A DNA stretch of 39,547 bases from Nitrospirota bacterium (GTDB lineage: Bacteria > Nitrospirota > Nitrospiria > Nitrospirales > Nitrospiraceae). Numbering within the stretch: the stretch's first letter is position 1; every line of letters begins with the position of its first letter. Position numbers and translations under genes: made by a program. Below are positions 1-39,547 of the stretch, piece after piece. Under the pieces are notes generated by a model. It saw nothing but the letters and a program-made list of their open reading frames with translations. It was not told where the DNA came from and did not search any database. The stretch covers positions 1 through 39,547 of the forward strand of contig JACQQM010000107.1 of NCBI GenBank assembly GCA_016207025.1, written 5' to 3'.

Positions 1-3
1 CGC

Positions 4-468
4 GTGACGATCGTTGTGCTGAGCGGCGATATGGATCGGGTGATGGCCGCGTTTATCATTGCGACCGGCGCGGCGGCTATGGGCATGCCGGTCACGATGT
101 TCTTCACGTTTTGGGGACTGAACGCCATTCGCCGAAAAGGGACGCCGAGTGCGGCCAAGGACTGGCTGCGACGGATGTTCGGCCTGCTTAACAAGGGCGG
201 GGCGGATCGCCTGCCGTTGTCCCGGTTCCATTTCTGGGGAGTGGGCACTCGCATGATGAAGCGGGTGATGAAAGCGCATCGGATGCCGGACATTCCGGAG
301 CTGATGGAACTGGCGCGGGATCTCGGCGTGCGGTTTATCGCCTGCACCACCACGATGGGGCTGATGGGGATTACCAAAGATACCTTGATCGAGGGCGTGG
401 ATCAGTTGGCTGGGGTGACGACCTACCTGGCCGAGGCGAAAGAGGGAAGCGTCAATCTGTTTATTTAG
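4..468 (+). CDS. DsrE2-type DsrE/DsrF-like protein, probably missing its first residues
   Basis: The 154 visible residues start at a GTG three bases into the window. The opening motif VVLSGDMDRVMAAFIIA followed by AAAMGMPVTMFFTFWGL is typical of the DsrE2 branch of the DsrE/DsrF sulfur-relay family. Members usually have a few more residues before this point, so the true start probably lies outside the window. A single conserved-position Cys sits at about residue 114 (FIACTTTMGLMGI). The family handles protein-bound sulfane sulfur and is often encoded next to TusA, as here (tusA starts 90 bp downstream). Its C-terminal end (..VNLFI) matches that of the DsrE protein at 6106-6525 (..TTLFI), so the two are paralogues. 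The exact acceptor or donor cannot be told from sequence. Confidence 0.85.
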   Translation: MTIVVLSGDMDRVMAAFIIATGAAAMGMPVTMFFTFWGLNAIRRKGTPSAAKDWLRRMFGLLNKGGADRLPLSRFHFWGVGTRMMKRVMKAHRMPDIPELMELARDLGVRFIACTTTMGLMGITKDTLIEGVDQLAGVTTYLAEAKEGSVNLFI

Positions 469-535
469 TTTGTTTGGTTTGTCTCGGTTTTTTGGTTGTG
501 AACCAGACAAACCAGATAAACCAGACAAACCAGAG
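469..535. repeat. Quasi-palindromic intergenic repeat built from a 9-mer (AAACCAGAC)
   Basis: Directly after the dsrE2 stop codon the sequence consists of degenerate copies of GTYTGGTTT, followed at about 502-535 by four near-perfect copies of the complementary word AAACCAGAC/T. The two halves can pair as an imperfect hairpin. The element fills nearly the whole gap up to tusA. It belongs to the same structural class as the repeats at 3466, 10309, 10933 and 22949, each of which uses a different word. Confidence 0.75.
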
Positions 536-558
536 GGACGATAAAAGGTTTATTGCCC

Positions 559-807
559 ATGATACAAGCGGATGTGAAGTTGGATACCCTCGGGTACTTC
601 TGCCCGATGCCGATCATTCTGACCTCCAAGAAGATCAAGGAGCTGCTGCCAGGGCAAGTGCTGGAGGTGTTGTCGGACGATGAAGGAATCAAGAAGGACA
701 TGCCGGCTTGGTGCCAAACGACCGGCCATGAGATGATGGGTTTGGAAGAAGAGGCCAGCGATTCCAAACGGGTGTACAAGGCGTTTGTGAAGAAAACCAA
801 ACCTTAA
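559..807 (+). CDS. tusA: TusA/SirA-family sulfur carrier protein
   Basis: An 82-residue protein with the hallmark CPMP motif (Cys at about residue 15 in LGYFCPMPI), followed by the TSKKIKELLPGQVLEVLSDD helix-strand region of the TusA fold. TusA proteins carry sulfur as a persulfide on this Cys and pass it to partners such as DsrE-type proteins, tRNA-thiolation enzymes or molybdenum-cofactor maturation enzymes. I chose ATG 559; a TTG at 553 is also in frame. AAAGG at 545-549 is the nearest plausible ribosome binding site. It follows the DsrE2 gene across a repeat-filled gap and is closed by a strong terminator, so the two probably form one transcription unit. The specific pathway is inferred only from context. 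Confidence 0.9.
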   Translation: MIQADVKLDTLGYFCPMPIILTSKKIKELLPGQVLEVLSDDEGIKKDMPAWCQTTGHEMMGLEEEASDSKRVYKAFVKKTKP

Positions 808-821
808 ACGACGAATTAAAA

Positions 822-891
822 GCGCGGCCTTCTGAGGGCCGCGCTCCTACGGGAGCCGGAGACGCGTGCACCGTCTCCGGCTCTTTTTTTT
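822..891 (+). terminator. Tandem hairpins with rho-independent terminator after tusA
   Basis: Two hairpins follow tusA. The first pairs GCGCGGCC (822-829) with GGCCGCGC (837-844). The second has a perfect 12-bp stem (853-864 with 872-883), a 7-nt loop and a run of eight T (884-891). The second is a textbook intrinsic terminator on the plus strand. Confidence 0.92.
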
Positions 892-991
892 GTCCACAGA
901 CAAGCCATAGTTGTAAACAACTTGTCTCCAGCATACCCACAATATATTGACTGTCTATCTGTGAGGCCACCCTTTATATTGTATTTTCCGC

Positions 992-1020
992 TTGACATCG
1001 CTGAAAAGGTTTGCTAGGGG
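992..1020 (+). promoter_or_regulatory. Candidate sigma70-type promoter
   Basis: A perfect -35 TTGACA (992-997) is followed after 17 bp by TAGGGG (1015-1020), a weak -10. It lies about 280 bp ahead of the gene at 1300, so the product may be a separate short RNA or a long leader. Confidence 0.5.
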
Positions 1021-1026
1021 TGATCG

Positions 1027-1119
1027 TGTCTTTGCCTCACGTCGATGGTCTGTACCTGAAGGCACTTGTCGCTTGCAGAATGTGAGCCCCCGCCCGATCA
1101 GGGCGGCAGAGGGGGTTTT
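1027..1119 (+). ncRNA. Candidate short structured RNA or attenuated leader
   Basis: A transcript starting from the promoter at 992-1020 would end at a terminator-like structure: GCCC (1092-1095) pairs with GGGC (1101-1104), CCCCC (1087-1091) with GGGGG (1111-1115), and TTTT follows at 1116-1119. Upstream, CTCAC (1036-1040) can pair with GTGAG (1082-1086), and TGCCT with AGGCA encloses an inner loop. The combination suggests an RNA of about 90 nt. I recognise no known family, and the identification is inference. Confidence 0.35.
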
Positions 1120-1299
1120 GATGTCTGGAAGGACAGGTCCCATGGCTCCGCTGCTCGCACGAGCAAAACGCGCAGGCCGGGCCGTCTTCTGCACTGAATT
1201 GTCCCCCACGCCTCATTCCCCGGTTGTGCCAGCCCTTCCCTCGATATCGCGAGTGGAACCGCACTGCGGCCACTTCATTCCAACCATGGAGGTGCACAG

Positions 1300-1650
1300 A
1301 TGGGTACCAGCGGACTCGTCTTCGATGAGTTGGTGTCGCAGATCGCAAGCAAAGCGGTGGCCGGAGTTGACGAGTCACGGACGGAACCGGTCATTGATCG
1401 CGACAATGGCCGGCAGGATGGATTGCTGGTGGAATCATCCCTGGAGAGGGTGGTGGTCTTCAGCCGGAAGCAGGCCACGCTCTCCTTGTCCGATATCAGT
1501 CATCTGCGGCGGATGATGGCACGGGCCCAGGCGCGTCGGGCGCTTCTGTACGTGCCATTGGAAACGACCGTTTCAAATCCGGTCATGCTCCTGGCGACCC
1601 TCTCGAAGATCGAGATCGTGCGGTTGGCCGCGGCGGCTCCCATACTGTGA
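1300..1650 (+). CDS. Small conserved-looking protein of unknown function
   Basis: A 116-residue protein with ATG 1300 and a strong GGAGGT ribosome binding site at 1288-1293. No signal peptide or membrane segment is seen. The N-terminal half is polar; the second half (residues about 50-116) looks like an alternating helix/strand domain (VVVFSRKQATLSLSDISHL, then RRALLYVPLE). I do not recognise the family. The next gene begins 61 bp downstream on the same strand with its own strong ribosome binding site, so the two may be cotranscribed. The main support that it is a real gene is the ribosome binding site. Confidence 0.6.
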   Translation: MGTSGLVFDELVSQIASKAVAGVDESRTEPVIDRDNGRQDGLLVESSLERVVVFSRKQATLSLSDISHLRRMMARAQARRALLYVPLETTVSNPVMLLATLSKIEIVRLAAAAPIL

Positions 1651-1711
1651 AAAAGTCCCCGAACGCTCGCCGGCCAGCACCATTCTGATGGGCGCGCGAA
1701 AGGAGGGCGTC

Positions 1712-2053
1712 ATGTCCGGGCCGTTTAGCCTTCGATATTTGCATCTCTTTGTCAAAAAGGGTTTGGCGGGGGCGTTCATCTTGTCCAAAAACGGCGCGTC
1801 GGCCGACTTCGTCGGAGCCAGCCCGGACGATCTTGCGGCCGCCATTGAGCGGGTCGGACGGCCGTCAGGCTACCGCTATTTCTGGTTTGCCTATGCCGCC
1901 TCCGCCGAGCAGGCCCATGAGCTCGAAAGGATCTGGTATCACCGCTACCATCCGTCCGACAATCCTTCCCCTCCTTCTCATGGCCATGGGGCGGGCTGGG
2001 CATGCACGATACCCGGCTGCGCGGCGTGCGCGCTGGCTCAGTCGAAGCGCTGA
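1712..2053 (+). CDS. Small GIY-YIG-like protein
   Basis: A 113-residue protein. I chose ATG 1712 over ATG 1688 because AGGAGGG (1701-1707) sits directly ahead of it. The layout resembles a diverged GIY-YIG endonuclease domain: AFILSKNG (residues 21-28) in place of GIY, DFVGAS (32-37) in place of YIG, a candidate Arg at 47, then LERIWYHRYHPSDN (71-84), which gives the Glu and Asn positions seen at the end of that domain. A short Cys-containing tail (WACTIPGCAACAL) follows. Both signature tripeptides are altered, so nuclease activity is uncertain. The family placement is inference from pattern only. Confidence 0.5.
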   Translation: MSGPFSLRYLHLFVKKGLAGAFILSKNGASADFVGASPDDLAAAIERVGRPSGYRYFWFAYAASAEQAHELERIWYHRYHPSDNPSPPSHGHGAGWACTIPGCAACALAQSKR

Positions 2054-2118
2054 GAGGACCTGGACCGACAATCACTCCGGTAGCTATTTCTCATTTGCAT
2101 CCGGCGCATCTGCCCGCC

Positions 2119-2147
2119 TTGACTTCACTTGACGGTCCCTTTACCGT
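2119..2147 (+). promoter_or_regulatory. Candidate promoter for hutI
   Basis: TTGACT (2119-2124), a 17-bp spacer and TACCGT (2142-2147) lie 56 bp ahead of the hutI start. The -35 is good and the -10 is weak (3 of 6). Confidence 0.4.
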
Positions 2148-2203
2148 ACACCATCTGACTTCATCGCGCGCTTGGCCTTTCCACACAGTGCCTGAAAATC
2201 ACC

Positions 2204-3538
2204 ATGCTGCAAAGGCAGGGAAGACCCTTGCTGGTGGTCAACTGCGGGCAGCTCCTGACGCTTCGCGGCCCCTGCCGTCCTCGGGCCGGCAAGGAGATGT
2301 CGGAGCTGGGGCTGATCCGCAACGGCGCGGTGCTGGTCAGGGATCAAGTCGTGGCGATGGTGGGGCCCGAAGACCGCGTCAGCCGGTCGCCTGACGCTCG
2401 TGGAGCCGAGCGTTTGGACGCCCGAGGGCAGGTGGTCCTGCCAGGCTTTGTGGACTCCCACACGCACGCGCTGTTCGTGGCCCCACGCGTGGACGAGTAT
2501 GAGGCCCGCATTCGGGGGGCCTCCTACGCGGAGATCGCCAAGGCCGGTGGCGGGATTCAAGCGAGCGCCCGGCGGATGCGTGCTGCCGACGAGCGAATGC
2601 TGACCGATCATCTCAGGAAGGTCATCGGGCTGTTTCTGGAATATGGGACCACTGTGGCGGAGGTGAAGAGCGGCTATGGGCTGGAGGTCGAGCCGGAGTT
2701 GAAGATGTTGCGGGCGATCCGCGCGGCCACCGCCCGCGATGACTTTGAGTTGGTCCCCACGCTGTTGATGCACGATGTGCCGGCTCGCCTCAGGAGCCGG
2801 CGCGCGCGGTACGTCCAGCTCGTGATCGGGCGGTTGATTCCACAGGCGGCGCGGGAGGGCTTGGCGGAGTTTTTTGACGTCTTCTGCGATCGCGGGTATT
2901 TTACGCTGGCCGAGTCGAAGCAGTTATTGAGCGCGGCGGCTCGAGCCGGGTTGAAACTGAAGCTGCACGCGGAACAGCTCGCGCATACGGGTGCGGCCCG
3001 CATGGCGGCGCGACTGAAGGCGGTGTCGGTCGATCACCTGGATCATCTCACCGAGGGCGATATCCGCCGGCTGCGGGGCACGCGCACGATTGCCACCTTG
3101 CTGCCGGGCAGTGTCCTGCATCTCGGGTCGGGGCGCTATCCCCCGGCCCGATGGCTGGTTGACGCGGGAATCCCCGTTGCGCTCGCCACCAATTTCAATC
3201 CCGGCAGTTCTCCGACGCTGAACATGCAGCTCATCCTCTCCCTGGCCTGTTCGCAGATGCGGATGAGCCCGGCAGAGGCCGTGACGGCGGCCACCATTAA
3301 CGGCGCGCATGCGGTCGGGCGGGCCGATCGCGTGGGATCGCTGGAAGCGGGCAAGCAGGCTGATCTGATTATCATGGATGTGCCCGATTACCGGGAGATC
3401 CCCTACTTTTTCGGCATGAATCACTGCGTCATGACGATCAAAAAAGGCCGTGTGGTATTCTCAAGGCTGTCAGCCGTCAGCCATCAGCACCCCCATCCTC
3501 CCCTCCCCCTTGAAGGGGGAGGGGAAAGGAGGGGGTGA
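2204..3538 (+). CDS. hutI: Imidazolonepropionase with repeat-encoded C-terminal tail
   Basis: HutI hydrolyses 4-imidazolone-5-propionate to N-formimino-L-glutamate, the third step of histidine degradation. The 444-residue product has the amidohydrolase metal motif DSHTH, then VKSGYGL, LHAEQ, VDHLDH and ATNFNPGSSPTL, all characteristic of the HutI branch. The core ends at about residue 421 (KKGRVVFSR), the usual family length. The last 23 residues, including PLPLEGGGERRG, are encoded by the palindromic repeat at 3466-3562 and are not part of the enzyme. ATG 2204 has no strong ribosome binding site, so the start is moderately certain. ftcD follows 45 bp downstream and takes the product, so the two form an operon. 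Confidence 0.93.
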   Translation: MLQRQGRPLLVVNCGQLLTLRGPCRPRAGKEMSELGLIRNGAVLVRDQVVAMVGPEDRVSRSPDARGAERLDARGQVVLPGFVDSHTHALFVAPRVDEYEARIRGASYAEIAKAGGGIQASARRMRAADERMLTDHLRKVIGLFLEYGTTVAEVKSGYGLEVEPELKMLRAIRAATARDDFELVPTLLMHDVPARLRSRRARYVQLVIGRLIPQAAREGLAEFFDVFCDRGYFTLAESKQLLSAAARAGLKLKLHAEQLAHTGAARMAARLKAVSVDHLDHLTEGDIRRLRGTRTIATLLPGSVLHLGSGRYPPARWLVDAGIPVALATNFNPGSSPTLNMQLILSLACSQMRMSPAEAVTAATINGAHAVGRADRVGSLEAGKQADLIIMDVPDYREIPYFFGMNHCVMTIKKGRVVFSRLSAVSHQHPHPPLPLEGGGERRG

Positions 3539-3562
3539 AGCTGAAAACTGATAGCTGAAGGC
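3466..3562. repeat. Large quasi-palindrome overlapping the end of hutI
   Basis: The centre is a perfect 12-bp inverted repeat (3500-3511 with 3513-3524, CCCCTCCCCCTT and its complement) around G3512. Outward, the CACCCCCATCCT region pairs with AAAGGAGGGGGTG, and further out CAGCCGTCAGCCATCAGC pairs imperfectly with GCTGAAAACTGATAGCTG. The left half is read as the C-terminus of HutI; the right half ends 21 bp before ftcD. A strong RNA hairpin between the two cistrons is expected. Confidence 0.88.
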
Positions 3563-3583
3563 TTCTGCGCTTGAGCAGGAATC

Positions 3584-5119
3584 ATGGAGCGTCTTGTTGA
3601 GTGCGTGCCGAATTTCAGCGAGGGGCGGAACGCGGAGACGGTCCGCGCGCTGGTGGCGGCGGTTCGGGCCGTGAAAGGGGTATATTTGCTTGATGAGGAA
3701 ATGGATTACGACCACCACCGCGCGGTGCTGACCTTTGTGGGCGCGCCTGAACCGGTGGTCGAAGCGGCCTTTCAGGTCGTCCGCGCGGCCGCCGGCCTGA
3801 TCGATTTGAGAACGCATCAGGGCGGGCATCCGCGCGTGGGGGCCGCCGATGTGGTGCCGTTCGTTCCGATCCGGGGCGTCACGATGGACGACTGCGTGAC
3901 GTTGGCCAAAGGGGTGGGGAAGCGCATCGGGAGCGAGTTGTGCATTCCGGTCTTCCTGTACGAGCGGGCAGCGCCGCATCCTGATCGCGCGAACCTTGAA
4001 TCAGTGCGCCGGGGCGGCCCGGAAGGGCTTGCGTATCGAATGGAAACCGATCCTGCCTGGACCCCGGATTTCGGCCCGCGCACGCTGCATCCGACGGCCG
4101 GGGCCACGGTGGTCGGCGCGCGTCCGCCGCTCATCGCGTACAACGTGAATTTGCGGACGGACGACCTGGCTGTTGCCAAGGCCATTGCAAAGACGGTTCG
4201 CTCTTCGGGCGGCGGGTTGCCCTTTCTCAAAGCGATCGGAGTCGCGCTGCCGAGCCGCCGGCTCGTGCAGGTCTCGATGAACCTGACCAATTTCGAGGAG
4301 ACGCCGATCCACACGGCGTTCGAAGCGGTGAGGCGGGAAGCCGAACAACGAGGGGTGGAGGTGGTCGGCAGCGAGGTAATCGGGCTGGTTCCCCAGCGAG
4401 CGCTGGCACACGCGTCGGAGTTCTTTCTCAAGTTGGAGCGCTTCGACCCAACCCAGGTATTGGAAACCCGCCTGGAAACGGTCTTGGCGCGTGAAGCCCC
4501 GCCCGCCGAGTTGGACGCTTCCGTTGCCGGTTTTTTGGAAGCGGTCTCCGCCGAAACTCCCACGCCAGGAGGCGGCAGCGTGGCCGCGCTGGCCGGGGCG
4601 CTGGCGGCTGCGCTGGGCGTGATGGCCTGCAGGCTCGGGCCGTCCTCTGATCAGAAGAAGCCGCCTGGTTCTGCGGCGACGGTTGCCGAGCATGCTGCCG
4701 ATCTGAAGACTTCGGAGCAGCGTTTGATCGAGCTGCGCGCGAAGCTCCACGCTCTGATCCGGAAAGACGCGGAGGCGTACGAGGGTCTCTTGCAGGCCTA
4801 CCGGCTACCGAAGACCGATCCTTCCAGGCCGGGGGCAATCGCGACCGGCCTTCGGGTTGCCACGGAGGCGCCGTTGGAGACCGCCGCTCTGGCGAGCGAG
4901 GCGGCCTCCTTGTTGCGCCGGGTGATGCCGCTGGTGAAACCGGCCGTTGCGTCGGATGTGAAGGTCGGACTGCTCATGGCGGTGGCGGCGATCGAAGGAG
5001 GACTGGAGAACATCCAGGCCAATTTAAAAAGCCAACAAAATCCGCAACTTGCTAGCGAATTTGCCTCTCGAATCCAGGCGATAAAACAGAGTCTTGTGGA
5101 ACTGAAGGGGCTGTGGTAG
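3584..5119 (+). CDS. ftcD: Bifunctional glutamate formimidoyltransferase / formimidoyl-THF cyclodeaminase
   Basis: A 511-residue fusion of the two folate-dependent enzymes that finish histidine breakdown. Residues about 1-305 are the formiminotransferase part: CVPNFSEGR at the N-terminus, and THQGGHPRVGA, which carries the His equivalent to the catalytic His of mammalian FTCD. Residues about 315-511 are the cyclodeaminase part, with TPTPGGGSVAALAGALAAALG. Together they move the formimino group from formiminoglutamate to tetrahydrofolate and release ammonia, giving glutamate and 5,10-methenyl-THF. The length matches the animal-type fusion. ATG 3584 has AGGA a few bases upstream. No hutG or hutF is seen, so this is the route used here. 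Confidence 0.95.
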   Translation: MERLVECVPNFSEGRNAETVRALVAAVRAVKGVYLLDEEMDYDHHRAVLTFVGAPEPVVEAAFQVVRAAAGLIDLRTHQGGHPRVGAADVVPFVPIRGVTMDDCVTLAKGVGKRIGSELCIPVFLYERAAPHPDRANLESVRRGGPEGLAYRMETDPAWTPDFGPRTLHPTAGATVVGARPPLIAYNVNLRTDDLAVAKAIAKTVRSSGGGLPFLKAIGVALPSRRLVQVSMNLTNFEETPIHTAFEAVRREAEQRGVEVVGSEVIGLVPQRALAHASEFFLKLERFDPTQVLETRLETVLAREAPPAELDASVAGFLEAVSAETPTPGGGSVAALAGALAAALGVMACRLGPSSDQKKPPGSAATVAEHAADLKTSEQRLIELRAKLHALIRKDAEAYEGLLQAYRLPKTDPSRPGAIATGLRVATEAPLETAALASEAASLLRRVMPLVKPAVASDVKVGLLMAVAAIEGGLENIQANLKSQQNPQLASEFASRIQAIKQSLVELKGLW

Positions 5120-5122
5120 ACT
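5094..5122 (+). promoter_or_regulatory. Candidate rpsU promoter overlapping the ftcD stop codon
   Basis: TTGTGG (5094-5099), a 17-bp spacer and TAGACT (5117-5122); the TAG of the -10 is also the ftcD stop codon. It would give rpsU its own transcript with a leader of about 90 nt. Confidence 0.45.
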
Positions 5123-5142
5123 CCGTGCCGTGTTTCTGGATG

Positions 5143-5166
5143 CGCGTAGTTCCCGCTAGCTACGCG
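5143..5166 (+). promoter_or_regulatory. Hairpin in the rpsU leader
   Basis: CGCGTAG (5143-5149) pairs perfectly with CTACGCG (5160-5166) across a 10-nt loop. It lies about 50 bp ahead of the rpsU start and is not followed by a T run, so it is a leader structure and not a terminator. Confidence 0.5.
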
Positions 5167-5216
5167 GAATCAAAGTCAGTGAGCGTGTGGACGGAACAAG
5201 AGGGCGTCTGGAGTCA

Positions 5217-5411
5217 ATGGAAATCAAGGTTTTTAACAACAACGTTGAAAAGGCTCTGAAGGTTGCCAAGAAGAAGCTGGCTGGCGAAGGGCTGTTTCGC
5301 GAACTCAAGCGGCGGCGGTTTTACGAGAAGCCGAGCGTGAGAAAAAAGGCCAAGCAGCGCGAGGCCCAGCGGCGCCGTCAGAAGTGGCTCGCGAAGCACC
5401 GGATGGAATAA
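5217..5411 (+). CDS. rpsU: 30S ribosomal protein S21
   Basis: A 64-residue, strongly basic protein starting MEIKVFNNNVEKAL, with the family core LFRELKRRRFYEKPSVRKKAKQREAQ. S21 binds the 30S platform near the anti-Shine-Dalgarno end of 16S rRNA and helps initiation. I chose ATG 5217, which is preceded by CTGGAG at 5208-5213, over the longer frame from 5187. It sits alone between the plus-strand hut genes and the minus-strand nth, with only 6 bp to the nth stop, and appears to have its own promoter and leader hairpin. Confidence 0.95.
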   Translation: MEIKVFNNNVEKALKVAKKKLAGEGLFRELKRRRFYEKPSVRKKAKQREAQRRRQKWLAKHRME

Positions 5412-5417
5412 TCCGCC

Positions 5418-6074
5418 CTACCGCGATCTCGTTACCCCCACCCGATCACAATACCTCGCCACCTTGCACCGGCTGCAGTACGGGGAGACCGGCAGGCACA
5501 CGTTCTGCCCGAACGGCACTAACAGATCGTTGTAGGTGATCCAGTACTGGGCTGGCAGCTTGCGGCGCAGCGCCTGCTCGGTTGCTTCAGGCGTTTTTGT
5601 TTTCACGTAGCCCCACCGGTTGCTGATCCGGTGCACATGCACATCCACGCAGATCCCCGGCTTGCCGTACCCGACCGTCACCACGAGGTTAGCGGTCTTC
5701 CGCCCCACGCCCTGCAACGTCAGGAGTTCCTCGATCGAGTCCGGCACCCTTCCGTCGTAGTTGACCAGTAGACGGCGGCAGATCTCACGAATGGCTTTGG
5801 CTTTGGTCCGGTAGAACCCGACGGGGAAAATGGCCCGTTCGATGCGGCGCAGGGGCAGTCGCAGCATGGTGGAGGGATCAGCGGCCAGGGCGAACAGCCG
5901 TTGGCTGGCTTCGGCGGTCGTGCGGTCCTTGGTCCTGAGGCTCAGGACGCACGAGATCAAAATGCGGAAGGGGTCACGCGAGACTTTCGCCACGACCCCG
6001 ACGACGGGCTCTTGCCACTGACGCACTTCCCGTCTGAGGATTCGGAGGGCAGGATGGATCTCCGTGTTGCGCAT
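5418..6074 (-). CDS. nth: Endonuclease III
   Basis: A 218-residue DNA glycosylase/AP lyase for base-excision repair of oxidised pyrimidines. It has the helix-hairpin-helix LQGVGRKTANLV with catalytic Lys 126, the catalytic Asp 144 in VDVHVHR, and the 4Fe-4S ligands Cys 193, 200, 203 and 209 (C-x6-C-x2-C-x5-C spacing, as in E. coli Nth). All key residues are present. The gene lies 31 bp after the DsrE gene on the same strand and probably shares the promoter at 6587-6615. AAGGCAGGG just before the start could act as ribosome binding site. Confidence 0.95.
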   Translation of the reverse strand: MRNTEIHPALRILRREVRQWQEPVVGVVAKVSRDPFRILISCVLSLRTKDRTTAEASQRLFALAADPSTMLRLPLRRIERAIFPVGFYRTKAKAIREICRRLLVNYDGRVPDSIEELLTLQGVGRKTANLVVTVGYGKPGICVDVHVHRISNRWGYVKTKTPEATEQALRRKLPAQYWITYNDLLVPFGQNVCLPVSPYCSRCKVARYCDRVGVTRSR

Positions 6075-6105
6075 CGCCCTGCCTTGTAGAGGCTCGTCGC
6101 TCAGG

Positions 6106-6525
6106 TCAGATGAACAACGTGGTTTCGGCTCCGGCGGTCAACGAAAGGATGGCGGGGAGCCCCATCACCTCATCCACGTTTTGGGCGACTTTTTCGGGAT
6201 CCACTCCCATGTACTCAAGGCCGGCGCTGCAGGCAATCAATCGGAAGTGACCCACTTGGCGGGCTTCCCGGAACATCTCCGAAATCTTGGGCACCTTCTT
6301 TTCTGTCAGGAGGCGGGCGATCTCGTCGGCGTGCACCCCGTACTCCGGCGGGAAGTCGATCGCGTCAATCTGTCCTTGGGCCAATTTCTTGATGGTCCAG
6401 AACAAGAGGACGACCACAACGTCTTTGCCCATCGCAGCGGCGGTCAACCCCAGCGTGGCCACTTGGTGGAGCTTGTCGTAGGTCGCGTTGTGGGCAAAAA
6501 TGACGAACCGGGGGGTTTTACTCAC
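6106..6525 (-). CDS. DsrE-family protein
   Basis: A 139-residue protein with an alpha/beta DsrE fold pattern: FVIFAHNATYDKLHQVATLGLTAAAMGKDVVVVLLFW at the N-terminus, a Cys at 99 (LIACSAGLEYMGV), and the ending NVDEVMGLPAILSLTAGAETTLFI. It is clearly related to the DsrE2 protein at the window start but lacks the SGD opening. The family transfers or senses protein-bound sulfur. It is the first gene of a unit with nth behind a very good promoter. The link between the two functions is not obvious and may be only positional. Confidence 0.85.
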   Translation of the reverse strand: MSKTPRFVIFAHNATYDKLHQVATLGLTAAAMGKDVVVVLLFWTIKKLAQGQIDAIDFPPEYGVHADEIARLLTEKKVPKISEMFREARQVGHFRLIACSAGLEYMGVDPEKVAQNVDEVMGLPAILSLTAGAETTLFI

Positions 6526-6586
6526 AGGTACTCCCGCACGTGATCCGGTGCACTGGTGTCTGGGCCTGCATCAAGATGGCGGTCGG

Positions 6587-6615
6587 ATTATACCGTCCGG
6601 TTGAGGCCGTGACAA
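6587..6615 (-). promoter_or_regulatory. Strong sigma70-type promoter for the dsrE-nth unit
   Basis: On the minus strand: TTGTCA (complement of 6610-6615), a 17-bp spacer, and a perfect TATAAT (complement of 6587-6592). The start codon at 6525 lies about 55 nt downstream of the expected transcription start. Confidence 0.8.
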
Positions 6616-6645
6616 GCGCGCCGAGTCCTCCGGACCAGTTTCCTT

Positions 6646-6677
6646 CGCTCAGCACTCATTACTCAGCACTGTTATCA
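6646..6677. repeat. CAGCACT word repeat at the hutU 3' end
   Basis: Two copies of CTCAGCACT separated by a few bases run across the hutU stop codon (6659-6661), so the last residues of HutU (NSAE) are repeat-encoded. It looks like a short, one-armed member of the same class of intergenic word repeats seen elsewhere in the window. Confidence 0.5.
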
Positions 6678-8311
6678 GCCATCGGGATGTGAAGGCCATG
6701 GCGGCGCGCGGCGGCGATCGCCTCGGGGTAGCCGGCGTCGGCATGCCGCAGGATGCCGAGGCCCGGATCGTTCGTCAGGACCCGATCCAGCCGCGCGGCG
6801 GCCTGGCTTGTGCCGTCGGCCACGATCGCCTGTCCCGCGTGCAAGGAATACCCGATACCGACCCCGCCGCCGTGGTGGAAGGCGACCCAACTGGCCCCGG
6901 ACGCGGTATTGAGGAGGGCGTTCAGGATCGGCCAGTCGGCGATCGCATCGCTGCCGTCCCGCATCGCTTCGGTCTCGCGGTACGGCGAGGCCACCGACCC
7001 GGCGTCGAGGTGATCCCGCCCAATCACGACCGGAGCCTTCAGCGTTCCCTTGCTGACCAGCTCGTTGATCCGCGCCCCCATAGCGGCGCGCTCGCCGTAT
7101 CCCAGCCAGCAGATGCGGGCCGGGAGTCCCTGGAACTGGACTCGCTCTCCGGCGAGGCGCAGCCAGCGCTGGAGCGACTCGTTGTGCGGGAACAGCTCGC
7201 GCGCGGCCGCATCGGTTGCGGCGATATCCGACGGGTCGCCGGACAGCGCGATCCACCGGAAGGGGCCCCGTCCCTCGCAGAAAAGCGGCCGGATGTAAGC
7301 CGGTACGAAGCCGGGAAAGGCGTAGGCATCCGACACCCCGCGCTGGAAGGCCATGGTCCGGATGTTGTTCCCGTAGTCAAAGACCACCGCGCCGGCTTTC
7401 TGGAACGCCAGCATCGCCCGGACATGGACGGCGATGGAATCCAGCGCGCGATCCACATAGGCCGACGGGCGCTCCCGGCGAAGCCGGGCGGCCTCTTCCA
7501 ATGACAGGCCGGCCGGGACATAGCCGTTGAGCGGGTCATGCGCGGAGGTCTGATCGGTCACAAGGTCAGGAATTACGCCGCGTCGAACCAGTTCCGGGTG
7601 CACCTCGGCGCAGTTGCCGATGAGCCCGACCGACAAGGCCTGCCGGTTCGTCTTGGCTTCAAGGACCCACTGCAAGGCTTCATCCAACGAGGCGGTCATC
7701 CGGTCGCAATAGCGGGTCTTGATCCGGCGTTCGATCCTGGCTGCATCCACCTCGACGCACAGGAGGGCGGCCCCGTACATCGTGGCCGCCAGCGGCTGCG
7801 CGCCGCCCATCCCACCCATCCCGCCGGTGAGCACGAAGCGTCCTGCCAGCGCACCGCCGAAATGCCGCGCGGCGGCGGCCGCAAACGTTTCATAGGTGCC
7901 CTGCACGATCCCCTGCGTGCCGATGTACATCCAGGCCCCGGCGGTCATCTGGCCATACATGATCAGGCCGAGCGCCTCCAGGCGGCGAAACTCGTCCCAC
8001 GTCGCCCAATGGCCGACCAGGTTCGTGTTGGCGATCAACACGCGCGGTGCGAAGTCATGGGTCCGCAGCACGCCCACGGGCTTGCCCGACTGGACCAGCA
8101 GCGTCTGGTCCCCCTCCAGCGCCGTCAACTCGCGGACGATCGCGGCATAGGCGTCCCAGTTGCGGGCCGCCTTGCCCGCGCCGCCGTAGACGATCAGGTC
8201 GCGCGGATTCTCCGCGACCTCGTCATCCAGATTGTTCATCAGCATCCGAAGGGCGGCTTCCTGGGACCAGCCTTTGCAGGTCAACGTCGCGCCGCGTGGG
8301 GCTCTGATCAT
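6659..8311 (-). CDS. hutU: Urocanate hydratase
   Basis: A 550-residue NAD-dependent enzyme converting urocanate to 4-imidazolone-5-propionate, the second step of histidine degradation. It carries the glycine-rich [13 protein letters not shown] cofactor loop, [15 protein letters not shown] and the [10 protein letters not shown] active-site region with the conserved Cys. Length and motifs are full. Its ATG overlaps the stop codon of the upstream small exported-protein gene as ATGA, so translation is probably coupled. It is the last gene of the hutH - exported protein - hutU operon. Confidence 0.97.
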
Positions 8312-8724
8312 TTTCGTTTCACCTGGGTCTTGACGCTGATGATGAACGCATCGATCGCCGCGTCCACCTCACTAGTGGTCATGGCGCGGTCGTGCGTTTC
8401 GCTCTCGTCCACCAGATAGGTCTCGTTTTCTTTTTCCTGGCGGACGATCACGGTGTTATCCGAGGTGACCTCGATCATCATAAACCATTCCTTGTTGCCC
8501 TTCCTGATGGAGACCTCCTTCCCGAGGCCTTTTTTAATCACCTCGACCTGCAGGTCCTGCCCGGCGGGCGCCGGGGACGTCACCGGCGGGGGTGCCGGGT
8601 CGGTCGCGGAGGCGGGAGCAACACATGGAAGGCCGACGAGCCCGGCGGCGAGAACGGTCAGTAGCGGCCCTGCGAGGAAGGTCTGGCGGCGGCGCCGCAG
8701 GCGTAGGGAAAGGTGAACATTCAT
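8308..8724 (-). CDS. Small exported protein coupled between hutH and hutU
   Basis: A 138-residue protein with an N-terminal signal peptide: a basic start (RLRRRR), a hydrophobic stretch [12 protein letters not shown] and a signal-peptidase I site after APASA. A Pro-rich linker ([12 protein letters not shown]) then leads to a beta-rich domain of about 85 residues ([29 protein letters not shown]). I do not recognise the family. It overlaps hutH (ATGA at 8721-8724) and hutU (ATGA at 8308-8311), so it is translationally locked into the operon. No Cys remains after the predicted cleavage, and no lipobox is present. The role is unknown; envelope-side sensing or binding linked to histidine use is only a guess. 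Confidence 0.85.
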
Positions 8725-10259
8725 GACGAGCTCCTCTGTACATGTCGAGAAGTGGACAGGACGTCGGTCAACGCTCCGCTTGCCAGCAGCGCGCGCACGC
8801 GCTCGATGTCCGGCGCCAGCACGCGGTCCTGATCCAGGCGGGGGATCTCCCGGCGGATCAGCCGCAGGGCCCGGCGGCTACCGACGCCCGCTCGCAACGG
8901 GCGGTGAAAATCCACCCCCTGGGCGGCGCAGAGCAGCTCGATCGCCAGGATGTGCTCGGCATTGGACAGGATCTGCTTGAGTTTGAGGGCTGATCCCATC
9001 CCCATGCTGACGTGGTCCTCCCGGTTACCCGAGGTCGGGATGGAATCCACCGAGGCGGGATGGGAGAACACCTTGTTTTCGGAGGCCAGCGCCGCCGCCG
9101 TGACCTGCGCCAGCATGAAGCCCGAGTTCAGTCCCGGATGCGGGCTGAGAAACGGAGGCAGGTCGCCGTATTCGGGATTGGTCAGGCGCTCGATCCGGCG
9201 TTCGGAGATGCTCGCCAACTCGGTCATCGCGATGGCCAGGTGGTCCAGCACCAGACCGAGCGGCTGTCCGTGGAAGTTCCCGCCCGAGAGCACCTCCTCC
9301 TGATCGGGGAACACGAGCGGGTTATCAGTGACGCTGTTCATCTCGATGCTCAGCGTGTTGCGGACATACTCAATCGCGTCACGGACGGCCCCATGGACCT
9401 GCGGCATGCACCGCAGACTGTACGCGTCTTGCACGCGCGGACAGGTCAGGTGCGAGACGCGAATCTGGCTGCCGGCCAGCAGCGCGCGCAGGTTGGCCGC
9501 CACTGCCACCTGGCCCAGATAGGGACGAAGACGGTGAATCCGGGGATCAAAGGCAACCGGGGTGCCCTTGAGCGCTTCCAGGGAGAGTGCGCCGGCGACG
9601 TCGGCCGCGTCCACCAGCAGCCGGCATCGGCGGAGCGCCAGCAGCCCCAGCGAGAGCATCGCCTGGGTTCCGTTGACGAGCGACAGTCCCTCCTTGGCTT
9701 CCAAGTGTAGGGGCTTCAAGCCCACCCGCGCAAGGGCGGCCCGCCCTGAGACTCGGCGCGGGCCCACGAACGCTTCGCCTTCGCCGATCAGGATCAGTGC
9801 CACATGCGCCAGCGGCGCCAGGTCGCCACTGGCGCCGACTGACCCTCTGGACGGAATCACCGGCAGGACATCCCGATTCAGGAGAGACAGCAGATAGTCC
9901 GCGATCAGCGGGCGAACGCCGCTGTGTCCGCGCGCCAGCACATTGGCCCGCAGCAGCAGAACCCCACGGGTTTCCTCGCGTGTCAGCGGCTCGCCCACGC
10001 CGGCGGCATGGCTGCGAATCAGATTCAGTTGCAGTTGCCTGATGTCGGACGGGGAGATGCGTTGATCGACCAGCTTCCCGAACCCCGTCGTCACGCCATA
10101 CACCGGCTCGTTCCCGGCTGCCGCGCGCCGGATCACGTCATACGAGGCTGTCATGCGTCGTGTCGCGAGGGGGGAGAGTCGGACCGGCCGTCTTCCCAGG
10201 ACGACCTCATAATAGGCGGGGAGGGTCAGATCCTCTCCGGTCAAGGCGAGCGGCTTCAC
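8721..10259 (-). CDS. hutH: Histidine ammonia-lyase
   Basis: A 512-residue enzyme removing ammonia from L-histidine to give urocanate, the first step of the pathway. The self-forming MIO cofactor triad Ala-Ser-Gly is at 143-145 (GSVGASGDLAPL), and YGVTTGFGKL is the active-site Tyr loop. Both match family positions. The start is GTG 10259. The promoter at 10268-10296 puts transcription initiation only a base or two from this codon, so the mRNA is probably leaderless. It heads a minus-strand operon with the exported protein and hutU. Confidence 0.97.
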   Translation of the reverse strand: MKPLALTGEDLTLPAYYEVVLGRRPVRLSPLATRRMTASYDVIRRAAAGNEPVYGVTTGFGKLVDQRISPSDIRQLQLNLIRSHAAGVGEPLTREETRGVLLLRANVLARGHSGVRPLIADYLLSLLNRDVLPVIPSRGSVGASGDLAPLAHVALILIGEGEAFVGPRRVSGRAALARVGLKPLHLEAKEGLSLVNGTQAMLSLGLLALRRCRLLVDAADVAGALSLEALKGTPVAFDPRIHRLRPYLGQVAVAANLRALLAGSQIRVSHLTCPRVQDAYSLRCMPQVHGAVRDAIEYVRNTLSIEMNSVTDNPLVFPDQEEVLSGGNFHGQPLGLVLDHLAIAMTELASISERRIERLTNPEYGDLPPFLSPHPGLNSGFMLAQVTAAALASENKVFSHPASVDSIPTSGNREDHVSMGMGSALKLKQILSNAEHILAIELLCAAQGVDFHRPLRAGVGSRRALRLIRREIPRLDQDRVLAPDIERVRALLASGALTDVLSTSRHVQRSSS

Positions 10260-10267
10260 AATGGGAG

Positions 10268-10296
10268 ATTATAGCCCGGCGTCGCGCGCGGGTAAA
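10268..10296 (-). promoter_or_regulatory. Promoter of the hutH operon, predicting a leaderless mRNA
   Basis: On the minus strand: TTTACC (complement of 10291-10296), a 17-bp spacer, and a perfect TATAAT (complement of 10268-10273). Only 8 bp separate the -10 from the GTG start codon of hutH. Confidence 0.7.
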
Positions 10297-10308
10297 CCCT
10301 GCCCAGAA

Positions 10309-10470
10309 TTTGGTGATTTGGCGATTGATTCATTGTGTGATTGAGTGATCGGGTGATTTGGTGATTGAAAATCCACGAGAACTCTTGCAATCACACAATG
10401 GCTCAATCACCCGATGGCTCAATGACCATTCCTCCAATCACTCAATGACCCGATCACTCAATCTCCAATT
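10309..10470. repeat. Long quasi-palindromic repeat of the TGATTGAG/CTCAATCA word
   Basis: The left arm (10309-10371) is a run of degenerate copies of GTGATTGRG. The right arm (10388-10470) is a run of the complementary word (CTCAATCAC, CTCAATGAC). They can pair over about 60 bp with mismatches. It fills most of the divergent gap between hutH and the gene at 10519. No gene lies in it. Confidence 0.85.
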
Positions 10471-10480
10471 CTTCCGCGCC

Positions 10481-10509
10481 TTGTCTGCCCTCTGCGCGCA
10501 TGCTAGGAT
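10481..10509 (+). promoter_or_regulatory. Candidate promoter for the PGPGW-type gene
   Basis: TTGTCT (10481-10486), a 17-bp spacer and TAGGAT (10504-10509). Nine bases separate the -10 from ATG 10519, so the transcript would be nearly leaderless. Confidence 0.5.
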
Positions 10510-10518
10510 GCCGGCTCC

Positions 10519-10938
10519 ATGCAGGACCTTTTTGCTTTCCTCTTCTCCAAGCAAGTTCTCTTGGGCCTGTTCGTCCTGTCCGTCGTCGGATTCATCGGGA
10601 GCCTGTTCGCGATCCCGTTCTTGCTAGTGAGGCTCCCTCCCCACTATTTTGATGAGCGCCATCCCCGGACCTGGATGGAGAATCATCACCCGGTGCTCCG
10701 GTTGGTGGGACTAGCGGTGAAGAACGTAATCGGGCTCGTCTTTTTCATGGCCGGCGTAGCCATGCTCTTTCTGCCGGGACAGGGGATCCTGACGATGCTG
10801 ATCGGCGTGTCCCTGGTGGATTTCCCCGGGAAGCGCCGCTTGGAACGGAAGTTCGTCGGCCAGCCGACGGTGCTGCGCACGATCAACGCGCTGCGAGCGA
10901 AGTTCGACCGGCCGCCGCTGACGGTGCACCCAAGTTAA
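10519..10938 (+). CDS. PGPGW-like small membrane protein
   Basis: A 139-residue protein with two hydrophobic segments, about 10-37 (KQVLLGLFVLSVVGFIGSLFAIPFLLVRL) and about 70-98 (VKNVIGLVFFMAGVAMLFLPGQGILTMLIGVSLV), followed by a basic tail (GKRRLERK). The turn LFLPGQGILTMLIG matches the putative transmembrane PGPGW family, whose function is unknown. The stop codon lies inside the left arm of the repeat that separates it from polA. No ribosome binding site is visible, which agrees with the near-leaderless promoter layout. Confidence 0.75.
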   Translation: MQDLFAFLFSKQVLLGLFVLSVVGFIGSLFAIPFLLVRLPPHYFDERHPRTWMENHHPVLRLVGLAVKNVIGLVFFMAGVAMLFLPGQGILTMLIGVSLVDFPGKRRLERKFVGQPTVLRTINALRAKFDRPPLTVHPS

Positions 10939-11016
10939 AAGTTCAAAGTTAAAAAGTTACTGACAAGGAGCGCACCTCTAAACTTTTACCTTTAACCTTT
11001 TCACTTTTACCTTTTT
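10933..11016. repeat. Quasi-palindromic AAAGTTAAAAGTT/AACTTTTACCTTT repeat
   Basis: The left arm (about 10933-10961) is made of AAGTTAAAA words and contains the stop codon of the preceding gene (10936-10938). The right arm (10978-11016) is made of complementary CTTTTAACCTTT words and ends one base before the polA ATG. The two arms can pair imperfectly. The sequence is strikingly AT-rich compared with its surroundings. Confidence 0.85.
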
Positions 11017-11017
11017 G

Positions 11018-13690
11018 ATGCCGACCCTCTACCTCATTGACGGCAGCGCCTATATCTACCGGGCCTTTTTCGCGCTGCCCGCGCTCTCGAACTCCAAGGG
11101 GCTGCAGACGAACGCGGTCTATGGCTTCACGACGATGCTCATGAAGATCTTGCGGGAGCATCAGCCGGCGTATCTGGCGGTAGCGTTTGATGAGAAAGGG
11201 CCGACCCTCCGCCACGAAGAGTACAAGGAGTACAAGGCGCACCGGCCGCCGATGCCTGAGGGCATGCAGGCGCAGATCCCGTACATCCATCGGGTGGTCG
11301 AAGCGTTCGGCTTACCGGTCATCCGGTCCGCCGGCTATGAAGCGGACGACTTGATCGGGACCCTGGCACGCAAAGCGGAAACGGCGGGCTACGAGGTGGT
11401 GATCATCACCGGCGACAAGGACATGTTCCAGCTTCTGACCCCGTCGGTGCGCATCTATGACCCGGTCAAGGACAAGTGGTTCGAGGAAGCCGACTGCCGG
11501 GAGCGCTTCGGGGTAGAGCCTGGGCGGGTGGTGGAGGTCATGGGGCTGATGGGGGACGCCACGGACAATATTCCGGGCGTGAAGGGGATCGGCGAGAAGA
11601 CGGCCATCAAGCTGATCGGGCAGTTCGGGACGATCGAGCATCTGCTGCAGCGGGTGAACGAGGTAACGGCGCCCAAGACGAGAACGCTGCTCACTGAGCA
11701 GGCCGACAACGCCCGCCTCAGCCGGCAACTGGCCACGATTCATGTGGACTGTCCGATCGAGTTCGATCCGGGAAAGTTTCGCGTGACGCCCGCGCCACCC
11801 GAGCCGCTGGTGGCCTTGCTGCGTGAGCTGGAGTTCCCGACGTTGCTGAAAGCGGTCCAGCCGACCGAGGACGCCCCGACCCTTGGCGCCAAGGTGGAGA
11901 TGATCCGGGACGAGGCGGGGGCGCGTCGGTTCGCTGATGGCGTGGCGCAGGGAGAGCCGGTGGCGCTCCAGTGCGTGCTCAGCAGCGCAGCCGGGGTGAC
12001 TGCCGAGCTGCAGGGGCTGGCGCTGAGTACAGGCGGGGGGAGGACGGCGTTCGCGATATGGCACAAGAAGAAACCGTTCCAATCCCTGGTTGATCTGCTG
12101 ACCAGCCGGACGCGCATCAAGGCGGGACATGATCTCAAACCGGCCCTGCTGGCGCTGCAACGAGCGGGCGTGGAACTCCAGGCGCCCTGCTTCGATACGA
12201 TGGTCGCCGCATATCTATTGAATCCCAACCGGCGCACCCACACGCTGGAGGCAGTGGCGCTGGATGTCCTGGGGTATCACCTGGGAGCCGAGCAAGCGGG
12301 AAAAACAAAGAGCGTCCCGACGGATCTCTTCGAAGAACCCGATTCGTCAGCGGCAGCGAAGGCTGCCGAATCGGCGGCCGTGCAAAAGGCCGCGGAAGCG
12401 GCCGTTGTGATCATCCGACTGGTACCGGTGCTGCAAGCGCGGCTGGAAGAACAGGGAAGCCTCCGGCTGTTCGACGAGGTGGAGATGCCGCTGGTGCCGG
12501 TGCTGGTCGAAATAGAAAAGAACGGGTTCGCCCTGGACGTGCGTGTGCTGGAGACGCTCAGCAAGGAGTTAGAGCGGGAGCTGGACCGCATGATGGAGAC
12601 AATCGCAGGGTTGGCGGGCGGAGAGTTTAACATCAACTCGCCGAAGCAACTCGCTGCCGTGCTGTTTGACAAGCTCGGACTCAAACCCGTCCGGAAGACC
12701 AAGACCGGCTATTCGACCGATGAAGAGACGCTGACCCAGTTGGCGACGCAGCACGAGTTGCCGGCCCAGATTCTGAACTACCGGAGCCTCAGCAAGCTCA
12801 AATCCACCTATGTGGATGCGCTCCCCGCGCTCGTGAATCCCGACACCGGCCGGCTGCACACCTCGCTCAACCAGACCGTCACGGCCACCGGGCGACTCTC
12901 GTCTTCCGACCCGAATTTGCAGAATATTCCGGTCAAGGGCGAGTACGGGCTCCGGATTCGTGAGGCCTTTGTGGCGTCCCCCGGTCACACGCTGCTGTGC
13001 GCCGATTACAGCCAGATCGAGCCGCGTATCCTGGCGCATCTCTCGCGGGACGAGCGGCTGGTGAAGGTGTTCGAACGGGGAGAGGATATCCATACCGCCA
13101 CCGCGGTCGAGATTTTCAACCTGGCTCCGGACCAGATTACAAGAGACATGCGGCGCGCGGCCAAGACGGTGGTGTTCGGGATTGTATACGGGATCAGCCC
13201 GTACGGGCTGTCCACCACCCTCGGCGTCTCGCAGCAGGAAGCTAAGAAGTACATTGACGCCTATTTCGAGCGCTACGCGGGCGTGAAGGCGTTTCTGGAT
13301 AGGACCATTGAGGAGGCCAAGCAGCGCGGCTACGTGACGACGATCCTGGGCCGCCGCAGGCCGATCCCGGAATTATCGAGTTCCGATCAGACCCAACGCG
13401 GTTTCGGCGAGCGGATGGCGGTGAACAGCCCGATCCAGGGCTCGGCGGCGGACCTGATCAAGGTCGCGATGATCGCGGTGAGCAAGAAGCTGCACGCCGA
13501 ACTGCCCAACACAAAGATGATCCTGCAGGTGCACGACGAGTTGATCTTCGAGACGCCGGAGAAAGATGTGGAGAAGGCCAAGCAGCTTGTGAAGTCCGAG
13601 ATGGAGAGCGCGGGACCGCGCCTGGGCTTGTCGGTGCCGCTGAAGGTAGATTTAGGCGTCGGTCGCAATTGGAGAGAAGCACATCCGTAA
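11018..13690 (+). CDS. polA: DNA polymerase I
   Basis: An 890-residue polymerase for Okazaki-fragment processing and repair. The 5' nuclease (about 1-290) shows YEADDLIG, ITGDKDMFQL and GDATDNIPGVKGIGEKTA. The middle region (about 290-480) has the 3'-5' exonuclease fold, but its metal-binding residues are lost: VALQCVLS stands where DTE is expected and GHDLKPALL where the next Asp should be. Proofreading is therefore probably absent. The polymerase part has motif A DYSQIEPRILAHLS, motif B RRAAKTVVFGIVYG and motif C QVHDELIFE. In motif A a Pro replaces the near-universal Leu after the steric-gate Glu. The start is ATG 11018; the bases ahead of it belong to a repeat and offer no ribosome binding site. 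Confidence 0.97.
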   Translation: MPTLYLIDGSAYIYRAFFALPALSNSKGLQTNAVYGFTTMLMKILREHQPAYLAVAFDEKGPTLRHEEYKEYKAHRPPMPEGMQAQIPYIHRVVEAFGLPVIRSAGYEADDLIGTLARKAETAGYEVVIITGDKDMFQLLTPSVRIYDPVKDKWFEEADCRERFGVEPGRVVEVMGLMGDATDNIPGVKGIGEKTAIKLIGQFGTIEHLLQRVNEVTAPKTRTLLTEQADNARLSRQLATIHVDCPIEFDPGKFRVTPAPPEPLVALLRELEFPTLLKAVQPTEDAPTLGAKVEMIRDEAGARRFADGVAQGEPVALQCVLSSAAGVTAELQGLALSTGGGRTAFAIWHKKKPFQSLVDLLTSRTRIKAGHDLKPALLALQRAGVELQAPCFDTMVAAYLLNPNRRTHTLEAVALDVLGYHLGAEQAGKTKSVPTDLFEEPDSSAAAKAAESAAVQKAAEAAVVIIRLVPVLQARLEEQGSLRLFDEVEMPLVPVLVEIEKNGFALDVRVLETLSKELERELDRMMETIAGLAGGEFNINSPKQLAAVLFDKLGLKPVRKTKTGYSTDEETLTQLATQHELPAQILNYRSLSKLKSTYVDALPALVNPDTGRLHTSLNQTVTATGRLSSSDPNLQNIPVKGEYGLRIREAFVASPGHTLLCADYSQIEPRILAHLSRDERLVKVFERGEDIHTATAVEIFNLAPDQITRDMRRAAKTVVFGIVYGISPYGLSTTLGVSQQEAKKYIDAYFERYAGVKAFLDRTIEEAKQRGYVTTILGRRRPIPELSSSDQTQRGFGERMAVNSPIQGSAADLIKVAMIAVSKKLHAELPNTKMILQVHDELIFETPEKDVEKAKQLVKSEMESAGPRLGLSVPLKVDLGVGRNWREAHP

Positions 13691-13693
13691 TTC

Positions 13694-13722
13694 TTGACAC
13701 TCCAGGAAGGTCTGCCTACACT
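13694..13722 (+). promoter_or_regulatory. Promoter of the ParE-type toxin-antitoxin unit
   Basis: A perfect TTGACA (13694-13699), a 17-bp spacer and TACACT (13717-13722), followed by the strong ribosome binding site AAGGAGGT at 13740-13747. It begins only 4 bp after the polA stop. Confidence 0.8.
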
Positions 13723-13752
13723 CGGACCAAGAGTTTCGCAAGGAGGTATCTG

Positions 13753-13929
13753 ATGCCGACGACCAAGAAGCAGGCAATGGAGATGATCAAGAAGCTGCCG
13801 GAAAGAGTGACGTAGGACGACATCATGTATGAGATTTACGTCCGCAAGAAGATCGAAGCAGGGATCACGGCTGCGGATGAGGGGAGAGTCGTCTCGCATG
13901 AGGAAGTGAAGAAGCGCTTGCTTCGATGA
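13753..13929 (+). pseudogene. Antitoxin gene interrupted by an in-frame TAG
   Basis: From ATG 13753, behind a strong promoter and AAGGAGGT, the frame codes for MPTTKKQAMEMIKKLPERVT, then TAG at 13813-13815, then DDIMYEIYVRKKIEAG...VVSHEEVKKRLLR and TGA at 13927-13929. Continuous, it would be a 58-codon protein. The second part matches the common small antitoxin pattern DDIMY-IYVR-KIE-G...VSHEEV found beside ParE/RelE toxins. The final ATGA overlaps the toxin start. The amber codon replaces a residue just before the conserved DDIMY motif. ATG 13825 could restart translation to give a 34-residue C-terminal fragment. A sequencing error cannot be excluded. Confidence 0.8.
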
Positions 13930-14237
13930 CCCACCTGGAGTGGACCGACCCCGCCGTTGCTGATCTCGAAAACATCCAGGATTATTTAGCCAGAGATTCC
14001 TCGGAGTACGCGAACGCCGTTGTTGAACGGCTGATCCAGTCCGTCGAGCGTCTGAGATCCTTTCCTGAAAGTGGCAGGCTGGTCCCCGAAGCGCCGAATA
14101 CCAAGGTGCGCGAATTTTTCGTGTCCTGCTACCGCATCATTCATCGCGCACGAAAAGACCGAGCGCAGATACTGGCCGTGGTCCATAGCGCTAAAAATCT
14201 GGCCGGCATGCCTCCGAAACCGTGGGATTCAGCTTAA
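13926..14237 (+). CDS. ParE/RelE-family toxin
   Basis: A 103-residue protein with the ParE-type pattern: LEWTDPAVADLENIQDYLARDSSEYANAVVERLIQSVERL, then FPESGRLVPE, then VREFFVSCYRIIHRARKDRAQILAVVHSAKNL. The family includes gyrase poisons (ParE) and ribosome-dependent RNases (RelE). The conserved arginines and the VVHSAKNL end are present, so the toxin looks intact. It overlaps the interrupted antitoxin frame by ATGA. An intact toxin behind a broken antitoxin would be expected to harm the cell unless the antitoxin is still made, the toxin is inactive, or another antitoxin acts. Confidence 0.88.
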   Translation: MTHLEWTDPAVADLENIQDYLARDSSEYANAVVERLIQSVERLRSFPESGRLVPEAPNTKVREFFVSCYRIIHRARKDRAQILAVVHSAKNLAGMPPKPWDSA

Positions 14238-14248
14238 GGTTTGAAGAT

Positions 14249-14587
14249 GCTGGGTGCGGCAGGGCCCGTCGCTCCCGCGCCTCCCGGATAGGAGAGGGAT
14301 GGCCGGACCTGCCCTGCTCAGACGCTCCGGCTCGACCGCACTTAGCCTCCTGCACCCGTTGCAGGAGGTAGAGCAACGGGTACCTGCTCGGCTGCGGAAC
14401 TCGCCCCGTCACAGGCGATGCCTTGACAGGGCTCAAACAGTCCTCGCCGTCCGCTTGCAGCGGACTGCATCTGTTCGGCAAGTGCGGTGCCCGATTCTCC
14501 GCGCAATTCGCGATGCAGGTCCGGCCATTCCTTGGGTAAGGGATCCGCTCCTCCGGCGAAGTCCGCTCTGGTCCAGCCACACCCAGC
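14249..14587. mobile_element. 339-bp element with long imperfect terminal inverted repeats, no transposase
   Basis: The left end (14249-14312) starts GCTGGGTGCGGCAGGGCC and finishes GGCCGGACCTGC. The right end (14515-14587) is its imperfect inverted copy, starting GCAGGTCCGGCC and finishing GGTCCAGCCACACCCAGC. The outer 18 bp match at 15 positions and the inner 12 bp match perfectly. The interior holds strong hairpins at 14346-14368 and 14449-14465. No convincing protein is encoded; the overlapping frames on both strands look spurious. No target-site duplication is clear. It could be a MITE-like non-autonomous element or a large structured RNA. Confidence 0.65.
14346..14381. other. Two mutually exclusive perfect 9-bp hairpins
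   Basis: CCTCCTGCA (14346-14354) pairs with TGCAGGAGG (14360-14368). ACCCGTTGC (14354-14362) pairs with GCAACGGGT (14373-14381). The two stems share bases 14354 and 14360-14362 and cannot form together. The loop of the second exposes AGGAGG on the plus strand. The arrangement looks like an RNA switch inside the 339-bp element. Confidence 0.55.
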
Positions 14588-14727
14588 AGGGTTTCTGGAT
14601 TAGATGTGGGGAACAACTTAGCTTGCGAGAGGCTAAAAAGTCATGACAGCCGACTGCGCTCCACTTCGGTCTCAGCCGTTGCTGAGATCGGTGCCGATTA
14701 GGTAGCGTCCGGCAAAGAGGGAGATGA
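14588..14727. other. Spacer between the repeat element and the broken membrane gene
   Basis: No gene is seen. It contains a perfect 7-bp hairpin, TCTCAGC (14670-14676) with GCTGAGA (14681-14687), followed by a ribosome-binding-site-like AGAGGGAG near 14717. Confidence 0.5.
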
Positions 14728-15111
14728 ATGAGTCTCGGGGCTATCGTAACAGTCTTCGCGTCCATCATCGCCCTAATTGTCTTGGCGCGGATCTTTCCTG
14801 GTACGCACTGGGTACGCATTCTGTTTCAACCCCACGAGCCTCGGACCGAGGTCCACTACTTGACTCGGGCGGAACTTTTCCGAAGCGGAATTGCGTTTAT
14901 TGGGTTTAGGGTAATCTTGGCAGCCTTGTAAGCCGCGTGCGCATGGTTCGTCGGTACGCGTGGTCCAAACGTACACCCTATTCTTGTTGCCATCTTATTC
15001 GGGCTGAGCCTTGCCACCGCAAGTGCAGTTCTTGGTGGTGTAACCCTCATTATACGCGGCTTATTTCGAGCGCAGGACTACAAACCACCGACAGTGGATG
15101 AAGAAGTCTGA
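14728..15111 (+). pseudogene. Small membrane-protein gene broken by an in-frame TAA
   Basis: ATG 14728 has AGAGGGAG just upstream. The frame reads MSLGAIVTVFASIIALIV and on to GFRVILAAL, meets TAA at 14929-14931, then continues in the same frame as AACAWFVGTRGPNVHPILVA and on to YKPPTVDEEV, stopping at TGA 15109-15111. Ignoring the TAA, it would be a protein of about 127 residues with three membrane segments (about 1-23, 52-75, 82-107). The open frame after the stop and its hydrophobic pattern argue that it was once one gene. The family is not recognised. It is the second stop-interrupted gene within 1.4 kb. Confidence 0.7.
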
Positions 15112-15192
15112 AGCAATTACTGTCGGGAGAAATTCAGTCTGATTAAGCGCTATGAAAATAGCGATGGAACGAGTGCTTGGTATACTGCTCTT
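15112..15192. other. Spacer with a GAAA-tetraloop hairpin
   Basis: CGCTAT (15148-15153), loop GAAA, ATAGCG (15158-15163). No gene is seen. Confidence 0.45.
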
Positions 15193-15256
15193 ACGATTTC
15201 GGTCGTATTGAAGAGGATTGCGTTCAGGCGGTGTAGCCGGCATGGCCGTAGATGGG
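15193..15256 (-). pseudogene. Decayed 3' fragment of a copy of the 15989-17245 gene
   Basis: The bases from 15193 align with 16023 onward, the C-terminal coding end of the minus-strand gene at 15989-17245. In the first 38 bases 30 are identical, and after a one-base deletion the match continues through GGCCGTAGA. Translated on the minus strand in two frames, it gives HLYGHAGYTA and LNAILFNTTEIV, against HLYGHAAYTR and MNAILSNTTEIV in the intact gene. The deletion explains the frame change. It marks an old duplication or an insertion boundary. Confidence 0.7.
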
Positions 15257-15263
15257 CTTTGCC

Positions 15264-15292
15264 TTGACGGTGGCAGGCGGGCTTGTTAAGGT
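15264..15292 (+). promoter_or_regulatory. Promoter of the DUF433/DUF5615 pair
   Basis: TTGACG (15264-15269), a 17-bp spacer and TAAGGT (15287-15292). The same TAAGGT -10 is found in the promoters at 17307 and 21684. Confidence 0.7.
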
Positions 15293-15315
15293 GTGTGGCA
15301 CCAAGGAACAGTGAT

Positions 15316-15588
15316 ATGCCCAAGATCGCCCATCCTCATATTACCAGTGATCCAGCGATTTGTGGAGGAAGCGCCATTATTGGTGGGACCCGCTTCCCGG
15401 TCCGGTCGGTCGTGGCCTATGTGCTTCACCATGGTCTCGCGCCGGAAGAACTCGTGGCCAGATTCCCTCACTTGACCCTTGCCCAGGTCCATGATGCGCT
15501 TGCCTACTACTATGATAACCGGGACGAGATTGAGCGGGAGATCACAGAGAATACCGAAGACAACGTCCGTTCTCGTCGTTCTCTCTGA
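15316..15588 (+). CDS. DUF433-family antitoxin
   Basis: A 90-residue protein. ATG 15316 with AAGGA at 15303-15307 is preferred over the upstream in-frame start. The pattern ITSDPAICGGSAIIGGTRFPVRSVVAYVLHHGLAPEELVARFPHLTLAQVHDALAYYYDN is the DUF433 helix-turn-helix domain, common as antitoxin of PIN-like toxins. A short polar tail (REITENTEDNVRSRRSL) probably contacts the toxin. The DUF5615 toxin gene starts 31 bp later. The antitoxin probably represses its own promoter at 15264, as is usual for such pairs. Confidence 0.9.
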   Translation: MPKIAHPHITSDPAICGGSAIIGGTRFPVRSVVAYVLHHGLAPEELVARFPHLTLAQVHDALAYYYDNRDEIEREITENTEDNVRSRRSL

Positions 15589-15619
15589 CCATCGAACCTC
15601 CTTTGTCTGATCCTACCTA

Positions 15620-15985
15620 GTGGCAATTAAACTCTATCTCGATGAGGATGTTGATCCCCTGCTTGCGCAGGTGCTGCGGGACCGAGGCATTGATTGCCTC
15701 TCCACGCAGGAAGCTCACAAGCTGGGCCGCTCGGACTCTGAACAACTTGTCTTTGCCACGGAGCAGGACCGAGTTCTCCTGACCTTCAATGTGAAAGACT
15801 TTGTCCTGCTTTCCCAAGCCTATGCTGCCTCCGGTCAGCACCACAGCGGAATTATTGTGTCTGATCACCTTCCCTTCCGCGAACTGCTTCGACGTATACT
15901 CGTGCTCCTTCAGCGTCATGCACAAGGAGATCTCGCCAATACGCTCCTCTGGCTTCAGGACTCCAAGGAAGCGGATATTTCCTGA
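15620..15985 (+). CDS. DUF5615 PIN-like toxin
   Basis: A 121-residue protein starting at GTG 15620. Acidic positions of the PIN-like fold are seen in KLYLDEDVDPLLAQVLRDRG (Asp-Glu-Asp near residues 8-10), FATEQDRVLLTFNVKDF and HHSGIIVSDHLPF. DUF5615 proteins are predicted RNases paired with DUF433 antitoxins, as here. The sequence looks complete, and the acidic residues of the likely metal site are retained. Confidence 0.9.
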   Translation: MAIKLYLDEDVDPLLAQVLRDRGIDCLSTQEAHKLGRSDSEQLVFATEQDRVLLTFNVKDFVLLSQAYAASGQHHSGIIVSDHLPFRELLRRILVLLQRHAQGDLANTLLWLQDSKEADIS

Positions 15986-15988
15986 GCC

Positions 15989-17245
15989 TCAGGAAGTAGA
16001 AGGGGGAGCGTACAACGTCAGCACAATCTCAGTGGTGTTGGAGAGGATGGCGTTCATGCGAGTATAGGCCGCGTGGCCGTAGAGGTGGTCGCGGGCGTTG
16101 GTGGAGCCGGAGTCCTTATAGTCAATCAGCAGGCACATCCCGTCGTTTGCACAGCGGGTGCAGCGGCGGGCGCATTCCAGCCACCGTTCAAACCCATCCC
16201 AGGGTTCCAGCAATTCCCAGAGTGCCTTGTTCGCGGCTTTGGCTGCCTCTGACGGCGGCACGGCGTCGCTCCCCGCCACCGCCAGTTGCTGCACGTAGTC
16301 GCCGCCCCAGGCGATCGGCATCTCCATGGTGATCTGCGGCAACTCCATCTTGGCCAGCCACTGTTTCCCGTCAATCCGCATCGGGCGATGATTGATGATG
16401 TGGAGCAGCTTGCCGAGTCCTGACGGGTCCCAGCCGTACCGGATCGGCGTGCCGAAAGTGACGACATCGAGGGCCGCGCCGTTCAGGACGTTGCCGGTCG
16501 GCAGGAAGCTTTCGAGTTGCTCGATCTCGCCGGCGGGCATGTGGCCTTTCAGGATTTGAAACATGGTCTCGCGGCCGGATGATTTGCCCAGAGCCAGCAG
16601 GTTGGAGACGAGGGCGAGCACCAACCCGGCCTGCCCGTGCGCCTGCACCAGAATCCGATCGCCGGCGCCAAGTTTCTGTTCGACGCAGAGTGCCCTGAGC
16701 CGGGTGATGAGGCGCACGGCGGCCTGGGCCCGGCCGAGGTGGTGATGCTCGGAGGACCAGAGATGCCGCGCGCAGGTGATGGGCTGGGAAACATTTCGAT
16801 TGACGGCCTTCGTGAACAGATCCACATACGCGGCTGAGAAATTCCCGGCGTCCCCGGCCTGTTCATCAATCAGTTTCTTGGTCGCCTCGTCATCGTTGAA
16901 CGGCGGTTTCCTGCCGCCTCGAAAGGCCGGCACGCCGTTGGAGTCCTCCCGCATGAGCGCGAGCAGGGCCTCCATCCCCGGAATGCCGCGCGAGTAGCCG
17001 CGCTTCAGCCCGCCGGCTTCGTCCAGCCGCTGCATGCCGAAGAGATCGGTGCCGAGATGGGTCCCATGCAGGAACAGTACAGCGCGGACCCTGGCCTGGG
17101 CCAGTTGCGCGCCGTGCGCTGCCATGGCGTCCAGCCACGCGGGAGAGTCCGGAGGCGCGCCCGCCTGGAACTCGCGATAGGCGACGCGGTCGCCGGGGTC
17201 CGACCGTGGATAGGTTGCGTGTTGGAAATTGTTTCCCGTCGGCAT
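15989..17245 (-). CDS. Alpha/beta-hydrolase-like protein lacking the nucleophile Ser
   Basis: A 418-residue protein with no signal peptide. It shows lipase-type landmarks: VLFLHGTHLGTD (oxyanion-side HG at 60-61), a nucleophile-elbow-like ILVQAHGQAGLVLAL (200-210) and LDVVTFGTPIRYGWDP (259-273). The elbow carries Gly 204 where G-x-S-x-G hydrolases have Ser, so classical esterase activity is unlikely. Candidate acid and base residues are Asp 375 or 378 and His 391. A Cys set at 358, 362, 365 and 371 (C-x3-C-x2-C-x5-C) could bind metal. It diverges from the phosphodiesterase-like operon. A decayed copy of its 3' end lies at 15193-15256. Function unknown. Confidence 0.7.
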   Translation of the reverse strand: MPTGNNFQHATYPRSDPGDRVAYREFQAGAPPDSPAWLDAMAAHGAQLAQARVRAVLFLHGTHLGTDLFGMQRLDEAGGLKRGYSRGIPGMEALLALMREDSNGVPAFRGGRKPPFNDDEATKKLIDEQAGDAGNFSAAYVDLFTKAVNRNVSQPITCARHLWSSEHHHLGRAQAAVRLITRLRALCVEQKLGAGDRILVQAHGQAGLVLALVSNLLALGKSSGRETMFQILKGHMPAGEIEQLESFLPTGNVLNGAALDVVTFGTPIRYGWDPSGLGKLLHIINHRPMRIDGKQWLAKMELPQITMEMPIAWGGDYVQQLAVAGSDAVPPSEAAKAANKALWELLEPWDGFERWLECARRCTRCANDGMCLLIDYKDSGSTNARDHLYGHAAYTRMNAILSNTTEIVLTLYAPPSTS

Positions 17246-17306
17246 AGCGTCTTTGTCTTACCCGAAATGCGAGGTGCTGCGCAACGGGACGTGAGAGTCT
17301 GGGTGG

Positions 17307-17336
17307 TTGACCAGCCGGAAAACAGCGTGCTAAGGT
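17307..17336 (+). promoter_or_regulatory. Promoter TTGACC-18-TAAGGT of the phosphodiesterase/HEAT1 operon
   Basis: TTGACC (17307-17312), an 18-bp spacer and TAAGGT (17331-17336). About 25 of 34 bases, including the leading GGTTGACC, match the promoter at 21684-21713 ahead of the second HEAT unit. Ten bases separate the -10 from ATG 17347. Confidence 0.75.
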
Positions 17337-17346
17337 GTCTGACGCG

Positions 17347-18381
17347 ATGCATCCTCAACGCATGAGCATGGTGGCAGGAGCGGCGGCGAGTCTCCTCCTG
17401 GTCGGATCGGCACTGGCAGCGACATCCGCGGCCTCACCGGCGACTCCACCCGCTGCGTCTGCAGTCCAACCCGAGCATGTGATCCTGATCGTGTTCGAGG
17501 GCATTGGCCAGGACTCGCTCAAAGCCGGTGCGATGCCGGTCCTCGGTCGGCTGGTCAAGGAAGGATCGGTCACATGGTCTGCGACCGCGGTGACCCCGGC
17601 CCTGCGGCTCCCGACGATGGCCTCGCTGCTCATGGGGCTCCCGGTTCAAAAACACGGGGTGACCTGGGACTCGTTCGACTTCGCTCGGGGCTACCCTCGG
17701 CCGCCGACCGTGTTTGACTACCTGGATCTGAGTGGGGGAAAAGACAGCGCCATTTTTTTCATGGACGAGTCCTTGTACCAATTGGCCAAGCCGGAGCCCT
17801 ATACTGATTATCAAATGTGCGGGCCGCTCAAGCCGGAGTGCAGCCCCGCGACCGTGGTCGGGTATGTTCGTGACTATTTCCGCAAAGCCACGAGCGGGGA
17901 GGGCTACGGGCACGCTATCTTGTCCTTGCCGCATTTTCTGGTCGTCCATCTGCCGGAACCGGCCCGGGTCGGCGCCGCGGGCGGGTGGAATTCCCGCGTC
18001 TACCGTGACGCGCTGCGGACGGTGGACTCGGCGATGGGCTCCATTCTGGACCTGTATCGGGAATTGGGTCTCCTCAAGAAAACCACGGTGATCGTGACTG
18101 CGTTGAGCAGTGCGCCAAGCAGCGCCACGAGCGGGAGTCAAGCCGCATCCAAGGCATCGAGGGAGAGCCCCGCCCCGCCACGTGTGCCCTGGATCGCCTG
18201 GGGCGCCGGCATCAAGTCTGGCTATGTCATCAAACAGCCGGTCTCGATCATTGATACAGGCGCGACCGTGCTCCGCACGCTTGGCCTGGACACTCATACG
18301 GAATGGGAGAGCCATGCCGTGGAGGAAGTCTTTAAGGGACCACGGTCGACGACTGCCGTCGCGGGAGCCAATGGGCATTAG
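17347..18381 (+). CDS. Exported alkaline-phosphatase-superfamily protein with degenerate metal site
   Basis: A 344-residue protein with a signal peptide (MHPQRMSMVAGAAASLLLVGSALA). It keeps the architecture of type I phosphodiesterase/nucleotide pyrophosphatases: VILIVFEGIGQDSL, then LRLPTMASLLMGLPVQKHGVTW with the Thr nucleophile position, and VPWIAWGAGIKSGYV with IIDTGATVLRTLGL near the end. The usual metal ligands are changed: Glu for the first Asp, LPEPARVGAAGG where D..GH is expected, and VTALSSAPSS where DHG is expected. It is probably a catalytically dead binding protein. GTG 17335 overlaps the -10, so ATG 17347 was chosen. It is the first gene of an operon with the two downstream genes. 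Confidence 0.75.
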   Translation: MHPQRMSMVAGAAASLLLVGSALAATSAASPATPPAASAVQPEHVILIVFEGIGQDSLKAGAMPVLGRLVKEGSVTWSATAVTPALRLPTMASLLMGLPVQKHGVTWDSFDFARGYPRPPTVFDYLDLSGGKDSAIFFMDESLYQLAKPEPYTDYQMCGPLKPECSPATVVGYVRDYFRKATSGEGYGHAILSLPHFLVVHLPEPARVGAAGGWNSRVYRDALRTVDSAMGSILDLYRELGLLKKTTVIVTALSSAPSSATSGSQAASKASRESPAPPRVPWIAWGAGIKSGYVIKQPVSIIDTGATVLRTLGLDTHTEWESHAVEEVFKGPRSTTAVAGANGH

Positions 18382-18829
18382 GGTCTGGCTCAGGCCCCGA
18401 CCGTCGCTCGCCTGGACGTTCATAATGCTCGTGTTGAGCATAGCCTGGGGTCCGCTGGCGGCAGACGAGTTGCGCGCGGCCGGGACTGCGCCGACCCCGC
18501 CACATTTGAGGGAGCATGCCATCACGATCGACGCGACGGCTCTGACCCCGCCCACATGGTGGCACGTGCCCGGCGTGACACAGATGATTATGACCTTGGA
18601 TCCGGACAGCACGGAGGCGCCGCGCTCCACGGAGCGGCGCGAGCTGAAGCTGAAGCCCGGGCTCTATCGCTTCGGCACCTTCACGTTCGATTTCCCGTTC
18701 CAGGTCACACTGGACGGCGTGCTGGACTTTGCGCAATCATTGGATCAGTGCGTGAGCGGGCGGGGGACGCGCACCCTCACGGTCCGGTGCACTCAGACCC
18801 AGCCATACGTGGGCCCGCCCGAGTATTGA
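18371..18829 (+). CDS. Small exported protein of unknown function
   Basis: A 152-residue protein overlapping the previous gene by 11 bp, with GGGAG just before ATG 18371. An N-terminal membrane or signal segment (WTFIMLVLSIAWGPLAADE) is followed by a mostly beta-rich soluble region (LYRFGTFTFDFPFQVTLDGVLDF) with two Cys near the end (QCVSGRGTRTLTVRC) that could form a disulfide in the periplasm. The family is not recognised. The position between the phosphodiesterase-like gene and HEAT1 makes it part of that operon. Confidence 0.75.
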   Translation: MGIRVWLRPRPSLAWTFIMLVLSIAWGPLAADELRAAGTAPTPPHLREHAITIDATALTPPTWWHVPGVTQMIMTLDPDSTEAPRSTERRELKLKPGLYRFGTFTFDFPFQVTLDGVLDFAQSLDQCVSGRGTRTLTVRCTQTQPYVGPPEY

Positions 18830-18853
18830 TGTTGATATCTCCTGAGGTGTCTC

Positions 18854-20221
18854 ATGGCTGATACCACACAAGACATGCAAGAGTTATTGGAAGCGTTGGA
18901 AGACGTCGATGACGCAACGCGGGAAGAGGCGGTCAAGGCGCTGGCCGGGCTTGCGGACGCCGGCACGCTGGACGCCTTGCTCCGAGCCTGCGAAGACGAA
19001 TTCTGGTCGGTGCGGTCACATGCTGCCTGGGGAGTGGCCAGGATCGGCGGACCCCGCGCCGTGGACGCGCTGGTCTCCTTGTTCAATGACCCCATCGCGG
19101 AGGTGCGAAGCGCGGCCGTGGCCGCGATGGCCCACCTTGGCGCCGGGACCGTTGAGCGACTCATCAAATGCCTGAAAGACGAGCGGTGGCGCGTGCGGGA
19201 ACATGCGGCCAAGGCCTGCGGCGAGATCAAGGACGCCCGGGCGGTGGACGCCTTGATTGCGGCCTGCCGGGATCGGGACGGCGCGGTGAAGAGCGCGGCG
19301 GCCGAGGCACTGGGGAAGATCGGGGATCCTAAGGCGGTGCCGGCGCTGATCAAGCTGTTTCGGGACACGTCGAAAACGGTGCGGGAGACGGCCGGGACAG
19401 CGCTGGTCGCGATTGGCGAGCCGTCCGTGGAGCCGTTGATCGAGAACCTCAAGGACAAAGACTTTGTGGTCCGTTGTCACGCCACCCGCGCGCTGGGCGG
19501 GATGACCACCGACTACCAGATCGGCAGGCCCTGGGTGCGGGAATCACGTGTGGTGGGCGCGCTGATCGAAACACTGAAAGATTCCGACCGGGCGGTGCGC
19601 GAGGATGCAACGATCGCGCTGGGGATGATCGGCGACACACAGGCCATTGATGCGCTGATCGAAGCGATGAAGGACGGGGCGGTCAAGCGGCACGCCATCA
19701 TGTCGCTGGGGATGATCGGCGACGTCCGGGCGCTCCCGGCGGTGCTCGGGGCGTTGAAGGGGAAGGGCATCCGTCAGGAGGGCACCCCTACGCCCGGCTG
19801 CATCGTCAGCGAAGAGGTTTTTATTAAGGAAGCGGCCGCCACCGCCTTGGGGCACTTCCGGGACCCTCGCGTGATTCCGGACCTCATCCTGTTGCTGAAG
19901 GATGGGAACCTGCGCGATCGGGCGTCGGCGTCCCTCGTCCTGATCGGGGATTCGGCCATCGAGCCCCTGGTGGCGTTTCTGCACGACCCCAAGGCCTCGG
20001 AAATTGATGATGAAGGCGAGCGGGTTCTCTCGTTCGCGACCAGCCGGCTGAGCGCCATTGAGTCCCTCAGGCAATTAGTCCTGGAGACGCTCAAGAAACT
20101 GGGCTGGGAACCGCCTGCTGAGGAAGCGCAGGTGGACTCGTCGCAGACCGACAATCTCCGGGTCGATCAACCGCTGGGCAGGGGGCGCTTCGGTCCCTCG
20201 GGGGACCTGATCGGGACCTGA
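18854..20221 (+). CDS. HEAT-repeat protein 1 (PBS-lyase-type repeats)
   Basis: A 455-residue protein made of tandem repeats of about 31 residues with the consensus D..VR..AA.ALG.IGD.RAV..LI..LKD. About a dozen copies run from residue 5 to about 420, followed by a Gln/Asp-rich tail. There is no signal peptide, so it is cytoplasmic. HEAT solenoids are protein-protein scaffolds; the PBS-lyase subtype includes bilin lyases (CpcE/F) and many uncharacterised proteins. Between repeats there is an insertion with PTPGCIVSEEVFIKEAAATAL that resembles one in HEAT2. ATG 18854 has GAGGTG upstream. It lies 24 bp after the exported-protein gene, hence in the same operon. It is convergent with the beta-propeller gene, 25 bp away. 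Confidence 0.9.
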   Translation: MADTTQDMQELLEALEDVDDATREEAVKALAGLADAGTLDALLRACEDEFWSVRSHAAWGVARIGGPRAVDALVSLFNDPIAEVRSAAVAAMAHLGAGTVERLIKCLKDERWRVREHAAKACGEIKDARAVDALIAACRDRDGAVKSAAAEALGKIGDPKAVPALIKLFRDTSKTVRETAGTALVAIGEPSVEPLIENLKDKDFVVRCHATRALGGMTTDYQIGRPWVRESRVVGALIETLKDSDRAVREDATIALGMIGDTQAIDALIEAMKDGAVKRHAIMSLGMIGDVRALPAVLGALKGKGIRQEGTPTPGCIVSEEVFIKEAAATALGHFRDPRVIPDLILLLKDGNLRDRASASLVLIGDSAIEPLVAFLHDPKASEIDDEGERVLSFATSRLSAIESLRQLVLETLKKLGWEPPAEEAQVDSSQTDNLRVDQPLGRGRFGPSGDLIGT

Positions 20222-20246
20222 GCGCCTGCCCCGTTCTCGCTTGCCG

Positions 20247-21515
20247 CTACTTTCTGACCCCAATCCCGTGCGTGTCGGCGGTTTCCTTCCCATCTTTCAT
20301 GTTGGTGATCCGCGCGATCCCGACGAACTCGCCGCCCTTGCCGCTGTCTGTGACCTTGATCACGCCCACGCCCGGCGTCGAGCCCTTCGCGTTATTCACG
20401 TCTTTGGCATTGCCTGACAGCGGGTTGGGCCCCCGTGTGCCCACAAAGACATAGGCGCCGTCCGGCGACACATCCACGAGGTCTGGGGTCGGATCGTCGC
20501 TGACCGAGCCGGCCAGTTCGATGGAGCCCACGCTGAGATTAGTCACCGAGTCGATGATTTCTATGTTGTTGCCCGCCCGGTCCGCGCTCCACACATACCG
20601 GCCGACCGCCGCCATGCCGTGCGAGTCCGCGAACTTCGTGTCGCGCGACGTGATCAGCTTCGCCGAGACCTTCGGCAGGTTTGAAATGTTCAGGGCATAC
20701 ACGTCGTAGGAGAGCGGGGCGACCGGCGTGCCACCACCGGAGTTGATGTACATCGTGTCGCCCACCTGGACGCCGCCGCAGCCGGCCGGATGGATCTCCA
20801 CGTTGTTCAGGGTCCCCACCACCTTCATCGGGGTCTCGGTCACGTCCACGACGAACAGCCCGCCGCCCCGAAGCGTCACGAACCCGTACTTGCTGGACGC
20901 GTCCGTGATCGGACAGACGGGCGCGTTGTCCGGCCGCTCCCCGCTGTCCAGCGCGCCGAGGTCCAACGCGTCCTTCTGCGGATCGAAGCTGTATTTGTGC
21001 CCCGCATAGTCGGTCCAAATCCTGATGAGCTTTTTCTCGGCCATGTTGGCCGCCAGCGCCATTTTCTGGTCAGGCGTGGGCCAGGCCGCGTGGAGATTTT
21101 TCCCCATATTGAGGCAGGCTTCCGGCTTCCTGGTGGTGGCGTCCATGAACAGCGCCTGCCCGCTGAGGAACGAGAGGACGACGTGAGACTGGTCCTTGGT
21201 GAAGAACAGCATGTGCGGGCGGCGAACCTTCTTCTTCGTCGCGTTCTCGCAGAATTTATTGATCTCGCCGCCGATGTCGATCGTGACGGTTGGTTTCGTC
21301 CCGGAGGGGTTGGCCGCCAGCTTCGCCCCGTCGTAGATGTACAGGAAGCCCCCGCTTTCCGGGGCTGTATCGGATTGGTCCGTAATCCAGACTTCGTAGG
21401 CGTAAGCAGTGGACGAGGGTCCCGAGACCACACTAAGACCCATCAACAGCGAGAGTGATATCGTCAAGAACAGTCCCATCAGGTTCCGTCTTTGAATGGC
21501 CGATGCCATGCTCAT
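20247..21515 (-). CDS. Secreted beta-propeller protein
   Basis: A 422-residue protein with a signal peptide (hydrophobic LMGLFLTISLSLLMGLSVV, cleavage near TAYAYE). Blades of the YVTN/WD40-like type follow, for example HGMAAVGRYVWSADRAGNNIEIIDSVTNLSVGSIEL and PDLVDVSPDGAYVFVGTRGPN. Four Cys (INKFCEN, PEACLNMG, APVCPIT, PAGCGG) could form disulfides. Such periplasmic propellers bind partner proteins, metals or quinone cofactors; no CxxCH haem site is present. The start ATG 21515 has a perfect AGGAGG. It sits inside the HEAT gene cluster on the opposite strand, with its own promoter divergent from the HEAT2 promoter. Confidence 0.85.
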   Translation of the reverse strand: MSMASAIQRRNLMGLFLTISLSLLMGLSVVSGPSSTAYAYEVWITDQSDTAPESGGFLYIYDGAKLAANPSGTKPTVTIDIGGEINKFCENATKKKVRRPHMLFFTKDQSHVVLSFLSGQALFMDATTRKPEACLNMGKNLHAAWPTPDQKMALAANMAEKKLIRIWTDYAGHKYSFDPQKDALDLGALDSGERPDNAPVCPITDASSKYGFVTLRGGGLFVVDVTETPMKVVGTLNNVEIHPAGCGGVQVGDTMYINSGGGTPVAPLSYDVYALNISNLPKVSAKLITSRDTKFADSHGMAAVGRYVWSADRAGNNIEIIDSVTNLSVGSIELAGSVSDDPTPDLVDVSPDGAYVFVGTRGPNPLSGNAKDVNNAKGSTPGVGVIKVTDSGKGGEFVGIARITNMKDGKETADTHGIGVRK

Positions 21516-21603
21516 CGGAGTCCTCCTTTGTATGAACGGTCGAACCGTCTTCTGGGTGAATTGAGGTGGGGAAGTTTGCTCGTGTGATAGTACAAACGAT
21601 TAC

Positions 21604-21633
21604 ATACTACGCACCCGCTGATCAGTCTGTCAA
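21604..21633 (-). promoter_or_regulatory. Promoter of the beta-propeller gene
   Basis: On the minus strand: TTGACA (complement of 21628-21633), an 18-bp spacer, and TAGTAT (complement of 21604-21609), followed about 90 bp later by AGGAGG and the start codon. Confidence 0.7.
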
Positions 21634-21683
21634 CACGTGAACGAGGCGCCACGCGCGGACCTTGTCTGGACCGGCGTCACTGG

Positions 21684-21713
21684 TTGACCGTCCGAAAAAG
21701 CCTGTGTTAAGGT
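21684..21713 (+). promoter_or_regulatory. Promoter TTGACC-18-TAAGGT of the HEAT2-4 unit
   Basis: TTGACC (21684-21689), an 18-bp spacer and TAAGGT (21708-21713). It is strongly similar over its whole length to the promoter at 17307-17336. Confidence 0.75.
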
Positions 21714-21866
21714 ATTCACACTCAATCCCTGAGTGGTCCGGAAAAGCGGTGAGCGCCTGGTCGGCCCTCCTCAAGCTCGTTCCGGTCCCCTTGCCGTTTG
21801 CATTCTAATGCTGGCGAATTGCGGAAGGGCCGACCCCTGTGGGAACGGCGGCGCGAGTGCTTGACA

Positions 21867-22949
21867 ATGGGCGACAGCGTGCTCGAACAGATCGCGGCGT
21901 TGAAAGACGAGGATTGGGCCGTCCGCGAGGAAGCGGCCGCGGCGTTGGCCTCGTTCCGCGACCCGCGCGCCGTCATGCCGCTTGTCGCGGTCCTCAAAGA
22001 CCCCGACCGGGCGGTGCGCGAGGCTGCGATTGCCGCATTGACGGCGATCGGGGAAGCGGCGGTCTTGGCGTTGGGCGCCTGTCTCAACGATCGCGACCTG
22101 ACCGTTCAGGAACTAGCCGCCTCGATTCTTGCGACGATCGCGGATGCCCGTGTCCTTGCCCCGCTGATCGGAGCGCTGAACAGCCCGGACTGGATCGTCC
22201 GGATGCATGCCGCAAAAGCCTTGGGGTGCATCGGGGACGCGCACGCGGTCAAGCCCTTGATGCCTTTGCTTGACGACAAGGTCAAGGCGGTGCGGGTGGA
22301 CGCGGCCAACGCATTGGCCCTGCTCGGGAAGGCCGCGGTCCCCGAGTTGCTGGAGGCGTTGAAGCGTGCCGAGTGGCTGGTCCGGCTGCACGCCGTCGAG
22401 GCGCTGGGCAAGATCAAGTCGCCCGACGCCGTGGAGCCCTTGCTGCACGTGATGTTCAACGACCGTGATACGGCGGTACGGGCGGATGCGGCCCGCTCTC
22501 TGGGAGAGATTGGAGATCCTCGAGCGGTGGAGTTCCTGGTGACCGCGATGACCGACGTGGACATCCGACCCGTCGCGGTGGAAGCGTTGGGGAAGATCGG
22601 AGACCGGCGGGCCGTCCCGGCGCTGATTGGCGTGGTGACCGGATCAAGCCGGCCAGCCAACAGCCGGCCGATCGACGGGTGCGGCGATCGGTGGGACCAA
22701 GAGATGCACGCGATGGAAGCCGCCGTGAAGGCCTTGGGGCAGATTCGGGATGAGACCTCGATTCCCACGCTCGTCGCCGCGCTGCAGAACACCGTGATCC
22801 GCGCGGAAGCGGCAGCGGCCCTGGTGGCGCTCGGTCCATCGGCCATCCCGTTCCTCTTGGATGTCCTCAAAAAGGAGCGGGACGAGAATATCCTGTACCA
22901 TGCGAAGGACGCGTTGACCCAATTGGGATGGAGGCCTGGTCGAATCTAA
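21867..22949 (+). CDS. HEAT-repeat protein 2
   Basis: A 360-residue cytoplasmic HEAT solenoid. ATG 21867 (MGDSVLEQIAALKDEDWAVREEA) is chosen because the repeats begin here; the frame is open from TTG 21798, and no strong ribosome binding site marks either. About eleven repeats of the D..VR..AA.AL..IGD..AV..LI form follow. Between repeats near residues 255-285 an insertion with IDGCGDRWDQEMHAMEAAVKAL carries a Cys, comparable to the PGC insertion of HEAT1. The last repeat ends DALTQLGWRPGR, like the other paralogues (LGWEP, LGWKP). A repeat-type hairpin directly after its stop separates it from HEAT3. Confidence 0.88.
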   Translation: MGDSVLEQIAALKDEDWAVREEAAAALASFRDPRAVMPLVAVLKDPDRAVREAAIAALTAIGEAAVLALGACLNDRDLTVQELAASILATIADARVLAPLIGALNSPDWIVRMHAAKALGCIGDAHAVKPLMPLLDDKVKAVRVDAANALALLGKAAVPELLEALKRAEWLVRLHAVEALGKIKSPDAVEPLLHVMFNDRDTAVRADAARSLGEIGDPRAVEFLVTAMTDVDIRPVAVEALGKIGDRRAVPALIGVVTGSSRPANSRPIDGCGDRWDQEMHAMEAAVKALGQIRDETSIPTLVAALQNTVIRAEAAAALVALGPSAIPFLLDVLKKERDENILYHAKDALTQLGWRPGRI

Positions 22950-23018
22950 TGCAAAATGCAAAATGAAAAATCGCCATCCGAAGTAATTTTGTATTTTGAA
23001 TTTTACATTTTGCATTGC
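22949..23018. repeat. Quasi-palindromic ATGCAAAATGCAAAAT repeat
   Basis: The left arm (22949-22971) begins on the last base of the HEAT2 stop codon and consists of ATGCAAA words. The right arm (22987-23018) consists of complementary TTTTGCAT-like words. They pair imperfectly over about 23 bp. It fills most of the HEAT2-HEAT3 gap and is much more AT-rich than its surroundings. Confidence 0.85.
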
Positions 23019-23036
23019 TATGCGTGAGCATGGCGT

Positions 23037-24137
23037 ATGCCGAAAGAGTCGCTGGAAACCCTGATCTCGGAATTGGTCCACGAGGAGGACTGGCGGCGGA
23101 TGCGCGCGACCGCGGCCTGCCTGAAGGGCGGGCCGAAGGCGGTGGACGGACTGATCCGCGCTCTGGAGAGCGGGAGCCCGGCGCTCAAGATGGAAGCGGC
23201 GGGCATGCTGGCGCGGATCAAGGACCCCCGAGGCGGGGTACCGTTGGTGCGCTTGCTCAAGGATGAGGACCCGGCTGTCCGCAAGGCCGGGGCGATTGCC
23301 CTCGAACAGATGGCCGGCGTGCTCGATGCGGCGGCCGCCTCCGCGCTGGTGGAAGACCTGCACGAGCTGAGGGATGAAGAGCAACGGAAACTAGTCATCG
23401 GCCTCCTGGGATTGATTCCCAACGCCATTGCGCCGCTGACTGCCATGCTCAAGCATCCGGAGGAGGCAGCGCGGCTAACTGCGGCGATGATTTTGGAGCA
23501 TCTGCGGGATCCGCGCTCGGCAGATGCATTGGTGGACGCGATGGGCGATCCGGCGCTCCAGGAAATCGTGGTGCGCACGCTGAAGAAGCTTGGCGCCATC
23601 CGAGAGCGAATCGATCAGACGTTTGATCGGCTGCGGAATATCGAAGAGTTCAGCGAGCGCGAAGCGGGCAGGATGGCGGCCGTGATCGAGTTGCTGGGGA
23701 TCGGCCGCCCGAGCGTCGAGATCCTCATCGAGTATCTGCGGGACGATGACTGGTTGGTGCGCGAGGCCGCGGCGGATTTGCTGGGCAAGATCGGCGATAT
23801 CCGGGCTGTGGAGCCGCTGATAGAACGGCTGAAGGTGGACAATGATACCGGCGTCAAAGAACTCGCGGTCAAGTCGTTAGGCCTGATCGGCGACTCGCGC
23901 CCCGTGGATCTCCTGGTCGAGTTGATTCCGATTCGCCCGCTGCGGATTTACGCCGTCGAATCGCTGGCGAAGGTCAAGGACATTGAGGCGCTGCGTCCAT
24001 ACGCCTACTTGTTTGAACGGCTGAAGACCGATCGCGATGGGCTGGTCTCCTATAATTCGGGTATGATCGTGGATAAGCTCCAGGCTGCGGCGGCGCGGGC
24101 CGGTGCGGGACAGGAGGGGAAGGACGAGGATGAGTGA
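23037..24137 (+). CDS. HEAT-repeat protein 3
   Basis: A 366-residue HEAT solenoid, more diverged than its neighbours. It starts MPKESLETLISELVHEEDWRRMRA with repeats up to about residue 190. A linker (AIRERIDQTFDRLRNIEEFSEREAGRMAAVIELLG) breaks the solenoid, more repeats follow to about 320, and a helical end (YAYLFERLKTDRDG...MIVDKLQAAAARAGAG) closes it. No signal peptide and no clear ribosome binding site. It overlaps HEAT4 by 8 bp, so the two are translationally coupled. The linker may form a surface for a specific partner, which is inference. Confidence 0.88.
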   Translation: MPKESLETLISELVHEEDWRRMRATAACLKGGPKAVDGLIRALESGSPALKMEAAGMLARIKDPRGGVPLVRLLKDEDPAVRKAGAIALEQMAGVLDAAAASALVEDLHELRDEEQRKLVIGLLGLIPNAIAPLTAMLKHPEEAARLTAAMILEHLRDPRSADALVDAMGDPALQEIVVRTLKKLGAIRERIDQTFDRLRNIEEFSEREAGRMAAVIELLGIGRPSVEILIEYLRDDDWLVREAAADLLGKIGDIRAVEPLIERLKVDNDTGVKELAVKSLGLIGDSRPVDLLVELIPIRPLRIYAVESLAKVKDIEALRPYAYLFERLKTDRDGLVSYNSGMIVDKLQAAAARAGAGQEGKDEDE

Positions 24138-24945
24138 CGCGGAATGGAGCGATCAGCAGGCAGATCATCAGGCTGACCGCCAGGTTGATCGGCAGACTGA
24201 TCGGATCGACCAATTGCTCTCCGCCTTGCAGGACGAGAACGAGGCTCTGCGCGATCATGCGGCCGCCAGTCTCGGCCAGATGGGTCTGGAGGTGCTGCCG
24301 AGGCTGATCGGCATGCTGGCTGATGAAGACACGGTGATCCGCGAGGCGGCGACCAGCGCCATTGTGCGAATCGGGCCGGCCGTGGTAGAGGAATTGATTG
24401 ACGCGTTACAGGACGACTCCTGGGCAGTGCGGGAACAGGCCGCAGCGGCGCTCGGCAAGCTCAAGGATCCGCGAGGAGTCGAGCCCTTGCTTCGGGCGCT
24501 GAAGGACAAAGACGGCGCGGTCCGCTCCGAAGCCGTCTGGGCACTGGAGCGGATCGGGGATCCGCGGGCGGTGCCCAGTCTTGTGGAGGCTCTTGCCGAT
24601 AGCACGCTCCGCGAGGACGCCGCGCGCGTGCTGAAGAAGATCGGCGACGTGCGCGCAGTTGAAGCCCTCATCGAAGGGTTGAACGGGACCAACTGGATGG
24701 TGCGCCGGCACGCGGCGGAGGCGTTGGGGAAGATTGGGGACCCCCGGGGGGTGGAGCCACTCATTGGGGCCCTGCAGGATGAGGATTGGCTGGTCCGTCG
24801 GAACGCGGCCGAGTCCCTGGCCCGATTGGGGGACCGGCGGGCGGTCGAGTCGCTGGTGCCGCTGCTTGAGGACGAGAACGAAATGGTCCAGGAGACCGTA
24901 GAAGGCGCGCTGGCAAGCCTGGGCTGGAAGCCCACTAACCAATGA
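24130..24945 (+). CDS. HEAT-repeat protein 4 with charged Gln-Asp-Arg N-terminus
   Basis: A 271-residue protein. ATG 24130 overlaps the end of HEAT3, with GACGAGG just upstream. The first about 30 residues are a polar low-complexity stretch of four-residue units (QADH QADR QVDR QTDR), encoded by near-identical GATC-CAG DNA words. Then come about eight very regular HEAT repeats (for example VRRHAAEALGKIGDPRGVEPLIGALQDEDWL). This is the closest to the consensus of the five paralogues. The C-terminus ends LASLGWKPTNQ. Cytoplasmic; the partner is unknown. Confidence 0.9.
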   Translation: MSDAEWSDQQADHQADRQVDRQTDRIDQLLSALQDENEALRDHAAASLGQMGLEVLPRLIGMLADEDTVIREAATSAIVRIGPAVVEELIDALQDDSWAVREQAAAALGKLKDPRGVEPLLRALKDKDGAVRSEAVWALERIGDPRAVPSLVEALADSTLREDAARVLKKIGDVRAVEALIEGLNGTNWMVRRHAAEALGKIGDPRGVEPLIGALQDEDWLVRRNAAESLARLGDRRAVESLVPLLEDENEMVQETVEGALASLGWKPTNQ

Positions 24946-25045
24946 CGCGCGAGGAGAAGGCGTTGACCGTTAGTCGGTTTCATAGGAATGTCTTTTGGTT
25001 AAACGCGTACCGGATTGCGATTGACGTTCTCTGAAAGGGTCGGAC

Positions 25046-25717
25046 ATGTCAGACGAAGCTCCCATGAAGCTGGTGCAGATCAGTCCCAAGGGTGGAGCCA
25101 AGAAAGACGGCTTCAACCTTGTGACTGAGAAGGTGGTGTCGGTGAATCCAGCGGCGAAGCAGCTCGAGGTGGAGCTGCTGGCCTACGACGGCAAGACGGT
25201 GGTCCTGGATGTCGCGGACGAGGCGCTCGAGGGTCTGCAGAAGATCAAGCCCGGCGACGGGGCGACCATCCGCGTGGTGGAGGAGGGCGGCAAGCGCATT
25301 GCGAAAAGTTTTCGAATCCGGCCCAAGGACCCGAACACCGCCAAGGCGGATGCGATGCTCCTGGACCTGAAGGATACGCACTGGCTCAACCGCAAATACG
25401 CGGTCGAATCTCTCGGCGATCTCAAGGACCCCCGGGCGGTCGGGCCGCTGGTCGAGGCGCTGCTCGATGAGGTGGGAGACGTCCGGCAGCGTGCCTATGA
25501 TTCGCTCATTAAGATCGGGGGGCCCTCGGTCCCGGCGCTCATCCCGCTGCTGGTGTCGGAGGAAGATGAGTTGCGGCAGTCGGCCACCGAGATCATCCGC
25601 AAGATCGGGAAGCCGGCCGTGGAGCCCTTGGCCGTGGCGTTGGGCGAGGCGGACGATCGGCTCAAGTCCAGGATCATGAAGGTCCTGGATCGGATGGGCT
25701 ATAAACCCAAAGCGTAA
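25046..25717 (+). CDS. HEAT-repeat protein 5 with N-terminal beta-barrel-like domain
   Basis: A 223-residue protein with AAAGGG ahead of ATG 25046. Residues about 20-95 alternate strands and turns (FNLVTEKVVSVNPAAKQLEVELLAYDGKTVVLDV, KPGDGATIRVVEEGGKRIAKSFRI) like a small OB- or SH3-type barrel. Residues about 105-223 are four HEAT repeats ending in DRMGYKPKA. The fusion suggests that a ligand- or nucleic-acid-binding barrel is displayed on a HEAT scaffold; this is inference. The 100-bp gap after HEAT4 shows no clear promoter, so it may belong to the same unit. It is convergent with ugd. Confidence 0.85.
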   Translation: MSDEAPMKLVQISPKGGAKKDGFNLVTEKVVSVNPAAKQLEVELLAYDGKTVVLDVADEALEGLQKIKPGDGATIRVVEEGGKRIAKSFRIRPKDPNTAKADAMLLDLKDTHWLNRKYAVESLGDLKDPRAVGPLVEALLDEVGDVRQRAYDSLIKIGGPSVPALIPLLVSEEDELRQSATEIIRKIGKPAVEPLAVALGEADDRLKSRIMKVLDRMGYKPKA

Positions 25718-25731
25718 CGAGGCGGGTCGCT

Positions 25732-27051
25732 CTAGTCGGTCGGGCCGCTGGGCGGTCGGCCGACGGAGATGTAGCGGAGTCCCAGCGCGGCCATGCGTGC
25801 CGGGTCGTAGACGTTGCGCAGGTCAATGAAGAGCGGGCGGCGCAACGCCGCTTTGACCCGCACGAGATCCAAGTTGCGGAACTGGTTCCACTCGGTGACG
25901 AGGATCAGCGCGTCGCTCCCCTGTATGGCGTCGTAAGCATCCGCGCACGGAATCACGCCGGGCAGCGTCTTCGTTCCTTCTTCCAGGGCCGCCGGATCGT
26001 AGACGCGCACCGCGCATCCCGCCGCCAGCAGTCGCTCGACGATCGTCAGCGCCGGCGCCTCGCGAAGATCATTCGTGTTCGGCTTGAACGAGAGCCCCAA
26101 CACGGCGACCGTTTTCCCCTTCAGTCTGCCGAGCGCCTTTCGGATCTTCTCCACCATCAACAGCCGTTGTCGCTCGTTGACCCGGGCCGCCGCTTTCGCG
26201 ATCTGCATCTCCTGCCCGGCCTTCTCGCCCGTCTGGATGAGCGCGGCGATGTCTTTGGGGAAGCACGATCCCCCGAATCCGGGTCCGGCATGGAGAAATT
26301 TGGGGCCGATCCGCCGGTCCAGCCCCATGGCTCGGGCCACGACCTGGACATCGGCCCCCATCTGCTCGCACAGATTGGCGATCTCGTTGATGAACGAGAC
26401 TTTGGTCGCCAGGAAGGCGTTGGAGGCGTACTTGATCATCTCCGCCGTGGCGATATCGGTCACCACGAACGGTGTTTCGATCAGGTAGAGCGGCCGATAC
26501 AGATCTTTCATGATCGCGATCGCTTCGGGGCTGTCGGCCCCGATGACAACCCGGTTCGGCCGCAGGAAGTCTTCGATCGCCGAGCCTTCTCGGAGGAATT
26601 CGGGGTTGGACACGATGTCGAATCGGCACCGGGCGGGCTGATGGGTCCGGATCGCCTCGCGCAGTTTTTCGCCGGTTCCAACCGGGACCGTGGATTTGGT
26701 GGCGATGACCTTGTAGCCGGTCATGTGTTGGGCGATCCCGCGGCCCACCTCCTCGACGTAGGTCAGATCGGCCGACCCGTCGGCGTGTGCGGGAGTCCCG
26801 ACCGCAATGAAAATCACCAGGGCTTGTTCAACGGCCTTGGCGATGTCGGTGGTGAAGACCAGGCGGTTTTCCCGCAGCCCCTTGGCCACCAGCTCCGTGA
26901 CGCCCGGCTCGTAGAACGGGACGTCCCCTTTCTCCAGCCTGCCGATCCGGCGCGCGTCCGTATCCATGCAGACGACGTTGAGGCCGAACTCGGCAAAGCA
27001 GGCCCCGGTGACCAACCCGACGTAGCCGGTTCCGATGACGCTGATATACAC
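25732..27051 (-). CDS. ugd: UDP-glucose 6-dehydrogenase
   Basis: A 439-residue NAD-dependent enzyme making UDP-glucuronate from UDP-glucose for surface polysaccharides. It shows the Rossmann motif VIGTGYVGLVTG, the catalytic Cys in GGSCFPKDI and FKPNTNDLREAPAL in the C-terminal domain. The start is GTG 27051 (MYISVIGTGYVG), with GGAAGG 7 bp upstream. The open frame runs further upstream to 27177, but those residues lack family similarity. A related GDP-mannose dehydrogenase role is less likely given the motifs. The promoter is probably at 27145-27173. Confidence 0.94.
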   Translation of the reverse strand: MYISVIGTGYVGLVTGACFAEFGLNVVCMDTDARRIGRLEKGDVPFYEPGVTELVAKGLRENRLVFTTDIAKAVEQALVIFIAVGTPAHADGSADLTYVEEVGRGIAQHMTGYKVIATKSTVPVGTGEKLREAIRTHQPARCRFDIVSNPEFLREGSAIEDFLRPNRVVIGADSPEAIAIMKDLYRPLYLIETPFVVTDIATAEMIKYASNAFLATKVSFINEIANLCEQMGADVQVVARAMGLDRRIGPKFLHAGPGFGGSCFPKDIAALIQTGEKAGQEMQIAKAAARVNERQRLLMVEKIRKALGRLKGKTVAVLGLSFKPNTNDLREAPALTIVERLLAAGCAVRVYDPAALEEGTKTLPGVIPCADAYDAIQGSDALILVTEWNQFRNLDLVRVKAALRRPLFIDLRNVYDPARMAALGLRYISVGRPPSGPTD

Positions 27052-27144
27052 GTGAATACCTTCCGGAGACTCGGAGCAGTCCGGCCAGTTGATGCAAGGC
27101 CAGATGAGCCTGATTTGATGTGTCCGAGTACGATCAGGGGCGTG

Positions 27145-27173
27145 AGTATAACAAGGAGTCTCTGCCCGCGCAA
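27145..27173 (-). promoter_or_regulatory. Candidate ugd promoter
   Basis: On the minus strand: TTGCGC (complement of 27168-27173), a 17-bp spacer and TATACT (complement of 27145-27150). The start codon is about 90 bp downstream. Confidence 0.55.
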
Positions 27174-27231
27174 GCAATGGCCGTGGTTTTGAGAGACGGT
27201 TCCCGGACCGCAGAGTTGGCGGCGTCTATGA

Positions 27232-27260
27232 TTGACACCCCCTGACCGCTCCAGTACAAT
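27232..27260 (+). promoter_or_regulatory. Promoter of the CBS-domain gene
   Basis: A perfect TTGACA (27232-27237), a 17-bp spacer and TACAAT (27255-27260). One of the best promoters in the window. Confidence 0.85.
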
Positions 27261-27299
27261 TTCGCCGTTTTTGATTGGGGCGCGGAGGAGCGTCAGTCC

Positions 27300-27710
27300 A
27301 TGGCCATGCAAAGCGGCGCCATGTTGCGGCCGTTGGCCGTCATGATGAAGCGCGACATCCGGACCATCGCCCCCGATGCCACATTGGCGGAGGCCGCGCG
27401 GCTGATGCGCGATGCGCGGGTCGGTGCGGTGCTGGTCTCTGCGCAAGGGACCTATGTGGGCGTGGTCAGCGAGGCCGATCTGGTGCGGAAGGCCATGGCC
27501 ACGGGACTCGATCCGTCTCAGGAACAGGTTCGAGCGGTCATGAGCAGCCCCGTGATCACGATCGAGATTGACCGCTCCGCGCACGACGCCAGCGACCTCA
27601 TGGCCGAAAAGGGAATCCGGCATCTGGCCATCACGCAGGACGGTCAGATCGTCGGCGTGATTTCTGTCCGCGACTTGCTGCGTTATTTCAAAAATTGGGG
27701 AACGCTCTGA
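27300..27710 (+). CDS. Stand-alone tandem CBS-domain protein
   Basis: A 136-residue protein with two CBS motifs: MKRDIRTIAPDATLAEAARLMRDARVGAVLVSAQGTYVGVVSEADLVRK (about 16-64) and MSSPVITIEIDRSAHDASDLMAEKGIRHLAITQDGQIVGVISVRDLLRYF (about 81-130). Pairs of CBS domains bind adenine nucleotides and act as energy or ionic-state sensors. There is no fused effector domain, so it must act on another protein. ATG 27300 follows GGAGGAG at 27284-27290. The strong promoter at 27232 serves it, and the fusion protein gene downstream may be cotranscribed. Confidence 0.92.
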   Translation: MAMQSGAMLRPLAVMMKRDIRTIAPDATLAEAARLMRDARVGAVLVSAQGTYVGVVSEADLVRKAMATGLDPSQEQVRAVMSSPVITIEIDRSAHDASDLMAEKGIRHLAITQDGQIVGVISVRDLLRYFKNWGTL

Positions 27711-27774
27711 TTTCCTCCCGCACGCAGATGTTTCCCGCCCATTGCCACCATCCGTTCTTCGGTTGCCCACCCGC

Positions 27775-29385
27775 ATGACCGGACCATCCGTGGACAAAGC
27801 CGACAAGATGAGATGGTCGCGGTTGGGACTGTTTGCCACCGCGTTCATCACCGGCGCCGTTGTGATGGCGCTGGAGATTCTCGGCAGTCGGCTGCTGGCT
27901 CCGGTGTTCGGGAACTCGCTCTTCGTCTGGGGCGCGCTGATCGGCGTGATTCTCGCCGCCATGAGCAGCGGGTATGCGATGGGGGGATGGCTGGCGGACC
28001 GTCATCAACCCGGGGCGGTCTTGGCGGGCCTGTTGCTGAGTTCCGGAGCCTGGACCTTCCTGTTGGCGTGGAAGGGGCACCCGGTGATGTTCACGGTTGC
28101 CGAATGGATTCAGGATCCGCGCTGGGGGCCGTGCCTGGCCGCTAGCGCGTTGTTGGCGCCTCCGGCGTTTGGATTGAGCGGCGCGCTCCCGGCCCTGCTC
28201 CGCCTCACCATCGCCGATATAGGACACCTGGGCTGGCATACTGGTGGGATGATCGCCGTGTCCACGGTCGGCAGCTTGGTCGGCACTTGGGGGACCGCCT
28301 TTTTCCTGCTGAGCTGGCTGGGAAGCATGACGCTGGTGGCGGTCCTGGGCGGGGTCCAGATCGTGCTTGGCTTGGTGTGGTGGTGGCACGCGGTCGCGGT
28401 CCGGGCCCGCGCCGCAATCAGGGCTATCGGCGGGCTTGTGCTGGTAACAGGCGGTCTCGGCCTAGGGTGGCTGGCCGTGCACCCGGATCTGGTGCTGCCC
28501 GCGCCGATTTACCAAGAAGACAGTCCGTATCAACAGATCCGCGTCCGGGATACCGATCTGCTCCGCTACCTGATTTTGGACCGCACGTTCCATGCGATTA
28601 TGTGGCGCGTTGATCCGGTGGAGTTGTTCCTGCCGTATAGCCAGATGATGATGGCGGCTCTGGCGCTGCATCCCGAACCGACGCGAGGGCTGATCCTGGG
28701 TCACGGGGGAGGCTCCCTCGCCAAATGGTTGGCCCGCTACTGGCCCGACCTTGAGCTCGACATCGTGGAAGTGGACCCCTTAGTGGTTCGTGCGGCGGAA
28801 CAGTATTTCGGATATACGAGACCAGACACGCATCGCGTGCACGTGAAGGACGCCAGAGTCTTCCTGCGGGCGACTGACACTCGGTACGATGTCATCTGGC
28901 TGGACGTGTTTGCCAGACATTTGATCCCCTTTCACCTGACCACCCAGGAGTTCTTTGCCGAGGTGCGCTCGCACCTCAGTCCCCATGGGGTCTTGGCGGC
29001 CAATCTGTCTTCGACAGGGGATGGACCGGACCGCCAACGGGTGCACGCGGTGGTGGCGACGCTCCGGACCGTGTTCCCCTTGATCGAATCGTTCGGCGTG
29101 AAGGGCCCGTGGCAGACTAAGCTGCCAGGGGCGGAAAACCTGATCTTTTTTGCCGGGGCTCCCGTGACGATGATCCGCCAACCCGGGTTCGCTGCGCGGG
29201 TGAGCGACCTGGTGGCGCAACATCGCCTGCCTGTGGAAGTGCAGGGACTGCTGGCCACCCGGCGTGAACGGGACTGGCCGCAAGGGGTGGTCTTGACCGA
29301 CGACTACGCGCCCTTTGATCTTCTGATTGGTCGGGGGGTGAGTAACGGCGGCCCCGCCACCCTGGTTCCCACCCCCAGCCAGTGA
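27775..29385 (+). CDS. Membrane/spermidine-synthase-like fusion protein
   Basis: A 536-residue protein. The N-terminal half (about 15-240) has six to seven membrane segments, including FITGAVVMALEILGSRLLAPVFG, typical of fused MFS/spermidine-synthase proteins. The C-terminal half (about 255-530) is a methyltransferase-like fold: RGLILGHGGGSLAKWLARY, LDIVEVDPLVVRAAEQYFG, YDVIWLDVFARHLIPFHLTTQEFF and VVLTDDYAPFDLL. The glycine-rich loop (GHGGGS) differs from the GGGDG of true polyamine synthases, so the substrate is uncertain. ATG 27775 is the likely start; TTG 27742 is also in frame, and no ribosome binding site decides it. Confidence 0.85.
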   Translation: MTGPSVDKADKMRWSRLGLFATAFITGAVVMALEILGSRLLAPVFGNSLFVWGALIGVILAAMSSGYAMGGWLADRHQPGAVLAGLLLSSGAWTFLLAWKGHPVMFTVAEWIQDPRWGPCLAASALLAPPAFGLSGALPALLRLTIADIGHLGWHTGGMIAVSTVGSLVGTWGTAFFLLSWLGSMTLVAVLGGVQIVLGLVWWWHAVAVRARAAIRAIGGLVLVTGGLGLGWLAVHPDLVLPAPIYQEDSPYQQIRVRDTDLLRYLILDRTFHAIMWRVDPVELFLPYSQMMMAALALHPEPTRGLILGHGGGSLAKWLARYWPDLELDIVEVDPLVVRAAEQYFGYTRPDTHRVHVKDARVFLRATDTRYDVIWLDVFARHLIPFHLTTQEFFAEVRSHLSPHGVLAANLSSTGDGPDRQRVHAVVATLRTVFPLIESFGVKGPWQTKLPGAENLIFFAGAPVTMIRQPGFAARVSDLVAQHRLPVEVQGLLATRRERDWPQGVVLTDDYAPFDLLIGRGVSNGGPATLVPTPSQ

Positions 29386-29636
29386 GGGGAATGGAGTCGG
29401 TGCCTCCCACCTGAATTTTTCCAATATTTCAATCGGGTGCGAGGCCGGACAGGGGCAAAAGAACCTCCTTGATTCCGTAGGAGGCCTGTGCTATAAGTTG
29501 CGGCGGTTTGTCACACTGTGCGGCAGTGCGCAGCGGTGACGAGTTGGATCTATACAAGCAGGTAGTGGGTACGACGGCTAGGTGATTCCTCATTACTAAC
29601 CTAATCACATCTCTTTTCTTCCAAGGGAGGTAGGCC
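29386..29636. other. Intergenic region ahead of the cupredoxin gene
   Basis: No gene is seen. It is less GC-rich toward its end and contains a partial dyad around 29505-29540 and a TATACA at about 29551. No -35 at proper spacing is convincing. A very strong AGGGAGGTAGG ribosome binding site closes it. Confidence 0.4.
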
Positions 29637-30119
29637 ATGGGCAAGATGGTGTTGGCGGTATTCTTCGGCCTTGTCATCATTGTGGGCATGACGTCAGCCT
29701 CGCTCGCTCACCATGCGGGCGGTGTCGAGGTTGGCGACCTGGAGACCGGGTCCGTTGTCGGTACACCGTTTAAGGAGTTGCCGGTTGACGCGGAGATTCA
29801 GGCAATCGAAATCGGGAACGTGAAGGCCTGGTACCCACCCACGACTGTCGTTGATTTTAAGAGCCGTACCGGACGCCCAGTGGTGTTGAAGGTGACGAAC
29901 ACTACCTCCGCCGAGCATGGCTTCTTTATGACGGCGGATGCGGCGTTCGAGGCGCCGAGCGTGCTGAAGATAAAACTGGTGCTGAAACCGGGCGAGACCA
30001 AGTATATCGGCATCCCGACCAGCGATCTATTTTACGCGACCACCGGGAGCACGTTCATCTACAACTGCCACCTGCATCCGGCCCACGTTGGTGGGAAGTT
30101 TGTGGCGTTGGGCCGCTAA
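29637..30119 (+). CDS. Secreted cupredoxin-like copper protein without axial Met
   Basis: A 160-residue protein with a signal peptide (MGKMVLAVFFGLVIIVGMTSASLA, cleaved before HHAGG). The body is a cupredoxin fold with His 94 (SAEHGFFM) and the C-terminal copper loop YNCHLHPAHVGGKF carrying Cys 144, His 147 and His 150. The Met that closes the loop in blue copper proteins is absent, and His 150 takes its approximate place. Glu 93 is adjacent to His 94. This recalls the Cys-His-His-Glu site of nitrosocyanin, though the fit is unproven. It is probably a periplasmic electron carrier or copper-handling protein. The ribosome binding site AGGGAGGT is very strong and suggests high expression. It is monocistronic, with a terminator at 30148. 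Confidence 0.85.
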   Translation: MGKMVLAVFFGLVIIVGMTSASLAHHAGGVEVGDLETGSVVGTPFKELPVDAEIQAIEIGNVKAWYPPTTVVDFKSRTGRPVVLKVTNTTSAEHGFFMTADAAFEAPSVLKIKLVLKPGETKYIGIPTSDLFYATTGSTFIYNCHLHPAHVGGKFVALGR

Positions 30120-30147
30120 CGCAAATCCGGCTCACAGCTGATCAGAG

Positions 30148-30187
30148 AAAACGCCTCGCCCGCCTTGATACGGCGGACGGGGCGTTT
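30148..30187. terminator. Terminator between convergent cupredoxin and small-protein genes
   Basis: AAACGCC and CCCGCC on the left pair with GGCGG and GGGGCGTTT on the right around a TTGATAC loop, followed by TTT. AAAA on the other side makes it partly bidirectional. Confidence 0.75.
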
Positions 30188-30213
30188 CCATTAGTGCGGG
30201 CTGAGGGGCGGAT

Positions 30214-30549
30214 TCAGGCTTGCTCAGGCTGGCAGTCCACGATCGCGTCCAGCGGAATGCTTTGCGAGGCGGCCAGTTTCCCTTCCACGATCAGCAGCAA
30301 GAACCGGTTTTCCGTCGGGATGTGGCTGGCTCGGCTCACCACCACGGTGTTGAGATCCACCACCATCTCGCTCTCGGCATTCAACTCCGTCCTGTTCACT
30401 ACCCAGAAGTGGCTGCGGGCTTCAGGGAATTGCTTCGCCATGAAGCCCTCGATGACAACGGAGATGTCGCCGGTGCTGGCTTGCACAGGCGCCGGCACCC
30501 ATAGGCTTAGACACAGACACAACAGGAAAGCCCATCGTGTATACATCAT
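30214..30549 (-). CDS. Small exported protein of unknown function
   Basis: A 111-residue protein with a signal peptide (MMYTRWAFLLCLCLSLWVPAPVQA) and GGAGGT directly ahead of the start. The mature domain of about 87 residues has a helix/strand pattern (ISVVIEGFMAKQFPEARSHFWVVNRTELNAESEMVVDLNTVVV, FLLLIVEGKLAASQSIPLDAIVDC). It has one Cys, near the C-terminus. The family is not recognised. It is convergent with the cupredoxin gene and shares its terminator. Its location next to periplasmic redox proteins may be meaningful. Confidence 0.75.
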   Translation of the reverse strand: MMYTRWAFLLCLCLSLWVPAPVQASTGDISVVIEGFMAKQFPEARSHFWVVNRTELNAESEMVVDLNTVVVSRASHIPTENRFLLLIVEGKLAASQSIPLDAIVDCQPEQA

Positions 30550-30751
30550 TGGACCTCCGTGCGATGGTCTGACAATCGAACCTGTTCAGCCCCTTCTCGG
30601 CGTGGCCAAGCCGGAATTCATGAGCCTATGAGCAAGAAAGCATGATTCAGTATAGCACGAAAGGCATTTTAAGCTAGGTGATGAAAGGCTTTTGACGGCA
30701 TGGTCGCCAGAAGCGGTCTGTTTCCGGTGGATGGCGTTCTTGCCGGTCGGT
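30550..30751. other. Intergenic stretch without recognised gene
   Basis: No supported coding frame; a short minus-strand frame (30669-30875) shows no family features and overlaps the terminator. It contains the upstream region of the small exported protein and ends at the ferredoxin terminator. Confidence 0.4.
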
Positions 30752-30789
30752 AAAAAAGAAGCCCCGTCCTGAGAGGGACGGGGCTTCTT
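30752..30789 (-). terminator. Intrinsic terminator of the ferredoxin gene
   Basis: A perfect 14-bp stem (AAGAAGCCCCGTCC with its complement) with a 6-nt loop. On the minus strand it is followed by a run of T (complement of 30752-30757). Confidence 0.92.
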
Positions 30790-30837
30790 GATAGTGCGTG
30801 GTGTGATGGTGAGCGTCTTGCGTAGCTGCGACGGCGA

Positions 30838-31185
30838 TCAGTTCCTGACGCCGCTCCAGACTTTCGAGTCGTCAATGTGTTTCTCCGGGTTCAGCTTCCT
30901 GGCTTTCTCGAGCAGAACCTCGGTTGCCTCAGGATAGACCGGATCCGAGATGCAGCAATTGTCAACCGGGCAGACGGCAGCGCATTGCGGTTCGTCGAAA
31001 TGGCCGACGCATTCGGTACAACGATCATGCGTGATGACGTAGATGCTGTCCCCCACGCCCTGGCCTTCACCAACATGGTACCCCTTGCTTTCCGCGTCGC
31101 TTCGCGTTTCGAAGATGGCCTCGTTCGGGCATTCCGGCAAACAAGCGCCGCAGGAAATACATTCATCGGTGATTAAGAGAGCCAT
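30838..31185 (-). CDS. Two-cluster [4Fe-4S] ferredoxin
   Basis: A 115-residue electron carrier. The first cluster motif CISCGACLPECP (Cys 9, 12, 15, 19) is standard. The second, CTECVGHFDEPQCAAVCP (Cys 56, 59, 68, 72), has the enlarged C-x2-C-x8-C-x3-C spacing of the YfhL/alvin-type ferredoxins, with an extra C-C at 77-78. About 36 residues of acidic linker separate the two clusters. I chose ATG 31185 because AAGGAGG sits just ahead of it; the frame opens six codons earlier. It is monocistronic with its own terminator. Ferredoxins of this type serve low-potential electron transfer, but the partner is not evident here. Confidence 0.92.
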   Translation of the reverse strand: MALLITDECISCGACLPECPNEAIFETRSDAESKGYHVGEGQGVGDSIYVITHDRCTECVGHFDEPQCAAVCPVDNCCISDPVYPEATEVLLEKARKLNPEKHIDDSKVWSGVRN

Positions 31186-31386
31186 AACCCTATCCTCCTT
31201 CAACCGGTATTGACAACTTCAGTCGGCCCCGACCATATTCGTGGGACAGATTGGACATATTCTAGACCGCGCTGCTTTTCTAAGTCAACAGGGAAAACCG
31301 CGATCAGAAGGCCTATGTGGTTGATCTATATGGGCCATTGGGCCTAGATCGTCGCGAGATGACCGAGAGCGATGGGTGGAGGCAGA

Positions 31387-31884
31387 ATGATTGAGCCAAC
31401 AATGCCGGCGACGGCCTCGCCGGGAAAGCGCCGGGTCATCGTGCTCATTGGCCTGGCCCTTCTGCTGATTATCGGCAGCCTGTTCCTCACGAACCCCAAG
31501 GACACCGAGACGATCATCGTGACATTCCCGAGCGGGAAAACGATCGATGCGGAGGTGGCCGATACGCCCGAAAAGCTTCTGTTCGGTCTGGCGTTTCGGG
31601 AGGGATTGCCGCCGGACTCGGGGATGCTGTATATCTTCGAAACCTCCGACCGCCACCGGGTCCGCACCAAGGGGTTTCAGATTCCGGTCGACATTATTTG
31701 GGCGGACGAGAGTCGGCATGTGGTGCACCTGGTGGGCGACGCGCAGCCCTGCCCGCAGGACCCGTGTCCGTATTACGGTCCGCCGCCGGAGAACGCCAGG
31801 TACGTGATCCAAACCGCCGCCGGGTTTATCAAACAAGAGCATCTGGAGCCGGGCGCGGAACTGAAATTCGCGCTCCGATTTTGA
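31387..31884 (+). CDS. DUF192-family protein with N-terminal membrane anchor
   Basis: A 165-residue protein. ATG 31387 has GGTGGAGG immediately upstream. An uncleaved-looking membrane segment (RRVIVLIGLALLLIIGSLFL, about 15-35) leads to the DUF192 domain: VEVADTPEKLLFGL-type opening (AEVADTPEKLLFGLAFREGLPPDSGMLYIF), GFQIPVDIIWADESRHVVHLV and AAGFIKQEHLEPGAELKF. DUF192 proteins are small beta proteins of unknown role, mostly extracytoplasmic. The insert with two Cys (QPCPQDPCPYYGP) is also usual in the family. It is followed by the Rieske protein gene on the same strand. Confidence 0.85.
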   Translation: MIEPTMPATASPGKRRVIVLIGLALLLIIGSLFLTNPKDTETIIVTFPSGKTIDAEVADTPEKLLFGLAFREGLPPDSGMLYIFETSDRHRVRTKGFQIPVDIIWADESRHVVHLVGDAQPCPQDPCPYYGPPPENARYVIQTAAGFIKQEHLEPGAELKFALRF

Positions 31885-31956
31885 TCCGTTCGCCGCCCGG
31901 TGGGATTCAACGGGTCGCTGCCTGGGGGAACGGTCGTCACGGTAGGCGGAGAGCCC

Positions 31957-32274
31957 ATGGACGGATTTGAACTGGTAGCCCGTGTTGACGAGATCCCTCC
32001 GGGGCAGTCCAAGGTGGTCCAGGTCAATGAAAAACCGATCGCCGTCTTCAATGTCGAAGGCACCTTCTACGCGATCTACAATACCTGCCCGCACAAGGGG
32101 GGGCCCCTCGGCGAAGGGCGGCTGAAGGGCTGCGTGGTATCCTGTCCCTGGCATGATCTGGCGTTCGATGTGCGAAACGGCCAGGGAGCCGATCGAGGCG
32201 GGTATTGCGTCGGAAGCTACGAGGTGCGCGTGGAGGGCCAAAAGGTATTCGTCGGTCCTCGTCGCAAGATCTGA
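31957..32274 (+). CDS. Rieske [2Fe-2S] ferredoxin-like protein
   Basis: A 105-residue protein with the Rieske ligands Cys 44 and His 46 (CPHKGGPL) and Cys 63 and His 66 (CPWHDLAFD). Its size and fold match the stand-alone NirD/dioxygenase-ferredoxin type, without membrane anchor. I chose ATG 31957 (MDGFELVARV); the frame is open further upstream, but that part lacks family similarity. Such proteins deliver electrons to oxygenases or form the small subunit of nitrite reductase. No large nitrite reductase subunit is nearby, so the partner is unknown. Confidence 0.9.
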   Translation: MDGFELVARVDEIPPGQSKVVQVNEKPIAVFNVEGTFYAIYNTCPHKGGPLGEGRLKGCVVSCPWHDLAFDVRNGQGADRGGYCVGSYEVRVEGQKVFVGPRRKI

Positions 32275-32353
32275 TGGCCTTGGGTGCGGTTGCTGCTGAC
32301 CGGTCGTGCACGGTGGACATGAGCCTGCGGGCGGACCGGGGTGAAAACAACGG

Positions 32354-33100
32354 ATGAGCACGCCCTCGCTCCGTGACCAGGTGGCACTGATCACCGGCGG
32401 CAACAGCGGGATCGGGCTGGCGGTCGCCCGCGCGTTGGCGGAGGCCGGGTTGCGGGTGGCGGTGGTGGGACGGAACCGCACCCGCTTGCGCAAGGCGGCG
32501 GCCGAGCTTGGCGCATGCGCGGACGTCGGCCGCACGGGAAAAGAGCGAGCGTCACGAGTCCTGGCCATGGCGGCGGATGTCTCGAAGCCGGCTGAGGTGG
32601 CGCAGGTAGTCCGTCGGACCTTGGCCAGGTTCGGGCGGATTGACGTGCTGGTCAACAATGCGGGCATCATCGGCAGGGGGCTGGTGGATTGCCTCTCCGA
32701 ACGGGAGTGGGACCGCGTCCTCTCGGTCAACCTGCGCGGGGCGTTCCTGTGCGCCCGTGCCGTGTTGCCGGCCATGAAGCAGAGGCGGCGGGGCTACGTC
32801 ATCACGATTTCATCCCTCGCGGGAAAGGTGGGCATGGCCGGCAGCGGGGCCTACTGCGCGTCCAAGTTCGGCCTCGTGGGGTTGAGCGAGACGATCGGTG
32901 AGGAAGGAGCGCCGTGGAATATCCGCGCCACCGCGATCTGTCCGGCTTACGTCAACACGCCGATGGTGCGGGGGGCGCCGGTGCCCCCCGCGCGCATGAT
33001 TCAACCCGAGGATATCGCCGCCACGGTCTTGTACTTGCTCCGCCTCACCGACTATGCGGTGATCAAGGAAATTGTGATGGAGAGGCAAGGGGCTGAGTGA
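32354..33100 (+). CDS. Short-chain dehydrogenase/reductase
   Basis: A 248-residue classical SDR. It has the nucleotide motif TGGNSGIG, NNAG at about 97-100, the catalytic Ser-Tyr-Lys in ITISSLAGKVGMAGSGAYCASK, and a C-terminal PAYVNTPMV stretch. These enzymes use NAD(P)H to reduce keto groups or oxidise alcohols; the substrate cannot be told. The catalytic set is complete. It may be cotranscribed with the chagasin-like and aminotransferase genes, with 22 bp to the next start. Confidence 0.9.
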   Translation: MSTPSLRDQVALITGGNSGIGLAVARALAEAGLRVAVVGRNRTRLRKAAAELGACADVGRTGKERASRVLAMAADVSKPAEVAQVVRRTLARFGRIDVLVNNAGIIGRGLVDCLSEREWDRVLSVNLRGAFLCARAVLPAMKQRRRGYVITISSLAGKVGMAGSGAYCASKFGLVGLSETIGEEGAPWNIRATAICPAYVNTPMVRGAPVPPARMIQPEDIAATVLYLLRLTDYAVIKEIVMERQGAE

Positions 33101-33122
33101 TGGTGGAAAGGAAGCGCGCACG

Positions 33123-33482
33123 GTGACGGCTCAGTCGGGCATGATCGGAACATCGGGAGAACCGGATCGGGACGCAAAGGCCATCTCGACCACGACCGGC
33201 GCTAGTTTTCAGATTCATCTGTGGGAAGATCGGACGCGGGGAGAACTCTGGATCCCGGAGTATGATCCGGCGTCGCTGGTGCTGGTGAACGACGATTTTC
33301 TCCGGATCGTCAGCAGCAATGCGGTGGATTCGGGCCGCCGAACCTTTGAATTCCGCGCGGTGGCCCCCGGCGCCCATCGGCTGGTGTTTGAGAAGCGCAT
33401 GGGCTGGAAATTTACGGCCGAAGATCGGCGTGTGTTCCTGGTGGGCGTGATCGACGGAGCCGGTCGAATGGAGGGACGGTGA
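33123..33482 (+). CDS. Chagasin-like (I42) protein without signal peptide
   Basis: A 119-residue protein starting at GTG 33123, with AAAGGAAG upstream. Residues about 27-115 follow the chagasin/ICP pattern: GASFQIHLWEDRTRGELWIPEYDP, FRAVAPGAHRLVFEKRMGWKF and a terminal VFLVGVID strand. The family inhibits papain-type cysteine proteases through three loops. Here the first loop reads EDRTRGELW where NPTTGYxW is usual, and no signal peptide is present, so a cytoplasmic and possibly different role is likely. Its TGA overlaps the aminotransferase ATG (TGATG), so translation is coupled. Confidence 0.65.
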   Translation: MTAQSGMIGTSGEPDRDAKAISTTTGASFQIHLWEDRTRGELWIPEYDPASLVLVNDDFLRIVSSNAVDSGRRTFEFRAVAPGAHRLVFEKRMGWKFTAEDRRVFLVGVIDGAGRMEGR

Positions 33483-34321
33483 TGCCCGACATCGGGTTTC
33501 TGAACGGCCGGTTCATGCCGCTGGATCAGGCCATGGTGTCGGTGGAAGATCGCGGCTTCCAGTTCGGGGACGGCGTCTATGAAGTGATCCGAACGTATCG
33601 TGGCGTGCCGTTTCAGCTCGAGGCGCACTTGGGCCGGCTGGAGCGGAGCGCGAAGGCGATTGCGCTGGCCCTCCCGTATCAGAGCCGGGAATGGCAGGAC
33701 TTTGTGCTCGAGGGGATTCGCCGGGGCGGCTATGCAGAGAGCAAGGTGTACATCCAGCTCACGCGGGGCGCGGCGCCGCGTGAGCATCTCTTTCCCGTGG
33801 CCGCTCGCCCCACCGCGGTCATGACCGTTCGAGAGATGCGCCCGATCGATGCTGCGCTGCAAGCCTCCGGCGTGGGGGTGATCACGGTGGAGGATCTGCG
33901 CTGGGGCCGGTGCGACATCAAGAGCGTGAACCTGCTGCCCAACGTGATGGCCCGACAGCGGGCCAAGGAGGCCGGCGCGTTTGAGGCGATTTTTGTGCGC
34001 GGGGGAGAGGTCACCGAAGGCGCGGTCAGCAACGTGATGCTGGTCCGGGCCGGAGTGCTGGTCACCGCGCCGGAAGGAGAACGGATTCTCTCCGGCGTGA
34101 CCCGGGCGCTGGTTCTTGCCCTCGCGCGCAAGGAGGGAATTCCGGCGGAGGAACGGGCGGTGAGCGTGGATGAGTTGCGCCGGGCGGACGAGGTCTTTTT
34201 GACCGGGACCACGGTGGAAATTCTGCCGGTGGTCCGCGTGGACGGGGCGCTGGTCGGGACCGGCAAGCCGGGGGCACTGACAGGCCTGTTGAGCGAACGG
34301 TTCCGGAGCTCCCTCGGCTAG
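33482..34321 (+). CDS. dat: D-amino-acid aminotransferase (class IV, PLP)
   Basis: A 279-residue fold-type IV transaminase. PLP-binding Lys 147 lies in CDIKSVNLLPNV. The stretch YIQLTRGAAPREHLFP (about 90-105) matches the D-alanine aminotransferase branch rather than IlvE. The phosphate-binding VFLTGTTVEILPV is near the C-terminus. The reaction is D-alanine plus 2-oxoglutarate to pyruvate plus D-glutamate, supplying D-amino acids for peptidoglycan. ATG 33482 overlaps the previous stop and follows GGAGGG. A branched-chain or aminodeoxychorismate lyase-like role is less likely given the Arg-containing loop. Confidence 0.85.
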   Translation: MPDIGFLNGRFMPLDQAMVSVEDRGFQFGDGVYEVIRTYRGVPFQLEAHLGRLERSAKAIALALPYQSREWQDFVLEGIRRGGYAESKVYIQLTRGAAPREHLFPVAARPTAVMTVREMRPIDAALQASGVGVITVEDLRWGRCDIKSVNLLPNVMARQRAKEAGAFEAIFVRGGEVTEGAVSNVMLVRAGVLVTAPEGERILSGVTRALVLALARKEGIPAEERAVSVDELRRADEVFLTGTTVEILPVVRVDGALVGTGKPGALTGLLSERFRSSLG

Positions 34322-34328
34322 CACCCTC

Positions 34329-34357
34329 TTGCGTTGGCCCGTTCAAAATGGTACCCT
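34329..34357 (+). promoter_or_regulatory. Candidate promoter of the rimP-nusA-infB operon
   Basis: TTGCGT (34329-34334), a 17-bp spacer and TACCCT (34352-34357). Transcription would start just ahead of the hairpin at 34369. Confidence 0.45.
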
Positions 34358-34368
34358 ACTGGCACTGG

Positions 34369-34392
34369 AAGTGGGCCTGCGCCCACTTTTTT
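34369..34392 (+). terminator. Intrinsic terminator or attenuator ahead of rimP
   Basis: AAGTGGGC (34369-34376) pairs perfectly with GCCCACTT (34381-34388) around a CTGC loop, with a T run through 34392. It can close the dat transcript. Because the promoter at 34329 precedes it, it may also attenuate rimP transcription. Confidence 0.8.
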
Positions 34393-34408
34393 GTTTGTGG
34401 TCTGGAAG

Positions 34409-34927
34409 ATGGCGGAACCGACCTGCACAGAGCCACCACGAGGCGCACGACTGCGGGATTTCCAGCAGACAATCGAGTGTGTGCGGGCCATCGCGGCGCC
34501 GATCGTTCGGGCTCTCGGGCTCGAGCTGGTTGAGGTGGAATGCGTCGGACAGGGAGCCCGAACGATCCTGCGTGTGTGTATCGACAAGCCGGGGGGAGTC
34601 ACGCTGAGCGATTGCGAGCAGGTCCACCTGTCGCTCGGCCATGCGCTGGATGTGGAGGACCCGATCCCGCATGCCTACACGCTTGAGGTGTCCTCTCCCG
34701 GTCTTGACCGGCCACTCAAGCGTCGTGAGGACTATCGTCGCGCATTGGGACAGCAAGTGAGCATCAAGCTCAAGCACCCCCTCGATGGGCAATGGCGTGT
34801 GGTGGGGCGGCTCGTTGACATGCAAGACACGGGCGTGACCCTGACCCGCGCGAACCAGAAATCGTCCGAGACAATCATGGTCGAGTGGGCGGACATCGCT
34901 GAGGCAAGGCGGGAAGTGGAGTTTTAG
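34409..34927 (+). CDS. rimP: Ribosome maturation factor RimP
   Basis: A 172-residue protein for 30S subunit maturation. It shows RAIAAPIVRALGLELVEVE near the start, LRVCIDKPGGVTLSDCEQVHLSLGHALDVED, and the diagnostic LEVSSPGLDRPLKRREDYRRALGQQV. ATG 34409 is close behind GGAAG; the longer open frame from 34334 has no family similarity. It is the first gene of the conserved rimP-nusA-infB-DUF503-rbfA cluster, with nusA 49 bp downstream. Confidence 0.93.
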   Translation: MAEPTCTEPPRGARLRDFQQTIECVRAIAAPIVRALGLELVEVECVGQGARTILRVCIDKPGGVTLSDCEQVHLSLGHALDVEDPIPHAYTLEVSSPGLDRPLKRREDYRRALGQQVSIKLKHPLDGQWRVVGRLVDMQDTGVTLTRANQKSSETIMVEWADIAEARREVEF

Positions 34928-34976
34928 CTCCTGTCGAGGTGGGTGAGCACGGGCTCACGGGAATGGGGCATCGAGT

Positions 34977-36215
34977 ATGAATCGAGAACTGATCGCAGTC
35001 ATTGACCAAATCGGGCGCGAAAAAGGCATTGATAAGGCCAAGGTCTTTGGGGCCGTCGAGGCGGCTCTGCAAACGGCGGCCAAGAAGCGGTTTGGCCAGG
35101 GGGAGAATATTCAGGTCCAGATCGATCCGAAAACGGGCGAAATCTCGGTCGTGTCGCTCAAGACGATCGTGGACACCGTGACGAACCCCAAGGCCGAGGT
35201 GTCGCTCCAGGAAGCGCGTCGCGTGGATAGTGAAGCGGAGGTGGGGGACGAGATCGGCTCCGTGATCGAGATGGAAGAGTTGGGCCGGATCGCGGCGCAG
35301 ACCGCCAAGCAGGTGATCACGCAAAAGGTGCGAGAGGCCGAATGGGAGGCGGTTCAGCGCGAGTACGCCACGCGCCAAGGCGACCTGATCAACGGCATCA
35401 TCCTCGGGCAGGAGCGCCGCAATTACCTCGTCGACCTCGGGAAGACCGAGGCGATCCTGCCGATGCAGGAACAGATCCCTCGCGAATCGTACCGGCGAGG
35501 GGACCGGCTCAAGGCTCTCCTGCTTGAGGTCCGGCGCACCCCCAAGGATGTCCAGGTGATTCTGTCGCGGACGCATCCCCAGTTTGTGTCCAAGCTCTTC
35601 GAGATGGAAGTCCCGGAGGTGGGTGAGAAGATCGTGGAGATTAAGGGCATTGTCCGGGAGCCCGGCGATCGGACCAAGATCGCGGTGGCGTCCCGAGACA
35701 AAGCCGTGGATCCGGTCGGGGCGTGTGTGGGCATCAAGGGCTCACGCGTGCAGGCGGTCGTCCGGGAGCTACGCGGGGAAAAGATCGACATCATCGCCTG
35801 GACCGCCGACCCGCGTGTGTTCATTGCGGAAGCGCTCAATCCGGCCTCCATTGAGAAAGTCGGCATCGACGAAGAAAAGAAGTCGGCACTCGTCGTGGTG
35901 GCGGATTCGCAGTTGTCCCTCGCGATCGGGAAAAACGGTCAGAATGTGCGGCTGGCCGCCAAGCTGACCGGCTGGAAGATCGACATCATCAGCGCGACGG
36001 AATACGAGAAAGAAAAAGTGGAACGGGACAAGGAGATCAAGGCCGCGCTGGCGGAAGAAGCGGAGGCCCAGCGCGAGCAGGAGGAAGCGGCGCGGGCCCA
36101 GCGTGAAGGGAGCGCCAGCCTTGCGGAAGGAGGCGATGGCGCAGGTGACGGAGAGGGAGCCGAAGCCAGGTCGCCCCAGTCTGAGCCACAACCGGACCCG
36201 CAAGCAGGAGCCTAA
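34977..36215 (+). CDS. nusA: Transcription termination/antitermination factor NusA
   Basis: A 412-residue protein. The N-terminal RNA-polymerase-binding domain (about 1-130) starts MNRELIAVIDQIGREKGIDKAKVF. The S1 domain (about 135-200) has GIILGQERRNYLVDLGKTEAILP, and two KH domains (about 205-345) have VGIKGSRVQAVVRELRGEKIDII and LAIGKNGQNVRLAAKLTGWKIDI. The C-terminus is a short acidic, Glu/Ala/Gln-rich tail in place of the helix-hairpin-helix repeats of E. coli NusA, as in many non-proteobacteria. infB follows 21 bp later. Confidence 0.96.
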   Translation: MNRELIAVIDQIGREKGIDKAKVFGAVEAALQTAAKKRFGQGENIQVQIDPKTGEISVVSLKTIVDTVTNPKAEVSLQEARRVDSEAEVGDEIGSVIEMEELGRIAAQTAKQVITQKVREAEWEAVQREYATRQGDLINGIILGQERRNYLVDLGKTEAILPMQEQIPRESYRRGDRLKALLLEVRRTPKDVQVILSRTHPQFVSKLFEMEVPEVGEKIVEIKGIVREPGDRTKIAVASRDKAVDPVGACVGIKGSRVQAVVRELRGEKIDIIAWTADPRVFIAEALNPASIEKVGIDEEKKSALVVVADSQLSLAIGKNGQNVRLAAKLTGWKIDIISATEYEKEKVERDKEIKAALAEEAEAQREQEEAARAQREGSASLAEGGDGAGDGEGAEARSPQSEPQPDPQAGA

Positions 36216-36236
36216 GCCGGATTGGGATCGAGTAGC

Positions 36237-38918
36237 ATGCGAGTCTATGAGCTAGCCAAGAAGCTCGGAATGGAAACTCGGGAGTTGATGCCCGAGCTGA
36301 AGCGCGTCGGCATCACGGTGGCCTCGCACAGCAGCACGCTGGACGAGGCCTCCGTCCAGAAGGTTCTGGAGAAACTGATGCCCAAAGCCAAACCGACGGC
36401 CAAAGCTGGTGCCAAGCAAGAAGACGTGAAGTCAGAAGAACCCAAGCGGGAGGAAGCTAAGAAAGACGTCAAGCTCCGCAAAGCAGCCTCCCCCGCCGGC
36501 GGGTCCAAAGCCTTCAGGCGAGAGTCTCCTAAAAGCGCTGAAAAGATCGCCGAGCTGAAATCACCTCCGGTCGCCACCGAGGAGCCGCCGAAAACAGATA
36601 AAAAGCGGATCCTGATCAAGCGAAAGAAAACCGAGGAGGAGTTCGGCGCCGAACCCGTCGCAGCGGCCCCACTCGCTCCCGAAGCGCCGGCGCCGGCCAG
36701 CGCCTCGTTCCATGAGGTCGTCCATCCCCCGGCTGCGCCGGCGGTTCACGAGCCCAGCGTGGCCGCACCTCTGCACGAGATCTCTGCTGGCAGCGCCCCT
36801 CCCGTTCCGTCGCGCGAAACCGTTCCCTTGAGCCCGCCCGCCCCTGCCGTCGAGTCTCTGGCGCCGGCCGCTTCCGCCGGTCCGACGCCTCGCCCGCCCG
36901 TGGTGGAGCCGGACGAGCGTCGTTCCGAGAAAAAGAAGGGCTTCGTCATGGAACCGCTCACGGGGGATGCCGCAGGACTCCGGGACAAGTTAAAAAAGCT
37001 CAAAAAGCCCAGTCGGCAGAGGGACGACGAAGCGATCAAATACAGAGAAGATGCGGCGCGATGGCAGGATCTGCGGGCGATCCCGGTGCATCGCCGCGAC
37101 GAGCGTGCCCGCCACCCGCAGCCGTCCGCTGTCACCGAGATTACCAAGCCGCGCAAAAAAGGGATCAAACTCACCCCCGGCCTCACCGTGAAGGAGTTCG
37201 CGGAGCTGGTCGGTCAGCGGCCTGCGGATATCATTCGCAAGTTGATGGAAGTGGGCCAGATGCTCACGTTGAACCAGCCGATGAACCTGGATGCCGCGTT
37301 GCTGATCGCGGAAGGCCTCGGGATCAAGGCTGAGGTGGCGGTTGAAAAAGAAGGCGAGGAGCTGCTGGAAGAGGCTGTCGAGTGGACCGAGGAGGAGTTG
37401 CTGGAGCTGAGGCCGCCGGTGGTCACCATCATGGGGCACGTGGATCACGGCAAGACCTCGCTGCTGGACGCGATCCGGCAAACCAAGGTCACCGAACAGG
37501 AAGCGGGCGGGATTACCCAGCACATCGGCGCCTACATGGTGCGGGTCCACGACAAACGGGTGACCTTTTTGGATACGCCCGGCCACGAAGCGTTTACCGC
37601 GATGCGGGCCAGGGGCGCGAAGATCACCGACATCGTTGTCCTGGTGGTGGCGGCCGACGACGGGGTGATGCCGCAGACGGTGGAAGCGATCAATCACGCG
37701 GTCGCCGCGAATGTGCCGATCATCGTGGCCATCAACAAGATCGACAAGCCGGGGGCCAATCCCGAGCGGGTCAAGCATGCGCTGGCGGAGCATAACCTCA
37801 TTCCGGAAGCCTGGGGCGGGCAGACGATTTTTGTGGAGGTCTCGGCCAAGCAGAAGCTGGGCCTCGATGCGCTGCTGGAGATGATCCTGCTGCAGGCCGA
37901 GGTGCTGGAGCTGAAAGCGGATCCGCATCGGCCGGCCAAGGGCGCGGTGGTCGAGGCCAAACTGGACCGCGGCCGCGGGCCGGTCGCGACCGTGCTCGTG
38001 CAGAGCGGCACGCTGCGGGTCGGCGATGTGTTCGTGGTCGGGACATTCAGCGGACGCGTGCGGGCACTGATCACGGACACGGGGGCCAAGGTCTCGGAGG
38101 CGGGCCCGGCGGTGCCGGTGGAGGTCATCGGGTCGCCGGGCGTGCCTTCCGCGGGCGATCCGTTTCTCGTCGTCCATGACGAGCGTGTGGCGCGCGAAAT
38201 CGCCGAGGACCGCATGCGCAAGCAGCGCACCGCCGAACTGGCGGCCGGGACGGCCCGTGTGACGCTGGATGATCTCTACGCGAGGATCAAGGAGGGGGAG
38301 GTCAAGGAGTTGGCCCTGGTGATCAAGTCTGACGTGCAGGGATCGGCTGAGGCACTGTCGGACGCGATCGAAAAACTCTCCACCGCTGCCGTGAAACTCC
38401 GGGTGATTCACAGCGGCGTCGGCGGCATCAACGAAACCGACGTGCTGTTGGCCTCGGCCTCCCGGGCCATCATCATCGGGTTCAACATCCGTCCCGAGCC
38501 AAAGGCCGCCGCGCTGGCCGAACGCGAGGGCGTAGACATCCGCCTCTATACCATCATCTATGATGCGATCGCTGACATTAAATCCGCCATGGAAGGCCTG
38601 TTGGAGCCGACACTGAAGGAACGCGTGCTGGGCCGCGCGGAAGTTCGCCAGCTCTTCACGATTCCGAAGGCCGGCGTCATCGCAGGCTGCTACGTGCTGG
38701 AGGGAACCATCTCCCGGGCCAGCTCCGGCGTCCGCGTGGTGCGCGATCATGTGACGGTCTACGAAGGCAGGCTCGGGTCGCTCCGCCGGTTCAAAGACGA
38801 TGTGCGCGAAGTGCAGCAGGGGTACGAGTGCGGGATCGGCGTCGAAAACTTCAGCGACGTGAAGATCGGCGATATCCTTGAGGTCTACGTCTTCGACAAA
38901 GTGGCGGCCAAGCTTTGA
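36237..38918 (+). CDS. infB: Translation initiation factor IF-2
   Basis: An 893-residue GTPase placing initiator tRNA on the 30S subunit. ATG 36237 gives [26 protein letters not shown], the first IF2-N domain; the frame opens five codons earlier. A long Pro/Ala/Lys-rich linker follows (about 60-300), then the second IF2-N domain ([26 protein letters not shown]). The G domain carries [31 protein letters not shown] and INKIDKPGA. Domains II to IV finish with [22 protein letters not shown]. All GTPase motifs are intact. A very long antisense open frame covers it but is not a gene. Confidence 0.97.
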
Positions 38919-38957
38919 GCCGAATCCCGTCGTTGCTCCAGCTACGTGGCCGCGGGC

Positions 38958-39239
38958 ATGATTGTCGGGCTCTGCACAGTTGAGCTGTATATCCCGGACG
39001 GCCACTCCCTGAAGGACAAGCGACAGGTTCTCCTGAGTCTGAAGGACCGCCTGCGCGACAGGTTTAACGTGTCGGTCGCCGAGGTCGGCGATCAGGAGTT
39101 GTGGCAAAAGGCGGTGCTGGGCATCACGTGTGTGTCCAATGAGGGCGCGTACGTCAACCAGGTACTGGACCAAGCGGTCAACTTGATTCGGTCCGTTCCG
39201 TCGGTCGAACTGGTGCAGTTCCGCATCGAGATGCTCTAG
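38958..39239 (+). CDS. DUF503 (YlxP-like) protein
   Basis: A 93-residue protein with the DUF503 pattern: MIVGLCTVELYIPDGHSLKDKRQVLLSLKDRLRDRFNVSVAEV, then QKAVLGITCVSN and a final VELVQFRIEML. ATG 38958 is chosen; GTG 38946 is also in frame. It lies between infB and rbfA, the position YlxP holds in many bacteria, and is thought to help ribosome maturation, though its role is not settled. It is 39 bp after infB. Confidence 0.9.
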   Translation: MIVGLCTVELYIPDGHSLKDKRQVLLSLKDRLRDRFNVSVAEVGDQELWQKAVLGITCVSNEGAYVNQVLDQAVNLIRSVPSVELVQFRIEML

Positions 39240-39256
39240 CGGCTCGTGAGGTGGGC

Positions 39257-39547
39257 ATGACCAAGGCAACGTACAAGCGAGCTACGCGCGTCGCCGACCA
39301 GATTCGCATGGAGGTCGCCGACATCATCATGCGCAAGACCAAGGACCCGCGTTTGGGCTCCGTGACCGTGACGAACGTGGAGCTGACCAATGATCTCAGG
39401 TTGGCTCGCGTGTTTGTCACGACACTGACGGACGGCCAGCATGCGGCGGATGCGTTTGCAGGGCTCACGAAGGCGTCCGGGTTTATCCGCTCGGAGTTGG
39501 GCCGGCGGCTGCATTTGCGGTATACGCCCGAACTCATCTTTCAGAAA
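39257..39547 (+). CDS. rbfA: Ribosome-binding factor A, cut by the window end
   Basis: The first 97 residues are visible: MTKATYKRATRVADQIRMEVADIIMRKTKDPRLGSVTVTNVELTNDL, then ARVFVTTL and LGRRLHLRYTPELIF. This is the single KH-type domain of RbfA, which matures the 16S rRNA 5' end. Family proteins are about 115-135 residues, so only the C-terminal tail is missing. GAGGTG just precedes ATG 39257. It is the last gene of the rimP-nusA-infB cluster in the window. Confidence 0.95.
   Translation, partial: MTKATYKRATRVADQIRMEVADIIMRKTKDPRLGSVTVTNVELTNDLRLARVFVTTLTDGQHAADAFAGLTKASGFIRSELGRRLHLRYTPELIFQK

Follow-up and report, generated by a model that had tools for sequence, protein, structure and literature searches.

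A composite palindrome behind parE in a Nitrospiraceae genome: nested repeat families A, B and C

Several kinds of bacterial sequence combine a palindromic or folded form with a position between genes. MITEs such as Correia/NEMIS and ERIC are short, non-autonomous palindromic repeats of transcribed intergenic regions with conserved ends and, for many, TA duplications. Integron attC sites are conserved more in structure than in sequence and lie behind stop codons in a fixed orientation. For short palindromic repeats behind genes, the usual explanations are selfish DNA driven by RAYTs and stabilisation of RNA. REPs lie mostly downstream of coding regions, and those within 15 nt of a stop codon have been reported to affect translation (PMC12306157, PMC3733652).

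The locus considered here lies in a 39,547-nt stretch of DNA (the window) from a Nitrospirota bacterium, in which an initial annotation had described positions 14249-14587 as a single 339-bp element, either MITE-like or a large structured RNA. We read these 339 bp as three nested, non-autonomous, dispersed palindromic repeat families of the Nitrospiraceae, of the general REP/MITE kind, with a probability of about 0.7.

A composite palindrome and its three families

The inverted repeat is present with the arms previously assigned to it, 14249-14312 (64 nt) and 14515-14587 (73 nt), and exact seeds recover paired segments at 14248-14266/14570-14588 (84 %) and 14295-14312/14515-14532 (94 %). The element is structured as had been claimed, its fold far surpassing dinucleotide shuffles on both strands (z of -4.79 and -5.33, with 0 of 100 shuffles as good). 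Neither of the two ORFs that overlap the palindrome has a Pfam match, in agreement with the earlier view that no protein is convincing, and a protein-coding reading was rejected.

The initial annotation had proposed a nucleotide search, adding that a single copy with no covariation would argue against a mobile or structured element; instead there are many copies and, as described below, strong covariation. When the 339 bp were compared with the genome of origin (a Nitrospiraceae MAG, 2.47 Mb, 174 contigs, 85 % complete), 56 matches were obtained and these fall into three blocks, namely q1-40 with q297-339 (family A), q44-283 (family B) and q105-136 (family C). Judged from these matches, the arms of the palindrome are composite, the outer 40 and 43 nt belonging to family A and the inner 18-20 nt being the terminal stem of family B, and the whole reads as A[B[C]], an outer A shell around a complete B element that has a C hairpin within it. 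Hence, the element is dispersed, multicopy and structured as the initial annotation had supposed, but it is not a single unit.

The left arm of the A shell (14249..14288, + strand) matches stand-alone A copies over q1-40, and positions 4-50 of the nhmmer A model align to 14242-14288. The right arm (14545..14587, + strand) matches A copies over q297-339, with model positions 168-212 aligning to 14544-14587. The central core that an A element has of its own is missing here and its place is occupied by the B element (14294..14533, + strand), which is bounded by the terminal stem 14294-14533 and is 85 %, 83 % and 77 % identical to own-genome copies C50, C21 and C155, respectively. The B stem starts where the fourth helix of A would, and both arms of A are cut at matching points, so that the joined palindrome stays continuous. 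The REP-like C hairpin, CCCGTTGC(n)GCAACGGG, lies within B at about 14353..14384 (+ strand) and is absent from other B copies (L004, L033, L035, L037, L044 and L050), which read straight through.

Each family also occurs without the others. Stand-alone A copies are palindromes of about 175-240 bp with their own conserved core between the arms, and B copies elsewhere are complete palindromes of about 200-240 bp that are 77-85 % identical to that in the window. The 25-35 bp C hairpin occurs both on its own and within some copies of A and of B, and there are A copies without B and B copies without C. As lower bounds, the genome of origin holds at least 11 copies of A, 6 of B and 45 of C; exact C hairpins number 45 there and up to 76 in relatives, with 0 for a reversed-pattern control. 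At E<=1e-8, A was found in 13 and B in 11 of 31 genomes, own genome included and all from the family of the window, and each is present in about half of the related genera. A weaker search also placed B in G039, from a sister family. When 85,000 species, from which the own genome may be left out, were scanned with the A-core pattern, the matches listed were almost only from Nitrospira/Nitrospiraceae contigs. There was no match to A, B or C in phage, plasmid and viral contig collections, nor to the window in Rfam 15 at the gathering threshold, and at a relaxed Rfam threshold the element and its relatives gave nothing meaningful. We found no description of the three families in the literature on Nitrospira repeats, though the palindromes of N. 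moscoviensis have been counted in one survey (PMC12306157).

A further family, F, has a core like GTGCTCGCTCGATGCGCGCAGT and a variable, paired outer stem, and also lies directly behind stop codons, with examples at the purC and trpD 3' ends (L326, L333, L340, L342 and L299). Matches to the F core number up to 64 in one genome (G016) and 15 in that of the window. A-core-like motifs were also seen in contigs not labelled Nitrospirota, Patescibacteria among them (L164 3288-3351, L176 2756-2829, L205 4558-4606 and L228 338-389). Only the core motif is shared in these four, the outer stems being their own and unrelated to those of A, yet paired. These motifs may reflect cross-phylum presence or shared ancestry. 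L234, another hit outside Nitrospirota, looks misbinned, its neighbouring gene being 89 % identical to that of Nitrospira.

Placement behind genes and at orthologous sites

Most A and B copies lie directly behind genes, usually within about 30 bp of the stop codon, and on the strand of the upstream gene. With gene neighbours taken from our own codon-statistics scoring of ORFs rather than curated annotation, and with many loci found through the A-core pattern, the upstream gene is on the same strand for 59 A copies and not for 28, the figures for B being 24 and 4. Between codirectional genes, 20 A copies are sense and 6 antisense (10 and 1 for B), and the median distance from the stop codon to the start of a sense copy there is 10 bp for A and 2.5 bp for B. 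For roughly one in three A copies, there is no same-strand gene in front.

Occupied and empty orthologous sites were both observed, and the same ortholog ends may carry A, B, another palindrome or nothing; the ortholog names used here (trpD, purC, purQ, tyrS and mutase-like) were read from protein sequence and not from a family search. Between trpD and trpC, A follows the stop codon directly in three genomes and other palindromes are found in several, while the two genes abut or overlap in about 15 of 26. The 3' end of purC carries B in three sampled genomes, F in about ten and A in two further loci, and elsewhere either other palindromes or a next gene that nearly abuts. A gene for a 498-aa mutase-like protein is followed by A in G014 and by B in G010, and purQ by B in G012 and by A in another contig. 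Some shared sites (trpD in four genera, and pqqC) may be old and vertically inherited, with later compensatory change at, for example, trpD.

In the window, the element follows a parDE unit that lies downstream of the chromosomal polA gene (11015..13690, + strand; Pfam PF00476), orthologues of which are present in 27 of the 31 family genomes. The parD antitoxin frame (13753..13929, + strand, from translation) is broken; it starts at 13753 and has an in-frame TAG at codon 21, and is uninterrupted in the related loci L352 and L055. The parE toxin gene (13926..14237, + strand; Pfam PF05016, E=4e-15) looks intact and its stop codon lies 11 bp before 14249. The surroundings are toxin-antitoxin-rich as described, containing besides parE a DUF433/DUF5615 pair that looks toxin-antitoxin-like. 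In three other genera (G014, G019 and G046), polA-parDE is found without the element behind parE, and in G014 an A copy sits between polA and parDE instead. Whereas the parDE unit starts right at the polA stop codon in the window, in G014 it starts right at the end of A. The A shell of the window and the G014 copy (L055) are probably the same copy, the parDE unit having moved relative to it, because by BLAST their left arms are 97 % identical although such arms normally diverge fast.

Other features of the region were also recorded. Small toxin-antitoxin units that start right at the polA stop codon make the 3' end of this gene (13690 in the window; L352-L379 in relatives) a hot spot, and in L365 and L374 the last 25-43 bp of polA are repeated 0.4-0.75 kb further downstream in the manner of an attachment-site duplication. 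Repeated GATTGAGTGATC-type inverted and direct motifs lie at 10310-10471 between a hutH-like gene and the next gene, and an AT-rich 24-bp inverted repeat (AATGCAAAATG...) lies at 22948-23016 in the gap between two genes.

Covariation, strand preference and modes of spread

A covariance analysis of copies had also been proposed, and strong covariation is seen when 48 copies of A and 20 of B are aligned. Two-sided changes affect 34 of 47 pairs in A and 26 of 39 in B, and their number, 323 in A and 81 in B, compares with shuffled means of 97 and 20; none of 500 shuffles reached the observed value in either family. Sliding the partner by one column lowers the proportion of paired cells from 92 % to 34-47 %. 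Both families have a conserved core, which in A includes invariant internal-loop bases (CCTTC.G.AATTCC ... GGTCAGTT), and an outermost stem that is the part most variable in sequence yet stays paired.

The covariation, the invariant bases in the A core and the sense orientation behind genes would all suit a large structured ncRNA family whose copies are retained because they act as RNA, for instance in protein binding or riboregulation. However, G-U pairs, which should be the commoner in an RNA selected on one strand, are not in excess of A-C mismatches on the sense strand (57 and 66 in A, 24 and 21 in B), and since single transitions create the two equally, this equality means that selection for G-U is not detectable on either strand. 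The tRNAs of the same loci gave 11 G-U and 0 A-C, a weak control in that it is small and the program used may be confined to drawing accepted pairs. For A and B, RNA-strand selection is thus unsupported. Rfam holds no match and most orthologous sites are without a copy, and the structured-RNA label given earlier does not fit cleanly; we consider an ncRNA family unlikely. The equality favours a DNA-level cause of the complementarity, which could be folding of single-stranded DNA or homogenisation of the arms by template switching, a process described in E. coli and yeast (PMC7202029, PMC8604942).

The MITE-like label fits no better. A classical MITE would have conserved terminal inverted repeats, recognised by the DDE transposase that moves it, and would have target duplications; the long terminal inverted repeat, the size of 180-340 bp and the dispersal are as expected of one. 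A true MITE is indeed present in the group, a 583-bp unit of G012 (L281 1568-2150, L283, L285 and L287) that has ISL3-like terminal repeats of 26 bp and target duplications of 8 bp and that carries a family A copy as passenger together with a C-like hairpin. It shows one way in which an A copy can move, not the general one, and its ends are unrelated to those of A. By contrast, conservation in A and B is lowest at the ends, and flanking duplications were not found, target-site duplications of >=5 bp being seen at 4 of 78 A copies (1.2 expected by shuffling) and 0 of 24 B copies (0.3 expected). Hence, for A and B as units, a classical MITE is improbable and largely refuted. No transposase could be tied to families A, B or C and no transposition was observed. 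A RAYT/Y1 transposase was rejected as the mover because the presence of PF01797 does not track copies; RAYT (PF01797) was absent from the A-rich genomes G004, G009 and G010, the last of which carries 30 C hairpins.

More improbable still are attC-like cassette sites, in which a folded site behind each gene would serve to move that gene. The position directly behind stop codons, the fixed orientation, a structure conserved over sequence and the different starting points of parDE in the window and in G014 are all in keeping with such sites, but the genes in front are core genes kept in operons (trpD, purC, purQ and tyrS) while the element varies, and A and B exceed attC two- to threefold in length. 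Intrinsic transcription terminators would also be hairpins right behind stop codons but can practically be dismissed. Nothing resembling a terminator is present in 14150-14760, the 8 nt that follow the stem contain four or more T in just 7 of the 78 copies of A and 3 of the 24 of B, and many copies are within operons, a short way in front of another gene on the same strand.

Under the preferred reading of nested dispersed repeats, an A element lies behind parE, B has replaced its distal hairpin and the small C hairpin sits in B. We infer mobility for all three, each family having presumably spread by inserting at the 3' ends of genes, probably via a folded single-stranded DNA form or by template switching at replication, either of which would let the arms stay complementary without a G-U stage. 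Where transcribed, the elements would form long 3' UTR hairpins and these could make the upstream message decay more slowly or alter its translation, as is the case for REPs in E. coli; the position of A and B suggests such a role, in that placement at stop codons without terminator signals resembles that of REPs.

Tentatively, and as a possibility we rate well below even, A, B and F may constitute an undescribed class of DNA-shaped 3' elements, orientation-specific at stop codons, with a conserved core bound by a putative protein and an outer stem of free sequence, the arms of which would owe their lasting complementarity to DNA processes (insertion as a folded single strand, or correction of the arms by template switching). 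If so, the class would extend across phyla through the A-core-like motifs of Patescibacteria contigs. Several long families here have one position and one design in common without a RAYT, and covariation is strong with no sign of RNA-strand selection. What keeps bacterial palindromes palindromic thus becomes directly testable using the orthologous sites at trpD, purC and pqqC, which may be empty or hold A, B or another palindrome. Two covariation models are supplied for a group that matters in nitrification and is without representation in Rfam.

Comparison with known palindromic repeats

A and B resemble attC in that structure is conserved beyond sequence and orientation behind stop codons is fixed, but they are longer, the genes in front are not cassettes and there is no array. 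In contrast to Correia/NEMIS and ERIC, the ends of A and B diverge freely and duplication is not seen. With the REP/BIME elements (GTAG- and CGTC-tagged; PMC3733652, PMC12306157), the three families share a dispersed, palindromic and extragenic nature, a position mostly behind coding regions and often near the stop codon, and nested or mosaic arrangements. REP/BIME are 20-40 bp long, whereas A and B are 175-240 bp, and only family C is REP-like in size. Neither the A and B consensus nor that of C (...GCAACGGGTACC) has a GTAG or CGTC end, and A and B are further distinguished from REP/BIME by having a conserved core and an outer stem that is hypervariable and covaries, and by the absence of a RAYT link. 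Extragenic palindromic repeats are of an ordinary kind, and A, B and C are undescribed relatives of the known bacterial intergenic palindromic repeats; what is new is the family, its size and design, and the finding together of strong covariation and a lack of strand preference.
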